The notes beneath the pieces are model-generated. The model saw only the letters and a list, made by a program, of their open reading frames with translations, did no database searches and was not told the DNA's origin. This document shows, one piece after another, positions 1-64,000 of a stretch of 64,000 bases of DNA (its first letter is position 1; the number at the start of each line of letters is the position of its first letter). The position numbers and the translations under genes are program-made. The stretch is taken from NCBI GenBank assembly GCA_018716805.1, contig DVJL01000032.1, forward strand, positions 1 through 64,000, written 5' to 3'. The stretch is from Candidatus Faecivicinus avistercoris. GTDB taxonomy: Bacteria > Bacillota > Clostridia > Christensenellales > Aristaeellaceae.

Positions 1-2
1 AC

Positions 3-533
3 AATTTCCTGCTGCTGGACGAGCCGACCAACCATCTGGACATGGACAGCCGCGAGGTGCTCGAGGATGCATTGGACGACTTCGACGGCACGATCCTGAC
101 CGTGTCCCACGACCGGTACTTCATCAACCGCGTCGCCAACCGCGTGATCGAAATGCGCCCGGACGGCGTGCGCGAATATCTCGGCAACTACGACGACTAC
201 CTCGCCAAGAAGCGCCTCGAGGCGGCGGGGGAGGATGCGCTGGCCGCGTCCGGCAAGACGCGCACGCAGCTCGACAAGGAGCGCAGGCGCGAGCGGCTCA
301 AGCAGGAGTCCGCCAAGCAGTTGAAGCGGCAGCTCGCGGAGGCCGAGCGCGCCATCGCCGATGCGGAAGCGCGCATTGCCGGGATGGAGGCGCGGATGGG
401 CGATCCGGAGATCTATCGCGACCCTGCCGCAGCGCAGGCGCTCGCGCGCGAACATCGCGAGGCAAAGGAAGCGCTCGACGCGCTCTATGAGGACTGGGCG
501 GCGCTTGAAGAAGCCGCCGCAGATGCGGAATAG
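3..533 (+). CDS. ABC-F family ATP-binding protein, C-terminal part (5' end outside the window)
   Basis: In-frame [22 protein letters not shown]...[22 protein letters not shown] (Walker B/H-loop of ABC-F) followed by a charged coiled-coil tail. Confidence 0.93.
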
Positions 534-626
534 CCTGTTTTTCCAAATTCACAAAGAGCTGTTCACCGCTGTGAAGCCCGGCGGCGCTGTTCCGGCGTCA
601 GGCGTTCTTTTATATGAAAATAAAGC

Positions 627-658
627 GGGGGACGCTTTCCAAACGGAAAGCGCCCCCC
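627..658 (-). terminator. Intrinsic (possibly bidirectional) terminator between the convergent ABC-F and DUF368 genes
   Basis: GGGGGACGCTTTCC-AAAC-GGAAAGCGCCCCCC stem followed on the minus strand by a U-rich tract. Confidence 0.75.
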
Positions 659-678
659 AAAATAATACGCTGTGCGCC

Positions 679-1515
679 TCACGCCTTTTCAGGCCGGTCG
701 ATCTTTGCGCACGCCCACGAGACGATCAGCGAGATCGCGCATCCGCCGACGATGCAGAGGAGGCAAGTCACCGCGTTGCCCACGCTGCTGGCAAAATCGG
801 TCGGGATGACCATGACCATGCTCGCCACGACGATGCCGATCAGCGCGTGCGAGAGCACCGAATGCCAGCGGGCAAACGCCGCATTGACCAATCGCGGCAG
901 CAAAAGCAGGCACAGCGCGACGCCGATGGCCAGCGGAATCAGCACCGACATCGACAGGCTCGAAATGCCGGCCAGCATCGGCTCGTAGAGGCCGAAGAAG
1001 ATCAGCAGCGTCGACGAACTCAGGCCGGGCACGACAAAGCTCAGGCCCCACATGATGCCGCAGAAGAGATATCCGGGGAATCCGGGCGCGATTTCAATGC
1101 CGCTCGCATGGCGAAACAGCAGAAGCAGGCTGAGCAGCGCCAGAAAGCCGATGATCATGGCGACGATCGACGAGCCCTTGCGTTCCTTTGCGCCGGCGTC
1201 CCGCCAAAGATCCGGCAACGTGCCCAGAATGAAGCCGACGAATGCACAGGTCACCGCATTGCTGTTCATTCCCATCAGCCAGCTGGCGATGCCGGACAGG
1301 CCGACAAAGCCGATCACCCCGCCCAATACAAAGAAACACAGCCGGACGCCGTCGGTTTTGAGCGCCTTAAAGGGGTGGGAGAGCAGGTTGATGATGGGAT
1401 TATACATCCCAAACGCCACGCAGAGCGCACCGCCGCTGACGCCGGGCAGGATCGCGCCAAAGCCAACGAGCACGCCCTTGAGCACCAGCAGGATGGGATC
1501 GATCAAACGGTTCAT
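679..1515 (-). CDS. DUF368 domain-containing polytopic membrane protein
   Basis: 278 aa; KGVLVGFGAILPGVSGGALCVAFGMY and WGLSFVVPGLSSSTLLIFFGLYEPM repeats typical of DUF368. Confidence 0.9.
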   Translation of the reverse strand: MNRLIDPILLVLKGVLVGFGAILPGVSGGALCVAFGMYNPIINLLSHPFKALKTDGVRLCFFVLGGVIGFVGLSGIASWLMGMNSNAVTCAFVGFILGTLPDLWRDAGAKERKGSSIVAMIIGFLALLSLLLLFRHASGIEIAPGFPGYLFCGIMWGLSFVVPGLSSSTLLIFFGLYEPMLAGISSLSMSVLIPLAIGVALCLLLLPRLVNAAFARWHSVLSHALIGIVVASMVMVIPTDFASSVGNAVTCLLCIVGGCAISLIVSWACAKIDRPEKA

Positions 1516-1620
1516 GGGTTCCGTTCACTCCTTTCACTATACGCATGGAATTGTAACATATCAAATTTGGATTTGGATTCAAATTCCCTGAGAAAACGAT
1601 TAGAAACAGGTGAATATTGC

Positions 1621-1654
1621 GAAAAACGGAGCCGATTGCTGGGATCGGCTCCGT
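1621..1654 (-). terminator. Intrinsic terminator of the trkA-end operon
   Basis: ACGGAGCCGAT...ATCGGCTCCGT stem followed by TTTTTC on the minus strand, just after the 1668 stop. Confidence 0.8.
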
Positions 1655-1667
1655 TAGCGTCTGGCGG

Positions 1668-2357
1668 TTACGGTTTTTCCACCCATTCGGTGAAGTTGTT
1701 CATCCGCGCCTTGTTGCCCGATATAAAGAGGATATCTCCGCGCTTGAATACATATTCCGGATTGACCGTCTCAATCAGGGAATTGTTCGTCTCCAGCGCG
1801 ATGATGTTGATGCCAAACCTGCCGCGCAGATTCACCGCGAGCACGGTTTTGCCGACGATCTTCTCGGGAATCTCCAATTTGGAGATGTTCAACTGGCGGC
1901 TCAGCTGGACGAAATCGAGGATCTTGGAGGTCTCCAGCTGATGCGCAAGGCGGACGGCCATGTCGTGCTCGGGATAGACCACCTTTGCGCCGAGCTTGGA
2001 GAGGATCTGCCCGTGCTCCAGGCTGGTGGCCTTGGCGATGACCGTCGGAATATTCAGGCTGACCAGATTGAGCGTCGTCAGGATCGATGTATCCAGCTGC
2101 TCGCCGATGCAGACGACCGCAATGTCGCAGTTCTGCATTCCGCACTCTTCGAGCGTCTTTTTGTCCAGCGTCTTGACGACGTAGGCATTGTCGGTGTACT
2201 CGCGCAGTTCGCGAACCTTCTCCTCATCCCGATCGATGACGATCAGGTCGGCTCCGGCGGTTCCCAGCTCGACGGCCAGCGCAAAGCCAAACCGGCCCAG
2301 TCCAACGATGCCGTAGGTGTCCTTTTCCTTCTTGGATTTATTGAACATGCGAATCAT
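1668..2357 (-). CDS. trkA: TrkA/KtrA-family K+ uptake regulatory subunit (RCK N and C domains)
   Basis: YGIVGLGRFGFALAVELGTAGADLIVIDRDEEKVREL Rossmann motif plus C-terminal TrkA-C. Confidence 0.93.
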   Translation of the reverse strand: MIRMFNKSKKEKDTYGIVGLGRFGFALAVELGTAGADLIVIDRDEEKVRELREYTDNAYVVKTLDKKTLEECGMQNCDIAVVCIGEQLDTSILTTLNLVSLNIPTVIAKATSLEHGQILSKLGAKVVYPEHDMAVRLAHQLETSKILDFVQLSRQLNISKLEIPEKIVGKTVLAVNLRGRFGINIIALETNNSLIETVNPEYVFKRGDILFISGNKARMNNFTEWVEKP

Positions 2358-2366
2358 CCTCCTGTA

Positions 2367-3665
2367 TTAGCCGATGGCGATGTTGCCGTCCGGATAGTTG
2401 GCGCGCTCGCCCCTCGCGAAATGCCACAGCGTGGCGATCGTCAGCGGGCCGAGGCGGCCAATGTACATGATCAGAATTGACAACAGCTTGCTGCCGTCCG
2501 ACAGCGTGGTCGTGATGCCCGTGGAGAGGCCGACCGTGCCGAATGCGCTCGTGACCTCGAACAGCGCCTGCATCATGGTGACATCGGAGTCCATGATCAG
2601 CATCAGGAACGTGCCCACGATGACGACGCTGAGCGCCAGCAGCGTGATGACCGCCGCCTTGCGGAAAGTCCCAACCGGCAGAGCATAGCGGAATCCCTTT
2701 TCAGAGCGGTTGGTCGCGGCGGCTTTGATGCCCTGGATCAGCGCAAACAGCGTGCTGGTCTTGATACCGCCGCCGGTCGATCCCGGAGAAGCGCCGATGA
2801 ACATCAGCACCGTCAGGACGAGCAGCCCCGCGTCGGTAAACTGCCCGAGCGAATAGGTAGAGAAGCCGGCCGTCCTCGCGGATACGCTGTGGAAAAACGC
2901 GCCCAGCCAGGTCACATTCTCCGTCAGTTTGAGCAGCACGGTTCCGACGACGATCAGCACGGCGCTGACGCTCAGCACGACCTTCGTATGCATCGAAAAC
3001 TTTTGCCAGCGGAAGCGCTTGCCGATGACTTCGCGGATGACCAGAAAGCCGATGCCGCCGAAAAAGATCAGCCCGCAGGTGACCAGATTGAGCAGCACGT
3101 CGCTCTGGTAGGGAATCAGGTTCTGGAAATTTCCCAGAATGTCGAAGCCGGAATTGTTGAACGCCGCCACCGAGTGAAACAGGCTGATGCCGATCGCGCG
3201 AAGCGGCGGATAGTCCTGCACGAACACGATGAAGCTGAGCACGGCGCCGGCCAGCTCAAAGGCGAGTGTCGTCAGGAATACGCTCTTGATGAACTTCACG
3301 GTACCCTTTCCGGAATCGAGGTTCATTGCCTCGCGGATGATGCTGCGCCCCTTCATGTTGACCTTGCGGCCGATGGCGAGGATCACGCCCGCGCCGACGG
3401 CCGTTACGCCGAGGCCGCCGATCTGGATGAGCGCCGCTAGGAAGAACTGCCCGAGCGGCGTGAAGGTGTCGCCTGCGTCAATGGCGATCAAGCCCGTGAC
3501 GCAGACGGCGCTGGTCGAGGTGTAGAGCGCGTCGATGTAGCGCACCGTCACGCCGTCCTGAATGCTGCACGGCAGCATCAGCAATCCGGAGCCCAGCAGG
3601 ATGACCAGCGCGAACCCCAATGCGATGATCCGGCCGGCGGGCTGTCGTTTAATCAATTTGAACAT
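2367..3665 (-). CDS. TrkH/KtrB-family K+ transporter
   Basis: TSTSAVCVTGL, NNSGFD, SARTAGFSTYSL, SPGSTGGGIKTST pore-loop motifs; 432 aa. Confidence 0.94.
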   Translation of the reverse strand: MFKLIKRQPAGRIIALGFALVILLGSGLLMLPCSIQDGVTVRYIDALYTSTSAVCVTGLIAIDAGDTFTPLGQFFLAALIQIGGLGVTAVGAGVILAIGRKVNMKGRSIIREAMNLDSGKGTVKFIKSVFLTTLAFELAGAVLSFIVFVQDYPPLRAIGISLFHSVAAFNNSGFDILGNFQNLIPYQSDVLLNLVTCGLIFFGGIGFLVIREVIGKRFRWQKFSMHTKVVLSVSAVLIVVGTVLLKLTENVTWLGAFFHSVSARTAGFSTYSLGQFTDAGLLVLTVLMFIGASPGSTGGGIKTSTLFALIQGIKAAATNRSEKGFRYALPVGTFRKAAVITLLALSVVIVGTFLMLIMDSDVTMMQALFEVTSAFGTVGLSTGITTTLSDGSKLLSILIMYIGRLGPLTIATLWHFARGERANYPDGNIAIG

Positions 3666-3681
3666 GGTTCACCTCATCGCG

Positions 3682-4989
3682 TCAAATGCCCCAAACGAGC
3701 CAGATGTAGACATAGCCGGCAAGCACGGCTGAGAGCGTAAACGGCACGCCGATGCGCAGGAAGTCGCGCAGCTTGACGGTCTCGCCGTTTTTGCGCAGGA
3801 TGCCGATGGCGGCGATGTTCGCCGACGCGCCGATGGGCGTGAGGTTTCCGCCGAGCGTCGCGCCGCTGAGCAGGCCAAAGTAGAACACATAGGGCGCGAC
3901 GCCCATCATCGCCGCGATGCCCTCCACGACCGGGAGCATTGTCGCGACATAGGGAATGTTGTCGATGAACGCCGACAGCACGACCGACGCGAACACGATC
4001 AGCGTATACAGCATGAACGGGTTGTTGCCCGCGACGTTGTAGAACAGCTCGGCCGCCGCGTCGATCACGCCCGCCGTCTTGATTCCCTCGATGACCATGA
4101 ACAGGCCGAACAGCAGAAGCAGCGTGTCGCGATCCAGCTCTTTGAGCACCTTCAGGAACGTTCCGCCCGAACGCCTGCGGATGCAGTCGCGAACGATGCC
4201 GATCAGGCACAGCGCGATGCAGACCAGACCGCTGCGCAGGCTGTAAACCGTCAAGAGCGCGCCGCCCTCCGGTTCGGGAAGGAAGGAGGCGACGATCAGC
4301 AGCGCGACGGTGCCGATCATCAGCGCGGAAGGGAAGTAGTCCGTGACCTCAGTCTCCACCTTTGTCGAAACCGGCTGAGTATCCCTGCGGAACAGCACCA
4401 GCAGCGCGATCAGCGATGCAAGCGCTCCCAGCTCGACGCCCCAGAAGATGCCCGGACGTCCCTGCATCCAGAAGAAGTCAAGGAAGTTCATGCCGGCATA
4501 TCCGCCCAGCAACATGCTGGTCGTATCGCCGACCATCGTCGCCGCACCCTGCAGGTTGGAGGAGACGGCGATGGCGATCAACACTGGCACCGGAGAAATT
4601 TTCAGCTTTTTGGAAATTGCCAATCCAACCGGCGCGACCATCAGCACCGTCGCGACGTTGTCGACGAACGCGCTGACGATTCCGGCAAACAGCGCCAATA
4701 CCGTGACCGCCCACTTGACGTTGGGCACCTTTACGATCAGCACTTCAGCCAGATAGGCGGGCATCCGGCTTTCGATGAACAGCGACACGATGCCCATCGT
4801 GCCCGCGATCATCATCAGCACGTTGTAGTCCACCGCGCCGAGCGCGTCCAGCGGCGTAAAATCGTACACGCCGAACAGTCCCAGCGCGATGAACACGACC
4901 GCGCTCGACAGCGCAATAACTGGCCGGTACTTCTGCAGCGCCAGCATCAGCGCATAGGTGATCAGAAAGATGACGAGAGCCAAGACCAT
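3682..4989 (-). CDS. SLC13/ArsB-NhaD-type ion transporter
   Basis: Polytopic ~435 aa (MVLALVIFLITYALMLALQKYRPVIALSS...; SAFVDNVATVLMVAPVGLAISKK; SAFIDNIPYVATMLPVV). Start trimmed from the 3682-5190 ORF to the Met in MVLALV. Confidence 0.85.
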   Translation of the reverse strand: MVLALVIFLITYALMLALQKYRPVIALSSAVVFIALGLFGVYDFTPLDALGAVDYNVLMMIAGTMGIVSLFIESRMPAYLAEVLIVKVPNVKWAVTVLALFAGIVSAFVDNVATVLMVAPVGLAISKKLKISPVPVLIAIAVSSNLQGAATMVGDTTSMLLGGYAGMNFLDFFWMQGRPGIFWGVELGALASLIALLVLFRRDTQPVSTKVETEVTDYFPSALMIGTVALLIVASFLPEPEGGALLTVYSLRSGLVCIALCLIGIVRDCIRRRSGGTFLKVLKELDRDTLLLLFGLFMVIEGIKTAGVIDAAAELFYNVAGNNPFMLYTLIVFASVVLSAFIDNIPYVATMLPVVEGIAAMMGVAPYVFYFGLLSGATLGGNLTPIGASANIAAIGILRKNGETVKLRDFLRIGVPFTLSAVLAGYVYIWLVWGI

Positions 4990-5011
4990 GGTAGTTCCTC
5001 CGATTCCGTTG

Positions 5012-5725
5012 TCATTTTCTTTCGAGGTCCTCCTCGACCATCCGGTATCCGACGCCCAGTTCGTTGAGGATGTACGGGTTGTCGCCCGGCTTGCTGCCGA
5101 ACTTTTTTCGGATATTGGCGATGTTGACCTGCAGCTTCTTCGTGCTGCCCGGATCGGTTTCGCCCCAGATGGCCTGTACGATGGAGGCATATGTCATCAC
5201 GCGCCCGGAATGCTCGGAGAGCAGGGCGACAATGTTGTATTCCGTCTGCGTCAGCTTGACTTCCTGGCCGTCGAGCAGAACCTGCCGGCTGGCGTAGTCG
5301 ATCATCAGCCCGCCGGCGATGAACTTGCCGTCCGGCTGCGCGCCGGCCGCCTGATGATGGCTGCGCAGCGCCGCGCGGACGCGCGCGATCAGCTCCGCCG
5401 TGCCGAACGGCTTGGTGATGTAGTCGTTTGCGCCGAAGTCGAGCGCAGCGACCTTGTCCTGCTCCGTCGTCCGGGCGGACAGCACGATGATCGGCGTCGC
5501 CGAGCGCGCGCGCACGGTGAGGATGAATTCGACGCCATCGCCGTCGGGCAGGCCGAGGTCGAGGATCACGAGATCCGGCGTGTGCGACAAAAACAGCGCG
5601 TGTCCCATGGCCCGCGTCCGCGCGGTCAGGACCTGATAGCCGTTTGTGACGAGCAGCGTCTCCAGAAAGCTCAGGATATTGGCTTCGTCCTCGATGACGA
5701 GAATCTTGAACTTATTATTGCCCAT
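5012..5725 (-). CDS. KdpE-like OmpR-family response regulator
   Basis: KILVIEDEANILSFLETLL...DLVILDLGLPDGDGVEFI...FGANDYITKPF...winged helix. Start trimmed to MGNNKFK. Confidence 0.9.
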   Translation of the reverse strand: MGNNKFKILVIEDEANILSFLETLLVTNGYQVLTARTRAMGHALFLSHTPDLVILDLGLPDGDGVEFILTVRARSATPIIVLSARTTEQDKVAALDFGANDYITKPFGTAELIARVRAALRSHHQAAGAQPDGKFIAGGLMIDYASRQVLLDGQEVKLTQTEYNIVALLSEHSGRVMTYASIVQAIWGETDPGSTKKLQVNIANIRKKFGSKPGDNPYILNELGVGYRMVEEDLERK

Positions 5726-6776
5726 GTTCGGCATCCTCCGTTTCGAGCGAAAAGCGGAAAGTCGTTCCGCGGCCGACCTTGCTTTCCGCGCGAATATCCC
5801 CGCCGTGCGCCCGAACGATCGTGGCACAGACGGACAGCCCGATTCCCATTCCGTGGCGGCCGTCGTCCGCCGCCGCCGTCTCGCGGTTGATGCTGCCGCT
5901 GAACAGCCCATCGAGCCGCTCCTTCGGAATCCCGCACCCATCGTCGATGACCTCGAAGATCGCGCGGTTTCCAAGAGTGAACACCCGCAGCACCAGCCGC
6001 GTCATGCCCTCCGCGTGGCGGACGGCGTTTTCCAGCAGGTTGATGATCACCTGTTCGATCAGGATCGAATCCATTGGGATCGTGATGAACGACTCCGGAA
6101 TCTCGACCTCGACCGGCTGGTCGGGGTAGTGCTTTCGGAACTTGACCAGCACGCTGTCGATCAGCTCCTCCAGCACCGTCGGCGTCTTTTTTACGGAGAC
6201 CTCGCCGGAGTCGATCCGCGTCACCGACAGCAGGTTTTCCACCATTCGGTTCAGCCACTTCGCATCGCTGCAGACCTCGCCCAGCAGCTTGATCTGCTGT
6301 TCCTTGTCCAGCGAATCGTAGTTTTCCATGATGGTCGAACAGGAGCCATAGATCGACGTCAGCGGCGTGCGCAGGTCATGCGAAACGGCGCGCAGCAAAT
6401 TGGCGCGCGTCTTTTCGCGCTCGCTCTCCGCGCGCATGCGCTCCTGCGCCTTGAGGTTGGTCGTCAGCGCGCTGGTCATCGCGGCGACGAAGAGCATGAC
6501 GACGCCGGAGAACACGTTCTCCGGCAGAGAGAAGCTCAACTCAAAATAGGGAAACGTGAATGCGTAGTTGACCGCAAGCACGCTGATGAGCGAGGCGGCA
6601 ATGCCCCAGACATAGCCGTGCGTCGACCGCGAAACCAGAAAGACCGCCATCACGAACACCACTGGCGCAATCGCCGCCGTATCGAACGCCCGCTGCATGA
6701 GCACGACGGCCGAAAAGGACGCAGCCAGAATGAGCAGCGTCAGCGCCATGTCGCGCATCCACTCCCGTGCCTTCAT
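5715..6776 (-). CDS. KdpD-like sensor histidine kinase with DUF4118 membrane domain, lacking the N-terminal KdpD/Usp cytoplasmic domains
   Basis: Four-TM DUF4118-like block, AVSHDLRTPLTSIYGS H-box, HGMGIGLSVCATIVRAHGG G-box; stop codon region overlaps the RR start. Confidence 0.88.
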   Translation of the reverse strand: MKAREWMRDMALTLLILAASFSAVVLMQRAFDTAAIAPVVFVMAVFLVSRSTHGYVWGIAASLISVLAVNYAFTFPYFELSFSLPENVFSGVVMLFVAAMTSALTTNLKAQERMRAESEREKTRANLLRAVSHDLRTPLTSIYGSCSTIMENYDSLDKEQQIKLLGEVCSDAKWLNRMVENLLSVTRIDSGEVSVKKTPTVLEELIDSVLVKFRKHYPDQPVEVEIPESFITIPMDSILIEQVIINLLENAVRHAEGMTRLVLRVFTLGNRAIFEVIDDGCGIPKERLDGLFSGSINRETAAADDGRHGMGIGLSVCATIVRAHGGDIRAESKVGRGTTFRFSLETEDAEHGQ

Positions 6777-6884
6777 GATCCCCCTCCTGAACACTGGCAT
6801 ACAGTATACCATGCCTGCGCCTAAGATTCAGCTAAGGAACGCGCCCCAATTGTGACGATGCAGTCAAGAATCGTTAAAGAACCG

Positions 6885-7511
6885 TCAGTCGAATGAATCG
6901 TCCGAGAGCAGCGCGTCGACCGAGGCGCGAACGCTGTCCCATCCGAAGCCGCGCCGCGCCAGCGCCTGCGACAGCTTCGCGCGGGCTTCGCGGCGGGGCA
7001 GGCCTTCATAGCGCTTGAGCAGCTTTTCCGCCACCCGGCGCGCCGCCGCCTGCTGCTGATCGTCGTCAAACGCCTCGAGCGCCGCATCCGCGTCCTCGTC
7101 TGAAATTCCCTTCGCCTTTAACTTCCGCCTGAGCGCATAGACGCCCACGGGCTTGTCCGCGCTCGATTCCGCGATGCGCCCGGCGATGCGCGCGTCGTCG
7201 ATCAGCCGGTTTTCGCGCAGCCGTTCGACGGCGGCTTCCACCGCGGGGCGGACGTAGCCCTTGTTCAGCAGCGCCCGCTCCAGCTCCCGCGCCGTCCGCG
7301 CGCGCGAATCGAGGGCGGTCAGCGCCGCCTCATAGGCGTCGGCAAGCTGGATCGCCGCGACGGAATCCTCGTAAGCCTGCGGATCGACCGCCTCGCCTTC
7401 GGCCAGCGGCCGCTTTTCAAAGTGCATCCTGCGCACGCGCAGCGCATCGCAGCCATCGAGCGCCACGATCACCACGCCGCGAAATTCGCGCAGCCCCGTT
7501 ACGATTCCCAT
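6885..7511 (-). CDS. recX: Regulatory protein RecX
   Basis: 208 aa; SRARTARELERALLNKGY...RLIDDARIAGRIAESSADKPVGVYALRRKLKAKGI three-helix RecX repeats. Confidence 0.88.
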   Translation of the reverse strand: MGIVTGLREFRGVVIVALDGCDALRVRRMHFEKRPLAEGEAVDPQAYEDSVAAIQLADAYEAALTALDSRARTARELERALLNKGYVRPAVEAAVERLRENRLIDDARIAGRIAESSADKPVGVYALRRKLKAKGISDEDADAALEAFDDDQQQAAARRVAEKLLKRYEGLPRREARAKLSQALARRGFGWDSVRASVDALLSDDSFD

Positions 7512-7614
7512 GGAAACACCTCAATTCTTTAAGTTGATTATACGCGGTTTTCCTTGACGAATCCAGAGTGTTTGTGTTATCATATAATATATGCTCAACT
7601 GGGAGGGATTGTCC

Positions 7615-8364
7615 ATGTCCGGACATAACAAATGGTCAACCATTAAAAATAAGAAGGCGAAGACCGACGCCGCAAAGGGCAAGATCTTTACCAAGATCGG
7701 CCGCGAAATCGTCATCGCCGTCAAGACGGGCGGCAGCGCCGATCCCGCGCTGAACAGCAAGCTGAAGGACGTCATCGCCAAGGCGAAGGCGGCCAACATG
7801 CCCAACGACAACATTCAGCGCTCGATCAAAAAAGCCGCCGGCGAAGGCGACGCGACGAACTACAAGGAGGTCACCTACGAGGGCTATGCGCCCTGCGGCG
7901 TGGCGGTGATCGTCGAGGTCGTCACGGACAATCTCAACCGGACCGCAAGCGAGATCCGCCACATCTTCGACAAGTGCGGCGGCAGCCTCGGCGCTTCCGG
8001 CTGCGTGAGCTGGAAGTTTGAGCGCAAGGGCGTGATCGTCATCGACAACTCCAAGAAGCTCGACGAGGATGAGCTGATGATGCTGGCGCTGGACTGCGGC
8101 GCGGCGGACGTCGAAATGGACGAGGACAGCGCCGTCATCTACACGGATCCCTCTGATTTCTCCTCCGTGCGCGACCAGCTCGAGGCCGCCGGCTGCACGT
8201 TCCTGTCGGCCGACCGCGCGATGGTGCCCACCACGACCGTGGAGATCAGCGATCCGGAATCCGTCGCCAAGGTCACGAAGCTGCTCGACTGGCTCGAGGA
8301 CTACGACGACGTGCAGGAAGTCTACCACGACGCCGATTTGCCCGACGAGGAAGAGGAAGAATAA
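7615..8364 (+). CDS. yebC: YebC/PmpR family transcription/translation factor
   Basis: MSGHNKWSTIKNKKAKTDAAKGKIFTKIGREI N-terminus and full-length match to the family pattern. Confidence 0.96.
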   Translation: MSGHNKWSTIKNKKAKTDAAKGKIFTKIGREIVIAVKTGGSADPALNSKLKDVIAKAKAANMPNDNIQRSIKKAAGEGDATNYKEVTYEGYAPCGVAVIVEVVTDNLNRTASEIRHIFDKCGGSLGASGCVSWKFERKGVIVIDNSKKLDEDELMMLALDCGAADVEMDEDSAVIYTDPSDFSSVRDQLEAAGCTFLSADRAMVPTTTVEISDPESVAKVTKLLDWLEDYDDVQEVYHDADLPDEEEEE

Positions 8365-8369
8365 GCGCA

Positions 8370-8521
8370 CAGGCGCAGATGGAAAGACGAGCTCGCTTAG
8401 GATGCCGATACAGTGGACAGCCTGTCATGGGGATGAGAAAGCTCGCAAGTCAGGAAAGCAAAGATTGCCACTGATTTTCATGTTATAGGGCGTTTTTGCA
8501 CCTCTGGGCTTTCAGCGCTCT
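8370..8521 (+). ncRNA. Candidate structured non-coding RNA (possibly raiA-motif-like)
   Basis: Intergenic segment ending in a strong terminator. Long-range complementarity AGG(A)TGC 8399-8405/GCACCT 8498-8503, CAGTGG 8411-8416/CCACTG 8468-8473 and CCTG/CAGG; no credible ORF. Family assignment is from memory only. Confidence 0.45.
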
Positions 8522-8548
8522 GGGACGCGGTTCACCGCGTCCCTTTTT
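8522..8548 (+). terminator. Intrinsic terminator
   Basis: GGGACGCGG-TTCA-CCGCGTCCC followed by TTTTT. Confidence 0.9.
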
Positions 8549-8572
8549 GAATACAGAGATGGGGGATTAGGA

Positions 8573-9289
8573 ATGAAGAGAAGGCTTGCAGCGCTTTTGT
8601 GCCTGCTGTTCTGTCTGGCGTACACCGCGCCCGCGCTGGCGGCACAGGACTACGAATGGACGGCGGACGACTATATCTGGACGATGCGCAGCAAGCGTGT
8701 CAACGGCGTGCCCATCGGCGACGCCATCGAGGCCGCCTTTGCCAATGTGGAATGGTCGGTAGCGACGGACGGGACGGACGTCTACGGCGTCTGCGAAGGC
8801 GGCGCGCCGGGAGATGATTTTTCCCTGCTCGTGCGCTTTACCAGCGAATTCAGCTTTGAGTTTGTTTCCTGCCAACGCAACGGGCGGGAGCTGGAGAATC
8901 CCTCGCAGCTGACGTTGGAAGCGCTGCAAACCTACGCGCAAAACCATCGCTGCGACGCCTGCGCCGGCCTTGGCTATACAGACGCCTGCATGAACTGCGC
9001 TGGTTCCGGTTTCGCTTTCGGCAAGCAGTGCTTGGCCTGCGGCGGCAGCGGACGCTATCTCTGCAAGGCCTGCCGGGGCTTCGGCGTGATGACGAGCGAC
9101 TACACGCGCGCGTGCCCCTTCTGCGACGGCACGGGCGCGAGCGGCGCCTGCTCTACTTGCGGCGGCAACTTGTACGTCCTTCAGTCCGGTATGCTGCTGT
9201 TGTGCCCGGACTGCACGGGCAGCGGCGTGACCACCTGCTCGGTATGCAGCCCTGCCGGCATCGCTTTGGGATATCTTGTAAACAGTTGA
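8573..9289 (+). CDS. Secreted protein with DnaJ-type CxxCxGxG zinc-finger-like repeats
   Basis: Signal peptide MKRRLAALLCLLFCLAYTAPALA; repeated CDACAGLG, CMNCAGSG, CLACGGSG, CKACRGFG, CPFCDGTG, CPDCTGSG; RBS GGGGG upstream. Confidence 0.85.
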   Translation: MKRRLAALLCLLFCLAYTAPALAAQDYEWTADDYIWTMRSKRVNGVPIGDAIEAAFANVEWSVATDGTDVYGVCEGGAPGDDFSLLVRFTSEFSFEFVSCQRNGRELENPSQLTLEALQTYAQNHRCDACAGLGYTDACMNCAGSGFAFGKQCLACGGSGRYLCKACRGFGVMTSDYTRACPFCDGTGASGACSTCGGNLYVLQSGMLLLCPDCTGSGVTTCSVCSPAGIALGYLVNS

Positions 9290-9314
9290 AAAAAGGCGGC
9301 TCCGGCAAGCGGCG

Positions 9315-9695
9315 TTACGCCTTGGGAAGCTCATAGGATTGCAGGCTTCTGCGGCAGCCATTTCGCTCGTAAAAGGGTTCTAGTCCGGGCTGCGCGCCGA
9401 AATAGAGCAGGGTAGGGGCATTTTCCCGCGCGAGGCGAAGCAGCTGGCTGCCAATTCCGCGCCGCCGGTATGCCGGGAGGACGAGCAGTTCTGTGATGGT
9501 TCCGAAATAGCAGCCGTCCGACAAAATGCGCAGGCAGCCGACGAGCTCGCCGCCATCGTGCGCGGTGATGTTGAGCGTCCGGGCGAGCGCCGCTTCCGTC
9601 CGTTCGAGGTCGTATTCGCCCGGCCAGACGCGGTTGACGAGCTTCAAAAACGCCTCAGCCGTCAGCGCGCCGTCGCCAACCTGATAGGAAATCAT
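9315..9695 (-). CDS. GNAT family N-acetyltransferase
   Basis: ITELLVLPAYRRRGIGSQLLRLARE acetyl-CoA binding motif; start trimmed to MISYQVG. Confidence 0.85.
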   Translation of the reverse strand: MISYQVGDGALTAEAFLKLVNRVWPGEYDLERTEAALARTLNITAHDGGELVGCLRILSDGCYFGTITELLVLPAYRRRGIGSQLLRLARENAPTLLYFGAQPGLEPFYERNGCRRSLQSYELPKA

Positions 9696-10234
9696 TCGCC
9701 TCCAGCCTCCTTCTGCGCAGGCAGCTGAGCGCTTTCCATCCATCTGCGCACCTGCCGCCGGCTCTTGAATACGATCACTTTGGCGCCCGGGCAGCGGGCG
9801 AGGGCTTCGCGGTAAAACGGGCGGTTTTTCCGGTTAAACGACAGCGTGCTCAGCAGAAATTTCCACGCTTTTCGGTCGAACCGCTCGATGCAGCGTCCGC
9901 CCATGTCCGGACGGCTCCGGCCGCGGTTTTTCCAGATGCGCTGAAACGCGCCCCAAAAGCACGCGATTGCGGGAAAATCAAAATAGAAGATGGTATCGCA
10001 ATGCGGCAGGCGCTTTGGCAGCGTCCGCCGTATGTTTCCGTCCATAATCCACATTGGTTTTTCCAGCTCGGCGGCGAGCAGGCGGTCAAATTCGTCAGCG
10101 GCACGCGGCGTCCATTCCTCCGCCCAGTACAGCCGGTCGAGGTGAACCAGCGGCAAACCGGTTTGCTGCGCAAGCTGGCGGGCAAAGGTCGTCTTGCCGC
10201 TTCCGTTTCCGCCGATAATCGCAACGCGGCGCAT
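9692..10234 (-). CDS. P-loop nucleoside/adenylate-kinase-like protein (FlaR/topology modulation-like)
   Basis: RVAIIGGNGSGKTTFARQLAQQTGLPLVHLDRLYW; 4-bp overlap with the downstream GNAT gene. Confidence 0.8.
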   Translation of the reverse strand: MRRVAIIGGNGSGKTTFARQLAQQTGLPLVHLDRLYWAEEWTPRAADEFDRLLAAELEKPMWIMDGNIRRTLPKRLPHCDTIFYFDFPAIACFWGAFQRIWKNRGRSRPDMGGRCIERFDRKAWKFLLSTLSFNRKNRPFYREALARCPGAKVIVFKSRRQVRRWMESAQLPAQKEAGGE

Positions 10235-10236
10235 CG

Positions 10237-10713
10237 TCAGTCGACGGCGATGACCGGCTCGGAGTCGACGTATTCCTCATTCCACGTCACATACGACGCG
10301 CTCTGATATTCGCTCTGAATCTGCGACCAGCTCGCATAGCGGTAGCCGGAGAATGTCGATCCATCCGCGCTGATGAGCGCCATGACTTCCACATCTCCGC
10401 TGCTCGGCGTCGCCACCGGCACCGCGAGGCACCAGTCGGCCCCCGTCCAATAGGCCACGGCGTATTCCGTTTGCACGCCGCTGCCGAGGGTCGAAAAATT
10501 CCCCGCGAAGCTCTGCCACTCCGTTGCGCTGGGCGCCACGCCGGAGAAGGGAAGCAGCGTTACCAGCCGCTCGTATTCGCCCGACGCCAGACAGACCAGC
10601 GCATCCTTGGCGCTCGAAAACAGGCTTCCGGAAATCTGCGGGACATCCGCCTGCGCCGACGGGAGGACGCACAACAGGACGATCATCAACAACAGCGATA
10701 GACGTCTCTTCAT
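10237..10713 (-). CDS. Hypothetical secreted protein
   Basis: 158 aa with N-terminal signal peptide MKRRLSLLLMIVLLCVLPSAQA. Confidence 0.65.
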   Translation of the reverse strand: MKRRLSLLLMIVLLCVLPSAQADVPQISGSLFSSAKDALVCLASGEYERLVTLLPFSGVAPSATEWQSFAGNFSTLGSGVQTEYAVAYWTGADWCLAVPVATPSSGDVEVMALISADGSTFSGYRYASWSQIQSEYQSASYVTWNEEYVDSEPVIAVD

Positions 10714-10743
10714 CCTCTTTCACCTCCCATTTGGATTCCTCTT

Positions 10744-11832
10744 TTAGACGAAATTATTATAGCATTGGTTGCATTCCAAGGCAAGTTTTGGCGCGGCAAT
10801 TCTCAAAAAAAGTGCGTCGAGCGCCGCGGAATCGCGCAGCCGGCCGCTCTTGACGGCGAATTCCACTTCGACGCTGAAGGCGAAGAACGATTGCAGCTCG
10901 TCTGCCGGGCGCTTTCTGCACTGCTTTGCCGTCTGCTGCGCCTGATAGATGGAGCGCATGCCGAGCGTCCGCTGAAGGGCGGCGGCGTTTTGCCCGGCGT
11001 CCAGCCCGCGGCGCATGTGCGCGAGCTGCCGCAGCAGCGAGGTGAGCGTTCCGAGCATTCGCGTGGCATTCATGCCGCTCAGGAACAGCGTTGCGCGCAT
11101 TTCCTCGGCCCCGCGCAGATCTTTGTCGAGCAGCTTGTCCAGCAGCTGAAAGATCGAATATTCGAGCGACGGCGGCACGATTTCACGGACGTCCGCCTCG
11201 GTGATTTCGGTGCGATCCCCGACATAGGCGGTGAGTTTGGCGAGTTCCCCGTCCATCCGCGTCAGGTCGTTCCCGGTGAGAAACGCCAGCAGTTCGCGCG
11301 CGTCCGGCGCAAGGGATTTGCCCGAAGGCTTGAGCCGCTTTGCAATCCAGCTTGCCAGCGCCTTGCCCTCCAGGGGAGAGAACACGACGCTCTGCATCTT
11401 CTCGGTGAGCTGTTCCCTCGCCGTCAGCTTGACCGCTCCGCCGCGGCTCTTCCGGCGCTTGTCCGCAATCTGCTTGAGCAACTCCAGCGCGCCGCGGCAG
11501 TAAAAGACCGTCACGGCCGTCTCCGGCGGGCTGTCCAGCCACGCGAGCATCCGCTTGACCTCGGCGTCCTCGTTGCGCGATGAGCCGGACATCAGCGGCG
11601 CCCAGTCGCGGACGACGACCAGCCGCCGCTCGGCCATCACGGGCACGGTTTCGGCGGCGTCGATGATCTGCTGCGCCGTCGCGCCCTCGAGGACCGTCTC
11701 ATTGAGCGCTTCCAGCCCGGGAACGAGCCACTTTGCGCGCAGCTTGTCCAGCGCCTCGCGCTTGAGCCACTCCTCCGCGCCCGAAAACAGATAGACGTTT
11801 GCGCGTCCTTCCGATTGTTCCATCGCCATCAT
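10744..11832 (-). CDS. holA: DNA polymerase III subunit delta
   Basis: NVYLFSGAEEWLKREALDKL...; LTGNDLTRMDGELAKL; overlaps the 3' end of comEC, a common arrangement. Confidence 0.87.
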   Translation of the reverse strand: MMAMEQSEGRANVYLFSGAEEWLKREALDKLRAKWLVPGLEALNETVLEGATAQQIIDAAETVPVMAERRLVVVRDWAPLMSGSSRNEDAEVKRMLAWLDSPPETAVTVFYCRGALELLKQIADKRRKSRGGAVKLTAREQLTEKMQSVVFSPLEGKALASWIAKRLKPSGKSLAPDARELLAFLTGNDLTRMDGELAKLTAYVGDRTEITEADVREIVPPSLEYSIFQLLDKLLDKDLRGAEEMRATLFLSGMNATRMLGTLTSLLRQLAHMRRGLDAGQNAAALQRTLGMRSIYQAQQTAKQCRKRPADELQSFFAFSVEVEFAVKSGRLRDSAALDALFLRIAAPKLALECNQCYNNFV

Positions 11833-14201
11833 GGTTCCTCCACAGGAAGATAGGTCTTGACGCGAATCGTTCCGTCCCTCAGGATCCGAACGGTGACCGC
11901 GCCGCATTCATCCGTCCGGTAGATTGCAGATCCGGCCGATTCGAGCCGCTCAAGCGTCTGTTCGGACGGATGTCCATAGTTGTTCTCGCCGACGGGGATG
12001 ACCGAAATCTCCGGCGTCAGCTCCGCCAGCATTCGGTCGCTGCACGCCTGCGCCGAGCCGTGATGCGGTACCTTGAGCACGTCGACGTCCGGCAGCGGCG
12101 ACGGTTCGCCTTCCGCCGAGAGATCGCCGGTGAACAATACGCCGCTTTCGCGATACGCCACCTCGACGACCATCGAAAGGTCGTTGACCGAATTCGCCGC
12201 GCCGGCGGGCGCGCAGATTCGCGCGACGGCATGGTCGGACAGCCTGATCTCGGCTCCGGCGGACAGCTCGACGATCGGGATTCCCTTCTCCCCGGCGAGG
12301 TCGATGCCGGCCCGCACGGTGTCGCTCGCGTCGGCCTCGAACCAGCCCTCGGGGACGTAGATCGCCCCGGGCGGCATCTCCTCGATCAGCTCGGCCAGCC
12401 CTCCGGCGTGATCGTAGTGCGGATGCGAGAGAAAGACCGCGTCCACGCCGAGGCAGGAGGCCGTCACATAGTCCGTCACCGGCGAATAGAGGTCGCCCGT
12501 GTCGAACAGGTAGACGTGGCCCTCCGTGCGCACGACGGCGGCGTCGGCCTGCCCCGCGTCGAGAAAGACCACCTGAAAGCCCGCCGTCTGAACGCGGGCG
12601 CACAGAATGGAAACGCCGATCAGCCCGGCCAGCCCGACCGGCAGAAACCGGCGGATGCGGATGGACGCCCGGCTCATTCCCGAAGCAGCGATCATCAGCG
12701 CATAGTGCGCGGCCGTGAGCCAGCCGGGATAGTGCGGCGCGTGGATGGCGCCCGGCGGCAGCGCGGAAAACCAGTTGACGACCTCCACGAGCATCGAAAA
12801 CAGCAGATTCGCGCCCGCTGCGGCGAGCTGCGCCAGCGGCATCCAGACCACCGAAAGCACCAATGCGATCAGCGCGATCGGGTAGGCGTACATCGAAAGC
12901 GGGATCGCCAGCAGGTTGACCGGTATGGCGATGAGCGGCTGGGAGCCGAAGAACTCGATGATCGTCGGCAGCGTCGCCAGTTGCGCGGCAAGCGTCGAGC
13001 ACAGCAGCTGCGGAAAGTACTTCGCTGCGCGCAGCGCAAGGTTGCCCGTCCAGCTCGCGCGCGGCTTGATCCTGCGAAGACGGTCGACGCCGAACAGCCG
13101 CTCCAGCGGCGGGGCGAGCAGCAGGATTCCCGCCGACGCCTGAAACGAGAGCGTGAATCCGCCGTCCAGTATGAACAGCGGATTGAATGCCAGCATGCCC
13201 AGCAGCGCCGTCGCCAACCGCGTCACCGGATCGGACGGGCGGCCGAGCACCGGCGCGATGCTGAAGCTCGCAAACATGACCGTCGCGCGGATGAGCGACG
13301 CTGGAAAGCCGATCAGAAATCCATACCCGAGGATGACGGCGAGCGTGACCGCCACCGCCGCCCTGCGCGGAAGGATGCGGTTCAACAGCGCCGAGACCGC
13401 GACCGCCAGCACGGAGATGTGCATGCCCGAGATGCAGATCAGGTGGGTGATGCCCGTCTGGCTGAAGCGCTCGGTCAGCTCCGAGTCCATGCCCGTCCGG
13501 TCGCCGAGCACGAATGCGCGCACCAGCTCCGCATTGTCTGGAAAGAGCTCGCCGATCCGCTCGGAAATCGCGCGCCTCGCGGCGATCATCCATCCGCCCA
13601 GTCCGGGATCGCACGACACGACCTCGACGTCCTCGAGCTTTGCCGCCGCCATGCCGGTCATGCCGTCCGACAGCAGCCATTCCCGCGCGTCGAACTCATA
13701 CGGGTTGGTCGCCGCGTCCTGCGGCCAGATGTGGCCAAAACAGCTCAGACGCTGGCCGTATTCAATGCCCTCCAGCGGCAGGAGGTCGCTGCGAAGGTAG
13801 AGGCGAACCGTGTGGCGCACGGGCGCTCCGTCCATCTCGTCCACGCGGAGCGCACAGACGATGCGGTCGCCATCGGCGTTGAGCGACGGCTCCGAGACGA
13901 CTTTTCCTTCAAATGGAATGGAAAACCGCTCGGGCACCTGCGGATTCATCTGACAGGCCAGCTGCATCCGCGCGCCGCCCAGCATCACGGCGGCTGCCAT
14001 CGCGAGAAGAAACCATCGCCGGCCGGACTTTCGCAGGATCAGACCATAGAGCGCGGCGAGCGCCGCGGCGCAGGCGAGCCATGCGCCCAGCGCGAATTCA
14101 TGGCGCTGGGCGATCAGCACGCCCGTCAGAAAGCAGGCCGCGCTCACCGCCAGTGGCCGCGCAAGCCATTGGCGCCGGACAAACCCCGCCAGCGCCCGCA
14201 T
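11829..14201 (-). CDS. comEC: ComEC/Rec2 DNA internalization protein (competence membrane domain plus MBL domain)
   Basis: 790 aa; TGITHLICISGMHISVLA competence motif; C-terminal MBL LSHPHYDHAGG. Confidence 0.94.
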   Translation of the reverse strand: MRALAGFVRRQWLARPLAVSAACFLTGVLIAQRHEFALGAWLACAAALAALYGLILRKSGRRWFLLAMAAAVMLGGARMQLACQMNPQVPERFSIPFEGKVVSEPSLNADGDRIVCALRVDEMDGAPVRHTVRLYLRSDLLPLEGIEYGQRLSCFGHIWPQDAATNPYEFDAREWLLSDGMTGMAAAKLEDVEVVSCDPGLGGWMIAARRAISERIGELFPDNAELVRAFVLGDRTGMDSELTERFSQTGITHLICISGMHISVLAVAVSALLNRILPRRAAVAVTLAVILGYGFLIGFPASLIRATVMFASFSIAPVLGRPSDPVTRLATALLGMLAFNPLFILDGGFTLSFQASAGILLLAPPLERLFGVDRLRRIKPRASWTGNLALRAAKYFPQLLCSTLAAQLATLPTIIEFFGSQPLIAIPVNLLAIPLSMYAYPIALIALVLSVVWMPLAQLAAAGANLLFSMLVEVVNWFSALPPGAIHAPHYPGWLTAAHYALMIAASGMSRASIRIRRFLPVGLAGLIGVSILCARVQTAGFQVVFLDAGQADAAVVRTEGHVYLFDTGDLYSPVTDYVTASCLGVDAVFLSHPHYDHAGGLAELIEEMPPGAIYVPEGWFEADASDTVRAGIDLAGEKGIPIVELSAGAEIRLSDHAVARICAPAGAANSVNDLSMVVEVAYRESGVLFTGDLSAEGEPSPLPDVDVLKVPHHGSAQACSDRMLAELTPEISVIPVGENNYGHPSEQTLERLESAGSAIYRTDECGAVTVRILRDGTIRVKTYLPVEEP

Positions 14202-14203
14202 GG

Positions 14204-14923
14204 TCAGACGTAGTGCGATTCGCCGCAGGCGGCGATTTCCGCGCCGGGGAAGAACTCGCGCGCTTCACTGCGAAGTTCATCGGGATCGTATTTGGGATTT
14301 AAGTGCGTCAGCAGAAGGCGCTTGACGCCCGCGTCGCGCGCGAGCTTGCCGCACAGCGCGGCGGAGAGGTGGGGCGCCTCCTGCGAATAGTCCGCCGTCG
14401 AGAGGCCCGCGTCCGCCAGGAGCAGATCCGCGCCATTGCAGAACAGCTCGAGCGCGCTGTCCGTGTTGGAATCGCCGGTATAGACGAAGCGCGCGCCGTC
14501 GCAGACGACCGAGATGGCGTAGGTCTCCACCGGATGGCGCACCGGGCAGAAGCTCAGCGACATCTCGCCAACCGTGGCTTGGCGCATAGGCCAGAGATCG
14601 ATCTGCCTGTCCTCAAGGAGGGCGCGAACCTCGCCCGGCGTCCGCGGCGCATAGACGTCCAGCGGACGCTTGCGCGGATTGAATTGCAGCGCATAGTGCA
14701 GCGGCAGCATGTCCGACATGTGGTCGTAGTGGAGATGGCTTAAGACGATCGCGTCGAGCCGGTCGATCGAAACGTGCTCAAGCAGGCGCGCGAGCACGCC
14801 CGCGCCGCATTCGATGAGCACCGCCGTGTTTCCGCTGTCGCTTTCGAGCAGATAGCCCGAGCAGGCGCCGCCCGGCGCAGGATAGGGGCCGTTGTTGCCG
14901 AGTATCGTCAATCGCATGAACAT
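14204..14923 (-). CDS. MBL-fold metallohydrolase (RNase Z-like)
   Basis: LSHLHYDHMSDM, VYTGDSNTD, LLTHLNPKYDP; start trimmed to MFMRLTILG. Confidence 0.88.
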   Translation of the reverse strand: MFMRLTILGNNGPYPAPGGACSGYLLESDSGNTAVLIECGAGVLARLLEHVSIDRLDAIVLSHLHYDHMSDMLPLHYALQFNPRKRPLDVYAPRTPGEVRALLEDRQIDLWPMRQATVGEMSLSFCPVRHPVETYAISVVCDGARFVYTGDSNTDSALELFCNGADLLLADAGLSTADYSQEAPHLSAALCGKLARDAGVKRLLLTHLNPKYDPDELRSEAREFFPGAEIAACGESHYV

Positions 14924-15101
14924 CCTCCTCACAGAGCCGCTGCAAGCGGCACAGCGCGCCGCGGCTTTCGATTGATCGGGCATTTACGCATTCATTATAG
15001 CACAAACCGGAGCAAATTGTCCATCTCGCGGCCCGGCTGCGCGGTGATTTTTGCCGTCCCGCCGGCATAGAATGGATCGTATCGATGAGGAGCGTGGTGA
15101 A

Positions 15102-16829
15102 ATGAACTACCTGGGCGTGTACCACTCCAACTATCCGAGATCGACGCGCGGCATTTGCGATGCGCCGTGCGTCTCCAAGGGACGGATGACGCTGTGCGCG
15201 GCCGATTCGGCCTCGGAGGGATGCCTGCTCGCCATGGCCTGCGGCCGCATCCGCAACCGGGATTCACTGTTGAACCGGCTGCGCTGCCCGCCGCGCACCA
15301 GTGCGGCGGAACTGATCCTGGCGGCCTACCGGGAATGGGGAACCGACTATCCGAAAGAGGTCGAGGGCGCCGTGGTGACGTGCGTGATGGACGTCGCCCG
15401 CGACCGCATGGTGCTCTCGCGCGACCGCATGGGCGAACTGCCGGTATTCTACGCGGCGGCGCCCGACGGCGGAGTCGTCTTTTCCGATCATCCGGACTCG
15501 CTGCTCAAGACGGCCTCGGCGCCGCCGGTCGTGGACGCGGCTGGCCTGTGCGAGCTGTTCGGCCTGGGGCCTGCGCGCACGCCGGGGAGGACGCCGCTGC
15601 GCGACGTCCATTCTCTGGAACCGGGCTGCATGCTGATCGGGGAGGGAAGCCGCAACCGCGTTGAGGCGTACTTTGCGCTGCGCCCTGCGCCGCACCTCGA
15701 GGATGAGGAGGAGACCATCGAGCACACGCGCGCGCTGCTCAACGACGCCGTTGCATTCATCGCGCCGCTGCATCCGGCGGCGATGCTGTCCGGAGGGCTG
15801 GATTCGACCGCGCTTACGGCGATGCTTGCGAGACAAAACGGCCGCATCCTGTCGTTTTCCGTGGACTATCGCGACAACGCCGAGGACTTTCGGCCGAGCG
15901 CCTTCTGCCCGTCGATGGATGCGCCGTTCGCCTCGATGGCCTCGCAGGCGTTCGGCACGGAACATCATGTGGTCGTGCTGGATCAGGCCGCGCTCGCCAG
16001 CGCGCTCTCGGACGCCGTATCCGCGCGCGGATTTCCCGGCATGGCGGATGTGGACAGTTCGTTGCTGCTGTTTGCGGCGCAGATTGCCCGGCGCGCGCCG
16101 GTGGTCGTCTCCGGAGAGTGCGGCGACGAGGTGTTCGGCGGCTATCCGTGGTTTCGCGAAGGCGCGCATCTCGGCGAGGACGCATTCCCGTGGTCGGGCT
16201 CGGTCGCGCTGCGCGAATCCATTCTGTCCGAACCGCTGCGCAGCCGCCTGAACCTTCCGGACTACGTCAGAAGGACGCTGCACGCGGCTGTCGAACAGAC
16301 GGGCATCGACTGCGCGCCGGACGATCGCGAAGGCGAGCTGCGGCGCATCCAGCTGCTCTGCTTCCGGTTTTTCATGGCCAATCTTCAGGAGCGCGCGGTG
16401 CGCATGTGCGAGCCCGCCGGGCTGACGGTGCTGACGCCGCTGTGCGACGAACGGCTGGTGCAGTATGTGTTCAACGTGCCGTGGAAGATGAAGTTCATGG
16501 GCAGCATGGAAAAGGGGCTCTTCCGCGCCGCCGTTCGCGACCTGATGCCGCGTGAACTGAACGAACGCCGGAAAAGCCCCTATCCAAAGACGTGCAGTCC
16601 GATCTACACGGAGATCATCCGCGGAATGACGGCGGGCATGCTGGCCGACCGCGACGCGCCGATCCTCGAATGGATCGACGCCGGCCGCGTGCGCGCCCTC
16701 GCGGAATCGCCATTGGATCCCGCGGAGACGCCGTGGTTTGGCCAACTGATGGCTGGGCCGCAGATGCTGGCCTATCTTTTGCAGGTAAACACGTGGATGC
16801 GCGAGCGCAACATCACGGTGTCGCTGTGA
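15102..16829 (+). CDS. Asparagine synthase-related protein without the catalytic Cys2 of the glutaminase domain
   Basis: MLSGGLDSTALTAML PP-loop and SGECGDEVFGGYPWF; N-terminus MNYLGVYHSN instead of MCGI. Confidence 0.85.
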   Translation: MNYLGVYHSNYPRSTRGICDAPCVSKGRMTLCAADSASEGCLLAMACGRIRNRDSLLNRLRCPPRTSAAELILAAYREWGTDYPKEVEGAVVTCVMDVARDRMVLSRDRMGELPVFYAAAPDGGVVFSDHPDSLLKTASAPPVVDAAGLCELFGLGPARTPGRTPLRDVHSLEPGCMLIGEGSRNRVEAYFALRPAPHLEDEEETIEHTRALLNDAVAFIAPLHPAAMLSGGLDSTALTAMLARQNGRILSFSVDYRDNAEDFRPSAFCPSMDAPFASMASQAFGTEHHVVVLDQAALASALSDAVSARGFPGMADVDSSLLLFAAQIARRAPVVVSGECGDEVFGGYPWFREGAHLGEDAFPWSGSVALRESILSEPLRSRLNLPDYVRRTLHAAVEQTGIDCAPDDREGELRRIQLLCFRFFMANLQERAVRMCEPAGLTVLTPLCDERLVQYVFNVPWKMKFMGSMEKGLFRAAVRDLMPRELNERRKSPYPKTCSPIYTEIIRGMTAGMLADRDAPILEWIDAGRVRALAESPLDPAETPWFGQLMAGPQMLAYLLQVNTWMRERNITVSL

Positions 16830-18351
16830 TTTCCGGGACGGCCGAAGGCTCCGGAGAGACGAGGCCGGGATTGGGGAGAAGGACGCTCCGAAGATAGATG
16901 CTGCCGGAAAGCGTCTGGGCGGAAATTCCCTCGATGTAGAAGCGAACGCCCGCGATGCCCTCCAGCTCGCACAGCGTGTTTACGATGGCGTAGACGACGC
17001 CACGCTCCGCCGTGGCGTCCAGCGCCTGAGCCTGGCGATAAAAGTTGGCCGACAGATTGACGCTGGCGATGCCATCCGAGACGGAAACGCCCAGGATGTC
17101 GTCGTAATAGACGCCGGTGGGGAAGACGCTGGCGCTGTTGTTCTGCGCCAAAATGCCGTCAAACAGCGCATACAGCACGCTGAGCGGAGAAGCTGCGCGC
17201 ACCATTGAAACCGCGCGTTCGACGCGCTCAAATGTGCCGTCCGCATGGGGAAGATACAGCGCGACGGCGCTGGAAATACTGGAGGCAAAGTCCGACCGGC
17301 GGATCGTTCCGCCTTCAAACTCGATCTGAGATTCGCCGACGGCGCAGCCGAGGACTTCCTCGTTGCCAATTCGGATGGAGACCGCGTCAATTTCCGGCGC
17401 GAACGAACAGATCGTCAGCACGACCGAGCCGATCAGCTGCCATTCCTCGAGGCCGGAAAACGCGAGATAATTGCGCAGCGTGGAGGAAAAATCGAGCCTG
17501 AGCACGCGTTCGCCGGCCGGCGAGATCTCGATCGCCGGGTTTTCCAGCAGGAAGTCCGCGCCGTCAGGGATGGCCGTCGTTGCGCCCGGGGTCGACAGCG
17601 GGCCTTCGCACAGCGCGCGGATCAGCCCCGAGGCATAGTCGCTGCTGTCAAACGACACCGTTCGCAGTTCCGGCATCAGGCCGTTTCCGGCGGATGCCGG
17701 GAAGTACAGCGCCGCCGTGCGCTCAATGGCCCCGGTCTGGGATTCGATAAAGTACTCGCGCTCGGCGCTGATCTGCGCATAGGCAGAAGTGATGGAGGAA
17801 TACATCTCCGTCTGAATGCCGGTGGGAAGTCCGGCCACGGCGATGGAGCGGCCGTCGATCAAAACGTTCACGCCCTCGACGCCCTCGATGGACAACAGCG
17901 TATTTCCAATGGAGGCGAGCATCATCATGTGCTCCTGCTCGCTCTGGACGTCAAGCGCGTCGAGCGACAAGTTGACCGTCGCAATGCCGCAGGCGTATTC
18001 GACGCCGAGAAGCTGCGTCCCCGATGGAATGACGTCCATCCGGTCGGGAGAAGACCCCGAGCGAAGGAGCGCGTTGACCGCCTCCTCACAGATGTTCTCT
18101 CCTTCGGAGACGGCGATGCTCCGGGTTACGGTCGAGAACGACGTTCCATCTGCGGCGACGTAATAGAGCGTCACGCTGACGGGCGGCACATCCATGGTCT
18201 CGCCGAGAATCATGGACGCCGGCTCCTGCGACGGTTCAGGAAGGACGATCTCCGTCTCCGTCTCCGGCGCATAGGGCGCGCGGACGCACCCTGTCAGCGA
18301 AAGGCAGACCGCCGCGGCGAGCGCCGCGGCGAGCGCGCGCTTAAAGGCCAT
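16813..18351 (-). CDS. GerMN-domain lipoprotein
   Basis: Lipobox SLTGCVRAP; duplicated GerMN-like blocks (VSVTLYYVAADG...; VALYLPHADGTFERVERAV...). Confidence 0.82.
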   Translation of the reverse strand: MAFKRALAAALAAAVCLSLTGCVRAPYAPETETEIVLPEPSQEPASMILGETMDVPPVSVTLYYVAADGTSFSTVTRSIAVSEGENICEEAVNALLRSGSSPDRMDVIPSGTQLLGVEYACGIATVNLSLDALDVQSEQEHMMMLASIGNTLLSIEGVEGVNVLIDGRSIAVAGLPTGIQTEMYSSITSAYAQISAEREYFIESQTGAIERTAALYFPASAGNGLMPELRTVSFDSSDYASGLIRALCEGPLSTPGATTAIPDGADFLLENPAIEISPAGERVLRLDFSSTLRNYLAFSGLEEWQLIGSVVLTICSFAPEIDAVSIRIGNEEVLGCAVGESQIEFEGGTIRRSDFASSISSAVALYLPHADGTFERVERAVSMVRAASPLSVLYALFDGILAQNNSASVFPTGVYYDDILGVSVSDGIASVNLSANFYRQAQALDATAERGVVYAIVNTLCELEGIAGVRFYIEGISAQTLSGSIYLRSVLLPNPGLVSPEPSAVPEITATP

Positions 18352-18452
18352 CGCACTGCTCCCTTCTAATTCAAATGAATAACTCCGACGCCTGTCCGAA
18401 AGGGAAAACACAGTTTAAGAAGATCTTTCAAACAGGGCCGGATGCACGGCGC

Positions 18453-19919
18453 TCACTTCGCAGCGAGTGGAAGCTCAATGGTGAACGTGGTGCCCTTGCC
18501 CTCCTCGCTGGAAGCGGTGATCGTCCCGCCGTGGAGCAGCACGATCTGCTTGACGATGGAAAGCCCCAGCCCCGTGCCGCCCGTCGCGCGCGAGCGCGCC
18601 TTGTCCACGCGGTAGAATCGGTCGAAGATGTGCGGCAGGTCGTCCGCCGGGATGCCGATGCCGGTGTCCGCCACGCGAACAATCGCCTTCTTGCCCGCGC
18701 GGGAAATGCTGGCGTGCACTTCGCCTCCGCGCGGCGTGTACTTGATGGCGTTGTCGATGACGTTATAGATCACCTGCTGCAGCTTGACGGCGTCCCCGTT
18801 CACTTCCACAGCCTCGCGGCCGGAGCAGTCCAGTTCGATGCCGTTTTCGCGCGCAAGCGGCGCCAGACGCTTGATCTGTTCGAGCAGAAGGTCGTTCAAA
18901 TCGAGGTCGGCGGTGTTCAGCCGCATGCCGCCGCTGTCGATGTTCACCAGCGTCAGCAGGTCGGAGACGATCCGGCTCAGCCGGTCGATTTCCTTGTTGA
19001 CGTCGTTCAGGAACTCCTTGGTCATGCCGGGATCGAGCGGATCCTGATAGAGGATCGTCTCGATGAGGATCTTCATCGTGCTCAGAGGCGTCTTGAGCTC
19101 GTGCGAGGCGTTGGAGACGAATTGATTTCTCGTCTTGTCCAGCAGCGCCAGCCGCTCGGACATGCTGTTGAACGCCGCGGCCAGTTCGGCGAACTCGTTG
19201 CGCCCGCGAACGTTGACGCGCGCGCTGAAATCGCCGGCGGACATCTTCGCGATGCCCTCGCGCAACTCGCCCACGGGCCGCGTGATCGTGCGGATGAGGA
19301 ACACGCTCATCAGGATGACCAGCGCGGCCACGACAACGAGCCACGTGAGGATGCGAAGCTGTATGTCGTGCAGGCTTTCGTAGATCTCCTGCACCTGCGA
19401 GATGTAGATCACCGCGCCCAGGCTGGTTTCGGGATCCGCGAGGATGGGGGAGGCGAACACCCCGGTCATCAGGCTCGCATAGGAGAGCGCGCTCAACCAC
19501 GGCGAATCGTCGCCATTGTAAAAGCCGTAGCTCGACTCCGCGCCCGCGAGCACGTCGGCCGCCTCAGCGCTCTGAAGCCGCGTGCCGTTGAGGATCGACA
19601 GCGTGTCCACCTGGACGACGCCGTAGCGATCGAGCACCAGCACGCGGCTCAACCCATCGGCACAGATTTCGAGCGCGGAGAGATACATCGCGTCCACGTC
19701 CATCGCGGCCATCGGCTCGCGCATCTGCTCGGCGAGCGAATCGGCCACGCGCTGGTCGTCCCGCACGCGCTGCGTAAACAGATATTCGCCCACCAGCTGG
19801 AGCAGCGATACGCCGACCACCGAGAAGGCGACGCCGATGATCAGCAGGTAAGCGACGAGTATCTTCCAGCGTATGGAATACAGGCCGGACTTAATCCTTG
19901 TCAGTGAAATAGTAGCCAA
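18453..19919 (-). CDS. WalK/VicK-like sensor histidine kinase (HAMP, HisKA, HATPase)
   Basis: FVSNASHELKTPLSTMKILIETILYQ; RATGGTGLGLSIVKQIVLLHGG. Confidence 0.9.
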   Translation of the reverse strand: MATISLTRIKSGLYSIRWKILVAYLLIIGVAFSVVGVSLLQLVGEYLFTQRVRDDQRVADSLAEQMREPMAAMDVDAMYLSALEICADGLSRVLVLDRYGVVQVDTLSILNGTRLQSAEAADVLAGAESSYGFYNGDDSPWLSALSYASLMTGVFASPILADPETSLGAVIYISQVQEIYESLHDIQLRILTWLVVVAALVILMSVFLIRTITRPVGELREGIAKMSAGDFSARVNVRGRNEFAELAAAFNSMSERLALLDKTRNQFVSNASHELKTPLSTMKILIETILYQDPLDPGMTKEFLNDVNKEIDRLSRIVSDLLTLVNIDSGGMRLNTADLDLNDLLLEQIKRLAPLARENGIELDCSGREAVEVNGDAVKLQQVIYNVIDNAIKYTPRGGEVHASISRAGKKAIVRVADTGIGIPADDLPHIFDRFYRVDKARSRATGGTGLGLSIVKQIVLLHGGTITASSEEGKGTTFTIELPLAAK

Positions 19920-20580
19920 CTCCCCACTTCGTGAAGATGTACTCGGGCTGGCTGGGCACCCTTTCGATCTTTTCGCGCAGGCGGCGGATGTGCACGTCTA
20001 CCGTGCGAAGATCGCCCAGATAGTCGTATTTCCAGATCGTTTCAAGCAGACTTTCCCGGGAAAAGACCTTGCCGCGGTTGGTGACGAACAGCTGCAGCAG
20101 GTCGAACTCCTTCGCCGTCAGGTTGACTTCGCGGTCGCCGACGGTGACGGAGCGGTTGTTCATGTTGAGCTTCAAATCGCGCACGGTCACAATCCGCGGC
20201 GCGTTTTCGCGCTGCATCATCGTGCGGCGGAAGATCGTCTTGATGCGCGCCTTGACCTCGAGAATGTTGAATGGCTTGGTCATGTAGTCATCCGCGCCAT
20301 ATTCAAGCCCGAGGATTTTGTCCATATCGTCGCCCTTGGCGGTCAGCATGATGATCGGCACGTTGCTCTTTTCGCGAATGCGCTGGCAGACCTCGATGCC
20401 GTCGATTTTCGGCAACATGACGTCGAGCAGCACCAGATCGAACTGCCCGGCAAAAAATTTGTTGACGGCCTCCTCGCCGTCCACGGCGGAGTCCGTCTCA
20501 TAACCGTCCTGTTCCAGCGAATATTTCAAACCCTTTACGATCAATGGCTCGTCGTCGACGATGAGTATCTTCCTTGCCAC
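19891..20580 (-). CDS. WalR/VicR-like OmpR-family response regulator
   Basis: ARKILIVDDEPLIVKGLKYSLEQDGYET...DVMLPKIDG...YGADDYMTKPFNILEVKARIK; overlaps the HK start. Confidence 0.93.
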   Translation of the reverse strand: MARKILIVDDEPLIVKGLKYSLEQDGYETDSAVDGEEAVNKFFAGQFDLVLLDVMLPKIDGIEVCQRIREKSNVPIIMLTAKGDDMDKILGLEYGADDYMTKPFNILEVKARIKTIFRRTMMQRENAPRIVTVRDLKLNMNNRSVTVGDREVNLTAKEFDLLQLFVTNRGKVFSRESLLETIWKYDYLGDLRTVDVHIRRLREKIERVPSQPEYIFTKWGVGYYFTDKD

Positions 20581-20658
20581 GTGGGAACCTCCTTGACCTT
20601 GCAGATCGGCTCGAATTCAACAGAGCCGAAATTTTGAGTTCATGATTTTGTCAACATT

Positions 20659-20687
20659 ATTATACACGATTGAACGTCCCATTTCAA
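20659..20687 (-). promoter_or_regulatory. Predicted sigma-A promoter of the walRK-like operon
   Basis: On the minus strand TTGAAA-N17-TATAAT. Confidence 0.7.
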
Positions 20688-20724
20688 GGGCGCGTTTGTA
20701 AATGTTAGAATTTTCTGCCCGGGC

Positions 20725-20753
20725 TGTACAAAGCCCTCGGAAAGTGGTATAAT
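20725..20753 (+). promoter_or_regulatory. Predicted sigma-A promoter of dacF
   Basis: TGTACA-N17-TATAAT about 50 bp before the start codon. Confidence 0.65.
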
Positions 20754-20804
20754 AGTATACGCATCATTTTGAAAAGCCGTCTATCGGAAATTATGGAGGA
20801 AAAA

Positions 20805-22340
20805 ATGCACACCCGTGGAATCCGCTGTCTGGCGTCGCTCATTGTGATGGCGCTTCTGCTGCTGTTCGCGTCGCCGGCCCTGGCGGCGCCTTCGGATTAC
20901 GATTCATCCGCTCCGGCCTCGCTGACGGAAGATCAGCTCTACGGCAGTTCTGCCATCGTCGTCGATGCTGATACCGGCGAGGTGCTCTTCAGCAAAAATG
21001 CGCGCACGCGGATGTATCCCGCAAGCACGACGAAGATTATGACGCTTCTGCTCGCGCTGGAGACGGGGTGGGATCTGGACACGATGGTGACCATTCCGCC
21101 CGAAGCGGAGAACATCCCGTCGGACAGTTCAACCGTTCCGGTCTATTCAGGCGAGACGATGACGTTTCGCGACCTGCTCTACGGCATGATGCTGCGCTCC
21201 GGCAACGATGCGGCAAACGCGGTAGCCGTGCTGGTGGGCGGCTCAGTCGCCAGTTTTGTCGAACGCATGAACGCCCGTGCGCTGGAGCTTGGATGCGAAG
21301 GCACACATTTTGCCAACGCCCACGGCTATCACGACGAAAACCACTATACAACCGCGCAGGATCTGGCGATCATCGCCCAAGCGGGCATGCAGAACGAGAC
21401 CTTCCGCGAAATCGTATCGACCTACTCCTATACGTTGAACATTTCCACGCGCGGAGAGGTTCCGATCACCAACGGCAATCTGATGCTCAACCCGACGGGC
21501 AACTACTACAATGAGGACAGCATCGGCGTCAAGACCGGCTATCACAGCCGGGCGGGCTATTGCCACGTCGGTGCGGCTTCACGTGACGGCGTGACGCTGA
21601 TTACCGTGACTCTCAACTGCGAGCAGCGCGAATACGGCTGGGCTGATACCGAGCGCCTGTCCGAGTATGGCTTCACCTGTTATACTGGCTATTCGCTCGA
21701 ACAGTTGTTTGAATTGGCCGGATCGCGCATTGCGACGGTGCGCGTTTCCAATGCGCACGAGGACGACGCGCAAAACGGCCTGCTGGAGCTGCGGATTACG
21801 GACGTCAGCGATTCGTCCTATGCCCGCTTTGTCCGCACCGGCGATGAGGATGCGCTGTCTGCCGCGCTGGACGATTTTGTCTCGCGCTCTGCGGTCAGCG
21901 ATCTCAGCAACCTCACAGCGCCCATTTCTATGGGGGAAATCGTCGGCAATTTCACCTATACCACGCAGGACGGCTCGCAGATCACCGCTACGCTCATCGC
22001 GGGGCGCGATATTGCGGAACAGCCAGAGCCGACGACGATCTACGACCTGTTCCCGTTCCTGCATGTGTTTGACAACGTGCTGGTGCGCATTCTGCTGGTC
22101 GTGCTCGCGCTGCTGATCGTCGTGCTGATTCTCCGCGCGCGCTCGGAACGCCGCCGCAGGGAGCGCCGCCGCCGCGAACTCTACGAACGCCGCCGCAGGG
22201 AGTACATGCAGAGGCAGCGGTCGAATCCGCCCAGGCGGAATTCCAATTCCCGGGGAACCTATCGTTCCACCTCAAATGGGCGCCGGAATGCGCGCGGAAA
22301 TACGCGCACGCGCGGGCGCGACGATTACGACGATTTTTAA
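20805..22340 (+). CDS. D-alanyl-D-alanine carboxypeptidase (DacF-like), with C-terminal TM and Arg-rich tail
   Basis: YPASTTKIMT (SxxK), SGNDAANA (SxN), VKTGYHSRAGYC (KTG); RBS TGGAGGA. Confidence 0.93.
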   Translation: MHTRGIRCLASLIVMALLLLFASPALAAPSDYDSSAPASLTEDQLYGSSAIVVDADTGEVLFSKNARTRMYPASTTKIMTLLLALETGWDLDTMVTIPPEAENIPSDSSTVPVYSGETMTFRDLLYGMMLRSGNDAANAVAVLVGGSVASFVERMNARALELGCEGTHFANAHGYHDENHYTTAQDLAIIAQAGMQNETFREIVSTYSYTLNISTRGEVPITNGNLMLNPTGNYYNEDSIGVKTGYHSRAGYCHVGAASRDGVTLITVTLNCEQREYGWADTERLSEYGFTCYTGYSLEQLFELAGSRIATVRVSNAHEDDAQNGLLELRITDVSDSSYARFVRTGDEDALSAALDDFVSRSAVSDLSNLTAPISMGEIVGNFTYTTQDGSQITATLIAGRDIAEQPEPTTIYDLFPFLHVFDNVLVRILLVVLALLIVVLILRARSERRRRERRRRELYERRRREYMQRQRSNPPRRNSNSRGTYRSTSNGRRNARGNTRTRGRDDYDDF

Positions 22341-22354
22341 TCGACCTGCTGTAT

Positions 22355-22397
22355 AAAGCCCTCTGTTCGTTCCATACTGGAACCAACGGAGGGCTTT
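22355..22397 (+). promoter_or_regulatory. 20-bp near-perfect hairpin that includes the Shine-Dalgarno of the downstream M23 gene (terminator and/or RBS-sequestering)
   Basis: AAAGCCCTCTGTTCGTTCCA-TAC-TGGAACCAACGGAGGGCTTT; GGAGG at 22388-22392, ATG at 22402. Confidence 0.7.
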
Positions 22398-22401
22398 TGC
22401 T

Positions 22402-23742
22402 ATGAACAAAAAGGAAAACCGGCATTTGGAACAGGCGGGACAGTGCATTCGGCGCTATGCGTGGCGGATTCGCGCGAAAGGCGTCCGAGTAAAACGGCTG
22501 CTTGGCGCGGGCTTGAGGGCATTTCGCGCCACAAGCCGCCGCGCGATAGAAGGAATCCGTGTGTGCATCGAGCGCATTCGGACGCAGGCGCGACAGAGCG
22601 CGCAAACAAAGCAGACGCGCAGGGCGAAAGTTCGGCCATTTCCGAGCGCGAAGGACGCTGCGCCGTGTCAGAAGCGCAGCTTTACCGAACGGATCGCGGC
22701 GGCAAAAGGCGCTGCGCATCGCCACCTGCGGCACGCGGCGAGCGCAGTTGCCACGGCGTCAAAGCGCGTAAGGCAGCACGCCTTCGCCCCCGCGCTTCGA
22801 CAAGCGGTCGGCGCGCCGCTGAGGCGGGGCGAAACAGGGAAGCTGCGTGCCAAGGCGCAAGATCCGCTCCAGAGCAAGGGGGATGCATCGCGCGCAAAGG
22901 TGCAGGATTCACTCCGGGGCGAAGGGCATGAATCGCACCCAGAGGCGCGGGATTCGCGGCGGGAAGCGTTCAAAAGCGCTCGCGTTTTGAAGCGTGAAAG
23001 GCGTGTCACCGAGCGCGAACGGCCGGCCTTGCATGCCATGAGAAGCGCGCTGTTTGCGGCATCGCTGCGGCAGACGATCGGAAGCCACCCGCGCCACGCC
23101 TCGGAAGCGATGCGTGCGCTGGGACAGGCGCTTCGCCGCGGATTCGTTTGGCTGAAAACCCGGCGCGAAGCCATTGGATACTACTCCGTGCTGGCCGTCG
23201 TCCTTGCGGCGCTGGGTACGGCGGCCTATGGATACCGCAATGGCTCCATCCGCGAGACGGGGGCGCCGTCTGCGACGGTCGACCCCGCGCGCGCCGCCCA
23301 GGCACAGCCCGAGCCAACCGCATCGCCCGAACCCACGGAAGAACCGTTCCTCGCACCCATCGGCGGCGAAATCATCGCCGGCTATGCGGCGGATGAACTG
23401 GTGTGGTCGGATGCGCTCGGCATGTGGCAGACGCATCCGGCCATCGATCTCGCCGCATCGGCCGGGGAAGCCGTGGTCGCGGCTGCGGATGGAACCGTCG
23501 TGGAAACCTATTCAGACCCCATCTATGGAAACGTCATCGCGATCGACCACGGCGGCGGGCGCGTGATCCGCTACGCCTCGCTGAATACGCTTCAACTGGT
23601 CAAAGCGGGGCAGGAAGTCGCGCGTGGCGAGGTCATCAGCGCCGCCGGTATGTGCGACGGCGAAGCCGAACTCGGCGCGCACGTCCATCTGGAATACTAT
23701 GTCAACGGCGCGCCGGAAGACCTGAGCGCAATTCTCGGCTGA
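22402..23742 (+). CDS. M23/LytM-family membrane peptidase-like protein (SpoIIQ-like) with a ~240-aa Arg/Lys-rich N-terminal region
   Basis: Single TM AIGYYSVLAVVLAALGTAAYGY; M23 fold HPAIDLAASAGEAVVAAADGTVVETY...GNVIAIDHGGGRVIRYASL...HVHLEYYVNG. Confidence 0.82.
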   Translation: MNKKENRHLEQAGQCIRRYAWRIRAKGVRVKRLLGAGLRAFRATSRRAIEGIRVCIERIRTQARQSAQTKQTRRAKVRPFPSAKDAAPCQKRSFTERIAAAKGAAHRHLRHAASAVATASKRVRQHAFAPALRQAVGAPLRRGETGKLRAKAQDPLQSKGDASRAKVQDSLRGEGHESHPEARDSRREAFKSARVLKRERRVTERERPALHAMRSALFAASLRQTIGSHPRHASEAMRALGQALRRGFVWLKTRREAIGYYSVLAVVLAALGTAAYGYRNGSIRETGAPSATVDPARAAQAQPEPTASPEPTEEPFLAPIGGEIIAGYAADELVWSDALGMWQTHPAIDLAASAGEAVVAAADGTVVETYSDPIYGNVIAIDHGGGRVIRYASLNTLQLVKAGQEVARGEVISAAGMCDGEAELGAHVHLEYYVNGAPEDLSAILG

Positions 23743-23775
23743 CCTGCGGTCGGCTGTCCGCAATTCCGGATGCGC

Positions 23776-23805
23776 TTGCCAACGGGGAAATGCGTGTGCT
23801 ATAAT
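23776..23805 (+). promoter_or_regulatory. Predicted sigma-A promoter
   Basis: TTGCCA-N18-TATAAT. Confidence 0.55.
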
Positions 23806-23831
23806 GGATGGGCGGCTTTGGCCGCCCATCC
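23806..23831 (+). promoter_or_regulatory. Perfect 11-bp hairpin at the predicted 5' end of the transcript (or terminator remnant)
   Basis: GGATGGGCGGC-TTTG-GCCGCCCATCC directly after the -10. Confidence 0.6.
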
Positions 23832-23874
23832 GCCTGTCTGGCGGCAGAGAGCAGAGGCATACGGAGGCGTTCGC

Positions 23875-24174
23875 ATGGCGAGACTATGGGCAAAAATCAT
23901 TGTAAAGCACCGCATTTCCCGACAGGGCACCGCGCCCTGCTCGTTCGACGACGTTCAGCCGGCGTTGACAGAACTTTGCCGGGAATTTGACATTCCCAAC
24001 CCGATCTGGCTGGGAAAACACGACCGGGAGTTTCAGGAATTCCGGCACACGGCCTTTTTGCCGGAGCACTTTATGGAGGACGTCGCGTTCGACAAGCTCG
24101 AAATTGAATTTCTGGACGACGAAAACAAGAAGCGCCGCAGCCAGGATCCGCGCAATCAGTTCGAGGGATTCTGA
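23875..24174 (+). CDS. Conserved hypothetical protein (99 aa)
   Basis: MARLWAKIIVKHRISRQGTAPCSFDDVQPALTELCREFDIPNPIWLGKHDREF...; RBS ACGGAGGC. Confidence 0.75.
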   Translation: MARLWAKIIVKHRISRQGTAPCSFDDVQPALTELCREFDIPNPIWLGKHDREFQEFRHTAFLPEHFMEDVAFDKLEIEFLDDENKKRRSQDPRNQFEGF

Positions 24175-24198
24175 CCGGCAGAAAGGCACGGAGGAAGC

Positions 24199-25581
24199 AT
24201 GGCGAAGAACAAGACCATCTATGTCTGCAACGAATGCGGCTATCAGACGCCGCGATGGCTGGGCAGGTGTCCGGAGTGCGGAAGCTGGAACACGCTCGAG
24301 GAACAGGTGAGCGTGCCGAAAGCAGAGCTTACTGAGAAAAAACTGCGGCGCGCGCCGGGAAACGACGCCGAAGCGCTGCGGGTGGATGAAATCCCCGACG
24401 AGGCGCCGGCCCGGCGCAGCTGCGGCATTGGCGAACTCGACCGCGTGCTCGGCGGCGGCGTCGTGGACGGCTCGATGGTGCTGGTCGGCGGGGACCCGGG
24501 CATCGGAAAATCCACGCTGCTGACGCAGGTCTGCGCGAACATGGCCCGCGATGGCGCGCGCGTGCTCTACGTCTCCGGCGAGGAGTCCGCGCGGCAGATC
24601 AAAATGCGCGCCAACCGCCTGGGCGCGGGCGGCTCGGGCTTCTTCGTGCTGTCCGAAAACGACATGACGACCGTGGAAAAGCGAATGGAGCAGCTTTCGC
24701 CGAGCGTGATGGTGGTCGACTCCATTCAGACGATGTACCTTCCGGAACTGGCCTCCGCGCCGGGAAGCGTCTCGCAGGTGCGCGAATGCGCGTCGCTGCT
24801 GATGCGGCTGGCCAAGTCCGGTGGGTGCAGCGTCTTTCTGGTCGGCCACGTGACCAAGGAGGGCGCGATCGCCGGGCCGCGCGTGCTCGAGCACATGGTC
24901 GACGCCGTGCTCTACTTTGAGGGCGACCGGCAGCACCAATACCGGCTGCTGCGCGCGGTCAAAAACCGCTTCGGCTCGGTCAACGAGCTGGGCATGTTTG
25001 AAATGGCGTCCGAAGGGATGGTCGAGGTCGGCAATCCGAGCGAAGCGCTGCTCTCCGGGCGCGCACACGACGCCAGCGGCTGCGTGGTCATGGCGGCGAT
25101 GGAAGGCTCGCGCCCGCTGCTGACCGACGTACAGGCGCTCGTCGCGACTACTGTGTTCGGAAATCCTCGCCGCATGGCCAGCGGCGTCGATCAGGGACGC
25201 CTTGCGCTTCTGCTGGCCGTCATGGAGAAGCGCGCCGGCTTTCGGCTGTTCGACAAGGACGTCTATCTCAACATCGCCGGCGGCATGACGCTGACCGAAC
25301 CGGCCGCCGATTTGGCGCTCTGCGCCGCGGTGGCCTCGTCGTTTCGCAATCGTCCAATCGGCTCCAACACGGCGGTGATGGGGGAAATCGGCTTGGCCGG
25401 CGAGATCCGCGCGGTCGCGCAGACGGAGCGGCGCATCTCAGAATGCGCGCGGTTGGGATTCAGCCGCGTGTTGCTGCCCAAAGCCAATCTTCGAGGGCTG
25501 CGCCGCATTGAGGGCGTCGAGGTCTGCGGCGTGGACAGCATCGCCGAGGCCATCGCGTCGCTCGGACTATTGCGGGATTGA
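24199..25581 (+). CDS. radA: DNA repair protein RadA
   Basis: CNECGYQTPRWLGRCPECGSWNTLEE zinc finger; GGDPGIGKSTLLTQV; KNRFGS. Confidence 0.96.
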   Translation: MAKNKTIYVCNECGYQTPRWLGRCPECGSWNTLEEQVSVPKAELTEKKLRRAPGNDAEALRVDEIPDEAPARRSCGIGELDRVLGGGVVDGSMVLVGGDPGIGKSTLLTQVCANMARDGARVLYVSGEESARQIKMRANRLGAGGSGFFVLSENDMTTVEKRMEQLSPSVMVVDSIQTMYLPELASAPGSVSQVRECASLLMRLAKSGGCSVFLVGHVTKEGAIAGPRVLEHMVDAVLYFEGDRQHQYRLLRAVKNRFGSVNELGMFEMASEGMVEVGNPSEALLSGRAHDASGCVVMAAMEGSRPLLTDVQALVATTVFGNPRRMASGVDQGRLALLLAVMEKRAGFRLFDKDVYLNIAGGMTLTEPAADLALCAAVASSFRNRPIGSNTAVMGEIGLAGEIRAVAQTERRISECARLGFSRVLLPKANLRGLRRIEGVEVCGVDSIAEAIASLGLLRD

Positions 25582-25743
25582 CGAAAGCGCGTCTCGAAGA
25601 ACGCGCCCGATCCATTCTTGAAAGGCATACATAGAAAGCGCCCTCTGCGCACAAACTAGGACAGATTTCAGACCGCGCTTCACGGCGCGTAAGTTTGAAC
25701 GCAGGCGTTTCAGGCGCGCGGCCGAAACGCCATCATCTGAGAG

Positions 25744-26724
25744 GTGAGGTTTGTGAGCAAGGCAAAGCGCGTATTTGTGCTGCTTGCGCTGGTGGTGTTG
25801 GCGCTGAGCAGCTGCCTGTCCGACGAAACAGATGGGGCGCCCAGAGAAAGCGCCGCAGTTCCGGCGATTCCGGAGAAGCTGGAAATCGGCGGCGACGGCG
25901 TGCCCGTGCTGCGCGTCTATGACGTCGCTGCGGAGGAAATCGAGGAGATGAACCTCGAGGACTATGTGATGGGCGTCGTCGCCGGCGAAATGAAGAACGA
26001 CTGGCCGATGGAGGCGCTCAAGGCACAGGCGATCCTCGCGCGCACCTTTGTGCTGAATTTCTGCGACACAAAGTCGTCGATGTACGAGGGCGCGGACATT
26101 TCCACGGACGTCAGCGAGGCGCAGGCCTATGCGCCTGAAAACATCAACGACCGCGTCCGTCAGGCGGTCGAGGAGACGGCGGGCATGGTGCTCAGCGCGG
26201 ATGGAGAATATCCCTACGCTTGGTTCTTCGCTCACTCCGGCGGCATGACGGAATTGCCCTCCGTCGCGCTTGACTATGAGGATGAGGATCCGCAGTACCT
26301 GTCCGTGGTGGAATCGCCGGATTCGGAAGACGCGCCGGACGACGTCAAACAATGGACGGTGCGCTTTACCGAGGAGGAGGTGCTCGCAGCCGCGGCCGGA
26401 ACGGGGCTTGAATTGAGCGACATCGAGAGCGTAGAGATCGGTGAGCGAGGAGAGTCCGGCCGAGCAAAGACGCTGCGCATCAATGGAACTGCAATATCCG
26501 CCCCGTCTTTCCGCATTCAGATCGGCGCAAACCGGCTGAAGAGCACGCTGATCGACAAAATCGAAGTGGACGAGGCGGGAAACGTCACCTTTGAAGGGCG
26601 TGGTTACGGCCACGGCGTCGGAATGTCCCAATGGGGCGCGTATGCGCTTGCAAACGAGGGAAAGAGCGCTGAAGAAATCGTTGAATACTACTTCAGCGGC
26701 GTAGATGTGGTCAACCTCTGGTAA
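25744..26724 (+). CDS. spoIID: SpoIID/LytB-domain protein (stage II sporulation protein D-like); GTG start, possibly 25753
   Basis: LEDYVMGVVAGEMKNDWPMEALKAQAILARTF; GRGYGHGVGMSQWGAYALA. Confidence 0.9.
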   Translation: MRFVSKAKRVFVLLALVVLALSSCLSDETDGAPRESAAVPAIPEKLEIGGDGVPVLRVYDVAAEEIEEMNLEDYVMGVVAGEMKNDWPMEALKAQAILARTFVLNFCDTKSSMYEGADISTDVSEAQAYAPENINDRVRQAVEETAGMVLSADGEYPYAWFFAHSGGMTELPSVALDYEDEDPQYLSVVESPDSEDAPDDVKQWTVRFTEEEVLAAAAGTGLELSDIESVEIGERGESGRAKTLRINGTAISAPSFRIQIGANRLKSTLIDKIEVDEAGNVTFEGRGYGHGVGMSQWGAYALANEGKSAEEIVEYYFSGVDVVNLW

Positions 26725-26790
26725 GCATACGCGCATAATCGAATTTGGTCTGTGGAAAATCTAAAGATTAAAGCATATATTCTGTTGATA

Positions 26791-26851
26791 GACAAGCTCG
26801 CGGCCAATGCTACCGACTTCGGTTGGTTTCATGGCCGCGATTGTCTTTTTT
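26791..26851 (+). terminator. Intrinsic terminator
   Basis: GACAA-CGCGGCCA...TGGCCGCG-TTGTC followed by TTTTTT. Confidence 0.8.
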
Positions 26852-26869
26852 ACATGCGCATGGTATAAT
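26841..26869 (+). promoter_or_regulatory. Predicted sigma-A promoter overlapping the preceding terminator
   Basis: TTGTCT-N17-TATAAT. Confidence 0.5.
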
Positions 26870-26892
26870 GGCAAAAAACGTTGGAGGATGCC

Positions 26893-27843
26893 ATGAGATT
26901 GACGCGGCTCGCAGGGCTTGCGCTCGCGCTGATTCTATTGCTGACAGGCTGTTCGCCGATGGTCGAGGAGGAAAATTCAGAATCGCTTTCGGTCTATGCG
27001 ACCTTTTATCCCATCTACGCCCTTGCCGAAATGGTGATTGGAGGCGTGCCGGATGTGGAGCTTCATTGCCTCGTCCAGCCGCAGGACGGCTGCCTGCGCA
27101 GCTATTCGATGTCCGACTGGGATCTTTCCTTGCTGGCGGCTTCTGCGGACGTCGTCATTGCCGGAGGGCGCGGCTTGGAATCGTTTGAGGGCACACTCGA
27201 AGCCCTTTCGGATCAGGCTTCAATCCTGCTGATTGAAGCGCTATCCGGATTGACGCTCTTCCAGGAGGACGAAGAGACGGACGAAGAATCCACGCATTTT
27301 GACGGTGCAAATCCGCACCTCTACATGTCGGTGGACGGCGCGATGTCGATTGTGGAAAACATCGAAACCGCAATGGCTTTGCTGGACGCGGATCACGCTG
27401 AAGACTATCGATCGAATGCGGCCGCAGCGCTTTCGGAACTGGAGGCGCTGAAGGCTGAGATCCAGCAAGAGACGGCGGACTGCGCCGGCCAAAGCGCAGC
27501 GGTTTTGAACGAGGCACTGGTCTATGCTGCGCAGGATTATGGTCTGGAAATTGCGACGACCATCGTTCGTGAAAGCGGCGAAAGGCTGTATGACAGCCAG
27601 TTTGAGCAATGCGTAGAAATGCTTGAACAGAGCGGCGCAAAGGTTGTGCTGATCGAGCGGCAGGCGCCCAAGCCGTTCGTCGATGAACTGGAAGCGGCGG
27701 GATTCGCCGTCGCGCAGATCGATGTATTGTCCACGCTCGGCGAAACGGACGGCGCACAGGGATATTTCGATGCGCTGCGCGAAAATGCCCGCGCCGTTGC
27801 CGAAGCGTTTTCGCGGGCAGAGGGCGAGGAGGTGGAAGGTTGA
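26893..27843 (+). CDS. ZnuA/TroA-like (solute-binding family 9) lipoprotein
   Basis: Lipobox LLTGCSP; LSVYATFYPIYALAEMVIGG...ANPHLYMSVDGAM...VLIERQAPKPFVDELEAAGFAVAQID. Confidence 0.8.
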   Translation: MRLTRLAGLALALILLLTGCSPMVEEENSESLSVYATFYPIYALAEMVIGGVPDVELHCLVQPQDGCLRSYSMSDWDLSLLAASADVVIAGGRGLESFEGTLEALSDQASILLIEALSGLTLFQEDEETDEESTHFDGANPHLYMSVDGAMSIVENIETAMALLDADHAEDYRSNAAAALSELEALKAEIQQETADCAGQSAAVLNEALVYAAQDYGLEIATTIVRESGERLYDSQFEQCVEMLEQSGAKVVLIERQAPKPFVDELEAAGFAVAQIDVLSTLGETDGAQGYFDALRENARAVAEAFSRAEGEEVEG

Positions 27844-28289
27844 AACAGGTCACCATCTATACCGATGGCGCATGTTCCGGCAATCCCGGGCCGGGCGGCT
27901 GGGGCGCGATCCTCATTTACAAAGACACCCGGCTCGAACTCTCCGGCTACGAGGCGCACACGACGAACAACCGCATGGAGTTGCTTGCGCCCATTCAGGC
28001 GCTTTCCCGCCTGAAAGAGCCCTGCGAGGTCTGCGTCTATTCGGACAGCGCCTATCTCGTCAACGCCTTTCGCCAGCACTGGCTGGAAAACTGGGTGCGG
28101 CGGAATTGGGTCAAGAGCGACAAGAAGCCCGTCGAGAATCAGGATCTCTGGAAGGAAATCCTCGGTTATACGCAGAAGCATCGGATTCAGTGGATCAAAG
28201 TCAAGGGACATGCCGACAATCCGCTGAACAACCGCTGCGACGAACTCGCGACGGGCGAAATCAAGCGCCACCGGCTCGAAAACAGATGA
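27840..28289 (+). CDS. rnhA: Ribonuclease HI
   Basis: VTIYTDGACSGNPGPGGWGAIL; TTNNRMELLA; VKGHADNPLNNRCDELA; TTG start overlapping the previous stop. Confidence 0.96.
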   Translation: MKQVTIYTDGACSGNPGPGGWGAILIYKDTRLELSGYEAHTTNNRMELLAPIQALSRLKEPCEVCVYSDSAYLVNAFRQHWLENWVRRNWVKSDKKPVENQDLWKEILGYTQKHRIQWIKVKGHADNPLNNRCDELATGEIKRHRLENR

Positions 28290-28295
28290 AGGAAG

Positions 28296-29357
28296 TTATT
28301 TCGGCTCCTGGGGGTCTTCCCGGAGCCTGACTTTTTTTGCGGCGAGGCGGCGGCGGTCATCCGACATAGCGGCATAATGGCGGCGCGTGGTGTTGACGTC
28401 GGTGTGGCCCAACACGTCGGCGACGAGGTAGATGTCGCCCGTCTCGTGATAGAGGTTCGTGCCAAATGTCGATCGGAGTTTATGCGGGCTGAGGTGCTTT
28501 TTCAACGGCGCGGCCAGCTGGGCGTATTTCTTGACCATCACCTGCACGGCGCGCACCGAAATGCGCTGGTTCTGCAGGGAGAGGAACAGCGCGTCTTCAT
28601 CGCCTGCGCGCGCCTCGACCTGTCTGCGCGCGTCCAGATACCTGTGAAGCACATCCGCAACCTCGTCAGGAAAGTACAAAATCGCCTGATTGCCGCCCTT
28701 CCGGGTGATGAGGAAGCCATTGATCGAAAAGTCAATGTCGTCAATATTCAAACCCACCAGCTCGCTGACGCGGATGCCGGTTCCCAGAAACAGCGTCAGA
28801 ATGGCCAGATCGCGCAGCTTCGTGTGCTCATTATAGCGGCGCTGCCGTTCGGAAAGGCCTTCACCGCTTTCGACGGCATCGAGCATTCGCGCAACCTCAT
28901 CGATTTCCAGCCGAATGATCGGCCGGTCATGCCTTTTAGGCATATCCACCAGCTTACTGACGTCAGATTGAATATATTCATTCTTAAACAAAAATTCATA
29001 AAAACTGCGCAGCGAGGAGAGCTTGCGCATCTTGCCGAGTTCAGCGTTCGTGCGTTCCGATTCATCCTTGACGTAGTAGCCGAGGTAGTCGAGGTAGGTG
29101 CGGATGTCGCGCGCAGTAACGCGGTCAAAATCGCTTTCGTCGAGGAGCTCGACCGATTTTCCGGCGAACTTGGGGAGCTCTGCGACGAGGAACTCGCAGA
29201 ACATTTTCAAATCGCAGACGTAGGCGTAGCGGGTCATGGGTTGGGTCGTCGCATCGATGGCCTGAATGAATTCCGCACAGACGCCTGGCAATTCTTTGAG
29301 CACATCGCGCGTGAGCAACAGCAGCTGCTTGGCGCGCTGTTCGGCATAAGTGGGCAT
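28296..29357 (-). CDS. Tyrosine recombinase (Xer-type)
   Basis: TGIRVSELVGL, TRKGGNQ, SPHKLRSTFGT, LGHTDVNTTRRHYA catalytic residues. Confidence 0.92.
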   Translation of the reverse strand: MPTYAEQRAKQLLLLTRDVLKELPGVCAEFIQAIDATTQPMTRYAYVCDLKMFCEFLVAELPKFAGKSVELLDESDFDRVTARDIRTYLDYLGYYVKDESERTNAELGKMRKLSSLRSFYEFLFKNEYIQSDVSKLVDMPKRHDRPIIRLEIDEVARMLDAVESGEGLSERQRRYNEHTKLRDLAILTLFLGTGIRVSELVGLNIDDIDFSINGFLITRKGGNQAILYFPDEVADVLHRYLDARRQVEARAGDEDALFLSLQNQRISVRAVQVMVKKYAQLAAPLKKHLSPHKLRSTFGTNLYHETGDIYLVADVLGHTDVNTTRRHYAAMSDDRRRLAAKKVRLREDPQEPK

Positions 29358-29442
29358 ATAACGCCTCCTGTTCCTGAAAACTGGTTGTATCTTTTCGCAA
29401 AAGCTGTCTTTAACGCATAGATTTAAAGAGATATAAAACCCG

Positions 29443-29474
29443 CTGCCGCAGACGTCCCCTTCCCGCGGCAGCGC
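29443..29474 (-). terminator. Intrinsic terminator of the 29479 gene
   Basis: CGCTGCCGC...GCGGCAGCG stem followed by TTTTATAT on the minus strand. Confidence 0.7.
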
Positions 29475-29478
29475 TGTT

Positions 29479-29721
29479 TCATTTCGGATCTTCCCGGTTC
29501 TTCAGATTTTCCAGATCTTCGAGCGTATGTCCGAACTCCTCGAGTCCCGTTCCATCGTCGATGATCTCGTCGATCTCGATGGCGTTGTAATCCGCGCCGG
29601 AGCGGACGCACTTCATACAGTTATCGCAGATCTTCGTTGGATCGAGATCGCACAGGTTGCACTGCCCGCAGTCGTCGCAGACCTTGCCGTCTTCCAAGAC
29701 GCACATCCTCCGCTCGGTCAT
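29479..29721 (-). CDS. Small Cys-rich hypothetical protein
   Basis: MCVLEDGKVCDDCGQCNLCDLDPTKICDNCMKC: nine Cys in ~35 aa. Confidence 0.75.
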   Translation of the reverse strand: MTERRMCVLEDGKVCDDCGQCNLCDLDPTKICDNCMKCVRSGADYNAIEIDEIIDDGTGLEEFGHTLEDLENLKNREDPK

Positions 29722-29830
29722 TGCGTCCGCCTCCTCTCCAACGGTTCTATTATACACGCATTTTCAGAAATTTGCAAGCGATCTTCGGAAAGGCCGTCGA
29801 ATTTGCGGATTATCTCTGCTCACATACGCT

Positions 29831-30634
29831 CTACTCGATCACCTGTTCGCGCAGCTTGTTGATCGAGCGCTTGACGGCGTCGCGGCTGTTGCCCCAGGGC
29901 TTGTCCTCGTTGCGATAGTCGAACTTGAGCGTAAACCACTCAATTTCCTTTTCCAGACGCTCAAAGTTTTCGATTTCCAGATCGACCAGCGTATCGACGA
30001 ATTGCTTGAGCCGTTCACCCGACAGGTGCTTGGGCGCCATGGCCAGCGATTCTCGATAGTGCTTTAAGCACATTCCCTTTGATTTGGCAAAAAGCGCAGG
30101 AAATTCAGCTTCGTGTTTGTACATATAGAGCAATGTATAAATATATCGCTCCATATTGTCCGCAAGGCGCTCGCAGAGCACGCAATGACCGCTGATGTCC
30201 TCCAGTTCACCCGCCGTTTCGACCACGCCGGCGCCCTTTTTCGGGCCGATGCGCTTATAGACCGGCTTTCCGGCCTCTTCCGCCGCTGCATCCTTCATGC
30301 GCTTCGCGTGATCTCCCAGCCGGCGCAGCGTCTCCTTGAGGTGCGTGTGGGTCATCAGCCCCAATCCCAACCGGTTTCCGGCGTCGTAGAGTTGCCGAAA
30401 ATGCCGCGTACAAAAGCCCTTTTGATTGACATCGATGCGCTGATCCGGCTCCATGACCGATTCGCCGAGGAAATAGTTGACGTTGGCCGCCTCCACCTTC
30501 GCGTTCAACAGGCAGAGCGGACATTCACAATCCTGCCGGTAAGCCTCCCAGACCGGCGCGGTGTCGATGTGCTGCTTCAAAGCCGCCACCTCCAAATGAT
30601 GGGGATCATTTCCCAAATTCACATCCTTTATCAT
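29831..30634 (-). CDS. DUF6062 family protein
   Basis: CECPLCLLNAKVEAANVNYFLGESVMEPDQRIDVNQKGFCTRHFRQLYDAGNRLGLGLMTHTHL; second CVLCERL block. Confidence 0.8.
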   Translation of the reverse strand: MIKDVNLGNDPHHLEVAALKQHIDTAPVWEAYRQDCECPLCLLNAKVEAANVNYFLGESVMEPDQRIDVNQKGFCTRHFRQLYDAGNRLGLGLMTHTHLKETLRRLGDHAKRMKDAAAEEAGKPVYKRIGPKKGAGVVETAGELEDISGHCVLCERLADNMERYIYTLLYMYKHEAEFPALFAKSKGMCLKHYRESLAMAPKHLSGERLKQFVDTLVDLEIENFERLEKEIEWFTLKFDYRNEDKPWGNSRDAVKRSINKLREQVIE

Positions 30635-30859
30635 TGTAACAGAGTTTTGAGAAAAACGCAATTGTAAATCCCTCTCGCGCTGAAGTTCGCAGCAGACGGA
30701 TCGCTCGGGCGAATTCTTACCGCCCGGAGCGCCGCCCGAGCTCAGGTTTGCAACGGGCGGATCGCGAATCTCCACGGTTCGGAGCGTCGCTCTGGACAAA
30801 ATTCAAAAATGTTGATGGCGAACACAAAAAGGCGAAAGCCAACGCCTTCGCCCGTCTCA

Positions 30860-31273
30860 TTACGCCTTTTGCTTAAAGGAATGCCGGCATTTTCCGCAGG
30901 TAACCGTCACTTCGCCGACTTTGCGCGGCAACCGCAGCAGCGTGTGACATTCAGGACATTTGAAATACTTGTACTTGCGGATATTCTTCAGGCGGACGAA
31001 CGCCTGCGAGCATTTCGTCTTGAAGGTTGCGCGCAATTGCAGATACTTTCGGTTTTCTGCCGACCGCTTTTCAATATTGCGCGAGAAAATGCGGAAGATA
31101 ATCCACACATACGACGCCAGTCCGAGAAGGTTGAGTACCCAGCTGGCGAAGAACGACGACACGAGCAACAACACCAGCGCGAAGATCAGAATCGCGAAGG
31201 AGAGCTCGTCCGGGCCGTTGCGCCCTACCATGAAGCGGCGCAAGCTGCTCTTGATCTTTTCCCAGAATGACAT
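30860..31273 (-). CDS. Membrane protein with C-terminal zinc-ribbon
   Basis: Two TM segments then KYFKCPECHTLLRLPRKVGEVTVTCGKCRHSF. Confidence 0.78.
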   Translation of the reverse strand: MSFWEKIKSSLRRFMVGRNGPDELSFAILIFALVLLLVSSFFASWVLNLLGLASYVWIIFRIFSRNIEKRSAENRKYLQLRATFKTKCSQAFVRLKNIRKYKYFKCPECHTLLRLPRKVGEVTVTCGKCRHSFKQKA

Positions 31274-31385
31274 GTGATCCACTCCCTGTCCTAAGTTGGC
31301 CCTTTGGCCGAAGTTCGGAAATCCGTCTGGAATTCCGCAAAACTACCCCCGCTGCGGTTCTATCCTCAAGAATTTCAAATACCTT

Positions 31386-32138
31386 CTAGCAATAGCGCAT
31401 GCCGCCATAATAGCCGCCGGGGCTGCAACAACCGTTGCACAGGCAGCTGCAAAGCGCCTGGCTCAGACAACAGATTGCGCAGGGATTGCTGCAAATGGCG
31501 GACGGAATGTTGAAGCCGTGTTCCTCGCCGTTGGTCTGGTAGAAATGGCTGCTGCCCTCCAGACGGCTGAGAAGCGACCGATACTCGAAATTGTTGGGAT
31601 CCATGCTGACCGCCTGCCGAGCATAATTGAGCGCGGCGATGCGGTTGCCCAGCCCCAGATTGGCCTCTCCTGCGAGAAAATACCACTCCGCCGTGCGCTC
31701 GTTCATTTCCTCCAGCAGGTGCAGCGCCTCCTGAAAGTGCCGGGCCTGAATATAGTTGCGAACGGCCTGCATCCGCGGCGAGGACTGCGTATAGCCACCC
31801 TGCGAGCGGCCGCCATAGCCGCCGTAGCCGCCATAATTGCCGTAATTGCCATAATTCCCGTAGCCGCCGTAGTTGCCATAGGGATTGGAATTCCCGTAAG
31901 AAGAATTGCCATAGCCGCCATAGCCCTGATGCGACTGGCTGCTTCCGGAAGTCCCTTCCCGGCGCATCTTCATAATCGTGGAATACGCCTCGTTGACTTC
32001 CTTCATCTTGGCCTCGGCGGCAGCCGAGCCGTTGTTGACGTCCGGATGGTATTTCCGTGCGAGTTCCCGGTAGGCCTTTTTGATTTCGTCCTCGGACGCG
32101 TTGGGAGAGACGCCCAGAACGCGATACGGATCTTGCAT
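31386..32138 (-). CDS. J-domain protein with Tyr/Gly/Asn-rich low-complexity linker and Cys-rich C-terminus
   Basis: [35 protein letters not shown] (HPD motif); [62 protein letters not shown]. Confidence 0.9.
31811..31927. repeat. Short-period (mostly 6-9 bp) degenerate repeat encoding the (Y/N)GG linker
   Basis: Iterated gccgccgtagcc / attgccgta / ccatagccg units. Confidence 0.8.
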
Positions 32139-32992
32139 TACTTTTCTCCTTTGCTGTCGGTCTCTCGTTTTTTCTGGATCTGCACATACCGGCTCCATAC
32201 GCCGGAATAGAGCACATTGCGAAGCAGATCGGCGTCCTGAACGATCGGCATCCGCTCAAACTCCTGCGTACAGTCGGCGACCATCATCGTCAGCGCGTCC
32301 TTGCACATCGCTTCAAAATCAGGGCGCTCGCGAAACGGCTTGAGTGGATTGAAGCGATTGTGGCGGACATCGCCCGGCAGGTCGTCATAGGCATCCATGA
32401 AATAGATAAACCGTCCGAGTCCGTCGCCCATGATGCGCAGCGATTCCGACCAGTAGCCGTCGTCGTAGCAAAACAACTCGCCCAGCATCCGTCCGGTGCT
32501 GTTGACCGGGGCGTCGATGTCGCCCTCCGGGCGCGATTCGATTTCATGGATTTCCCGAAGCCACGATTCGATTGCGGCGCACTTGTCCGGATGGCGCTCG
32601 GAAACCCTGCGGTAGCCGCGCTTGAGCAGCTTTGCCTCGCCGAGCGATACGGCGCTATGCTCGTCCGTCCAATTGTCCAGACACTTGTAGTAGGCCAGCG
32701 CGACGTTCATATCCGCGACGTACTCGAGCGGCTTGCAGACCGCGTAGGCGTGCCGTTTGAGAGGATGCGTCGGGCAGCGCTCCTCTCCCCGCTCCTCCTC
32801 CGGCTCGTACAGCGCCGCCAGCAGGATGCCCAGAAAGGTGAGATCATAGCTGAGCGTCGAGGCGCCCACCCATCCGTGGCGCCTGCGCAACACGCGGCAT
32901 AATCCGCAATAGACGGCGCGAAAGCGGGCATTCTGAGCATCGTTCAGCGCGGATTGATTGGGAACAATGTATCCGAACAACGCCAACCCCAC
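32138..32992 (-). CDS. DUF5685 family protein (non-ATG start, 32992 GTG or 32980 TTG)
   Basis: [35 protein letters not shown]...[19 protein letters not shown]; two Asp-rich motifs. Confidence 0.82.
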
Positions 32993-33079
32993 CCTTGCCT
33001 TTCTCTCATTGCTATTATATCGCGTAATTGTAAACGCCAGATCAACTTTCACCCGCATTCCGAAGGCGAAATTCAGATT

Positions 33080-34870
33080 TTACTTTTTGTCTGCGTCGTC
33101 GTTGACCGGCTCGTAGGTCGCGTCGTATCCGCCGTCGTCGTTGGGCTGCGCGTCGGAATTCCAGATCGTCTGCCCCGCCGCGGACAGCGCGCGCTCGATC
33201 TCCTCGCAAGCGCGGAGGATGGCCGGGCGATCCTTGGCCTTGCGCGCGCGGTGCAGCTCCTTGACCAGATCCTGCATCCGCCGCTTGTCCTCGCGGCTGA
33301 GCTTCTTCATGGCGAACTCGGCCTGTTGGACGAGGTTGTCCGCCCGGTTTTCCAGCTCCGCCTCTTCCTTCCTGCGCGCGTCCTCGGCGGCATAGGTCTC
33401 CGCATCGCGCATCGCCTGCTCGATCTCCCGCTGGCTCAAATTCGACGAATTGGTGATGGTGATCGCCTGCTGCTTGCCCGTGCCGAGATCCCGCGCGGAG
33501 ACGTTGACGATGCCGTTGGCGTCGATGCTGAACGTCACCTCGATCTGCGGAACGCCGCGCGGTGCGCGCCGGATGCCGTCGAGCCGGAACTTGCCCAGCG
33601 TCCGGTTTTCCGAGGCGATCGGGCGCTCGCCCTGAAGCACATGGATTTCGACGGAGCGCTGGAAGCTCGCCGCGGTCGTGAAGATCTGGCTGTGCTGAAC
33701 CGGCAGCGTCGTATTGCGGTCAATGATGCGCGAAAACACGTTGCCCACCGTCTCGATGCCCAGCGACAGCGGCGTCACATCCAGCAAGAGCAGGCTCTTG
33801 ACGTCGCCGCCCAGCACGCCGCCCTGAAGCGCCGCGCCGATGGCGACGCACTCGTCAGGATTGATCCCCTTGAACGGCTCCTTGCCGGTAAAGCGCTTGA
33901 CGGCCTCCTGCACGGCGGGAATGCGCGTCGATCCGCCGACGAGCAGCACCTTGCTCAAGTCCGACGGCCGAAGCCCGGAATCCGCCATCGCCTGCTGCAC
34001 CGGTCCCATCGTGGAATCGACCAGGTGGCGGGTCAGTTCATCGAATTTTGCGCGCGTCAGCGACAGATCCATGTGCTTCGGCCCACTCCGGTCAGCCGTC
34101 AGAAACGGCAGGTTGACCGTCGCGACCGTCGTGCTCGACAGCTCGATCTTCGCCTTCTCCGCGGCTTCGCGCACGCGGCAGAGCGCCGCCTCGTCGCGCG
34201 AAAGGTCGATGCCCGTCTCGGACTTGAACATCTTGACCAGATAGTCCGTCACGCACTGATCGAAGTCGTCGCCGCCCAGATGGTTGTTGCCCGCCGTCGC
34301 GAGCACCTGGATGACGTCGGCGTTGATGTCGAGGATCGAGACGTCAAACGTCCCGCCGCCGAGGTCGTAGACCATAATCTTCTGCGGCTCCTCGCGGTCG
34401 ATGCCATAGGCCAGCGCCGCGGCGGTCGGCTCGTTGATGATGCGGCGGACGTTCAAGCCCGCGATCGTGCCGGCGTCCTTGGTCGCCTGACGCTGAGCAT
34501 CGGAAAAATAGGCCGGCACCGTGATGACCGCTTCGGTCACCGGCTCTGCGAAGTAGTCCTCGGCATCCTTCTTGAGTTTCTGGAGAATCATGGCCGAGAT
34601 TTCCTGCGGCGAATACTTTTTTCCATCGATGTTGACCCGGTAATCCGTGCCCATCTGACGCTTGATGGAGCTGATGGTGCGCTCACTGTTGGTGACGGCC
34701 TGTCGCTTGGCCATCTGGCCAACCAGGCGCTCGCCGTTCTTTGTAAAGGCGACGACCGACGGCGTCGTGCGCCCGCCTTCAGAATTTGAAATGACGACGG
34801 CCTCCCCGCCCTCATACGCGGCCACGCAGGAGTTCGTCGTTCCCAAGTCGATTCCTATAATTCTGGACAT
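33080..34870 (-). CDS. Hsp70/DnaK-family chaperone
   Basis: [69 protein letters not shown]. Confidence 0.95.
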
Positions 34871-35252
34871 ATCTCTCATCCTCCACATTCACCGGGCAAG
34901 GCTGAAGGCACAGCCGCCTTCGATCCTTGAACTCTGAATTGTATTCTATCGGATATTTATCAACTGGACATGAACGGAAATCGGAAATTTTGTTGACAAT
35001 TTGTAACCAAACAACACTGCGGCGCTGTACAGAGCCGGCCAGATGAAAAACCGCACGGAGTCTGCGTATAAAGCCGGATTCCGGCTTGCTGTTCCTTATA
35101 AACAAACCAAAGTCTGTAGAAATAAATATGCATATTGTGAATATAGTTCAAAAATTCAATATATAATAATTCATGGTCTGTTGAAAAAACAACTTCCACG
35201 ATTCGGAAAAATCTGGTATAATATGGCTATTCCCAATATAAGGAGAAGATCA

Positions 35253-37406
35253 TTGAACATTCTGGATGTCATTGCAAGGGAGATGTCCCTCCCTCTGGAT
35301 CGCGTCGCCGCCGTCGTTGACCTGCTGGACTCTGGCGCCACCGTTCCCTTCATCGCCCGATACCGAAAGGAGCGAACGGGAAGCATGGACGATCAGACCC
35401 TTCGCGCGCTCAGCGAGCGGTTAGAGCGCCTTCGTGCGCTCGACAAGCGCCGCGCCGAAATCCTGCGCCTGATCGATGAACAGCAGGCCCTGACCCCGGA
35501 GCTGAGCGCGAAGATTGCCGCGGCGGATACGCTCGCAGCGCTCGAAGACCTCTACCGGCCGTACCGTCAAAAGCGCAGAACGCGCGCCTCGATTGCCGCC
35601 GAAAGGGGCCTCTCCCCTCTCGCTTCGCTGCTCATGCTTCAACAGCCATTTTCTGGAACGCTCGAATCGCAGGCGAGGCGGTTTGTCTCTGAGGAAAAGG
35701 GCGTCGTAGACGTTGAAGCGGCGCTGAGCGGCGCGCGCGACATCGTCGCCGAGCGCATGTCCGACGACGCTGATTGCCGCGGCAGGCTGCGCAGCGCGTT
35801 TGTCCGAACAGGCGGCGTTTCAACCGCCGCGGTTTCTGAAGAGGACAGCGCATATGCAATGTACTATCATTATGCAGAGCCGGTTTCGCGTATTCCAGAT
35901 CATCGCGTTCTCGCCATCAACCGCGGCGAGCGCGAGGGTTTTCTGAAGGTCAAGCTGGACATGGACGGCGATGCGGCACTCGATATCCTTCGACGCTCGT
36001 TCATCCGCCGCGGGAGTTCCACGCAGGAACAGCTTGAGCTTGCGGCAGAGGACGCATGGGACCGCTTGATTGAGCCTTCGCTCGAACGGGAAATTCGCAC
36101 AATGCTCACGGAGCGCGCTTCGGCGGCCGCCATTGAAGTCTTCGGCAGCAACCTGCATCAGCTGCTCATGCAGCCGCCGGTCAAGGGACATGTGACGCTG
36201 GGCGTCGATCCCGGCTATCGCACGGGCTGCAAGCTCGCCGTCGTGGACGCGAATGGCAAGGTACTCGAAACGGGCGTCGCGCACTTCACCATCCCCGGCA
36301 TGGACCGCCGCCGCGAGGAAGCCAAGGGGATCGTCGGCGGGATGATTCGCCGGCACGGCGTGACCGCCATTGCCATCGGAAACGGCACTGCATCGCGCGA
36401 AGCGGAAGCCTTTATCGCGGAGCTGATCGGCACGCTTTCCGGCGACATTCGATATGCGATCGTCAATGAGGCCGGCGCATCCGTCTACTCCGCCTCCAAG
36501 CTTGGCGCAGAAGAATTCCCGGACTTCGATGTCTCGCTGCGGAGCGCGGTTTCCATCGCACGCAGGCTTCAGGATCCGCTCGCCGAGCTGGTCAAGATCG
36601 ATCCAAAATCCATTGGCGTCGGACAATATCAGCATGATTTGAAGGAATCCGAGCTGAACCGCAAGCTGGCCGGCGTCGTTGAAGATTGCGTGAATGCGGT
36701 CGGCGTTGAGCTGTCCACCGCTTCGGCGGCGCTTCTGACGCACATCGCGGGAATTGGCCCGACGCTTGCGAAGAACATCGTCGCCTACCGCGAAGAAAAC
36801 GGCTTTCAATCTCGAAATCAGCTCAAAAAGGTGCCGAAACTCGGGCCGAAGGCATTTGAGCAGGCTGCAGGTTTTCTTCGTCTTGCAGATTCAAAGGACG
36901 TGCTGGACGCCACCGCGGTGCATCCGGAATCCTACCCCGCCGCGCGGGCTCTGATCGAACGGCTGGGCTACCGCCCGGAGGACGTGCGCGGCGGCGCGCC
37001 GGCGGAACTGCGCGAACGCGCGAAGAAGATCGGCCTGTCCAGTCTGGCTGAATCGCTGGGCATCGGCGAGCCGACGCTGCGGGACATCATCGACGAATTG
37101 GTCAAACCGGGGCGCGATCCGCGCGAGGATCTGCCGCCGACGATCCTGCGAAGCGACGTGCTCGACATGGACGATCTCAAGCCCGGCATGAAGTTGCGCG
37201 GCACGGTGCGCAATGTGATCGACTTCGGCGCGTTTGTTGACATCGGCGTTCATCAGGATGGGCTTGTGCACATTTCCAAACTGTCCCGCCGCTTTGTCAG
37301 GCATCCTTCCGAGGTCGTGAAGGTCGGGGACGTCGTGGAGGTCTGGGTGCTCGACGTGGACAAAAAGAAAAAGCGAATCTCGCTTTCGATGGTTGAACTG
37401 GACTGA
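35253..37406 (+). CDS. tex: Tex family transcription accessory protein (S1 RNA-binding)
   Basis: ARYRKERTGSMDDQTLRAL; GVDPGYRTGCKLAVVD; C-terminal S1; TTG start with RBS AAGGAG upstream of NILDVIAREM. Confidence 0.93.
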   Translation: MNILDVIAREMSLPLDRVAAVVDLLDSGATVPFIARYRKERTGSMDDQTLRALSERLERLRALDKRRAEILRLIDEQQALTPELSAKIAAADTLAALEDLYRPYRQKRRTRASIAAERGLSPLASLLMLQQPFSGTLESQARRFVSEEKGVVDVEAALSGARDIVAERMSDDADCRGRLRSAFVRTGGVSTAAVSEEDSAYAMYYHYAEPVSRIPDHRVLAINRGEREGFLKVKLDMDGDAALDILRRSFIRRGSSTQEQLELAAEDAWDRLIEPSLEREIRTMLTERASAAAIEVFGSNLHQLLMQPPVKGHVTLGVDPGYRTGCKLAVVDANGKVLETGVAHFTIPGMDRRREEAKGIVGGMIRRHGVTAIAIGNGTASREAEAFIAELIGTLSGDIRYAIVNEAGASVYSASKLGAEEFPDFDVSLRSAVSIARRLQDPLAELVKIDPKSIGVGQYQHDLKESELNRKLAGVVEDCVNAVGVELSTASAALLTHIAGIGPTLAKNIVAYREENGFQSRNQLKKVPKLGPKAFEQAAGFLRLADSKDVLDATAVHPESYPAARALIERLGYRPEDVRGGAPAELRERAKKIGLSSLAESLGIGEPTLRDIIDELVKPGRDPREDLPPTILRSDVLDMDDLKPGMKLRGTVRNVIDFGAFVDIGVHQDGLVHISKLSRRFVRHPSEVVKVGDVVEVWVLDVDKKKKRISLSMVELD

Positions 37407-37474
37407 TCTTTCCTTTTCCCGGGAAGAGCCGCCGCGAGGGGCAGGCGAATCCGTCCGGAAAAAAGCGCAATATC

Positions 37475-37500
37475 AAACCCCGCCGTTTTCGCGGCGGGGT
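37475..37500. terminator. Bidirectional terminator between the convergent tex and gyrA genes
   Basis: CCCCGCCG-TTTT-CGCGGCGGGG-like stem with A/T-rich flanks. Confidence 0.7.
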
Positions 37501-37519
37501 GATCTTATGGGGATTGAAT

Positions 37520-40039
37520 TCAGATTTCATCACTGGGATTGTCCGATTCCGGCGCATTCGTCTCGCTCTCTTGTCCCGCCTCGTCCGAGGATTCCTCTTC
37601 CGCATCCTCCTCGGCCTCTGCGCGGGCGACGCAGACGACCCTGCATCCCTCTTCGACGCGCATCAGGCGAACACCCTGCGTGTTGCGGCCGAGCACGGAG
37701 ATGTCGGCCACGGGCATCCGGATGATCGTGCCGTCGTCGGTAATCAGCAGGATGTCCTCGTCGTCGTGCACGAGCAATTGCCCGGCGAGCTGGCCGACCT
37801 TCGCAGTGAGGTTCATCGCCTTGATGCCCTTGCCGCCGCGGCTCTGCACGCGGTATTCGTCCAGCTCCGTGCGCTTGCCGTAGCCGAGCTCCGTGATGGA
37901 CAGCACCAGCGCGCCTTCCTCGACGATCGACATTGCAACGACCGAGTCGCCGTCGTCCAGTTCGATGGACTTCACGCCCATGGCATTGCGACCCATCGGG
38001 CGCATGTCGCTTTCCGGGAAGCGGATGGCCATGCCGCCATGCGTGCCGAGCAGCACTTCGCCGCTGCCATCGGTCAGCGCGACGCCGATCAGTTCGTCAT
38101 CCTCGCGCAGCACCATGGCGATCAGGCCGGATTTGCGCAGGTTTGTGAATTCGCTCAGCTCCGTGCGCTTGATGATGCCGTTCTTCGTGGCCATGACGAG
38201 GTAATGTCCCGAAACCTTCTCCGCGGGGACCGGCAGCATCGCCGAGACCTTTTCGCCGGGATCGAGCTGCAGCAGGTTGATGATGGCCGTGCCGCGCGCC
38301 GTGCGCCCTGCTTCGGGGATCTCATAGCAGTTGAGCTGGTAGACGCGGCCGCGGTTGGTGAAGAACATCAGCGGATCGTGCGTCGAGGTGACGTACATCT
38401 GATCGACGAAATCCTCCTCGCGCGTAGTTGCGCCGACGATGCCCTTGCCGCCGCGCCGCTGCGCGCGGTAGGTGTCCTTCGGCAGACGCTTGACATAGCC
38501 GCAGTGCGTCAGCGTGACGACCATGTCCTCCTCGTCGATCAGGTCGAGCATGTCGATTTCGCCGTCCATGGCCGTGATCTCGGTGCGGCGCTCGTCGGCA
38601 TACTTGCGGCGGATCTCGCTGATCTCGTCGCGGATGATGCCGAACACGAGCTTCTCATCAGCCAGCACACTTCGGTAGTAGGCAATCTGCTTCTGCAGCT
38701 CGGCGTACTCGGCTTCAAGCTTGTCGCGCTCCAGTCCGGTCAGGCGCTGGAGGCGCATGTCCAGTATGGCCTGGGCCTGGCGTTCGGTCAGGCCGAAGCG
38801 CGTCATCAATCCATCGCGGGCATCCTGCGGCGTGCGGCTGCCGCGGATCAGCGCGATGACCTCGTCGATGTTATCGAGCGCGATGAGCAGGCCTTCCAGA
38901 ATGTGGCTGCGCGCCTCTGCCTTGTCCAGATCGTACTTCGTGCGCCTGCGAATGACGTCCACCTGGTGCTCGATGTAGTGGTGGATCATCTGCTTGAGCG
39001 AAAGCACCTTGGGCACGCCGTCCACCAGGGCGAGCATGATCGCACCGAACGTGTCCTGCATCTGAGTGTGCTTGTACAGCGTATTCAGCACGACGTTTGC
39101 ATTCGTGTCCCGCTTCAGCTCGATGACGATGCGCATGCCCTTGCGGTCGGACTCATCGCGGATGTCGGAGATGCCGTCGACGGTCTTGTCGTGCACCATC
39201 TCGGCGATCTTCTCGATCAGCTTCGCCTTGTTGACCATATAGGGAATCTCGGTCACGACGATGCGGTGGCGGTTGCCGGGCATCTCCTCGATCTCGCTCT
39301 TAGCGCGCACAATGATGCGGCCGCGGCCCTCGTGATAGGCGTCATAGATGCCGCGCCGGCCGAGAATGACGCCGCCGGTCGGAAAATCCGGTCCCTTGAT
39401 GTGCTGCATCAGGTCGTCCACGGTGCAATCCGGGTTGTCCAGCATGCAGATCACGCCGTCGATGACCTCGCCCAGATTGTGCGGCGGAATGTTGGTCGCC
39501 ATGCCGACCGCAATGCCCGACGAACCGTTGACCAGCAGGTTTGGAAAGCGCGCCGGCATGACCGCCGGCTGCATCAGCGTCTCATCGAAGTTCGGGTAGA
39601 AGTCGACGGTCTCCTTTTCGATGTCGCGCACCATCTCCATCGACAGCTTGGACAGCCGCGCCTCGGTATAGCGCATTGCGGCCGCGCCGTCGCCGTCCAC
39701 GGAGCCAAAGTTTCCCTGCCCATCGACGAGCAGGTAGCGCGTGGAGAAATCCTGCGCAAGGCGAACCATCGCATCGTAGACGGATCTGTCGCCGTGCGGA
39801 TGGTATTTGCCGAGCACGTCGCCGACGATGCGCGCCGATTTGCGGAACGGCTTGTCCGGCGTGATGCCCAGCTCGTTCATGGCGTAGAGAATCCTGCGAT
39901 GCACGGGTTTCAGTCCGTCGCGCACATCCGGAAGCGCGCGGCTGACGATGACCGCCATCGCATAGGAGATAAACGATTTTTTTAACTCATCCTCGATGTT
40001 CAACGGCATGATGTGGCCGATATTCTTGTCATCCGTCAA
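37520..40039 (-). CDS. gyrA: DNA gyrase subunit A
   Basis: 839 aa; [52 protein letters not shown]; catalytic AMRYTEARL. Confidence 0.98.
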
Positions 40040-40058
40040 GTGACTGTCCTCCGTTTCA

Positions 40059-42008
<1,950 letters not shown>

Positions 42009-42224
42009 TCACACCGCGCTGGGCGCGTCTCAATGAATTTTTCCTTCTATTATATTATACCACTTTTCTGCACTTTTTTCCATACCTACTGAGCCTGCGA
42101 GCAAACTTTAACCAATTTCACCACAGGAGTTAATCCGCGCACCTGACGGCTGGCAGAAAATGTACTTTTCCCGATGAAAAGTTGTGGTTTTAACAATGAC
42201 CCGCTATGATTTTGGCAGGGGGCG

Positions 42225-42995
42225 ATGGACATGATTCGGCTGCTCTCGATGGATCTGGATGACACGCTGCTTCGCAGCGACAAGACGATCTCCCCATTGA
42301 CGCTCAAGACGCTTGACCGCTGCCGCGAGAAGGGCGTTCTGACCGCGTTCAACACCGCGCGCGGCGAGATCCACTGCACTTCTTTGATCGAACAGGCAAA
42401 GCCGGATTTCGTCATCTCCAGCGGCGGTGCGATGATTACGCGCGGAGGCGAGCTGGTGGACGCGCTGGCGTTCACACCGGCGCAGACGCGCCGGCTGATC
42501 GACCTCGGACGGAGAGAAAACTGTCCGATCACCGTCGATACCGCCGGCGATTACTTCTGCAACGACCCGGATTACGCCCTGCACTATCCCGCCGGCTGGA
42601 GCCGCGCGACCTATTCGGATTTTTCCGACTTTCGCGAACCGGGACTGAAGATCTGCATGGAATTGCCCAATCCGGCGACCGCCGCGCGGATTGCCGCCGA
42701 AGTCGACTGCGACTGGCTGGGCTTTGCCGGCGGAAATTGGTATAAATTTACCCGCCACGGCGCGACCAAGGAAGGCGCGCTCGAGCGGCTCGGCGCGCGC
42801 ACGGGCATCACATGGGCGGAGATGGCCGCCTTTGGCGACGATTTCAGCGACATCGGCTCGCTCAAGCGCTGCGGCTTTGGCATTGCGATGGCCAACGCCA
42901 TCCCCGAAGTGCGCCAGGCCGCCGACGGCATCGCCGCGAGCAACGACAGCGACGGCGTCGCCCGCTGGATCGAACAGAACGTGCTGAAGGACTGA
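42225..42995 (+). CDS. Cof-type HAD-IIB hydrolase
   Basis: SMDLDDTLLRSDKTIS; MAAFGDDFSDIGSLKRCGFGIAMANA. Confidence 0.9.
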   Translation: MDMIRLLSMDLDDTLLRSDKTISPLTLKTLDRCREKGVLTAFNTARGEIHCTSLIEQAKPDFVISSGGAMITRGGELVDALAFTPAQTRRLIDLGRRENCPITVDTAGDYFCNDPDYALHYPAGWSRATYSDFSDFREPGLKICMELPNPATAARIAAEVDCDWLGFAGGNWYKFTRHGATKEGALERLGARTGITWAEMAAFGDDFSDIGSLKRCGFGIAMANAIPEVRQAADGIAASNDSDGVARWIEQNVLKD

Positions 42996-43065
42996 TCTTA
43001 GTGCGGCTGCAAAGCGCTGATGAGGAATCTGCGCAGAGACCTCAGGGAATCCTCCAGAAATAGAA

Positions 43066-43102
43066 AACGGGCCGGATCTCATTCAATCCGGCTCGTTTTT
43101 TC
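43066..43102. terminator. Bidirectional intrinsic terminator
   Basis: AACGGGCCGGAT...ATCCGGCTCGTT followed by TTTTTT. Confidence 0.75.
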
Positions 43103-43628
43103 ATTTCTCGCGGACGTAGACCACGACGTCGCGTCTTCCCAGGTGATTCACCACGCCGCCCGCGCGGGATTCCAGATAGCGCATGCCCGCTTTCTGCATC
43201 ACGCGGCCGGAATTCGGGTTTTCAACATCGTGCTTGGCGAGCACGCGGCTCACGCCGTGCGCGAAGAGCCATTCGATGAGCGCGTTCAACGCCTCGGCGG
43301 CATAACCCTTGCCCCACGCCGCACGCGAAAGGCAGTATCCAACTTCGACCTCGTCGCCTTGATCGTCCACCACGCCGATGGAACCAACCGGCTCTCCCAT
43401 CTCTTTCGGCACGATTGCCCACTCCATCGACTGTGATTCCGCCCATTGTGCAAGCACCGCGCGCGTATCCGCCACGCTCTGGTGCGTCGGCCACGTCAGG
43501 AATTTCGTCACCGCATCGTCGGACGCCCAGTTGTCAAACATCGCCTGCGCGTCGTCCAACGCAAACGGCCTGAGAATCAGCCGCTCCGTCTCAATGTTTC
43601 GCTCAAAAACCGGCCCATTCATATTCAT
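43101..43628 (-). CDS. GNAT family N-acetyltransferase (RimJ/RimL-like)
   Basis: ETERLILRPFALDDAQAMFDNWASDDAV; SRAAWGKGYAAEALNALIEWLF. Confidence 0.88.
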   Translation of the reverse strand: MNMNGPVFERNIETERLILRPFALDDAQAMFDNWASDDAVTKFLTWPTHQSVADTRAVLAQWAESQSMEWAIVPKEMGEPVGSIGVVDDQGDEVEVGYCLSRAAWGKGYAAEALNALIEWLFAHGVSRVLAKHDVENPNSGRVMQKAGMRYLESRAGGVVNHLGRRDVVVYVREK

Positions 43629-44143
43629 TTCTCCTCCCGATCCAATTCCAGCCGGCAGATGCCGCCCTCGACGCGCACTTCGCGAAAGCCCGCCGTGAGG
43701 TACATTCGGACGGCTGCTTCGCGCTCCAAAGGGAGCTCGGCAAACAGCCGCTCCACTTCGGGTCGCGCGAAGGCGTGTTCCGCCAGCAGGCGAAGTCCTT
43801 CGCAGCCGCAGCCGCGGTTCCGATGCGCATGCTCGATCAGCACGCCCGTGCCGTGCGCGTCCGATTCCATGTCGTAGTAATAGGCGACCTCGCCGACAAA
43901 CGCGCCCAAATCCTCGTCGAACAGATAGGCGCTGTATCTCGACGGCTCCCGCCACAGCCAGACGTCGCGCCAGAAGCGCCAGTCCGACATCGGAAAATCA
44001 ATGCAGCCGGTGGCAACGTCATAACCCGGGGCATCGACTGGCTGGCCGCGGTTGTAGGCCATCGTCTCCGGCTGAGCGAGCAGACGGCGGCGGTAATCCA
44101 TCTCCCGAAGCCCGGGAACATGCAGCTTCAATCTCGGCCTCAT
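43625..44143 (-). CDS. GNAT family N-acetyltransferase
   Basis: GTGVLIEHAHRNRGCGCEGLRLLAEHAFARPEV; ATGA overlaps on both sides. Confidence 0.8.
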   Translation of the reverse strand: MRPRLKLHVPGLREMDYRRRLLAQPETMAYNRGQPVDAPGYDVATGCIDFPMSDWRFWRDVWLWREPSRYSAYLFDEDLGAFVGEVAYYYDMESDAHGTGVLIEHAHRNRGCGCEGLRLLAEHAFARPEVERLFAELPLEREAAVRMYLTAGFREVRVEGGICRLELDREEK

Positions 44144-45309
44144 TCCATCACCTGCAGGATCATGCACTTGAGGTACTTCGTCTCCACCGCCTGCGGCAGA
44201 ATCGGGTGATCCTTGCCCTGCGTGCGGAACTCGACCAGCCGGATGCGCTTCTTTGCATCGCGCGCCGCCTCGTTGACCATCGTCTGAAACGCCTCGGGCA
44301 GCACATGCTGCGAACACGAGCACGTCACCAGAAAACCGCTCGGACGCACGAGCTTCAGCCCGCGCAGGTTGATCTCCTTGTACCCCCGCAGCGCGGCCGG
44401 CAGCGCCGCCTTGTTCTTTGTGAAAGCCGGCGGATCCAGCACGACCAGGTCGAACTTTTCTTCCGCATCGGTCAGCTCGCGCAGGTGGTCGAAGCAGTTG
44501 TGCGCTTCAAAAGCGACGTTTTCCAGCCTGTTGATCCGCGCGTTCTCGCGCGCGACCTCCAGCGCATCCTCGGAAATGTCCACGCCGAGCACGCTCTCTG
44601 CGCCGTACTTCGCCGCGTGCAGCGAAAACGACCCGTTGTGGCAAAAGCAATCCAGCACGCGCGCGCCGGGGCACAGCGGCGCGATCGCCGCGCGGTTCTC
44701 CTTCTGATCGAGGAAAAAGCCCGTCTTCTGCCCGCCCCGGACGTCCACCAGAAAGTGGATGCCGTTTTCCACCATGTCCACGCGCTCCGGCACGGCGCCG
44801 CGCAGCAGACCCGTCGTCAGCTCCATGCCCTCCAGGCGGCGGACCGGAACGTCCGAGCGCTCGTAAATGCCGTCTGGCTGAACGATTTCCATCAGCAGGT
44901 CGCACAGCATGTCCTTGATGCGATCGATGCCGAGCGAGAGCGACTGCATCACCAGCGTGTTGGCAAACTTGTCCACCACCAGCCCCGGCAGGAAATCCGA
45001 CTCCGAATAGACCAGCCGGCAGCTCTCCGGATCGCACAGCCGCTGGCGGTACGCCCATGCGTCGCGGATCCGGCGCTCGAAGAACGCGCGGTCGCACGGC
45101 TCGTCGTTGCGCGTGAGGATGCGCAGGCTGATCTGCGAATGTGGATTGTAGAATCCACGGCCGATAAATTTGCCCCGGAAGTCCTTCACATCCACGATGT
45201 CGCCATTTTCAAAGCCGCCGTCCACGCGGTCAATCTCCGAAGCGTAGATCCACGGGTGCCCGCCGCGCACGCGCGTCTCCCGGGTCTTGCGAAGCGTTAC
45301 ACTCGCCAT
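44140..45309 (-). CDS. Class I SAM-dependent rRNA methyltransferase (RlmI-like)
   Basis: PUA-like N-terminus RGGHPWIYASEI; RVLDCFCHNGSFSLHAAKYGAESVLGVDIS; LDPPAF. Confidence 0.9.
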   Translation of the reverse strand: MASVTLRKTRETRVRGGHPWIYASEIDRVDGGFENGDIVDVKDFRGKFIGRGFYNPHSQISLRILTRNDEPCDRAFFERRIRDAWAYRQRLCDPESCRLVYSESDFLPGLVVDKFANTLVMQSLSLGIDRIKDMLCDLLMEIVQPDGIYERSDVPVRRLEGMELTTGLLRGAVPERVDMVENGIHFLVDVRGGQKTGFFLDQKENRAAIAPLCPGARVLDCFCHNGSFSLHAAKYGAESVLGVDISEDALEVARENARINRLENVAFEAHNCFDHLRELTDAEEKFDLVVLDPPAFTKNKAALPAALRGYKEINLRGLKLVRPSGFLVTCSCSQHVLPEAFQTMVNEAARDAKKRIRLVEFRTQGKDHPILPQAVETKYLKCMILQVME

Positions 45310-45312
45310 TGT

Positions 45313-46062
45313 CTATTCCCTCCCCTTATTCTTGCCTTCCAGCCGGCGCATCAGTTCCGAAAGCTCCGCGGCGGTCAGCATCCGCCACTGTCCCGGCTTC
45401 AGTCCGCCCAAGCGGATGTTCATGATCCGCACGCGCCTGAGCGAAACCACCCTGCAGCCCAGCGCCTCGCACATCCGGCGAATCTGGCGGTTCAGCCCCT
45501 GTACGAGCACGATGTTGAACGACCGCTCGCCCGTGCGCCGCACGCGGCAGGGCAGCGTCACCGTATCCAGTATCGGCACGCCCGCCGACATCTTCTCCAC
45601 GAACGACGGCGTCACCGGCCGGTCGATCACGACCTCGTACTCCTTCTCGTGCCTGCCCGCCGCGCGCAGGATTCGGTTGACGATTTCGCCATCGCTGGTC
45701 AGCAGCAACAGCCCCTGCGAATCCTTGTCCAGACGGCCGATTGGGAACACGCGCTCCGGATAGCCGAGGTAATCCACCACGTTCATCGGCTCGCGCGGGT
45801 CGGCCGTGCAGACGATGCCCACCGGCTTGTTCAGCGCAATGTAGACCTTTTCACAGCGCCCGGCCAGCGCTCTGCCGTCCACCAGAACTTCCATTCCGGG
45901 TTCGACGCGGTCGCCCAGGCCGCCGGCGCGCCCATCGATCCAAACGCGCCCTTCGGCGATGAGGCGGTCCGCCTCGCGCCGCGAGCAGTAGCCGCTGTCC
46001 GCGATGAACTTGTTCAGCCGAACGCCCCGATCCTCCAAAGCGCACACTCTCCTTCCAGACAA
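45313..46062 (-). CDS. rRNA pseudouridine synthase (RsuA/RluB/F-like)
   Basis: S4 domain VRLNKFIADSGYCSRREADRLIAEGRV; PIGRLDKDSQGLLLLTSDG. Confidence 0.92.
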   Translation of the reverse strand: MSGRRVCALEDRGVRLNKFIADSGYCSRREADRLIAEGRVWIDGRAGGLGDRVEPGMEVLVDGRALAGRCEKVYIALNKPVGIVCTADPREPMNVVDYLGYPERVFPIGRLDKDSQGLLLLTSDGEIVNRILRAAGRHEKEYEVVIDRPVTPSFVEKMSAGVPILDTVTLPCRVRRTGERSFNIVLVQGLNRQIRRMCEALGCRVVSLRRVRIMNIRLGGLKPGQWRMLTAAELSELMRRLEGKNKGRE

Positions 46063-46149
46063 AGACCAAATCCCGCCGTCCGGCGGGGTGCAGCAAAAAC
46101 GAATCGGCGAAGTCCCACTCCTCCGTTGGCCTGACTGAAGTCCGCCGCG

Positions 46150-46665
46150 TCACACATAGTCCTGCCAGTCTCCTTCGGGCTGTGCGCCCGTCAGGCTGCC
46201 CTCGCCGCACAGGCCGGGAAAGCCCTGCTGCCGGAGCGCCTCGTAGAGCACGATTGCGACGGAATTCGACAAATTCAGCGACCGCGCTTCCGGCCGCATC
46301 GGAATTCGGATACAGCGGTCGTAATGCTCTGAAAGCATCGCTTCGGGCAAGCCCTTTGTCTCGCGGCCAAATACGAGAAAATCCCCATCGGCGTAGCGCA
46401 CGCCAGCGTAGTCGCGCGGAGACTTCGTCGAAGTGAACCAGAAATTGGCCTCCGGATAGGCTGCGCGGAACGCCGCCCAGCTCTCGTGCACCTCCAGCTT
46501 CATCAACCGCCAGTAATCCAGTCCGGCGCGCTTCAAGTATTTGTCCGACAGCTCAAAGCCCAGCGGTTCGATCAGATGCAGCATCGCGCCGGTCGCCGCA
46601 CACGTTCGGGCGATGTTGCCCGTGTTCTGCGGGATCTCCGGATGAACCAGCACAATGTGCATCAT
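46150..46665 (-). CDS. trmL: tRNA (cytidine(34)-2'-O)-methyltransferase
   Basis: MHIVLVHPEIPQNTGNIARTCAATGAMLHLIEPLGFELSDKYLKRAGLDYW; RSLNLSNSVAIVLYEALRQQ. Confidence 0.94.
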   Translation of the reverse strand: MMHIVLVHPEIPQNTGNIARTCAATGAMLHLIEPLGFELSDKYLKRAGLDYWRLMKLEVHESWAAFRAAYPEANFWFTSTKSPRDYAGVRYADGDFLVFGRETKGLPEAMLSEHYDRCIRIPMRPEARSLNLSNSVAIVLYEALRQQGFPGLCGEGSLTGAQPEGDWQDYV

Positions 46666-47483
46666 GCGATTTCCCCCTTCAGCGCGCGCTCAATCGTCTG
46701 CGCGACGCCGTCCTGCGCGCATTCCGGCGCAATGATCCACGCGATCGCGCGAAGCTCCGGCACCGCGTTTTCCACCGCAACCGGCCAGCCGACTGCATCG
46801 AGCATGGAGAGATCGTTCAGATTGTCGCCAAATGCCATGCACGCCTCGCGCGCAATCCCCAACCGGCTCGCCAGCCATTGAACCGCCGCGCCCTTGCCAC
46901 AGCCGGCGGACATCACTTCCAAGTTGTCAGCATAGGCGCTCGAGACGCTGAAGCCCGCTTCCACCAGCTCTGCGCGCAGTTTTGCGAGCACGGCCGGATC
47001 GTCGCCGTACGCCTCCAACTTGTAGGGAAAAGTCAGCCCCCGCGACTCAAACAGGCTGCGATCGTCGTTGACCATGTGATAGGCGCCGCCGAGATAGTCG
47101 CCGAGCCCGTGCACGGGGCGCTTCAACGCGGCCGTATTCACGCGATAGACCGCGTTTCGCACAAACGAATTCGCCATCACATCGTACCGGCGGATGATCT
47201 CATAGGCCCTCCACGCGGCGTCCCGCGACATCACCCATTCCATCAGCGGCTTCCCCGCCATATCCACCACGGCGCCGCCATTGGCGATGATCATGTATCC
47301 ATCGCGCAGCTCGAGCCGGTCGGCGATCTCCTTCGCGGAGACATACCAGCGCCCGCTGGCGATCACAAATGGCACGCCCTGCTCGCCGCACAGCCGCACG
47401 GCCGCGCGCGTCCGCTGCGAGATCTCGCCTCCGCGCGGCAGAATCGTGCCGTCCACATCCGAGGCAATGAATCGAATGCCCAT
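46662..47483 (-). CDS. Cof-type HAD-IIB hydrolase
   Basis: FIASDVDGTILPRGGEIS; CMAFGDNLNDLSMLDAVGWPVAVENA. Confidence 0.9.
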   Translation of the reverse strand: MGIRFIASDVDGTILPRGGEISQRTRAAVRLCGEQGVPFVIASGRWYVSAKEIADRLELRDGYMIIANGGAVVDMAGKPLMEWVMSRDAAWRAYEIIRRYDVMANSFVRNAVYRVNTAALKRPVHGLGDYLGGAYHMVNDDRSLFESRGLTFPYKLEAYGDDPAVLAKLRAELVEAGFSVSSAYADNLEVMSAGCGKGAAVQWLASRLGIAREACMAFGDNLNDLSMLDAVGWPVAVENAVPELRAIAWIIAPECAQDGVAQTIERALKGEIA

Positions 47484-47487
47484 CCTC

Positions 47488-48354
47488 TTAACCTCCGTTT
47501 TCCCACCATGCCGGCGGCGGCGCGGCGAATTGCATGCCGCGGTAGTCCGCCAGCGGGCTGTCCGAATCGATTTCCAGTTCGCCGCACCACAGACGAAGCG
47601 GCCCGGGCGCGCGTCGGTTCAGCGCGCGGTCGCCATACCGGTCGTCGCCGAGCAGCGGATGCCCGAAGTCCGCCATGTGCGCGCGCAACTGATGCGTCCG
47701 CCCCGTCACAGGCTCCAGCAGCACGCGCGCAATGCCGCCCGCCTCATCGATCACGCGGTAGCGCGTTTCAATTTCCTTCGCGCCCTTCTCCCGGTGATGG
47801 ACGACGCGGACCTCTGCCCGCCGCGCATCCTTGCACAGCCACGCCCGCAGCACGCCCTCTGAGCGCTCAAATCCGCCCGACGCCAGCGCGAAGTAGCGCT
47901 TTCGCAGCGCATGGATGCGGAACGCCTCGAGCGCCTGTGCCGCCGTTCGGTCGTCGAGCGCGAGCATGACCAGCCCGCCCGTGGCCGCGTCGAGCCTGTG
48001 GCAGAGCTGCGCGCCCGGATGCACCGCGCTGACGCGCGCGAGCAGCGTGTCTGCGCCGACGCCGTCGCGATCGACGTCCACCGGCAGCCCCTGCGGCTTG
48101 ACGGCCACCGCGAGACGGCCGTCGTCAAACGCGAACACGGCCTTATCGGGCAGATATGCGTCCGGCAGGTAGAGCGCCAGCCGATCGCCGCCCGCAACCA
48201 TCGCATCCGCGCCGCAGCGCGCGCCGTTGACCTTCGCATCCCGGCGCTTGAGCAGATCGCGCACCGCCCGCGCAGGCACCATCGGCCACGCGCGGCGAAT
48301 ATAGCGCTCGAGCGGCATTCGCGGCACGCCTGCGGGCACATCGTGTTGAATCAT
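47488..48354 (-). CDS. RluA-family pseudouridine synthase
   Basis: LCHRLDAATGGLVMLALDDRTA; EPVTGRTHQLRAHMADFGHPLLGDDRYG. Confidence 0.92.
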   Translation of the reverse strand: MIQHDVPAGVPRMPLERYIRRAWPMVPARAVRDLLKRRDAKVNGARCGADAMVAGGDRLALYLPDAYLPDKAVFAFDDGRLAVAVKPQGLPVDVDRDGVGADTLLARVSAVHPGAQLCHRLDAATGGLVMLALDDRTAAQALEAFRIHALRKRYFALASGGFERSEGVLRAWLCKDARRAEVRVVHHREKGAKEIETRYRVIDEAGGIARVLLEPVTGRTHQLRAHMADFGHPLLGDDRYGDRALNRRAPGPLRLWCGELEIDSDSPLADYRGMQFAAPPPAWWENGG

Positions 48355-48506
48355 CGGGAAATACCCCTCCACGGCGAAAAGTGAAAGCAAACTCACCGCA
48401 TTTACTATACCGGATTTTTCACCTGCGCGCAAGCGAGTTTGCGTTATGCATCGCTTTTCGGCGCAGTAAAAAGCAGACGGCGATCGCCGTCCGCCCATGT
48501 CTGCGG

Positions 48507-49052
48507 TCAATGCAGGGTGTCGTTGAGGCGCACCATGTGAATGTGATCCTCCCACACGCCGTTGATTTTTAGATATGCCCGCGAATATCCTTCATTGACG
48601 AAGCCGTTCTTCTCCAATACGCGCAGGGACGCGCCGTTTCGCGGCATGACGTTCGCCTCAATGCGGTGCAGCTGCAATTCATCAAATGCAAAGCACACCG
48701 TCCGGCCGACCGCAGCGGACATATAGCCGCGGTTGAGATGCGCCGCATCGAGCTTGTATCCGAGAAACGCCGAGAGAAATACGCCTCGGACGACGTTGTT
48801 CAGTCCGATCGCGCCGATGACTTCTCCCGGTGCTCCGGAAAGCTGGATGTAAAAGCGAAACGCCGTTCCCGCCTCGCGGTCGCGCAGCTCGCGGCGGATC
48901 GCCTCGCGCTGATGTGCTTCCGTATAGAACGCCTCATCCCGCTCGGGTTCAAACGCCCGCAGGAAATCGCGGTTGCGCCGGTAATACGCGGCGACCGCCT
49001 CCGCGAGCGATTCATCGGGCGCAACGAGGCGGATTTCATCCCTTTCCATCAC
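48507..49052 (-). CDS. GNAT family N-acetyltransferase (RimJ-like)
   Basis: LGYKLDAAHLNRGYMSAAVGRTVCFAFDELQLHRIEANVMPRNGASLRVLEKNGF. Confidence 0.92.
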   Translation of the reverse strand: MMERDEIRLVAPDESLAEAVAAYYRRNRDFLRAFEPERDEAFYTEAHQREAIRRELRDREAGTAFRFYIQLSGAPGEVIGAIGLNNVVRGVFLSAFLGYKLDAAHLNRGYMSAAVGRTVCFAFDELQLHRIEANVMPRNGASLRVLEKNGFVNEGYSRAYLKINGVWEDHIHMVRLNDTLH

Positions 49053-49576
49053 ACGCCTGCTTCTGAAGTCTGCTTTGCGCGCGCCTTTTTCTTGGGATGC
49101 GCCGCCGCCGTCAGCGCCGTTCGGATCTCGTCGTCGGGCTGAAGGACGAAGATGGCGATCCGATTGCCGTCGTTATAGGCGACCGCAAACGGCTCGATCG
49201 GGCAGCGCGGGCGAACTGCCCGCTGCACGCGCGCATCCGGATAGCGCTTTCGCACCACTTCGGGCGCGCCGGCAAAGGCGACGTTGTTCAGATAGATTTC
49301 GCGCATCGCGCGCTCATAGCGGCCATAGGCGAACGTCACTTTGAGCATTACGCCGTTGAGCGCGTAAGTATAGCTCATGATGAACCGGCGCGTCGTCCAC
49401 AGCGCGACGCCGATGCCCACCACCCAGAACGCGATCGAAGCGGCCGCCGCGCCAATCCACGGCGAAAGCAGCTGCAGCACGACGGATGCCAGCACGATCA
49501 CGGCGATCAGTCCCAGCACGACGAGCACGCCCTGAATCGCCTTAAGCGGCGGGTTCTGCACTTTCTGCAGGTGCAT
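49049..49576 (-). CDS. Membrane protein, PH-domain-like, unknown function
   Basis: Two TM helices then RRFIMSYTYALNGVMLKVTFAYGRYERAMREIYLNNVAFAG. Confidence 0.65.
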   Translation of the reverse strand: MHLQKVQNPPLKAIQGVLVVLGLIAVIVLASVVLQLLSPWIGAAAASIAFWVVGIGVALWTTRRFIMSYTYALNGVMLKVTFAYGRYERAMREIYLNNVAFAGAPEVVRKRYPDARVQRAVRPRCPIEPFAVAYNDGNRIAIFVLQPDDEIRTALTAAAHPKKKARAKQTSEAGV

Positions 49577-50225
49577 CGTATCCCTCCAGCAGCCGCTCGA
49601 CGACGTATTCCGCCACCTCGAGCGAAGTGTCGATGTTGGTTCCATTTGCAGCAATGATCAGCACAGCGCCCTCGTTCGGCATGCTTCCCGTCTCGGAAAG
49701 GGCGGTTACGCTGTCCAACCGCAGGCCGCCGGTATATGTCTCGCCTGTCTCCTCGTCGTAGACGGTGACCGGCTCCAGATCGCAGTCCGCCATCCAGCCT
49801 GCGGCGAGATAGTCATCCAGCGGTTCGCACGCGCCGGCCCTCATGATGTACTCCGCGGCGATATCCGAGGCGAGATAGACGTCGCCGTCGCCGACGGCCA
49901 TGCGCGTGACCAGAAGATAACTGCTGGTATAGTCCTGCTCCGGATCGTTGTACAGAATCGTCTCAAAGCGCACGTCTTCCAGCGTCTCATCCACGCCCTG
50001 GCCATAGACGAGCGCGTCGTCTGCAAGGGCGTCCAGCGGTTCTGCGCTCGCAAGGGAATCCACCAGATAGATCAGCACTTCGCGTTCATCGGGAATCTGC
50101 GGGCGGGTCGTCGTGTACAGCAGGTTGGTCAACAGTACGGCGACGACGATGCCAATGATATAAAAGCCCGCGCACTTGCGAAAATGTTCCTTCAACCGGA
50201 ACCAAGACAGGCCCGAAAGCGGCAT
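49542..50225 (-). CDS. Hypothetical single-pass membrane protein
   Basis: MPLSGLSWFRLKEHFRKCAGFYIIGIVVAVLLTNLLYTT...extracytoplasmic acidic domain. Confidence 0.7.
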   Translation of the reverse strand: MPLSGLSWFRLKEHFRKCAGFYIIGIVVAVLLTNLLYTTTRPQIPDEREVLIYLVDSLASAEPLDALADDALVYGQGVDETLEDVRFETILYNDPEQDYTSSYLLVTRMAVGDGDVYLASDIAAEYIMRAGACEPLDDYLAAGWMADCDLEPVTVYDEETGETYTGGLRLDSVTALSETGSMPNEGAVLIIAANGTNIDTSLEVAEYVVERLLEGYDAPAESAEPAA

Positions 50226-50365
50226 GAACAGACCTCCATTTATTCTCAACATCAAAACCGGATTTGCATAGAAATTCGGCAATTCCCTTGTATTATAGCG
50301 CATTTGAAAGTTCAGGGCAAGCGCTTCCCGGCAAAAAAATTGTGTCAGTTTCGACAATCCGCGCA

Positions 50366-50400
50366 AAAATGCACCCCGCCTCCCAATGAGCGCGGGGTGT
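50366..50400 (-). terminator. Intrinsic terminator of the HPr-like gene
   Basis: ACACCCCGC...GCGGGGTGC followed by ATTTTTG on the minus strand. Confidence 0.7.
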
Positions 50401-50459
50401 CTTCTACGCATCCTATGTATCTCAAGCGGCCGCAGACAGGCCGTTCTTCGTTCGTGCAG

Positions 50460-50690
50460 TCAGCCGATGATGAAGGGTTTGAGCTCCTCCATGAGGTCGT
50501 CGCAGTGATCGGAGTAAACCTCGAGCGTGATCGGCTTGGAGAGGTCGAGGCTGAAGATGCCGAGGATGGACTTGCCGTCCACGACATGGCGTCCCACGCG
50601 AAGATCAATGTCGTAGGGATACCGATTGGCAATGTTGACGAAGGACTTCACGTTTTCTGCCAGACTCAGCTTGATATTGACTGCTTTCAT
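50460..50690 (-). CDS. HPr-like protein lacking the phosphoacceptor-His loop
   Basis: VDGKSILGIFSLDLSKPITLEV matches the HPr Ser46 region; the expected GxHARPA segment is missing. Confidence 0.75.
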   Translation of the reverse strand: MKAVNIKLSLAENVKSFVNIANRYPYDIDLRVGRHVVDGKSILGIFSLDLSKPITLEVYSDHCDDLMEELKPFIIG

Positions 50691-50911
50691 GGTGCGTTCC
50701 CTCACTTAATTTGCAGATTGCAGTTTGCGTTCGCCGCTGTATATAGCATAACGCCAGTTGCCGCAAATTTCAAGGAAGTTCAAGTAAACTCGCAGTTTGT
50801 TTCATATTTTAACGAAGCAACTCTCCCCCAGGGCGCTGTCGCCGAAGATCGTATCTGAACACGCAAAACCGCCGGGAATGGCGCAGCATCCCCGGCTGGT
50901 CGCTGAATGGA

Positions 50912-52828
50912 TCAGATGTAGTCCTCCGTCAGCACGAATTGCAGATCCTCGTTGCGCATGTAGCCGCGATTTCCCTGGAAGTCGATCAGGCTCCAGTCGT
51001 CGTCGGCCTCGACGACGGTGACCTCCGTGCCGTCGGGCAGATAGCCGATCTTCTCCGCATCGTCGGAATCGAGGTCGAATACGTCCGAGGTGCCCTCGTC
51101 GCCGCCCTGCACGATGGCCGTCACCGAGCCGACGAAGCCTTCGTCGACCGTCGCGGCGTCCACCGACGTCTCTTCGCCAAACAGGTCGTCCGGGCCGGAC
51201 CAGAACTCGAGATAGTCGTTCATGAGATAGCCGCTGCCCGAATCGCACTCAACCAGCGACCATTCGGCGCTCTTGAGCAGCACTTTCAGCTCGCTGCCGT
51301 TGGCAAGCGTGGTGACGACGTCGGCCGATGTGGACGGCGTGCTGCGCAGATTGAGCAGCGTGCCCTCCGAGCCGGTGTTCACCGTCGCATACTGCGAAAT
51401 GCCCTCATAGTCGTCGAGGGAACCGTCGTTGGCCAGATAATTGGCAAACGTCTCCGCCGGGAACGGCGCGCCTGCTTCGTATTCCTCGAGCGTATAGCCG
51501 ATGGTATAGACCTGGTCGCCACCCACTTCGGTAAACGTCAGCGTGATCGTATCCGACGTGGTGAATTGCAGAAAGATATTCTTCATGTAGCCGACGGTGT
51601 CGCCGTACTGGATCTTCGACCACTCGTCGCCCTTTTCCAACAGCAGCAGCTGTTCGCCGTCCGTCACCTTGTCGAGCGCTTCGCTGTCCGTGCTGGCGCG
51701 CTCGCGAATGCGCACGCGGACGCTGGAATCGACCACCGCCATCTGGATGCTCTGCGTATTGCGCTCGCAGGTGTATTCGCTGCCGAGGAAGAGCGCCTCG
51801 ACCTTGCCGGCCTCGTAGTAGATCGCCTGCTGTACCTCGGTGGTCACCGTGCTCGACACGGCGTAACCGTAGACCTGCTGAAACAGGTTGACTGCTTCGA
51901 TGACGTCCACGTCGTAGATGCTGTCCAGATCGCCGTCATAGAGCGAGAGCGTTTGCAGATTTTCCTGCAGTTCAAGCACGACGGGGCCGCTCATGCCTTC
52001 GGTGAGATCGATGTTCATCGCCGTAGGCGCATCGGAAGAGTAGATGATTTCCTTCAGTTCCGGGGTCGTATAACCAGTCTCCTCCACGCCCAGCGCCTTC
52101 TGCAGCTGCTTGACGGCGTTGATCGTCGATGTGCGGTAGGTGCCCGTGATCTCGTCGGAATAAAAGCCCAGCGCGCGCAGGCGGTACTGCAGATCCTCAA
52201 CCTCTGGCCCGGTGCTGAACCGGCCGAGCGCGTCGGGATCGTCGGGAATGCCGAGGAAGTCGTCGTAGCTCAGACCGTTTTCGTTGGTGTAGGAAGATTC
52301 ATACAGCAAGGCCCGCAGTTCCTCATCCGGTTCGTTGCTGGAATAGATCCGCACCGTCGTCCCCGCCAGGCAATTCTCGGCGATAAACTGCGCATCTTCC
52401 ACCCGCAGGCGAATGCACCCGTGCGAAGCGGGGTAGCCAAATTCTTCCAGGCCGGATTTGCTGATCGTGGACTCCCGCTGCTGGCTATATGGAATGGAGT
52501 GGAACAGAATGCCCTTGTAGATGCGGGTCGCGTACTTGGCATAGCACTTGAAGGTATAAAAATAATACCATTCTTCGCGCTCGCTGCTGCGCTGCTTTTC
52601 CGGCAGCGTATAGGTGCCCTCCGGCGTGGAATCGTTCAGGCCGGTCGAGCAGAGCATCTGCCGAACGACGCTGCCGTCGGCCGTGCTGTAGACGGTGACG
52701 ATCTGGTTGGTGAGATCCACGGCGATGGCATAGGGCATGTCTTCCGCATGGGCAGCGGAAAACGCAGGCAGGATGCCGATGCCGACGACGATTGCCAGAA
52801 AAAAAGAAGCCATCCTTTTCCAGAACAT
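50912..52828 (-). CDS. L,D-transpeptidase (YkuD) with peptidoglycan-binding and SH3-like repeats
   Basis: Signal peptide; GYPASHGCIRLRVEDAQFIAENC; LQYRLRALGFYSDEITGTYRTSTINAVKQLQKALG; SH3 repeats VRIRERASTDSEAL. Confidence 0.9.
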   Translation of the reverse strand: MFWKRMASFFLAIVVGIGILPAFSAAHAEDMPYAIAVDLTNQIVTVYSTADGSVVRQMLCSTGLNDSTPEGTYTLPEKQRSSEREEWYYFYTFKCYAKYATRIYKGILFHSIPYSQQRESTISKSGLEEFGYPASHGCIRLRVEDAQFIAENCLAGTTVRIYSSNEPDEELRALLYESSYTNENGLSYDDFLGIPDDPDALGRFSTGPEVEDLQYRLRALGFYSDEITGTYRTSTINAVKQLQKALGVEETGYTTPELKEIIYSSDAPTAMNIDLTEGMSGPVVLELQENLQTLSLYDGDLDSIYDVDVIEAVNLFQQVYGYAVSSTVTTEVQQAIYYEAGKVEALFLGSEYTCERNTQSIQMAVVDSSVRVRIRERASTDSEALDKVTDGEQLLLLEKGDEWSKIQYGDTVGYMKNIFLQFTTSDTITLTFTEVGGDQVYTIGYTLEEYEAGAPFPAETFANYLANDGSLDDYEGISQYATVNTGSEGTLLNLRSTPSTSADVVTTLANGSELKVLLKSAEWSLVECDSGSGYLMNDYLEFWSGPDDLFGEETSVDAATVDEGFVGSVTAIVQGGDEGTSDVFDLDSDDAEKIGYLPDGTEVTVVEADDDWSLIDFQGNRGYMRNEDLQFVLTEDYI

Positions 52829-53125
52829 GACAACAACCCTCCGCACAATGTTGTCAAAATTATATCATATTCCTCTCTTATTTTCAACGACCTTTTTCGC
52901 TCGATTCCCGTACCGCATTGTAAATATTTTCCACCGCAGGCGCGCATTGTCCGCGGATGATCTCCACAAGCCTGCCTTCTGTATTCTTTGCAGACGCGCC
53001 GGAATCCCGGCGCGCCACGTTCAGCTCGCCTCAGCGCCGGGGATACCGCGCGAAACCGCCTCGGCATTCCTTTCCGGAAAATGCTGGTCACTCGTGAATC
53101 AACTGCCAGTCGAAAACTCTGGCCT

Positions 53126-53157
53126 GAAAAAAACCCCGTCTCCATATGGAAACGGGG
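53126..53157 (-). terminator. Intrinsic terminator of the Cys/His-repeat gene
   Basis: CCCCGTTTCCATATGGAGACGGGG followed by TTTTTTT on the minus strand. Confidence 0.85.
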
Positions 53158-53188
53158 CTCGGAGTATTTTTTCTGGAAAATGCCGCCA

Positions 53189-54231
53189 TCAGGCTGCGGG
53201 TTCACTTTCGCATGCGCTGTGGTCGAGGCCATCACAGTTGTAGTGGCCGTCAATTCCACAGGACGCCGCGCTGTGGTCAAGTCCGTCGCAGTTGTAGTGG
53301 CCGTCGGTGCCACAGGACGCCGCGCTGTGGTCAAGCCCGTCGCAGTTGTAGTGGCCGTCGGTTCCGCAGTTTGCCGCGCTATGGTCTCCCGCATCGCCCG
53401 CATGGTGAGCACCGCACGTTCCCAGGGTATGATCCTCGCCGTCGCAGAGATAGCCGCCGCAGGCAGGGCACTGGGCGTGATCGGCCTCATGGCCGTAGAT
53501 CTCGCAACCGCGATGGCCGCACGCCTGCTCGGTGTGGTCTCCGTGGTCCTTGTAGCACCACGGCTCGCCGCAGACGATGCACGTGTTATGCTGTTGGACT
53601 TCGAGCAGGGATAGTCCTCGCCGCAGGAATCGCAGTGGTGAATGGGATCGCCCATGCACAGCGTATGTCCCTCGTCGCAGAACTCGCTGATGAGCGTCGT
53701 ATGCTCGGAAGAGCCGTCGTTAATTTCGCCGCAGTTCGGGCAGATGTTCAGCGAATCGGCCGCGCTGAATTCGGATTCAGACTGCCAGAGGGAGACCTCG
53801 CAGGCATCGTCGATCGCGAGATCAACGCCGTCCAAATCGACCTCCTCGGAGAAGATCGCAAAGCCGTCCGTGTCCGCCAGCTCGGCCACCTCCACGCCAT
53901 TGACCGAAACAACCGTCGCCGCGCCATTCACGCGCTCAAAGCCCAGCGCATCGAGCGCGCCGTCGACGGTCAGCGCCGGCTCCAGCAGCGAAAGAGCGCT
54001 CCACAGGCTGGCATAGCGCGCGTCGTAGTCATCGCCGCTCGAAGCAAAGGCGTCGAATACCTCGGTTCCGTCTCCCGCTCCAATCAGGACATAGCTTTCG
54101 CTGCCGGAATCGTCAAAGCGGATCAGCAGAGAGCGATCCTCCAGGGCAACCGGTCCGGCGACGCTTTCCGCCAGGCCGGCACAGCTCAGCAGCCAGATCA
54201 ACGCAACAGCTGCCGCAATCCATTTCTTCAT
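53189..54231 (-). pseudogene. Secreted Cys/His-rich repeat protein, interrupted by an apparent -1 frameshift near 53600-53625
   Basis: Frame A: MKKWIAAAVALIWLLSCAGLAES...ICPNCGEIN...HHCDSCGEDYPCSKS; frame B continues HNTCIVCGEPWCYKDHGDHTEQACGHRG...CGTDGHYNCDGLDHSAAS repeats. Confidence 0.75.
53216..53377. repeat. Three tandem 54-bp units (plus a partial fourth) encoding CG(T/I)DGHYNCDGLDHSAAS
   Basis: Period 54 confirmed by gctgtgg at 53216, 53270, 53324 and gctatgg at 53378. Confidence 0.92.
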
Positions 54232-54551
54232 AACAAACACCTCCATAAAATCGGCGATGCGCATCGCTGCGCACCCTTCCCTATCGGGTCTATCCTTTGA
54301 CGCCATTTCTTTCCGGAAAGTTCCGGAAAAATGCGGCGCATCTGTGTCGATTTTCGTGAGATTCCGAGGCAAGCTGAAATTGCATTCCCCGAAGTCCGTT
54401 TGAAAAGGGAAAACTCGTGGATTCAGCGGCGGCGACGCGGCAAAATAAACTTTTCAGGGATTTCCAAACGGTTTCTAATCCGCCTCTAATTTTTTCACAG
54501 GACAGCTTAATCCACGCGCGCTATAATACAGTCATCCACTGAAGGGAGAGA

Positions 54552-55076
54552 ATGGACATGACAGAAAGCGAAAAGATTGCAAAACTCTGCGAAAAGGCCA
54601 ACGTGACGGAATCCGAAGCGCGCGAAATTCTCGAGCAGGTGAATTGGGATTTGCTCGACGCGATCCTGCTGCTCGAACGGCAGGGACGGCTCAAGGATGC
54701 CTCCGCGCACTATTCCACACAGCGCGACGAATCCGCGGAGAGCGGCGAACAGGCCTCCGATTTCAAGCAGCGGGCGTCGAGCGTCGGTGCCATGCTCCAG
54801 CGCGCGATCCAGGTCGGCAACGCGAATTCGTTCGTCGTCAGCCGAAAGGGCAAGCGCCTGTTCAGCCTTTCGGTCACGGCGATGGCAATCCTGCTGGTCT
54901 GCGCCAACGTCTGGCTGCTGATCGCGCTCGTCGCCGGGCTGTTCTTCGGGCTGCGCTATTCGATTGAAGGCGAGCAGCTCGGCAAGCCCTCCGTCAACGA
55001 CGTGATGGACAAGGCCGCGACCGCTGCCGAAAACGTCCGCGTAACGGTCGTGGACAGCTTTCGGGACAAAAAGTAA
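54552..55076 (+). CDS. DUF4342 domain-containing protein
   Basis: MTESEKIAKLCEKANVTESEAREILEQVNWDLLDAILLLERQGRL UBA-like domain plus C-terminal membrane hairpin. Confidence 0.85.
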   Translation: MDMTESEKIAKLCEKANVTESEAREILEQVNWDLLDAILLLERQGRLKDASAHYSTQRDESAESGEQASDFKQRASSVGAMLQRAIQVGNANSFVVSRKGKRLFSLSVTAMAILLVCANVWLLIALVAGLFFGLRYSIEGEQLGKPSVNDVMDKAATAAENVRVTVVDSFRDKK

Positions 55077-55165
55077 GCCGCCGGCAGGAATTGCAGGCCG
55101 CGGCGTCGAATGAATGCCCGTCCGCGCCCAGAGGCGGCGGACATATTGGAACGGAGGCATGGAAA

Positions 55166-55855
55166 TTGGATCGAATCCTGATCGTCGAAGACGAGGAAAA
55201 GCTGGCCCGCTTTCTTGAACTGGAGCTTGCGCACGAGGGCTATGCCGTCGAGAAGGCGTTTGACGGCCGGACGGGACTGGATCTCGCGGAGAACGGCGGA
55301 TTCGACCTGATCCTGCTGGACGTGATGCTCCCCGGCATGAGCGGCCTGGAAGTGCTGCGCCGGCTGCGGCGGACGGACGCCGTTCCCGTCATCGTGCTGA
55401 CCGCGCGCGACGCGGTCATGGACAAGGTCACGGGGCTGGATATGGGCGCGAACGACTACATCACCAAGCCGTTTGAAATCGAAGAACTGCTCGCGCGCAT
55501 TCGCGCTGCGCTTCGCTCGGGCGGGCATTCCGATCCCGCGTCCTCCGGCGTGCTCGTTTCCGGCGGGCTGACCCTCGATCCGGCGCGGCGGACGGTTCTG
55601 TGGAACGGCACGCCGGTCGCGCTGACCAACCGCGAATTCGAGCTGCTTCGGACGCTGATGCGCAACCGGGGCATCGTGATGACGCGCGAAAAGCTGCTCG
55701 AACAGGTCTGGGGCTACGACTACGCCGGAGAGACGAACGTCGTCGACGTCTACATCCGCTACCTGCGCCAGAAGATCGACGACGCGTTCGGCGTCAAGCT
55801 GATCCACACCGTCCGCGGCGTTGGATACGCGTTCCGCGACGCGGAGGGACGATGA
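55166..55855 (+). CDS. OmpR-family response regulator (TTG start)
   Basis: LDRILIVEDEEKLARFLELELAHEGY...DVMLPGMSGLEVL...MGANDYITKPF. Confidence 0.92.
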   Translation: MDRILIVEDEEKLARFLELELAHEGYAVEKAFDGRTGLDLAENGGFDLILLDVMLPGMSGLEVLRRLRRTDAVPVIVLTARDAVMDKVTGLDMGANDYITKPFEIEELLARIRAALRSGGHSDPASSGVLVSGGLTLDPARRTVLWNGTPVALTNREFELLRTLMRNRGIVMTREKLLEQVWGYDYAGETNVVDVYIRYLRQKIDDAFGVKLIHTVRGVGYAFRDAEGR

Positions 55856-57168
55856 GCGAGACGAGACGCGTGCGCTCGATCGCGCGCAAGATCGGCAATT
55901 CGTGGACGATGCGGACGCTCGGCATCCTGCTGGCGCTCGACATCGCCCTGATTGCGCTGACGTTCGCCGGCTGCGCATACTTCTGGGAGCGCTCGGTCTC
56001 GGGCGACGGCTGGTCGCTTGAGCTGCCGCGCGACGTCGAGTGGGAGGAACCCCGGTCGGTCTCGACGCTCGGCAGGATCGAATACAGCTTCCAATCGCCC
56101 GACGGCGTCTGGCACACGGCGGCCATCGGTCCGGCGCTCGAAGCCGCCCTCCCTTTCGCCGCCGCGCTGGGCGCATTCGAGGCCGTTTTGCTGCTCTTCC
56201 ACGCGGCGCAGGCGCATCGAGCCGCGCAAAAGCTGCTGCGGCCGCTCGACCGCATGGCGCGGGACATGCGCGCGGTCAGCCAGGCGCGGGCGGGAGACGC
56301 GCGCTATGAGGACCGCCTGCGCGATCTGGAGAACGCCATCGAGCACATCAGCCCGACCCAGCCGGGCGAGCGGCTCCAGACGGGCGCGCGCGAGCTGACC
56401 GGTCTGGAAAACGCCGTCAATGGGCTGCTGGTGCGCATGCGCGAGTCGTACCGCCAGCAGGCGCAGTTCGTCTCCGACGCCTCACATGAGCTGCGCACAC
56501 CGATCGCCGTCATTCAGGGATACGCTCACCTGCTCGCCCGCTGGGGCAAGGACGATTCTCAGGTGCTCGACGAATCCATCGCCGCCATCCAGTCGGAATC
56601 CGACTATATGAAGAAGCTGGTCGAGGAGCTGCTGTTCCTCGCGCGCGGCGAAATCGGGCGGAATCCATTTGAACCCAAGCCGATTTCCCTGACCGCGCTG
56701 ATCCGCGAAGTCTGCGACGAGAGCGCCATGATCGATTCCGCGCACCAATGGCGGTTTCGCGATACGCGCTCCGCGGGCGAAGCGCGCATCATCGCCGATG
56801 CGGAGATGCTCAAGCAGTGCGCGCGGGTGTTGTGCGAAAACGCGCAGAAGTACACGCCGGAAGGCGGCACGATTTCTCTCGGGGTAGCCGAATGCGGCAA
56901 ATGGACGGAATTCTTCGTGCAGGACGAGGGCATCGGCATCGGCCGCAAGGACATCTCCCACATCTTCGACCGGTTTTATCGTTCCGATCCCGCCCGTGGC
57001 CGCAACAGCGGCGGCTCGGGGCTGGGGCTGGCCATCGCGAACTGGATCGTCGAGCGGCACGGCGGCTCGTTCGACGTCGTCTCCGTCGAGGGCGCCGGCA
57101 CGCGCTTTACCGTCCGCCTGCCCACGGCCGGTCCCGACGCCTCCCCGACAGCGCAGGAGGCGCAGTGA
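55852..57168 (+). CDS. Sensor histidine kinase
   Basis: FVSDASHELRTPIAVIQGYAHLLARWG; RNSGGSGLGLAIANWIVERHGG; ATGA overlap with the RR. Confidence 0.92.
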   Translation: MSETRRVRSIARKIGNSWTMRTLGILLALDIALIALTFAGCAYFWERSVSGDGWSLELPRDVEWEEPRSVSTLGRIEYSFQSPDGVWHTAAIGPALEAALPFAAALGAFEAVLLLFHAAQAHRAAQKLLRPLDRMARDMRAVSQARAGDARYEDRLRDLENAIEHISPTQPGERLQTGARELTGLENAVNGLLVRMRESYRQQAQFVSDASHELRTPIAVIQGYAHLLARWGKDDSQVLDESIAAIQSESDYMKKLVEELLFLARGEIGRNPFEPKPISLTALIREVCDESAMIDSAHQWRFRDTRSAGEARIIADAEMLKQCARVLCENAQKYTPEGGTISLGVAECGKWTEFFVQDEGIGIGRKDISHIFDRFYRSDPARGRNSGGSGLGLAIANWIVERHGGSFDVVSVEGAGTRFTVRLPTAGPDASPTAQEAQ

Positions 57169-57283
57169 TTGCAAAGCGCCGCCTTCTTCAAATCCCGCCT
57201 CTATGCGATTGACATTTGCACCCAAAAGCGTTATAATTGGGTTATGAACTGGCCCTGCGGCGGGCAATGAGGAGGAATATGCC

Positions 57284-58015
57284 ATGCAGGTTATCTACGG
57301 ACATCGCGGCGCATCGGGCTATGCGCCGGAAAACACGCTGGAAGCCTTTGAACTCGCGGCGAAGATGGGCGCCTTTGGCGTCGAACTGGACGTGCACGTC
57401 TGCAAGGACGGCGAGCTGATCGTCGCCCACGACGAGACGATCGACCGCGTTTCGGACGGCAGCGGCCTCATCTGCGAGATGACGACCGCCGAGCTGAAGA
57501 AATTCCATTTCAACAAGACGCACCCGGAGTACAAAAACGCCACCGTGCCGACGCTGCGCGAGGTCTACGAGCTGCTCAAGCCCTATGGCCTGCACGTCAA
57601 CGTCGAGTTGAAGAACAGCCGGATCCGCTATCCGCGGCTGGAGGAAAAGTGCGTCGAACTGGCCGCGAAGATGGGCATGTCCGACCGCATCCTCTATTCC
57701 AGCTTCAATCATCACAGCCTGCTCTACCTCAAGGAGCTGGACGCTTCGCTCAAGTGCGGCACGCTGTACGATGCGACGCTCGTCCGCCCGTGGGACTATG
57801 CCCACAGCCTCGGCATGAACGCCATCCATCCGCATTTCTCGGAATTGCAGATCGACGGCGAATGCGAGCGCGCGCATGCGCTGGGCCTCGAGGTCAACCC
57901 GTGGACGGTCAACGAAGAAGAGGACATCCGCGATACCATCCGCGCAGGCGCCGACCGCATCATCACCAACTATCCAGACCGCGCGCTGGCCATCTTGAAA
58001 GAAATGGCCGGTTGA
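57284..58015 (+). CDS. Glycerophosphodiester phosphodiesterase
   Basis: MQVIYGHRGASGYAPENTLEAFELAAKMGAFGVELDVHVCKDGELIVAHDETIDR. Confidence 0.95.
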   Translation: MQVIYGHRGASGYAPENTLEAFELAAKMGAFGVELDVHVCKDGELIVAHDETIDRVSDGSGLICEMTTAELKKFHFNKTHPEYKNATVPTLREVYELLKPYGLHVNVELKNSRIRYPRLEEKCVELAAKMGMSDRILYSSFNHHSLLYLKELDASLKCGTLYDATLVRPWDYAHSLGMNAIHPHFSELQIDGECERAHALGLEVNPWTVNEEEDIRDTIRAGADRIITNYPDRALAILKEMAG

Positions 58016-58022
58016 CGGGCAG

Positions 58023-58410
58023 AATCCGCCTGAAAGGGCGGATTTCAGCTTGTCAAAAAAGCCTTTTTGCCAAGCTGGTGGACGAGGGAGTAAACTCCCC
58101 CGCCAGGTGCCGCGCCTCAAATTTTCAATTTGAGCCGTGGCAGTTTCGCCCAAAGGCGAAACCGCAGAATCCTGTGGATTCTGCGCCTCCTACCACCCCC
58201 TCCAGTTTCCGCTAAAATCCTTCGGATTTCCGGGCGCGGAAACTGCAAGGAAGCGATTTTTGCTCTGGGAAATGGGATTTCCCGACACAAAAATCAGCGC
58301 CCGTTCCCGACGCGCAGGTCGTCGGGAACGATTTTTATGCGAGAGGGCTGCGGCCCTCTCGCGTTCTCCTAGGTTTTTTGACAACCTGAATCCGCCTGAA
58401 AGGGCGGATT
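58023..58410. mobile_element. Candidate MITE-like hairpin-array element with ~38-bp terminal inverted repeats
   Basis: 5' AATCCGCCTGAAAGGGCGGATTTCAGCTTGTCAAAAAA and 3' (reverse complement) AATCCGCCCTTTCAGGCGGATTCAGGTTGTCAAAAAA; about 10 further hairpins between them. Confidence 0.6.
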
Positions 58411-58414
58411 TTTT
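58389..58414 (+). terminator. Terminator-like hairpin at the element's 3' end
   Basis: AATCCGCC-TGAAAG-GGCGGATT followed by TTTT. Confidence 0.65.
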
Positions 58415-58511
58415 GCATGATTTTTGTTGACAGGCCATGTAAACGGGCATAAAATAGGGAGGATGGAATGCCGCAGGTCTTCCATGAAATTTTACAAAGG
58501 AAGCGTTGCTC

Positions 58512-59885
58512 ATGAACAGCATGACGCAGGGACGTCCGCTCCCGCTGATCCTTCGGTTCACACTTCCGCTCCTGCTGGGCAATCTGTTTCAGCAGGCCTA
58601 CAACATGGCCGATGCCGCGATCGTCAGCCGCTATCTCGGCACGAATGCGCTGGCCGCGGTCGGCACGTCGAGCAGCGTCCAGTTTCTGGTCATCGGCTTC
58701 TGCACAGGCGCGTGCTGCGGCTTCGCCATCCCGATTGCGCAGACGTTTGGCGCGGAGGATCACCGCACGATGCGGCGGCTGATCTTTCACGGCATGGCGC
58801 TGACACTCGGCATTGCCGTGCTGCTGACGACGGCCTGTGCGCTGCTCTGCCCGCAGATCCTGCACCTGCTCTCCACCTCGGCGGAGATCTTCGACGACGC
58901 CTACGCCTACCTGCTCATCATCTTTCTGGGCATTCCGTTTACGCTTCTGTACAACCTGCTGTCCGCGATCCTGCGCGCCGTGGGCGACAGCCGCACGCCG
59001 TTTCTGTTTCTGGCGCTGTCGGCGTTTTTGAACATCATTCTCGACCTGCTGGCCGTGGTCGTGTTCGGCATGGGCGTGGCCGGCGCGGCGCTGGCGACCA
59101 TCGCTTCGCAGGCGGTCAGCGGCGTGCTCTGCTGGCGCTACATCTCGCGCCACGTTCCGGTATTGTGGTTCGGCCGCGAGAGCATGAAGTTTGACGTCAC
59201 GATGACGAAGCTGATGCTCAAAATGGGCCTCCCGATGGGCCTGCAATCGTCCATCACCGCCATCGGCAGCATGGTCATGCAGTCGGCGAACAACAACCTG
59301 GGCAGCGTCTACACTTCCGGCTTTACCGCAGGGATGCGCATCAAACAGCTGGCGATGTGCCCCTTCGACGCGCTCGCGACGGCGGTTTCGACCTTCTGCG
59401 GCCAGAACCTCGGCGCGCGCCATCCCGACCGCATCCGGCAGGGCATCCGGCTGGGGATCGCCGTCGGCGTGATCTACGGCGTGTTTGCAGGACTTCTGCT
59501 GATCTTTGCCGGACGGCCGCTCTCCATGATCTTCATCTCTGGCAGCGCCGCCGACGCGCCGGTGCTCGACGCGGCGACGCAGTACCTGCGCGCGATGGGC
59601 TTTTTCTACTGGGTGCTGGGCATCCTGAGCGTGGCGCGCATGGCGACGCAGGGTCTGGGCTTCGCCGGATTGGCGATCTTCTCCGGCGTCGTGGAAATGG
59701 CCGCGCGCATGATCGTCAGCCTAGTCTTCGTGCCGGTGTTCGGCTACGACGCCATCTGCTTTACCGACCAGTCCGCGTGGGTTTCGGCGTCTTTGTACAT
59801 CGCGCCGGTCTGCGCATGGTGCGTGCGAAAGATCACCCGCCGGCTCGCACAGCCGGACGCCACTGCGGTTTCGGAGCAGGCATAG
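58512..59885 (+). CDS. MATE family efflux transporter
   Basis: LILRFTLPLLLGNLFQQAYNMADAAIVSRYLGTNALAAVGTSSSVQFLV; 12-TM pattern. Confidence 0.94.
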   Translation: MNSMTQGRPLPLILRFTLPLLLGNLFQQAYNMADAAIVSRYLGTNALAAVGTSSSVQFLVIGFCTGACCGFAIPIAQTFGAEDHRTMRRLIFHGMALTLGIAVLLTTACALLCPQILHLLSTSAEIFDDAYAYLLIIFLGIPFTLLYNLLSAILRAVGDSRTPFLFLALSAFLNIILDLLAVVVFGMGVAGAALATIASQAVSGVLCWRYISRHVPVLWFGRESMKFDVTMTKLMLKMGLPMGLQSSITAIGSMVMQSANNNLGSVYTSGFTAGMRIKQLAMCPFDALATAVSTFCGQNLGARHPDRIRQGIRLGIAVGVIYGVFAGLLLIFAGRPLSMIFISGSAADAPVLDAATQYLRAMGFFYWVLGILSVARMATQGLGFAGLAIFSGVVEMAARMIVSLVFVPVFGYDAICFTDQSAWVSASLYIAPVCAWCVRKITRRLAQPDATAVSEQA

Positions 59886-59961
59886 CGCCTTTCTCCCTCG
59901 GTACGCAAGCAATTTTCCCTCCCGCGCATACTATATAGACAATGCACGGGAGGGAATTTTC

Positions 59962-61119
59962 ATGTCTTTTCGAGATTATCCATGGCGGTACGCGCTGTTT
60001 TTTATGGCCTACTATGCGGCCAATTCGGTCTTTCAGGGATATATGAGCCTCTACTATGCTGCGCGCGGGCTGGACGCGGCGCGCATCGGCGCGATCTTCT
60101 CCGCCATCGCGCTGGTGAGCGCCGCCGCGCAGCCCTGCTGGGGTCTGTGCGCCGACCGCGCGCGCAGCCGAAACCGCGTGCTGCGCCTGCTCGCGGCCGG
60201 ATCGTGCGCCACGGCGCTGTCCTTTCTGCTCGCCGATCGCTTTTTGCCGCTTCTGCTGCTGGGCTGCCTGTTCTCCTGCTTCTACACGTCCATTCAGCCC
60301 ATGGGCGATTCGATCGCGCTGACGGCGCTCAACGAACAGAACCAGCCGTTCGGCCCCGTCCGTCTCGCGGGCGGCGTGACGTTTGCGCTGGCATCGCTGG
60401 CGTTCGGCGCACTCATCGACGTTCCCGGAAGGGAAGCGTTGGCGGTCTGGTGCACAGCGGCACTGTGTCTGACGGTGATTCCCGCCAGCTATGCGCTTCC
60501 GGACACGCCGGGATACCAGTCGAGAGAGAACCGGAGGATGTCGATTGCCGCGCTCTTGAAGGATCGCGAGCTGATGCGGCTGATGCTGTTTATGCTGCCT
60601 ATGCAGATGACGATGGGCTATTTCTACACGTTCTTCTCACCGATGTTCTTGACCTTTGACGGTGCGAACGGCACGCTGCTCGGCTGGTGCTATTTCATTG
60701 CGACCATCGGCGAAATCCCCTATCTGCTGCTGTCCGACCGGCTGTACGACCGCTTCGGCGCAGGCCGGCTGATGTGCGCGGCCGGCGCGGCGCTGGCGCT
60801 GCGGTGGCTCCTGCTGGCGCTGACGCGCAACGTCGCCGTCATAATGGCCAGCCAGCTGCTGCACGGCTGGGGCTTCATCGTCATGACCGTCGCCATGGCC
60901 AAGCACATCTCGCGCACCGTGCCGGCCGGGCTGCAGGCGACCGGGCAGATGCTGCTGGCCGTGGTCAGCTACGGCTTTGCCCGCGCGATCGGCAATCTCG
61001 GCGGCGGGCTGCTCGCCGGCGCGCTCGGGCAGCAGAACGTATTCTACCTGACCAGTGGAATCTGCCTTCTGTCGCTCGTCCTGTTCGCGCCTTCCTTCTT
61101 CCGGCGAAGGCGCGCCTGA
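59962..61119 (+). CDS. MFS transporter (MFS_1-like/LacY-type)
   Basis: YAANSVFQGYMSLYYAARGLDAARIGAIFSAIALVSAAAQPCWGLCADRARSRNRVL. Confidence 0.9.
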   Translation: MSFRDYPWRYALFFMAYYAANSVFQGYMSLYYAARGLDAARIGAIFSAIALVSAAAQPCWGLCADRARSRNRVLRLLAAGSCATALSFLLADRFLPLLLLGCLFSCFYTSIQPMGDSIALTALNEQNQPFGPVRLAGGVTFALASLAFGALIDVPGREALAVWCTAALCLTVIPASYALPDTPGYQSRENRRMSIAALLKDRELMRLMLFMLPMQMTMGYFYTFFSPMFLTFDGANGTLLGWCYFIATIGEIPYLLLSDRLYDRFGAGRLMCAAGAALALRWLLLALTRNVAVIMASQLLHGWGFIVMTVAMAKHISRTVPAGLQATGQMLLAVVSYGFARAIGNLGGGLLAGALGQQNVFYLTSGICLLSLVLFAPSFFRRRRA

Positions 61120-61121
61120 CC

Positions 61122-62186
61122 TCAGCCCTTCGGGTGTGCAGCGTCCAGGCTGCGCACGGCGGACAGGATCAGCTTGCCCAGCGACAGAAACAGCATCGAC
61201 TTTGTGCGCAGGTCGAGGCCGTCGAGGGCGTCGAGCATTTGCCAGCCCGACTTCCGCCAGTTTTCCGAAATTTCATCCAGCGTCCGCGCCTGCGTCGCGC
61301 CGACGATGTCGTACAGCGCCTCGACGAACGCCTCGCGGTCGGCAAGGCTCATCGAATTCAGCCATTGCCGGATCGTCCGGTCGGCATACAGGCTCGCGCC
61401 GCTCAGCTCCTCGACGGTGACAAAGCCATCCGGCGTCACCTGCCACGAATAGGGGCTGTGCTGCAGGGGACCGACGGCGTCCGAGCGGACGACGTGGTAG
61501 CGCGGCGACCGCTCCAGCAGGATGCCGACGATGGACGCTTCGGGAAGCCACGTCTCGATTCGCGGCTCCACGGCGCGATAGCCGGCACTGTCCATCACGC
61601 CGGGATTCAGGCCGGGGCCGTCGTAGTTCATGACCAGCGAGATGCGAGCCTGCGCCGCGCCGGAGCAGCGCGCCGCGGCGTAGACCGCAAGGTTGCCGCC
61701 TTTTGAATGACCGCCCACGCGCAGCGGGATGCCGAGCACCGCGGCCTGATCGAGAAAGCGCACGGCTTCGCGCTGCGCGGGCACTTCCTCGGCAAACGCC
61801 ATGTTGAAGTCCTCCTTCCACCCCACCAGCGTGGCGTCCGTTCCCCGAAAGGCGACGAACGCGCGGCCATCTCCGGTCAGGGCGGTCAGCGCGGCAAACT
61901 GCATCTCCTCGCTTTCGCTGAACTTCTCCTCGAAGCGCTGAAGTTCCATGTCGCGAAAGCGCGGGCTGTCCGCCATTGCGCGCAGAAACTTCAGCCCGTC
62001 GCCTTCCGCCCCTCCCCCGTCCGCCGCGCGCGCGGCCGCCTCGCCGAGCGTTGCGGGTGCGGGGCTCTTCAGCGGCATCGAGGCCAGCCATGAGAGGATC
62101 AGGCCGTCCACCGGCGTGAACGGCGCCGCCGTCATCGAAAGCCCTCCCCGCCAATAGAGGTAATCAAATAGGTTCGCCAAATCCAT
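61122..62186 (-). CDS. Mbeg1-like (DUF2974) alpha/beta hydrolase fold protein
   Basis: FVAFRGTDATLVGWKEDFNMAF; RVGGHSKGGNLAVYAA lipase-like nucleophile elbow. Confidence 0.9.
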   Translation of the reverse strand: MDLANLFDYLYWRGGLSMTAAPFTPVDGLILSWLASMPLKSPAPATLGEAAARAADGGGAEGDGLKFLRAMADSPRFRDMELQRFEEKFSESEEMQFAALTALTGDGRAFVAFRGTDATLVGWKEDFNMAFAEEVPAQREAVRFLDQAAVLGIPLRVGGHSKGGNLAVYAAARCSGAAQARISLVMNYDGPGLNPGVMDSAGYRAVEPRIETWLPEASIVGILLERSPRYHVVRSDAVGPLQHSPYSWQVTPDGFVTVEELSGASLYADRTIRQWLNSMSLADREAFVEALYDIVGATQARTLDEISENWRKSGWQMLDALDGLDLRTKSMLFLSLGKLILSAVRSLDAAHPKG

Positions 62187-62392
62187 CGCCTCGCTTTTCG
62201 ATCATTCTATGGCCATGGGCGGGAAAAATGACGGAGGGACAATCGCCAAACGCCGGACAAATCTTTGTCGAAATGCTTGAAGTTGGCACCGCTATCTGAT
62301 ATAATGGTCATGGTTTATTAAGGTAAACGCCGTTTCCTGCGAGTGCAGCCCGACTGCACCCGCGCGCATTCTCATCGAAAGGTGGTTATTCC

Positions 62393-63445
62393 ATGAAAAT
62401 TGCAATCATCGGCTGCGGCACGATTGCCAACTCGGCGCACATACCGTCCTATATGAACAACCCGGAGGCGGAGATCAAGTATTTCTGCGACATCATCCCG
62501 GAGAAGGCGCAGGCCGCGGTGGAGAAATACGGCTGCGGCACGGCTGTGACCGACTATCGCGAAGTGCTGGCCGACCCGGAGATCGAGGCCGTTTCCGTCT
62601 GCACGCCGAACTACGCGCACGCCGAGATCTCGATCGCCGCGATGCGCGCCGGCAAGGATGTGCTGTGCGAAAAACCGGCGGCGCGCACCTATTCCGAGGC
62701 GCTTGAAATGCTCAAGGTGCAGCGCGAGACCGGCCGCATCCTCAACATCGGCGTCGTCAACCGCTTCAACGACAGCGTCAACCTCATCAAGCGCTACATC
62801 GACAGCGGCAAGCTCGGCGACATCTTCCACGTCTACGTCTCCTTCCGCGCGCACCGCTCGATTCCGGGTCTCGGCGGCGCGTTCACGACCAAGGCGATCG
62901 CCGGCGGCGGCGTGCTGATCGACTGGGGCGTGCACTATCTCGACATCGTGATGTACTGCTGCGGCGACCCGAAGCCGCTGACCGTGACCGGCGAGGCGTT
63001 CTGCAAGCTGGGCAAGGACATGAAGAACTACGTCTACAAGAACATGTGGGCGGAGAACACCAAGAATCTCGACGGCACCTACGACGTCGATGACTCCGTG
63101 ACCGGCATGATCCGCACCGAGGGCCCGGTGATCACCTTCAACGGCGCGTGGGCGCAGAACATCGGCGAGAGCGAGACTTACATCGACTTCATGGGCGACA
63201 AGGGCGGCATCCGGCTGCAGTATGGATCGAACTTCAAGGTCTATCTGGCCGAAAACGGCGCGCTGGTCGAGTACGAGCCGGAGTTCAAGACGCGCGATCA
63301 CTTCCAGAACGAGATCGACGCCTTCATCCGCTGCGTCCAGAAGCGCGAGAAGCTGCCGTCGCACATCGAGACGGTCATCATCACCGCGCAGATCATGCAG
63401 GCGATCTACGATTCCGCCGAACAGCACGCCGAGGTCAAGCTGTAA
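62393..63445 (+). CDS. Gfo/Idh/MocA family oxidoreductase
   Basis: MKIAIIGCGTIANSAHIPSY; GKDVLCEKPAARTYSEALEML. Confidence 0.95.
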   Translation: MKIAIIGCGTIANSAHIPSYMNNPEAEIKYFCDIIPEKAQAAVEKYGCGTAVTDYREVLADPEIEAVSVCTPNYAHAEISIAAMRAGKDVLCEKPAARTYSEALEMLKVQRETGRILNIGVVNRFNDSVNLIKRYIDSGKLGDIFHVYVSFRAHRSIPGLGGAFTTKAIAGGGVLIDWGVHYLDIVMYCCGDPKPLTVTGEAFCKLGKDMKNYVYKNMWAENTKNLDGTYDVDDSVTGMIRTEGPVITFNGAWAQNIGESETYIDFMGDKGGIRLQYGSNFKVYLAENGALVEYEPEFKTRDHFQNEIDAFIRCVQKREKLPSHIETVIITAQIMQAIYDSAEQHAEVKL

Positions 63446-63464
63446 GCCATAGGAGAATGCAGTT

Positions 63465-64000
63465 ATGAAAATCGGATTTATCGATTACTACCTCGATGAG
63501 TGGCACGCGAACAACTATCCGAACTGGATTCGCGAAGCCTCAAACGGCGAGATGGAAGTTTCGCTGGCCTACGGCATGATCGACAGCCCGATCGGCGGCC
63601 GGACGAACGCGCAGTGGTGCGCAGACATGGGCATTGCGCAGGCGGCGACGATCGCCGAGGTCGTCGAGCAGTGCGACGGAATCATCGTCCTCTCGCCCGA
63701 CAACTGCGAGATGCACGAGGAGCTGAGCCAGCTTCCGCTGAAGTCCGGCAAGCCGACCTACATCGACAAGACCTTCGCGCCCGATTACCCGACCGCGAAG
63801 CGCATCTTCGACCTCGCCGAGGCGAACGGCACGCCGTGCTATTCGACGTCCGCGCTGCGCTACGCCGATGAATACGCGAGCGCCGGCCCGGCCGACGCCA
63901 TCGCCAGCTGGGGTCCGAACGGCTTCGAGACGTATTCGATCCACCAGCTGGAGCCGGTCATGATGCTGATCGACAGCGCGCCCGCGCGCGTGATGTACGT
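63465..64000 (+). CDS. Gfo/Idh/MocA-like dehydrogenase, N-terminal part (3' end outside the window)
   Basis: MKIGFIDYYLDEWHANNYPNWIREASNGEMEV...KPTYIDKTFAPDYPTAKRIFDLAEANGTP; RBS AGGAG. Confidence 0.8.
   Translation, partial: MKIGFIDYYLDEWHANNYPNWIREASNGEMEVSLAYGMIDSPIGGRTNAQWCADMGIAQAATIAEVVEQCDGIIVLSPDNCEMHEELSQLPLKSGKPTYIDKTFAPDYPTAKRIFDLAEANGTPCYSTSALRYADEYASAGPADAIASWGPNGFETYSIHQLEPVMMLIDSAPARVMY

Follow-up and report, generated by a model that had tools for sequence, protein, structure and literature searches.

The window, a 64,000-nucleotide stretch of contig DVJL01000032.1 of Candidatus Faecivicinus avistercoris, carries a near-unbroken run of hairpins at positions 58022-58411, between two open reading frames (Table 1). 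The original prediction had described a dense hairpin array at about 58023-58410, and we verified the coordinates of the sequence as well as the hairpins that it listed. We folded positions 58015-58420 and compared the energies with those of shuffled sequences, yielding -210 kcal/mol for the plus strand, where the shuffles averaged -138.7 (z of -11.0), and a z of -12.0 for the minus strand, with 0 shuffles matching the native folding energy. A mechanical search for repeats recovered the predicted exact 24-bp direct repeat (58022-58045 and 58388-58411), together with inverted arms at 58044-58060 and 58374-58390. The element proper spans positions ~58046-58388 (~343 bp) and ends in the 15-bp inverted repeats CAGCTTGTCAAAAAA and TTTTTTGACAACCTG. 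Searching the array against Rfam returned sub-threshold matches only, with 0 families at gathering score. Judged on its sequence, the right copy of the direct repeat with its T tract may plausibly still act as an intrinsic terminator.

Table 1. Features of the window copy and its neighbouring genes (positions in the window).
Feature	Position	Strand	Description
Upstream ORF	57284..58015	+	243 aa; GDPD-like according to the original prediction only; its stop codon lies 6 nt upstream of the left target-site copy
Left target-site duplication copy	58022..58045	+	terminator-like hairpin GAATCCGCCTGAAAGGGCGGATTT; exact 24-bp direct repeat
Left terminal inverted repeat	58046..58060	+	CAGCTTGTCAAAAAA
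Left-end hairpin	58046..58077	+	inverted repeat, then its own near-complement
Hairpin 1	58078..58105	+	GTGGACGAGGGAG/CTCCCCCGCCA
Domain of hairpins 2-4	58106..58199	+	closed by GGT/GCC pairing
Variable hairpin	58203..58245	+	slot with at least 3 unrelated stem sequences across copies
3' module	58245..58366	+	three hairpins, modelled as R1
Right terminal inverted repeat	58374..58388	+	TTTTTTGACAACCTG; last G common to the target copy
Right target-site duplication copy	58388..58411	+	followed by the T tract TTTTTTG
Downstream ORF	~58512-59885	+	MATE-like according to the original prediction only

A DNA search of the genome of origin (G000, 2.83 Mb in 149 contigs) returned dozens of copies. Together with searches using covariance models of the 3' module (R1) and the 5' module (R2), all run with scoring limits, this yielded ~60-70 distinct places, counted by hand from the search tables with reverse-strand shadow matches excluded. 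Because many contigs break off inside copies, the true copy number is probably higher; the assembly, a draft, is 97% complete and may lack some repeated elements. Across all 151 genomes searched, R1 had matches in 48, including the genome of origin, with up to ~20 per genome among the matches listed, and nearly all of the positive genomes fall within the bacterial family of the window. These numbers agree with the non-autonomous, dispersed, MITE-like nature that had been proposed. The nearest named relatives of the neighbouring GDPD gene are uncultured Eubacteriales MAGs, Candidatus Avichristensenella and Limiplasma (gut Clostridia).

Several variants were found among the copies. Six of them (L026, L027, L100, L105, L106 and L107) make up a second sub-family, which has its own type of 3' part (GCAAATCCGCCGCGCATGTCGCCGGATTTGATTTTAC) and agrees with the main family in its ends and in the way its target is duplicated. 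Another sub-variant (L010, L013, L028, L099, L103 and L104) has an extra hairpin block inside the 3' module, located in the loop of a TCCCGACG/CGTCGGGA-type stem as though another palindrome cluster had entered there. In one copy, a hairpin is interrupted by an apparently frame-shifted IS5-like transposase gene (L020:1663-3050, contig C126), and what appears to be the other junction of this insertion, at the same hairpin position, lies at the end of contig C54 (L122:1-250, at the start of the contig sequence). Two loci, L023 (contig C133) and L028 (start of contig C28), share the same left flank although their versions of the element differ, pointing to a strain mixture or a misassembly in the draft genome.

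To describe how the hairpins vary, we aligned copies of each module and recorded the pairs with changes on both sides. In alignments fitted to the structure, the 5' set including a few reverse-strand matches, such changes were seen in 27 of 39 pairs of the 3' module (61 copies) and 32 of 47 pairs of the 5' module (36 copies). No shuffle equalled these values and slid controls were far lower, so that the stems covary across copies as had been anticipated; in unfitted alignments, only 5 and 2 pairs changed on both sides. The pairing of GATTTTTG with CAAAAATC (helix 1) was present in nearly all copies in the consensus, and the left-end hairpin of the window copy recurs in L008, L089, L131 and L337. 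The mutually exclusive folds predicted for AAAAATC could form, judging by the sequence. The slot at 58203-58245 holds unrelated stems in other copies with the hairpin form kept, the domain of hairpins 2-4 is missing as a block in many copies, and the inner hairpins are inverted in L014 relative to the rest (loop AAATTTTCAATTT versus AAATTGAAAATTT). Alignments of the body show indels that are not multiples of three, along with stem compensation, and no conserved frame. Mismatched pairs were also sorted by type, resulting in 45 G-T versus 33 A-C cells in the 3' module (14 versus 17 columns) and 41 versus 19 cells in the 5' module. A strand preference is not clear overall, and for this reason we take the covariation to reflect conserved palindromes and not to prove an RNA function.

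We inspected the position of the copies relative to genes. In about 20 sense-oriented copies, the first bases (GTGGAC) lie 0-11 nt beyond the stop codon of the upstream gene, a count that is approximate given that genes were called with a simple codon-usage script and some stops were read by eye; only a few copies in the opposite orientation adjoin a start codon. These stop-adjacent copies have neither the left repeat nor the left palindrome; on their right side, a terminator-like hairpin is present in several. Copies without the left inverted repeat consistently begin at the first base of hairpin 1 (58078). L025 and L022 lie so near the upstream gene that its stop codon apparently arises within the element or spans its boundary (GGGTGA and TA|G, respectively). 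We considered insertion via a distinct end (GTGGAC) for this class and dropped it. Loss of the left hairpins after insertion would be the more economical explanation on sequence grounds, because L018, L091 and L015 keep the duplication while their left repeat is missing or altered. An alternative, by analogy with IS1272, would be insertion at the base of a hairpin without duplication.

The placement of the stop-adjacent class is compatible with, though no proof of, a role as multi-hairpin terminator or mRNA-stability element, which the original prediction had raised. A broader account would make the array first of all a functional RNA or 3'-UTR regulator under selection, terminating transcripts or stabilising mRNA 3' ends, with dispersal merely its means of spread. 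The strong covariation speaks for it, as do the stop-adjacent sense copies with few opposite ones near start codons and the excess of G-T over A-C mismatches in the 5' module, which is expected if the plus-strand RNA folds. However, the minus strand folds equally well, the mismatches of the 3' module favour no RNA strand, the covariation alignment was fitted to the structure, and no Rfam family reached its gathering score; copies duplicated on both sides occur in either orientation, and the inverted inner hairpins of L014 indicate DNA-level events. On balance we find this account unlikely. We give slightly more room, still as a minor possibility, to a secondary use of the array, in which it would have been taken over as part of 3'-UTRs by way of the ~20 stop-adjacent sense copies, after loss of their left inverted repeat and left hairpin copy: an IS1182-type MITE would then supply a structured 3' end to many mRNAs, and its palindromes could form a landing pad for a palindrome-choosing transposase.

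The outer hairpins were studied by reading the flanks of 70 loci of the genome of origin. Copies with intact ends have a constant order, consisting of a locus-specific palindrome, the CAGnnTGTCAAAAAA end, the array, the TTTTTTGACAnnCTG end and the same palindrome again. The sequence of the outer hairpin is different at every copy, and it is therefore not part of the element. Of the 47 copies with both flanks, 10 have an exact direct repeat, 15-30 bp long and in every case located on a palindrome, as compared to a longest repeat of 12 bp (and 0 of 367 pairings with at least 14 bp) when left flanks were combined with right flanks taken from different copies. The duplication is absent from the remaining 37, as a result of a missing left end in some and perhaps of age in others. 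Two contig ends (C145 and C71) appear to be the two halves of one more duplicated copy, and copies duplicated on both sides occur in both orientations.

Matching sites were located in another genome of the same genus (G001) by a search with concatenated flanks. One copy of the palindrome was present at three of them (L114/L304, GCAAATACTTTGCGTCA; L018/L300, ACGGGCGTTCGnTGAACGCCCGTT; L107/L301, GGGCAACCC..GGGTTGCCC), and one diverged hairpin at the sites matching L008 and L027. We discarded L105 as empty-site evidence, G001 and G003 being devoid of a hairpin at the matching place, and the window copy was uninformative in this respect, as the nearest GDPD relatives (L189-L197) have another downstream neighbour. 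The palindrome-bearing outer ends, predicted to be terminal inverted repeats, are thus a duplicated target hairpin that differs per copy and is single in G001. As for the ~38-bp inverted termini, their inner 15 bp (CAGnnTGTCAAAAAA, noted in the prediction as the adjoining TTGTCAAAAAA/TTTTTTGACAA) are the inverted repeats of the element and their outer palindrome is target DNA.

The same pattern was repeated in five copies from four other genera. In G018 (L279/L328), the hairpin 3' of groEL (AAAGGGAACCGCTCCGGCGGTTCCCTTT) is duplicated over 28 bp on either side of a hairpin-rich element that measures 205 bp and ends in CAGACTGTCGAAAA and TTTTTTGACGAACTG; in several other relatives, groEL is followed by a single hairpin. 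The other duplicated palindromes measure 24 bp in L131 (G056), 27 bp in L155 (G087, same genus as G018), at least 14 bp in L152 (G028) and ~42 bp in L337 (G057). From these sizes, we conclude that the duplication length follows the palindrome. The window copy is flanked by a whole terminator-like stem-loop duplicated directly, and other copies likewise by other stem-loops, with palindromic targets and shared ends. Recombination or local duplication of a terminator, without any transposition, could also yield flanking direct repeats, given that terminators can duplicate and that some copies have diverged or missing duplicates. We consider this very improbable, since the palindrome differs per locus yet always adjoins CAGnnTGTC/GACAnnCTG ends, occurs only once at the corresponding sites of another species, and is arranged likewise around the autonomous IS described below. 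Least probable of all is a REP/BIME-like repeat spread by a Y1 (RAYT) transposase, which would share with the element its extragenic clusters of palindromes in many copies but differs by the 15-bp inverted repeats and long target duplications found here, neither of which is, to our knowledge, among the features of REPs as generally described.

In order to detect a transposase with the same ends, we searched the genome of origin for IS1182-type transposases (PF13751) and found none in this draft of 149 contigs, although genes of this kind are frequently missing from draft assemblies; other places with the 15-bp repeat in this genome were degenerate copies or single end hairpins, with no transposase nearby. 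A candidate for the autonomous partner that the prediction had called for was found in another genus of the same bacterial family (L164 in G027), in the form of an intact IS of ~1.55 kb with the ends CAGCCTGTCAAAAAA and TTCTTTGACAGGCTG. Its left end is identical to the left repeat of the window copy at 14 of 15 bases, an exact palindromic 19-bp duplication (AACTGCCCAAGGGCAGTAA) lies on both sides, and its protein matches NF033551 (IS1182, NCBIfam) above the cut-off with an E-value of 1e-122. Unlike the hairpin array, it is autonomous and was seen in one copy; it was the only candidate partner with matching ends. Two sets of candidates were discarded: four copies of IS1182-type genes in G029 (L319-L322), whose common segment lacks both the ends described here and a palindromic duplication, and IS of G002 and G082, whose ends are GGGGCTGTCTCAAAA-type repeats, another set.

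We conclude that positions 58046-58388 are very probably a copy of a high-copy, non-autonomous IS1182-type MITE with a hairpin-array body that duplicates its target stem-loop. The sequence is multi-copy, its copies share their ends and its stems covary. The element has no transposase of its own, and it has terminal inverted repeats, a target-site duplication with an empty site, and multi-copy dispersal; the ends common to an autonomous IS1182-family element of another genus and the palindromic target point to a derivation from IS1182. As in other bacterial MITEs, it is short, gene-less, intergenic and multi-copy, with terminal inverted repeats and target duplications; it differs from them in duplicating an entire stem-loop, the length of which varies, instead of a short target of fixed length, and in having a modular hairpin array as its body. 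According to the mechanism that we propose, an IS1182-type transposase acting in trans would move the element and recognise the target palindrome as a cruciform. Cuts at the feet of the stem-loop, and joining there, would duplicate the whole stem-loop; with a palindrome left on each side, the element could sit at gene ends with the hairpin not removed. Hairpin modules of the array would be gained or lost as blocks via replication errors at palindromes.

The closest known system is IS1272 (IS1182 family), with TnSha1 of staphylococci (PMC4923244, PMC5678879). IS1272 inserts at terminator stem-loops, which are removed with no target duplication (PMC4923244, PMC5678879), and some IS1182 members target palindromes according to a review, as cited in both papers. 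The two systems would share the IS1182 DDE transposase family (here through L164), and in both, the targets are stem-loops at gene ends, terminators among them, that lack a consensus in primary sequence. They also have in common that insertion takes place at the base of the hairpin and that there are variant left ends with extra repeat sequence (known as IS1272L). In contrast to the deletion or replacement of the stem-loop by IS1272 and TnSha1, the whole stem-loop is duplicated here in copies with both ends intact, and the element is a high-copy ~340-bp hairpin array without a transposase gene. In one variant of a published model, put forward as a proposal only, joining takes place on both strands at the 5' feet of the hairpin, which is duplicated in full (PMC5678879); the family described here fits this stem-loop-duplicating variant. 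A literature search, with most subscription journals outside its coverage, returned no paper describing an IS1182-type MITE with terminator duplication.

Group IIC introns also insert beside intrinsic terminators; here, by contrast, there is no intron RNA or reverse transcriptase, and the palindromic target is duplicated. Stem-loop deletion has been published for IS1272 and duplication had only been proposed until now; the copies reported here are natural examples of it. Within a single gut lineage, there are many independent natural insertions with the complete hairpin duplicated, along with single-copy sites in a related species, and the proposed cuts at the cruciform feet become directly testable. 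The length of the target duplication is set by the structure of the target and not by a fixed stagger. The element also accounts for a conspicuous repeat, rich in hairpins, at which assemblies break in the bacterial family of the window.
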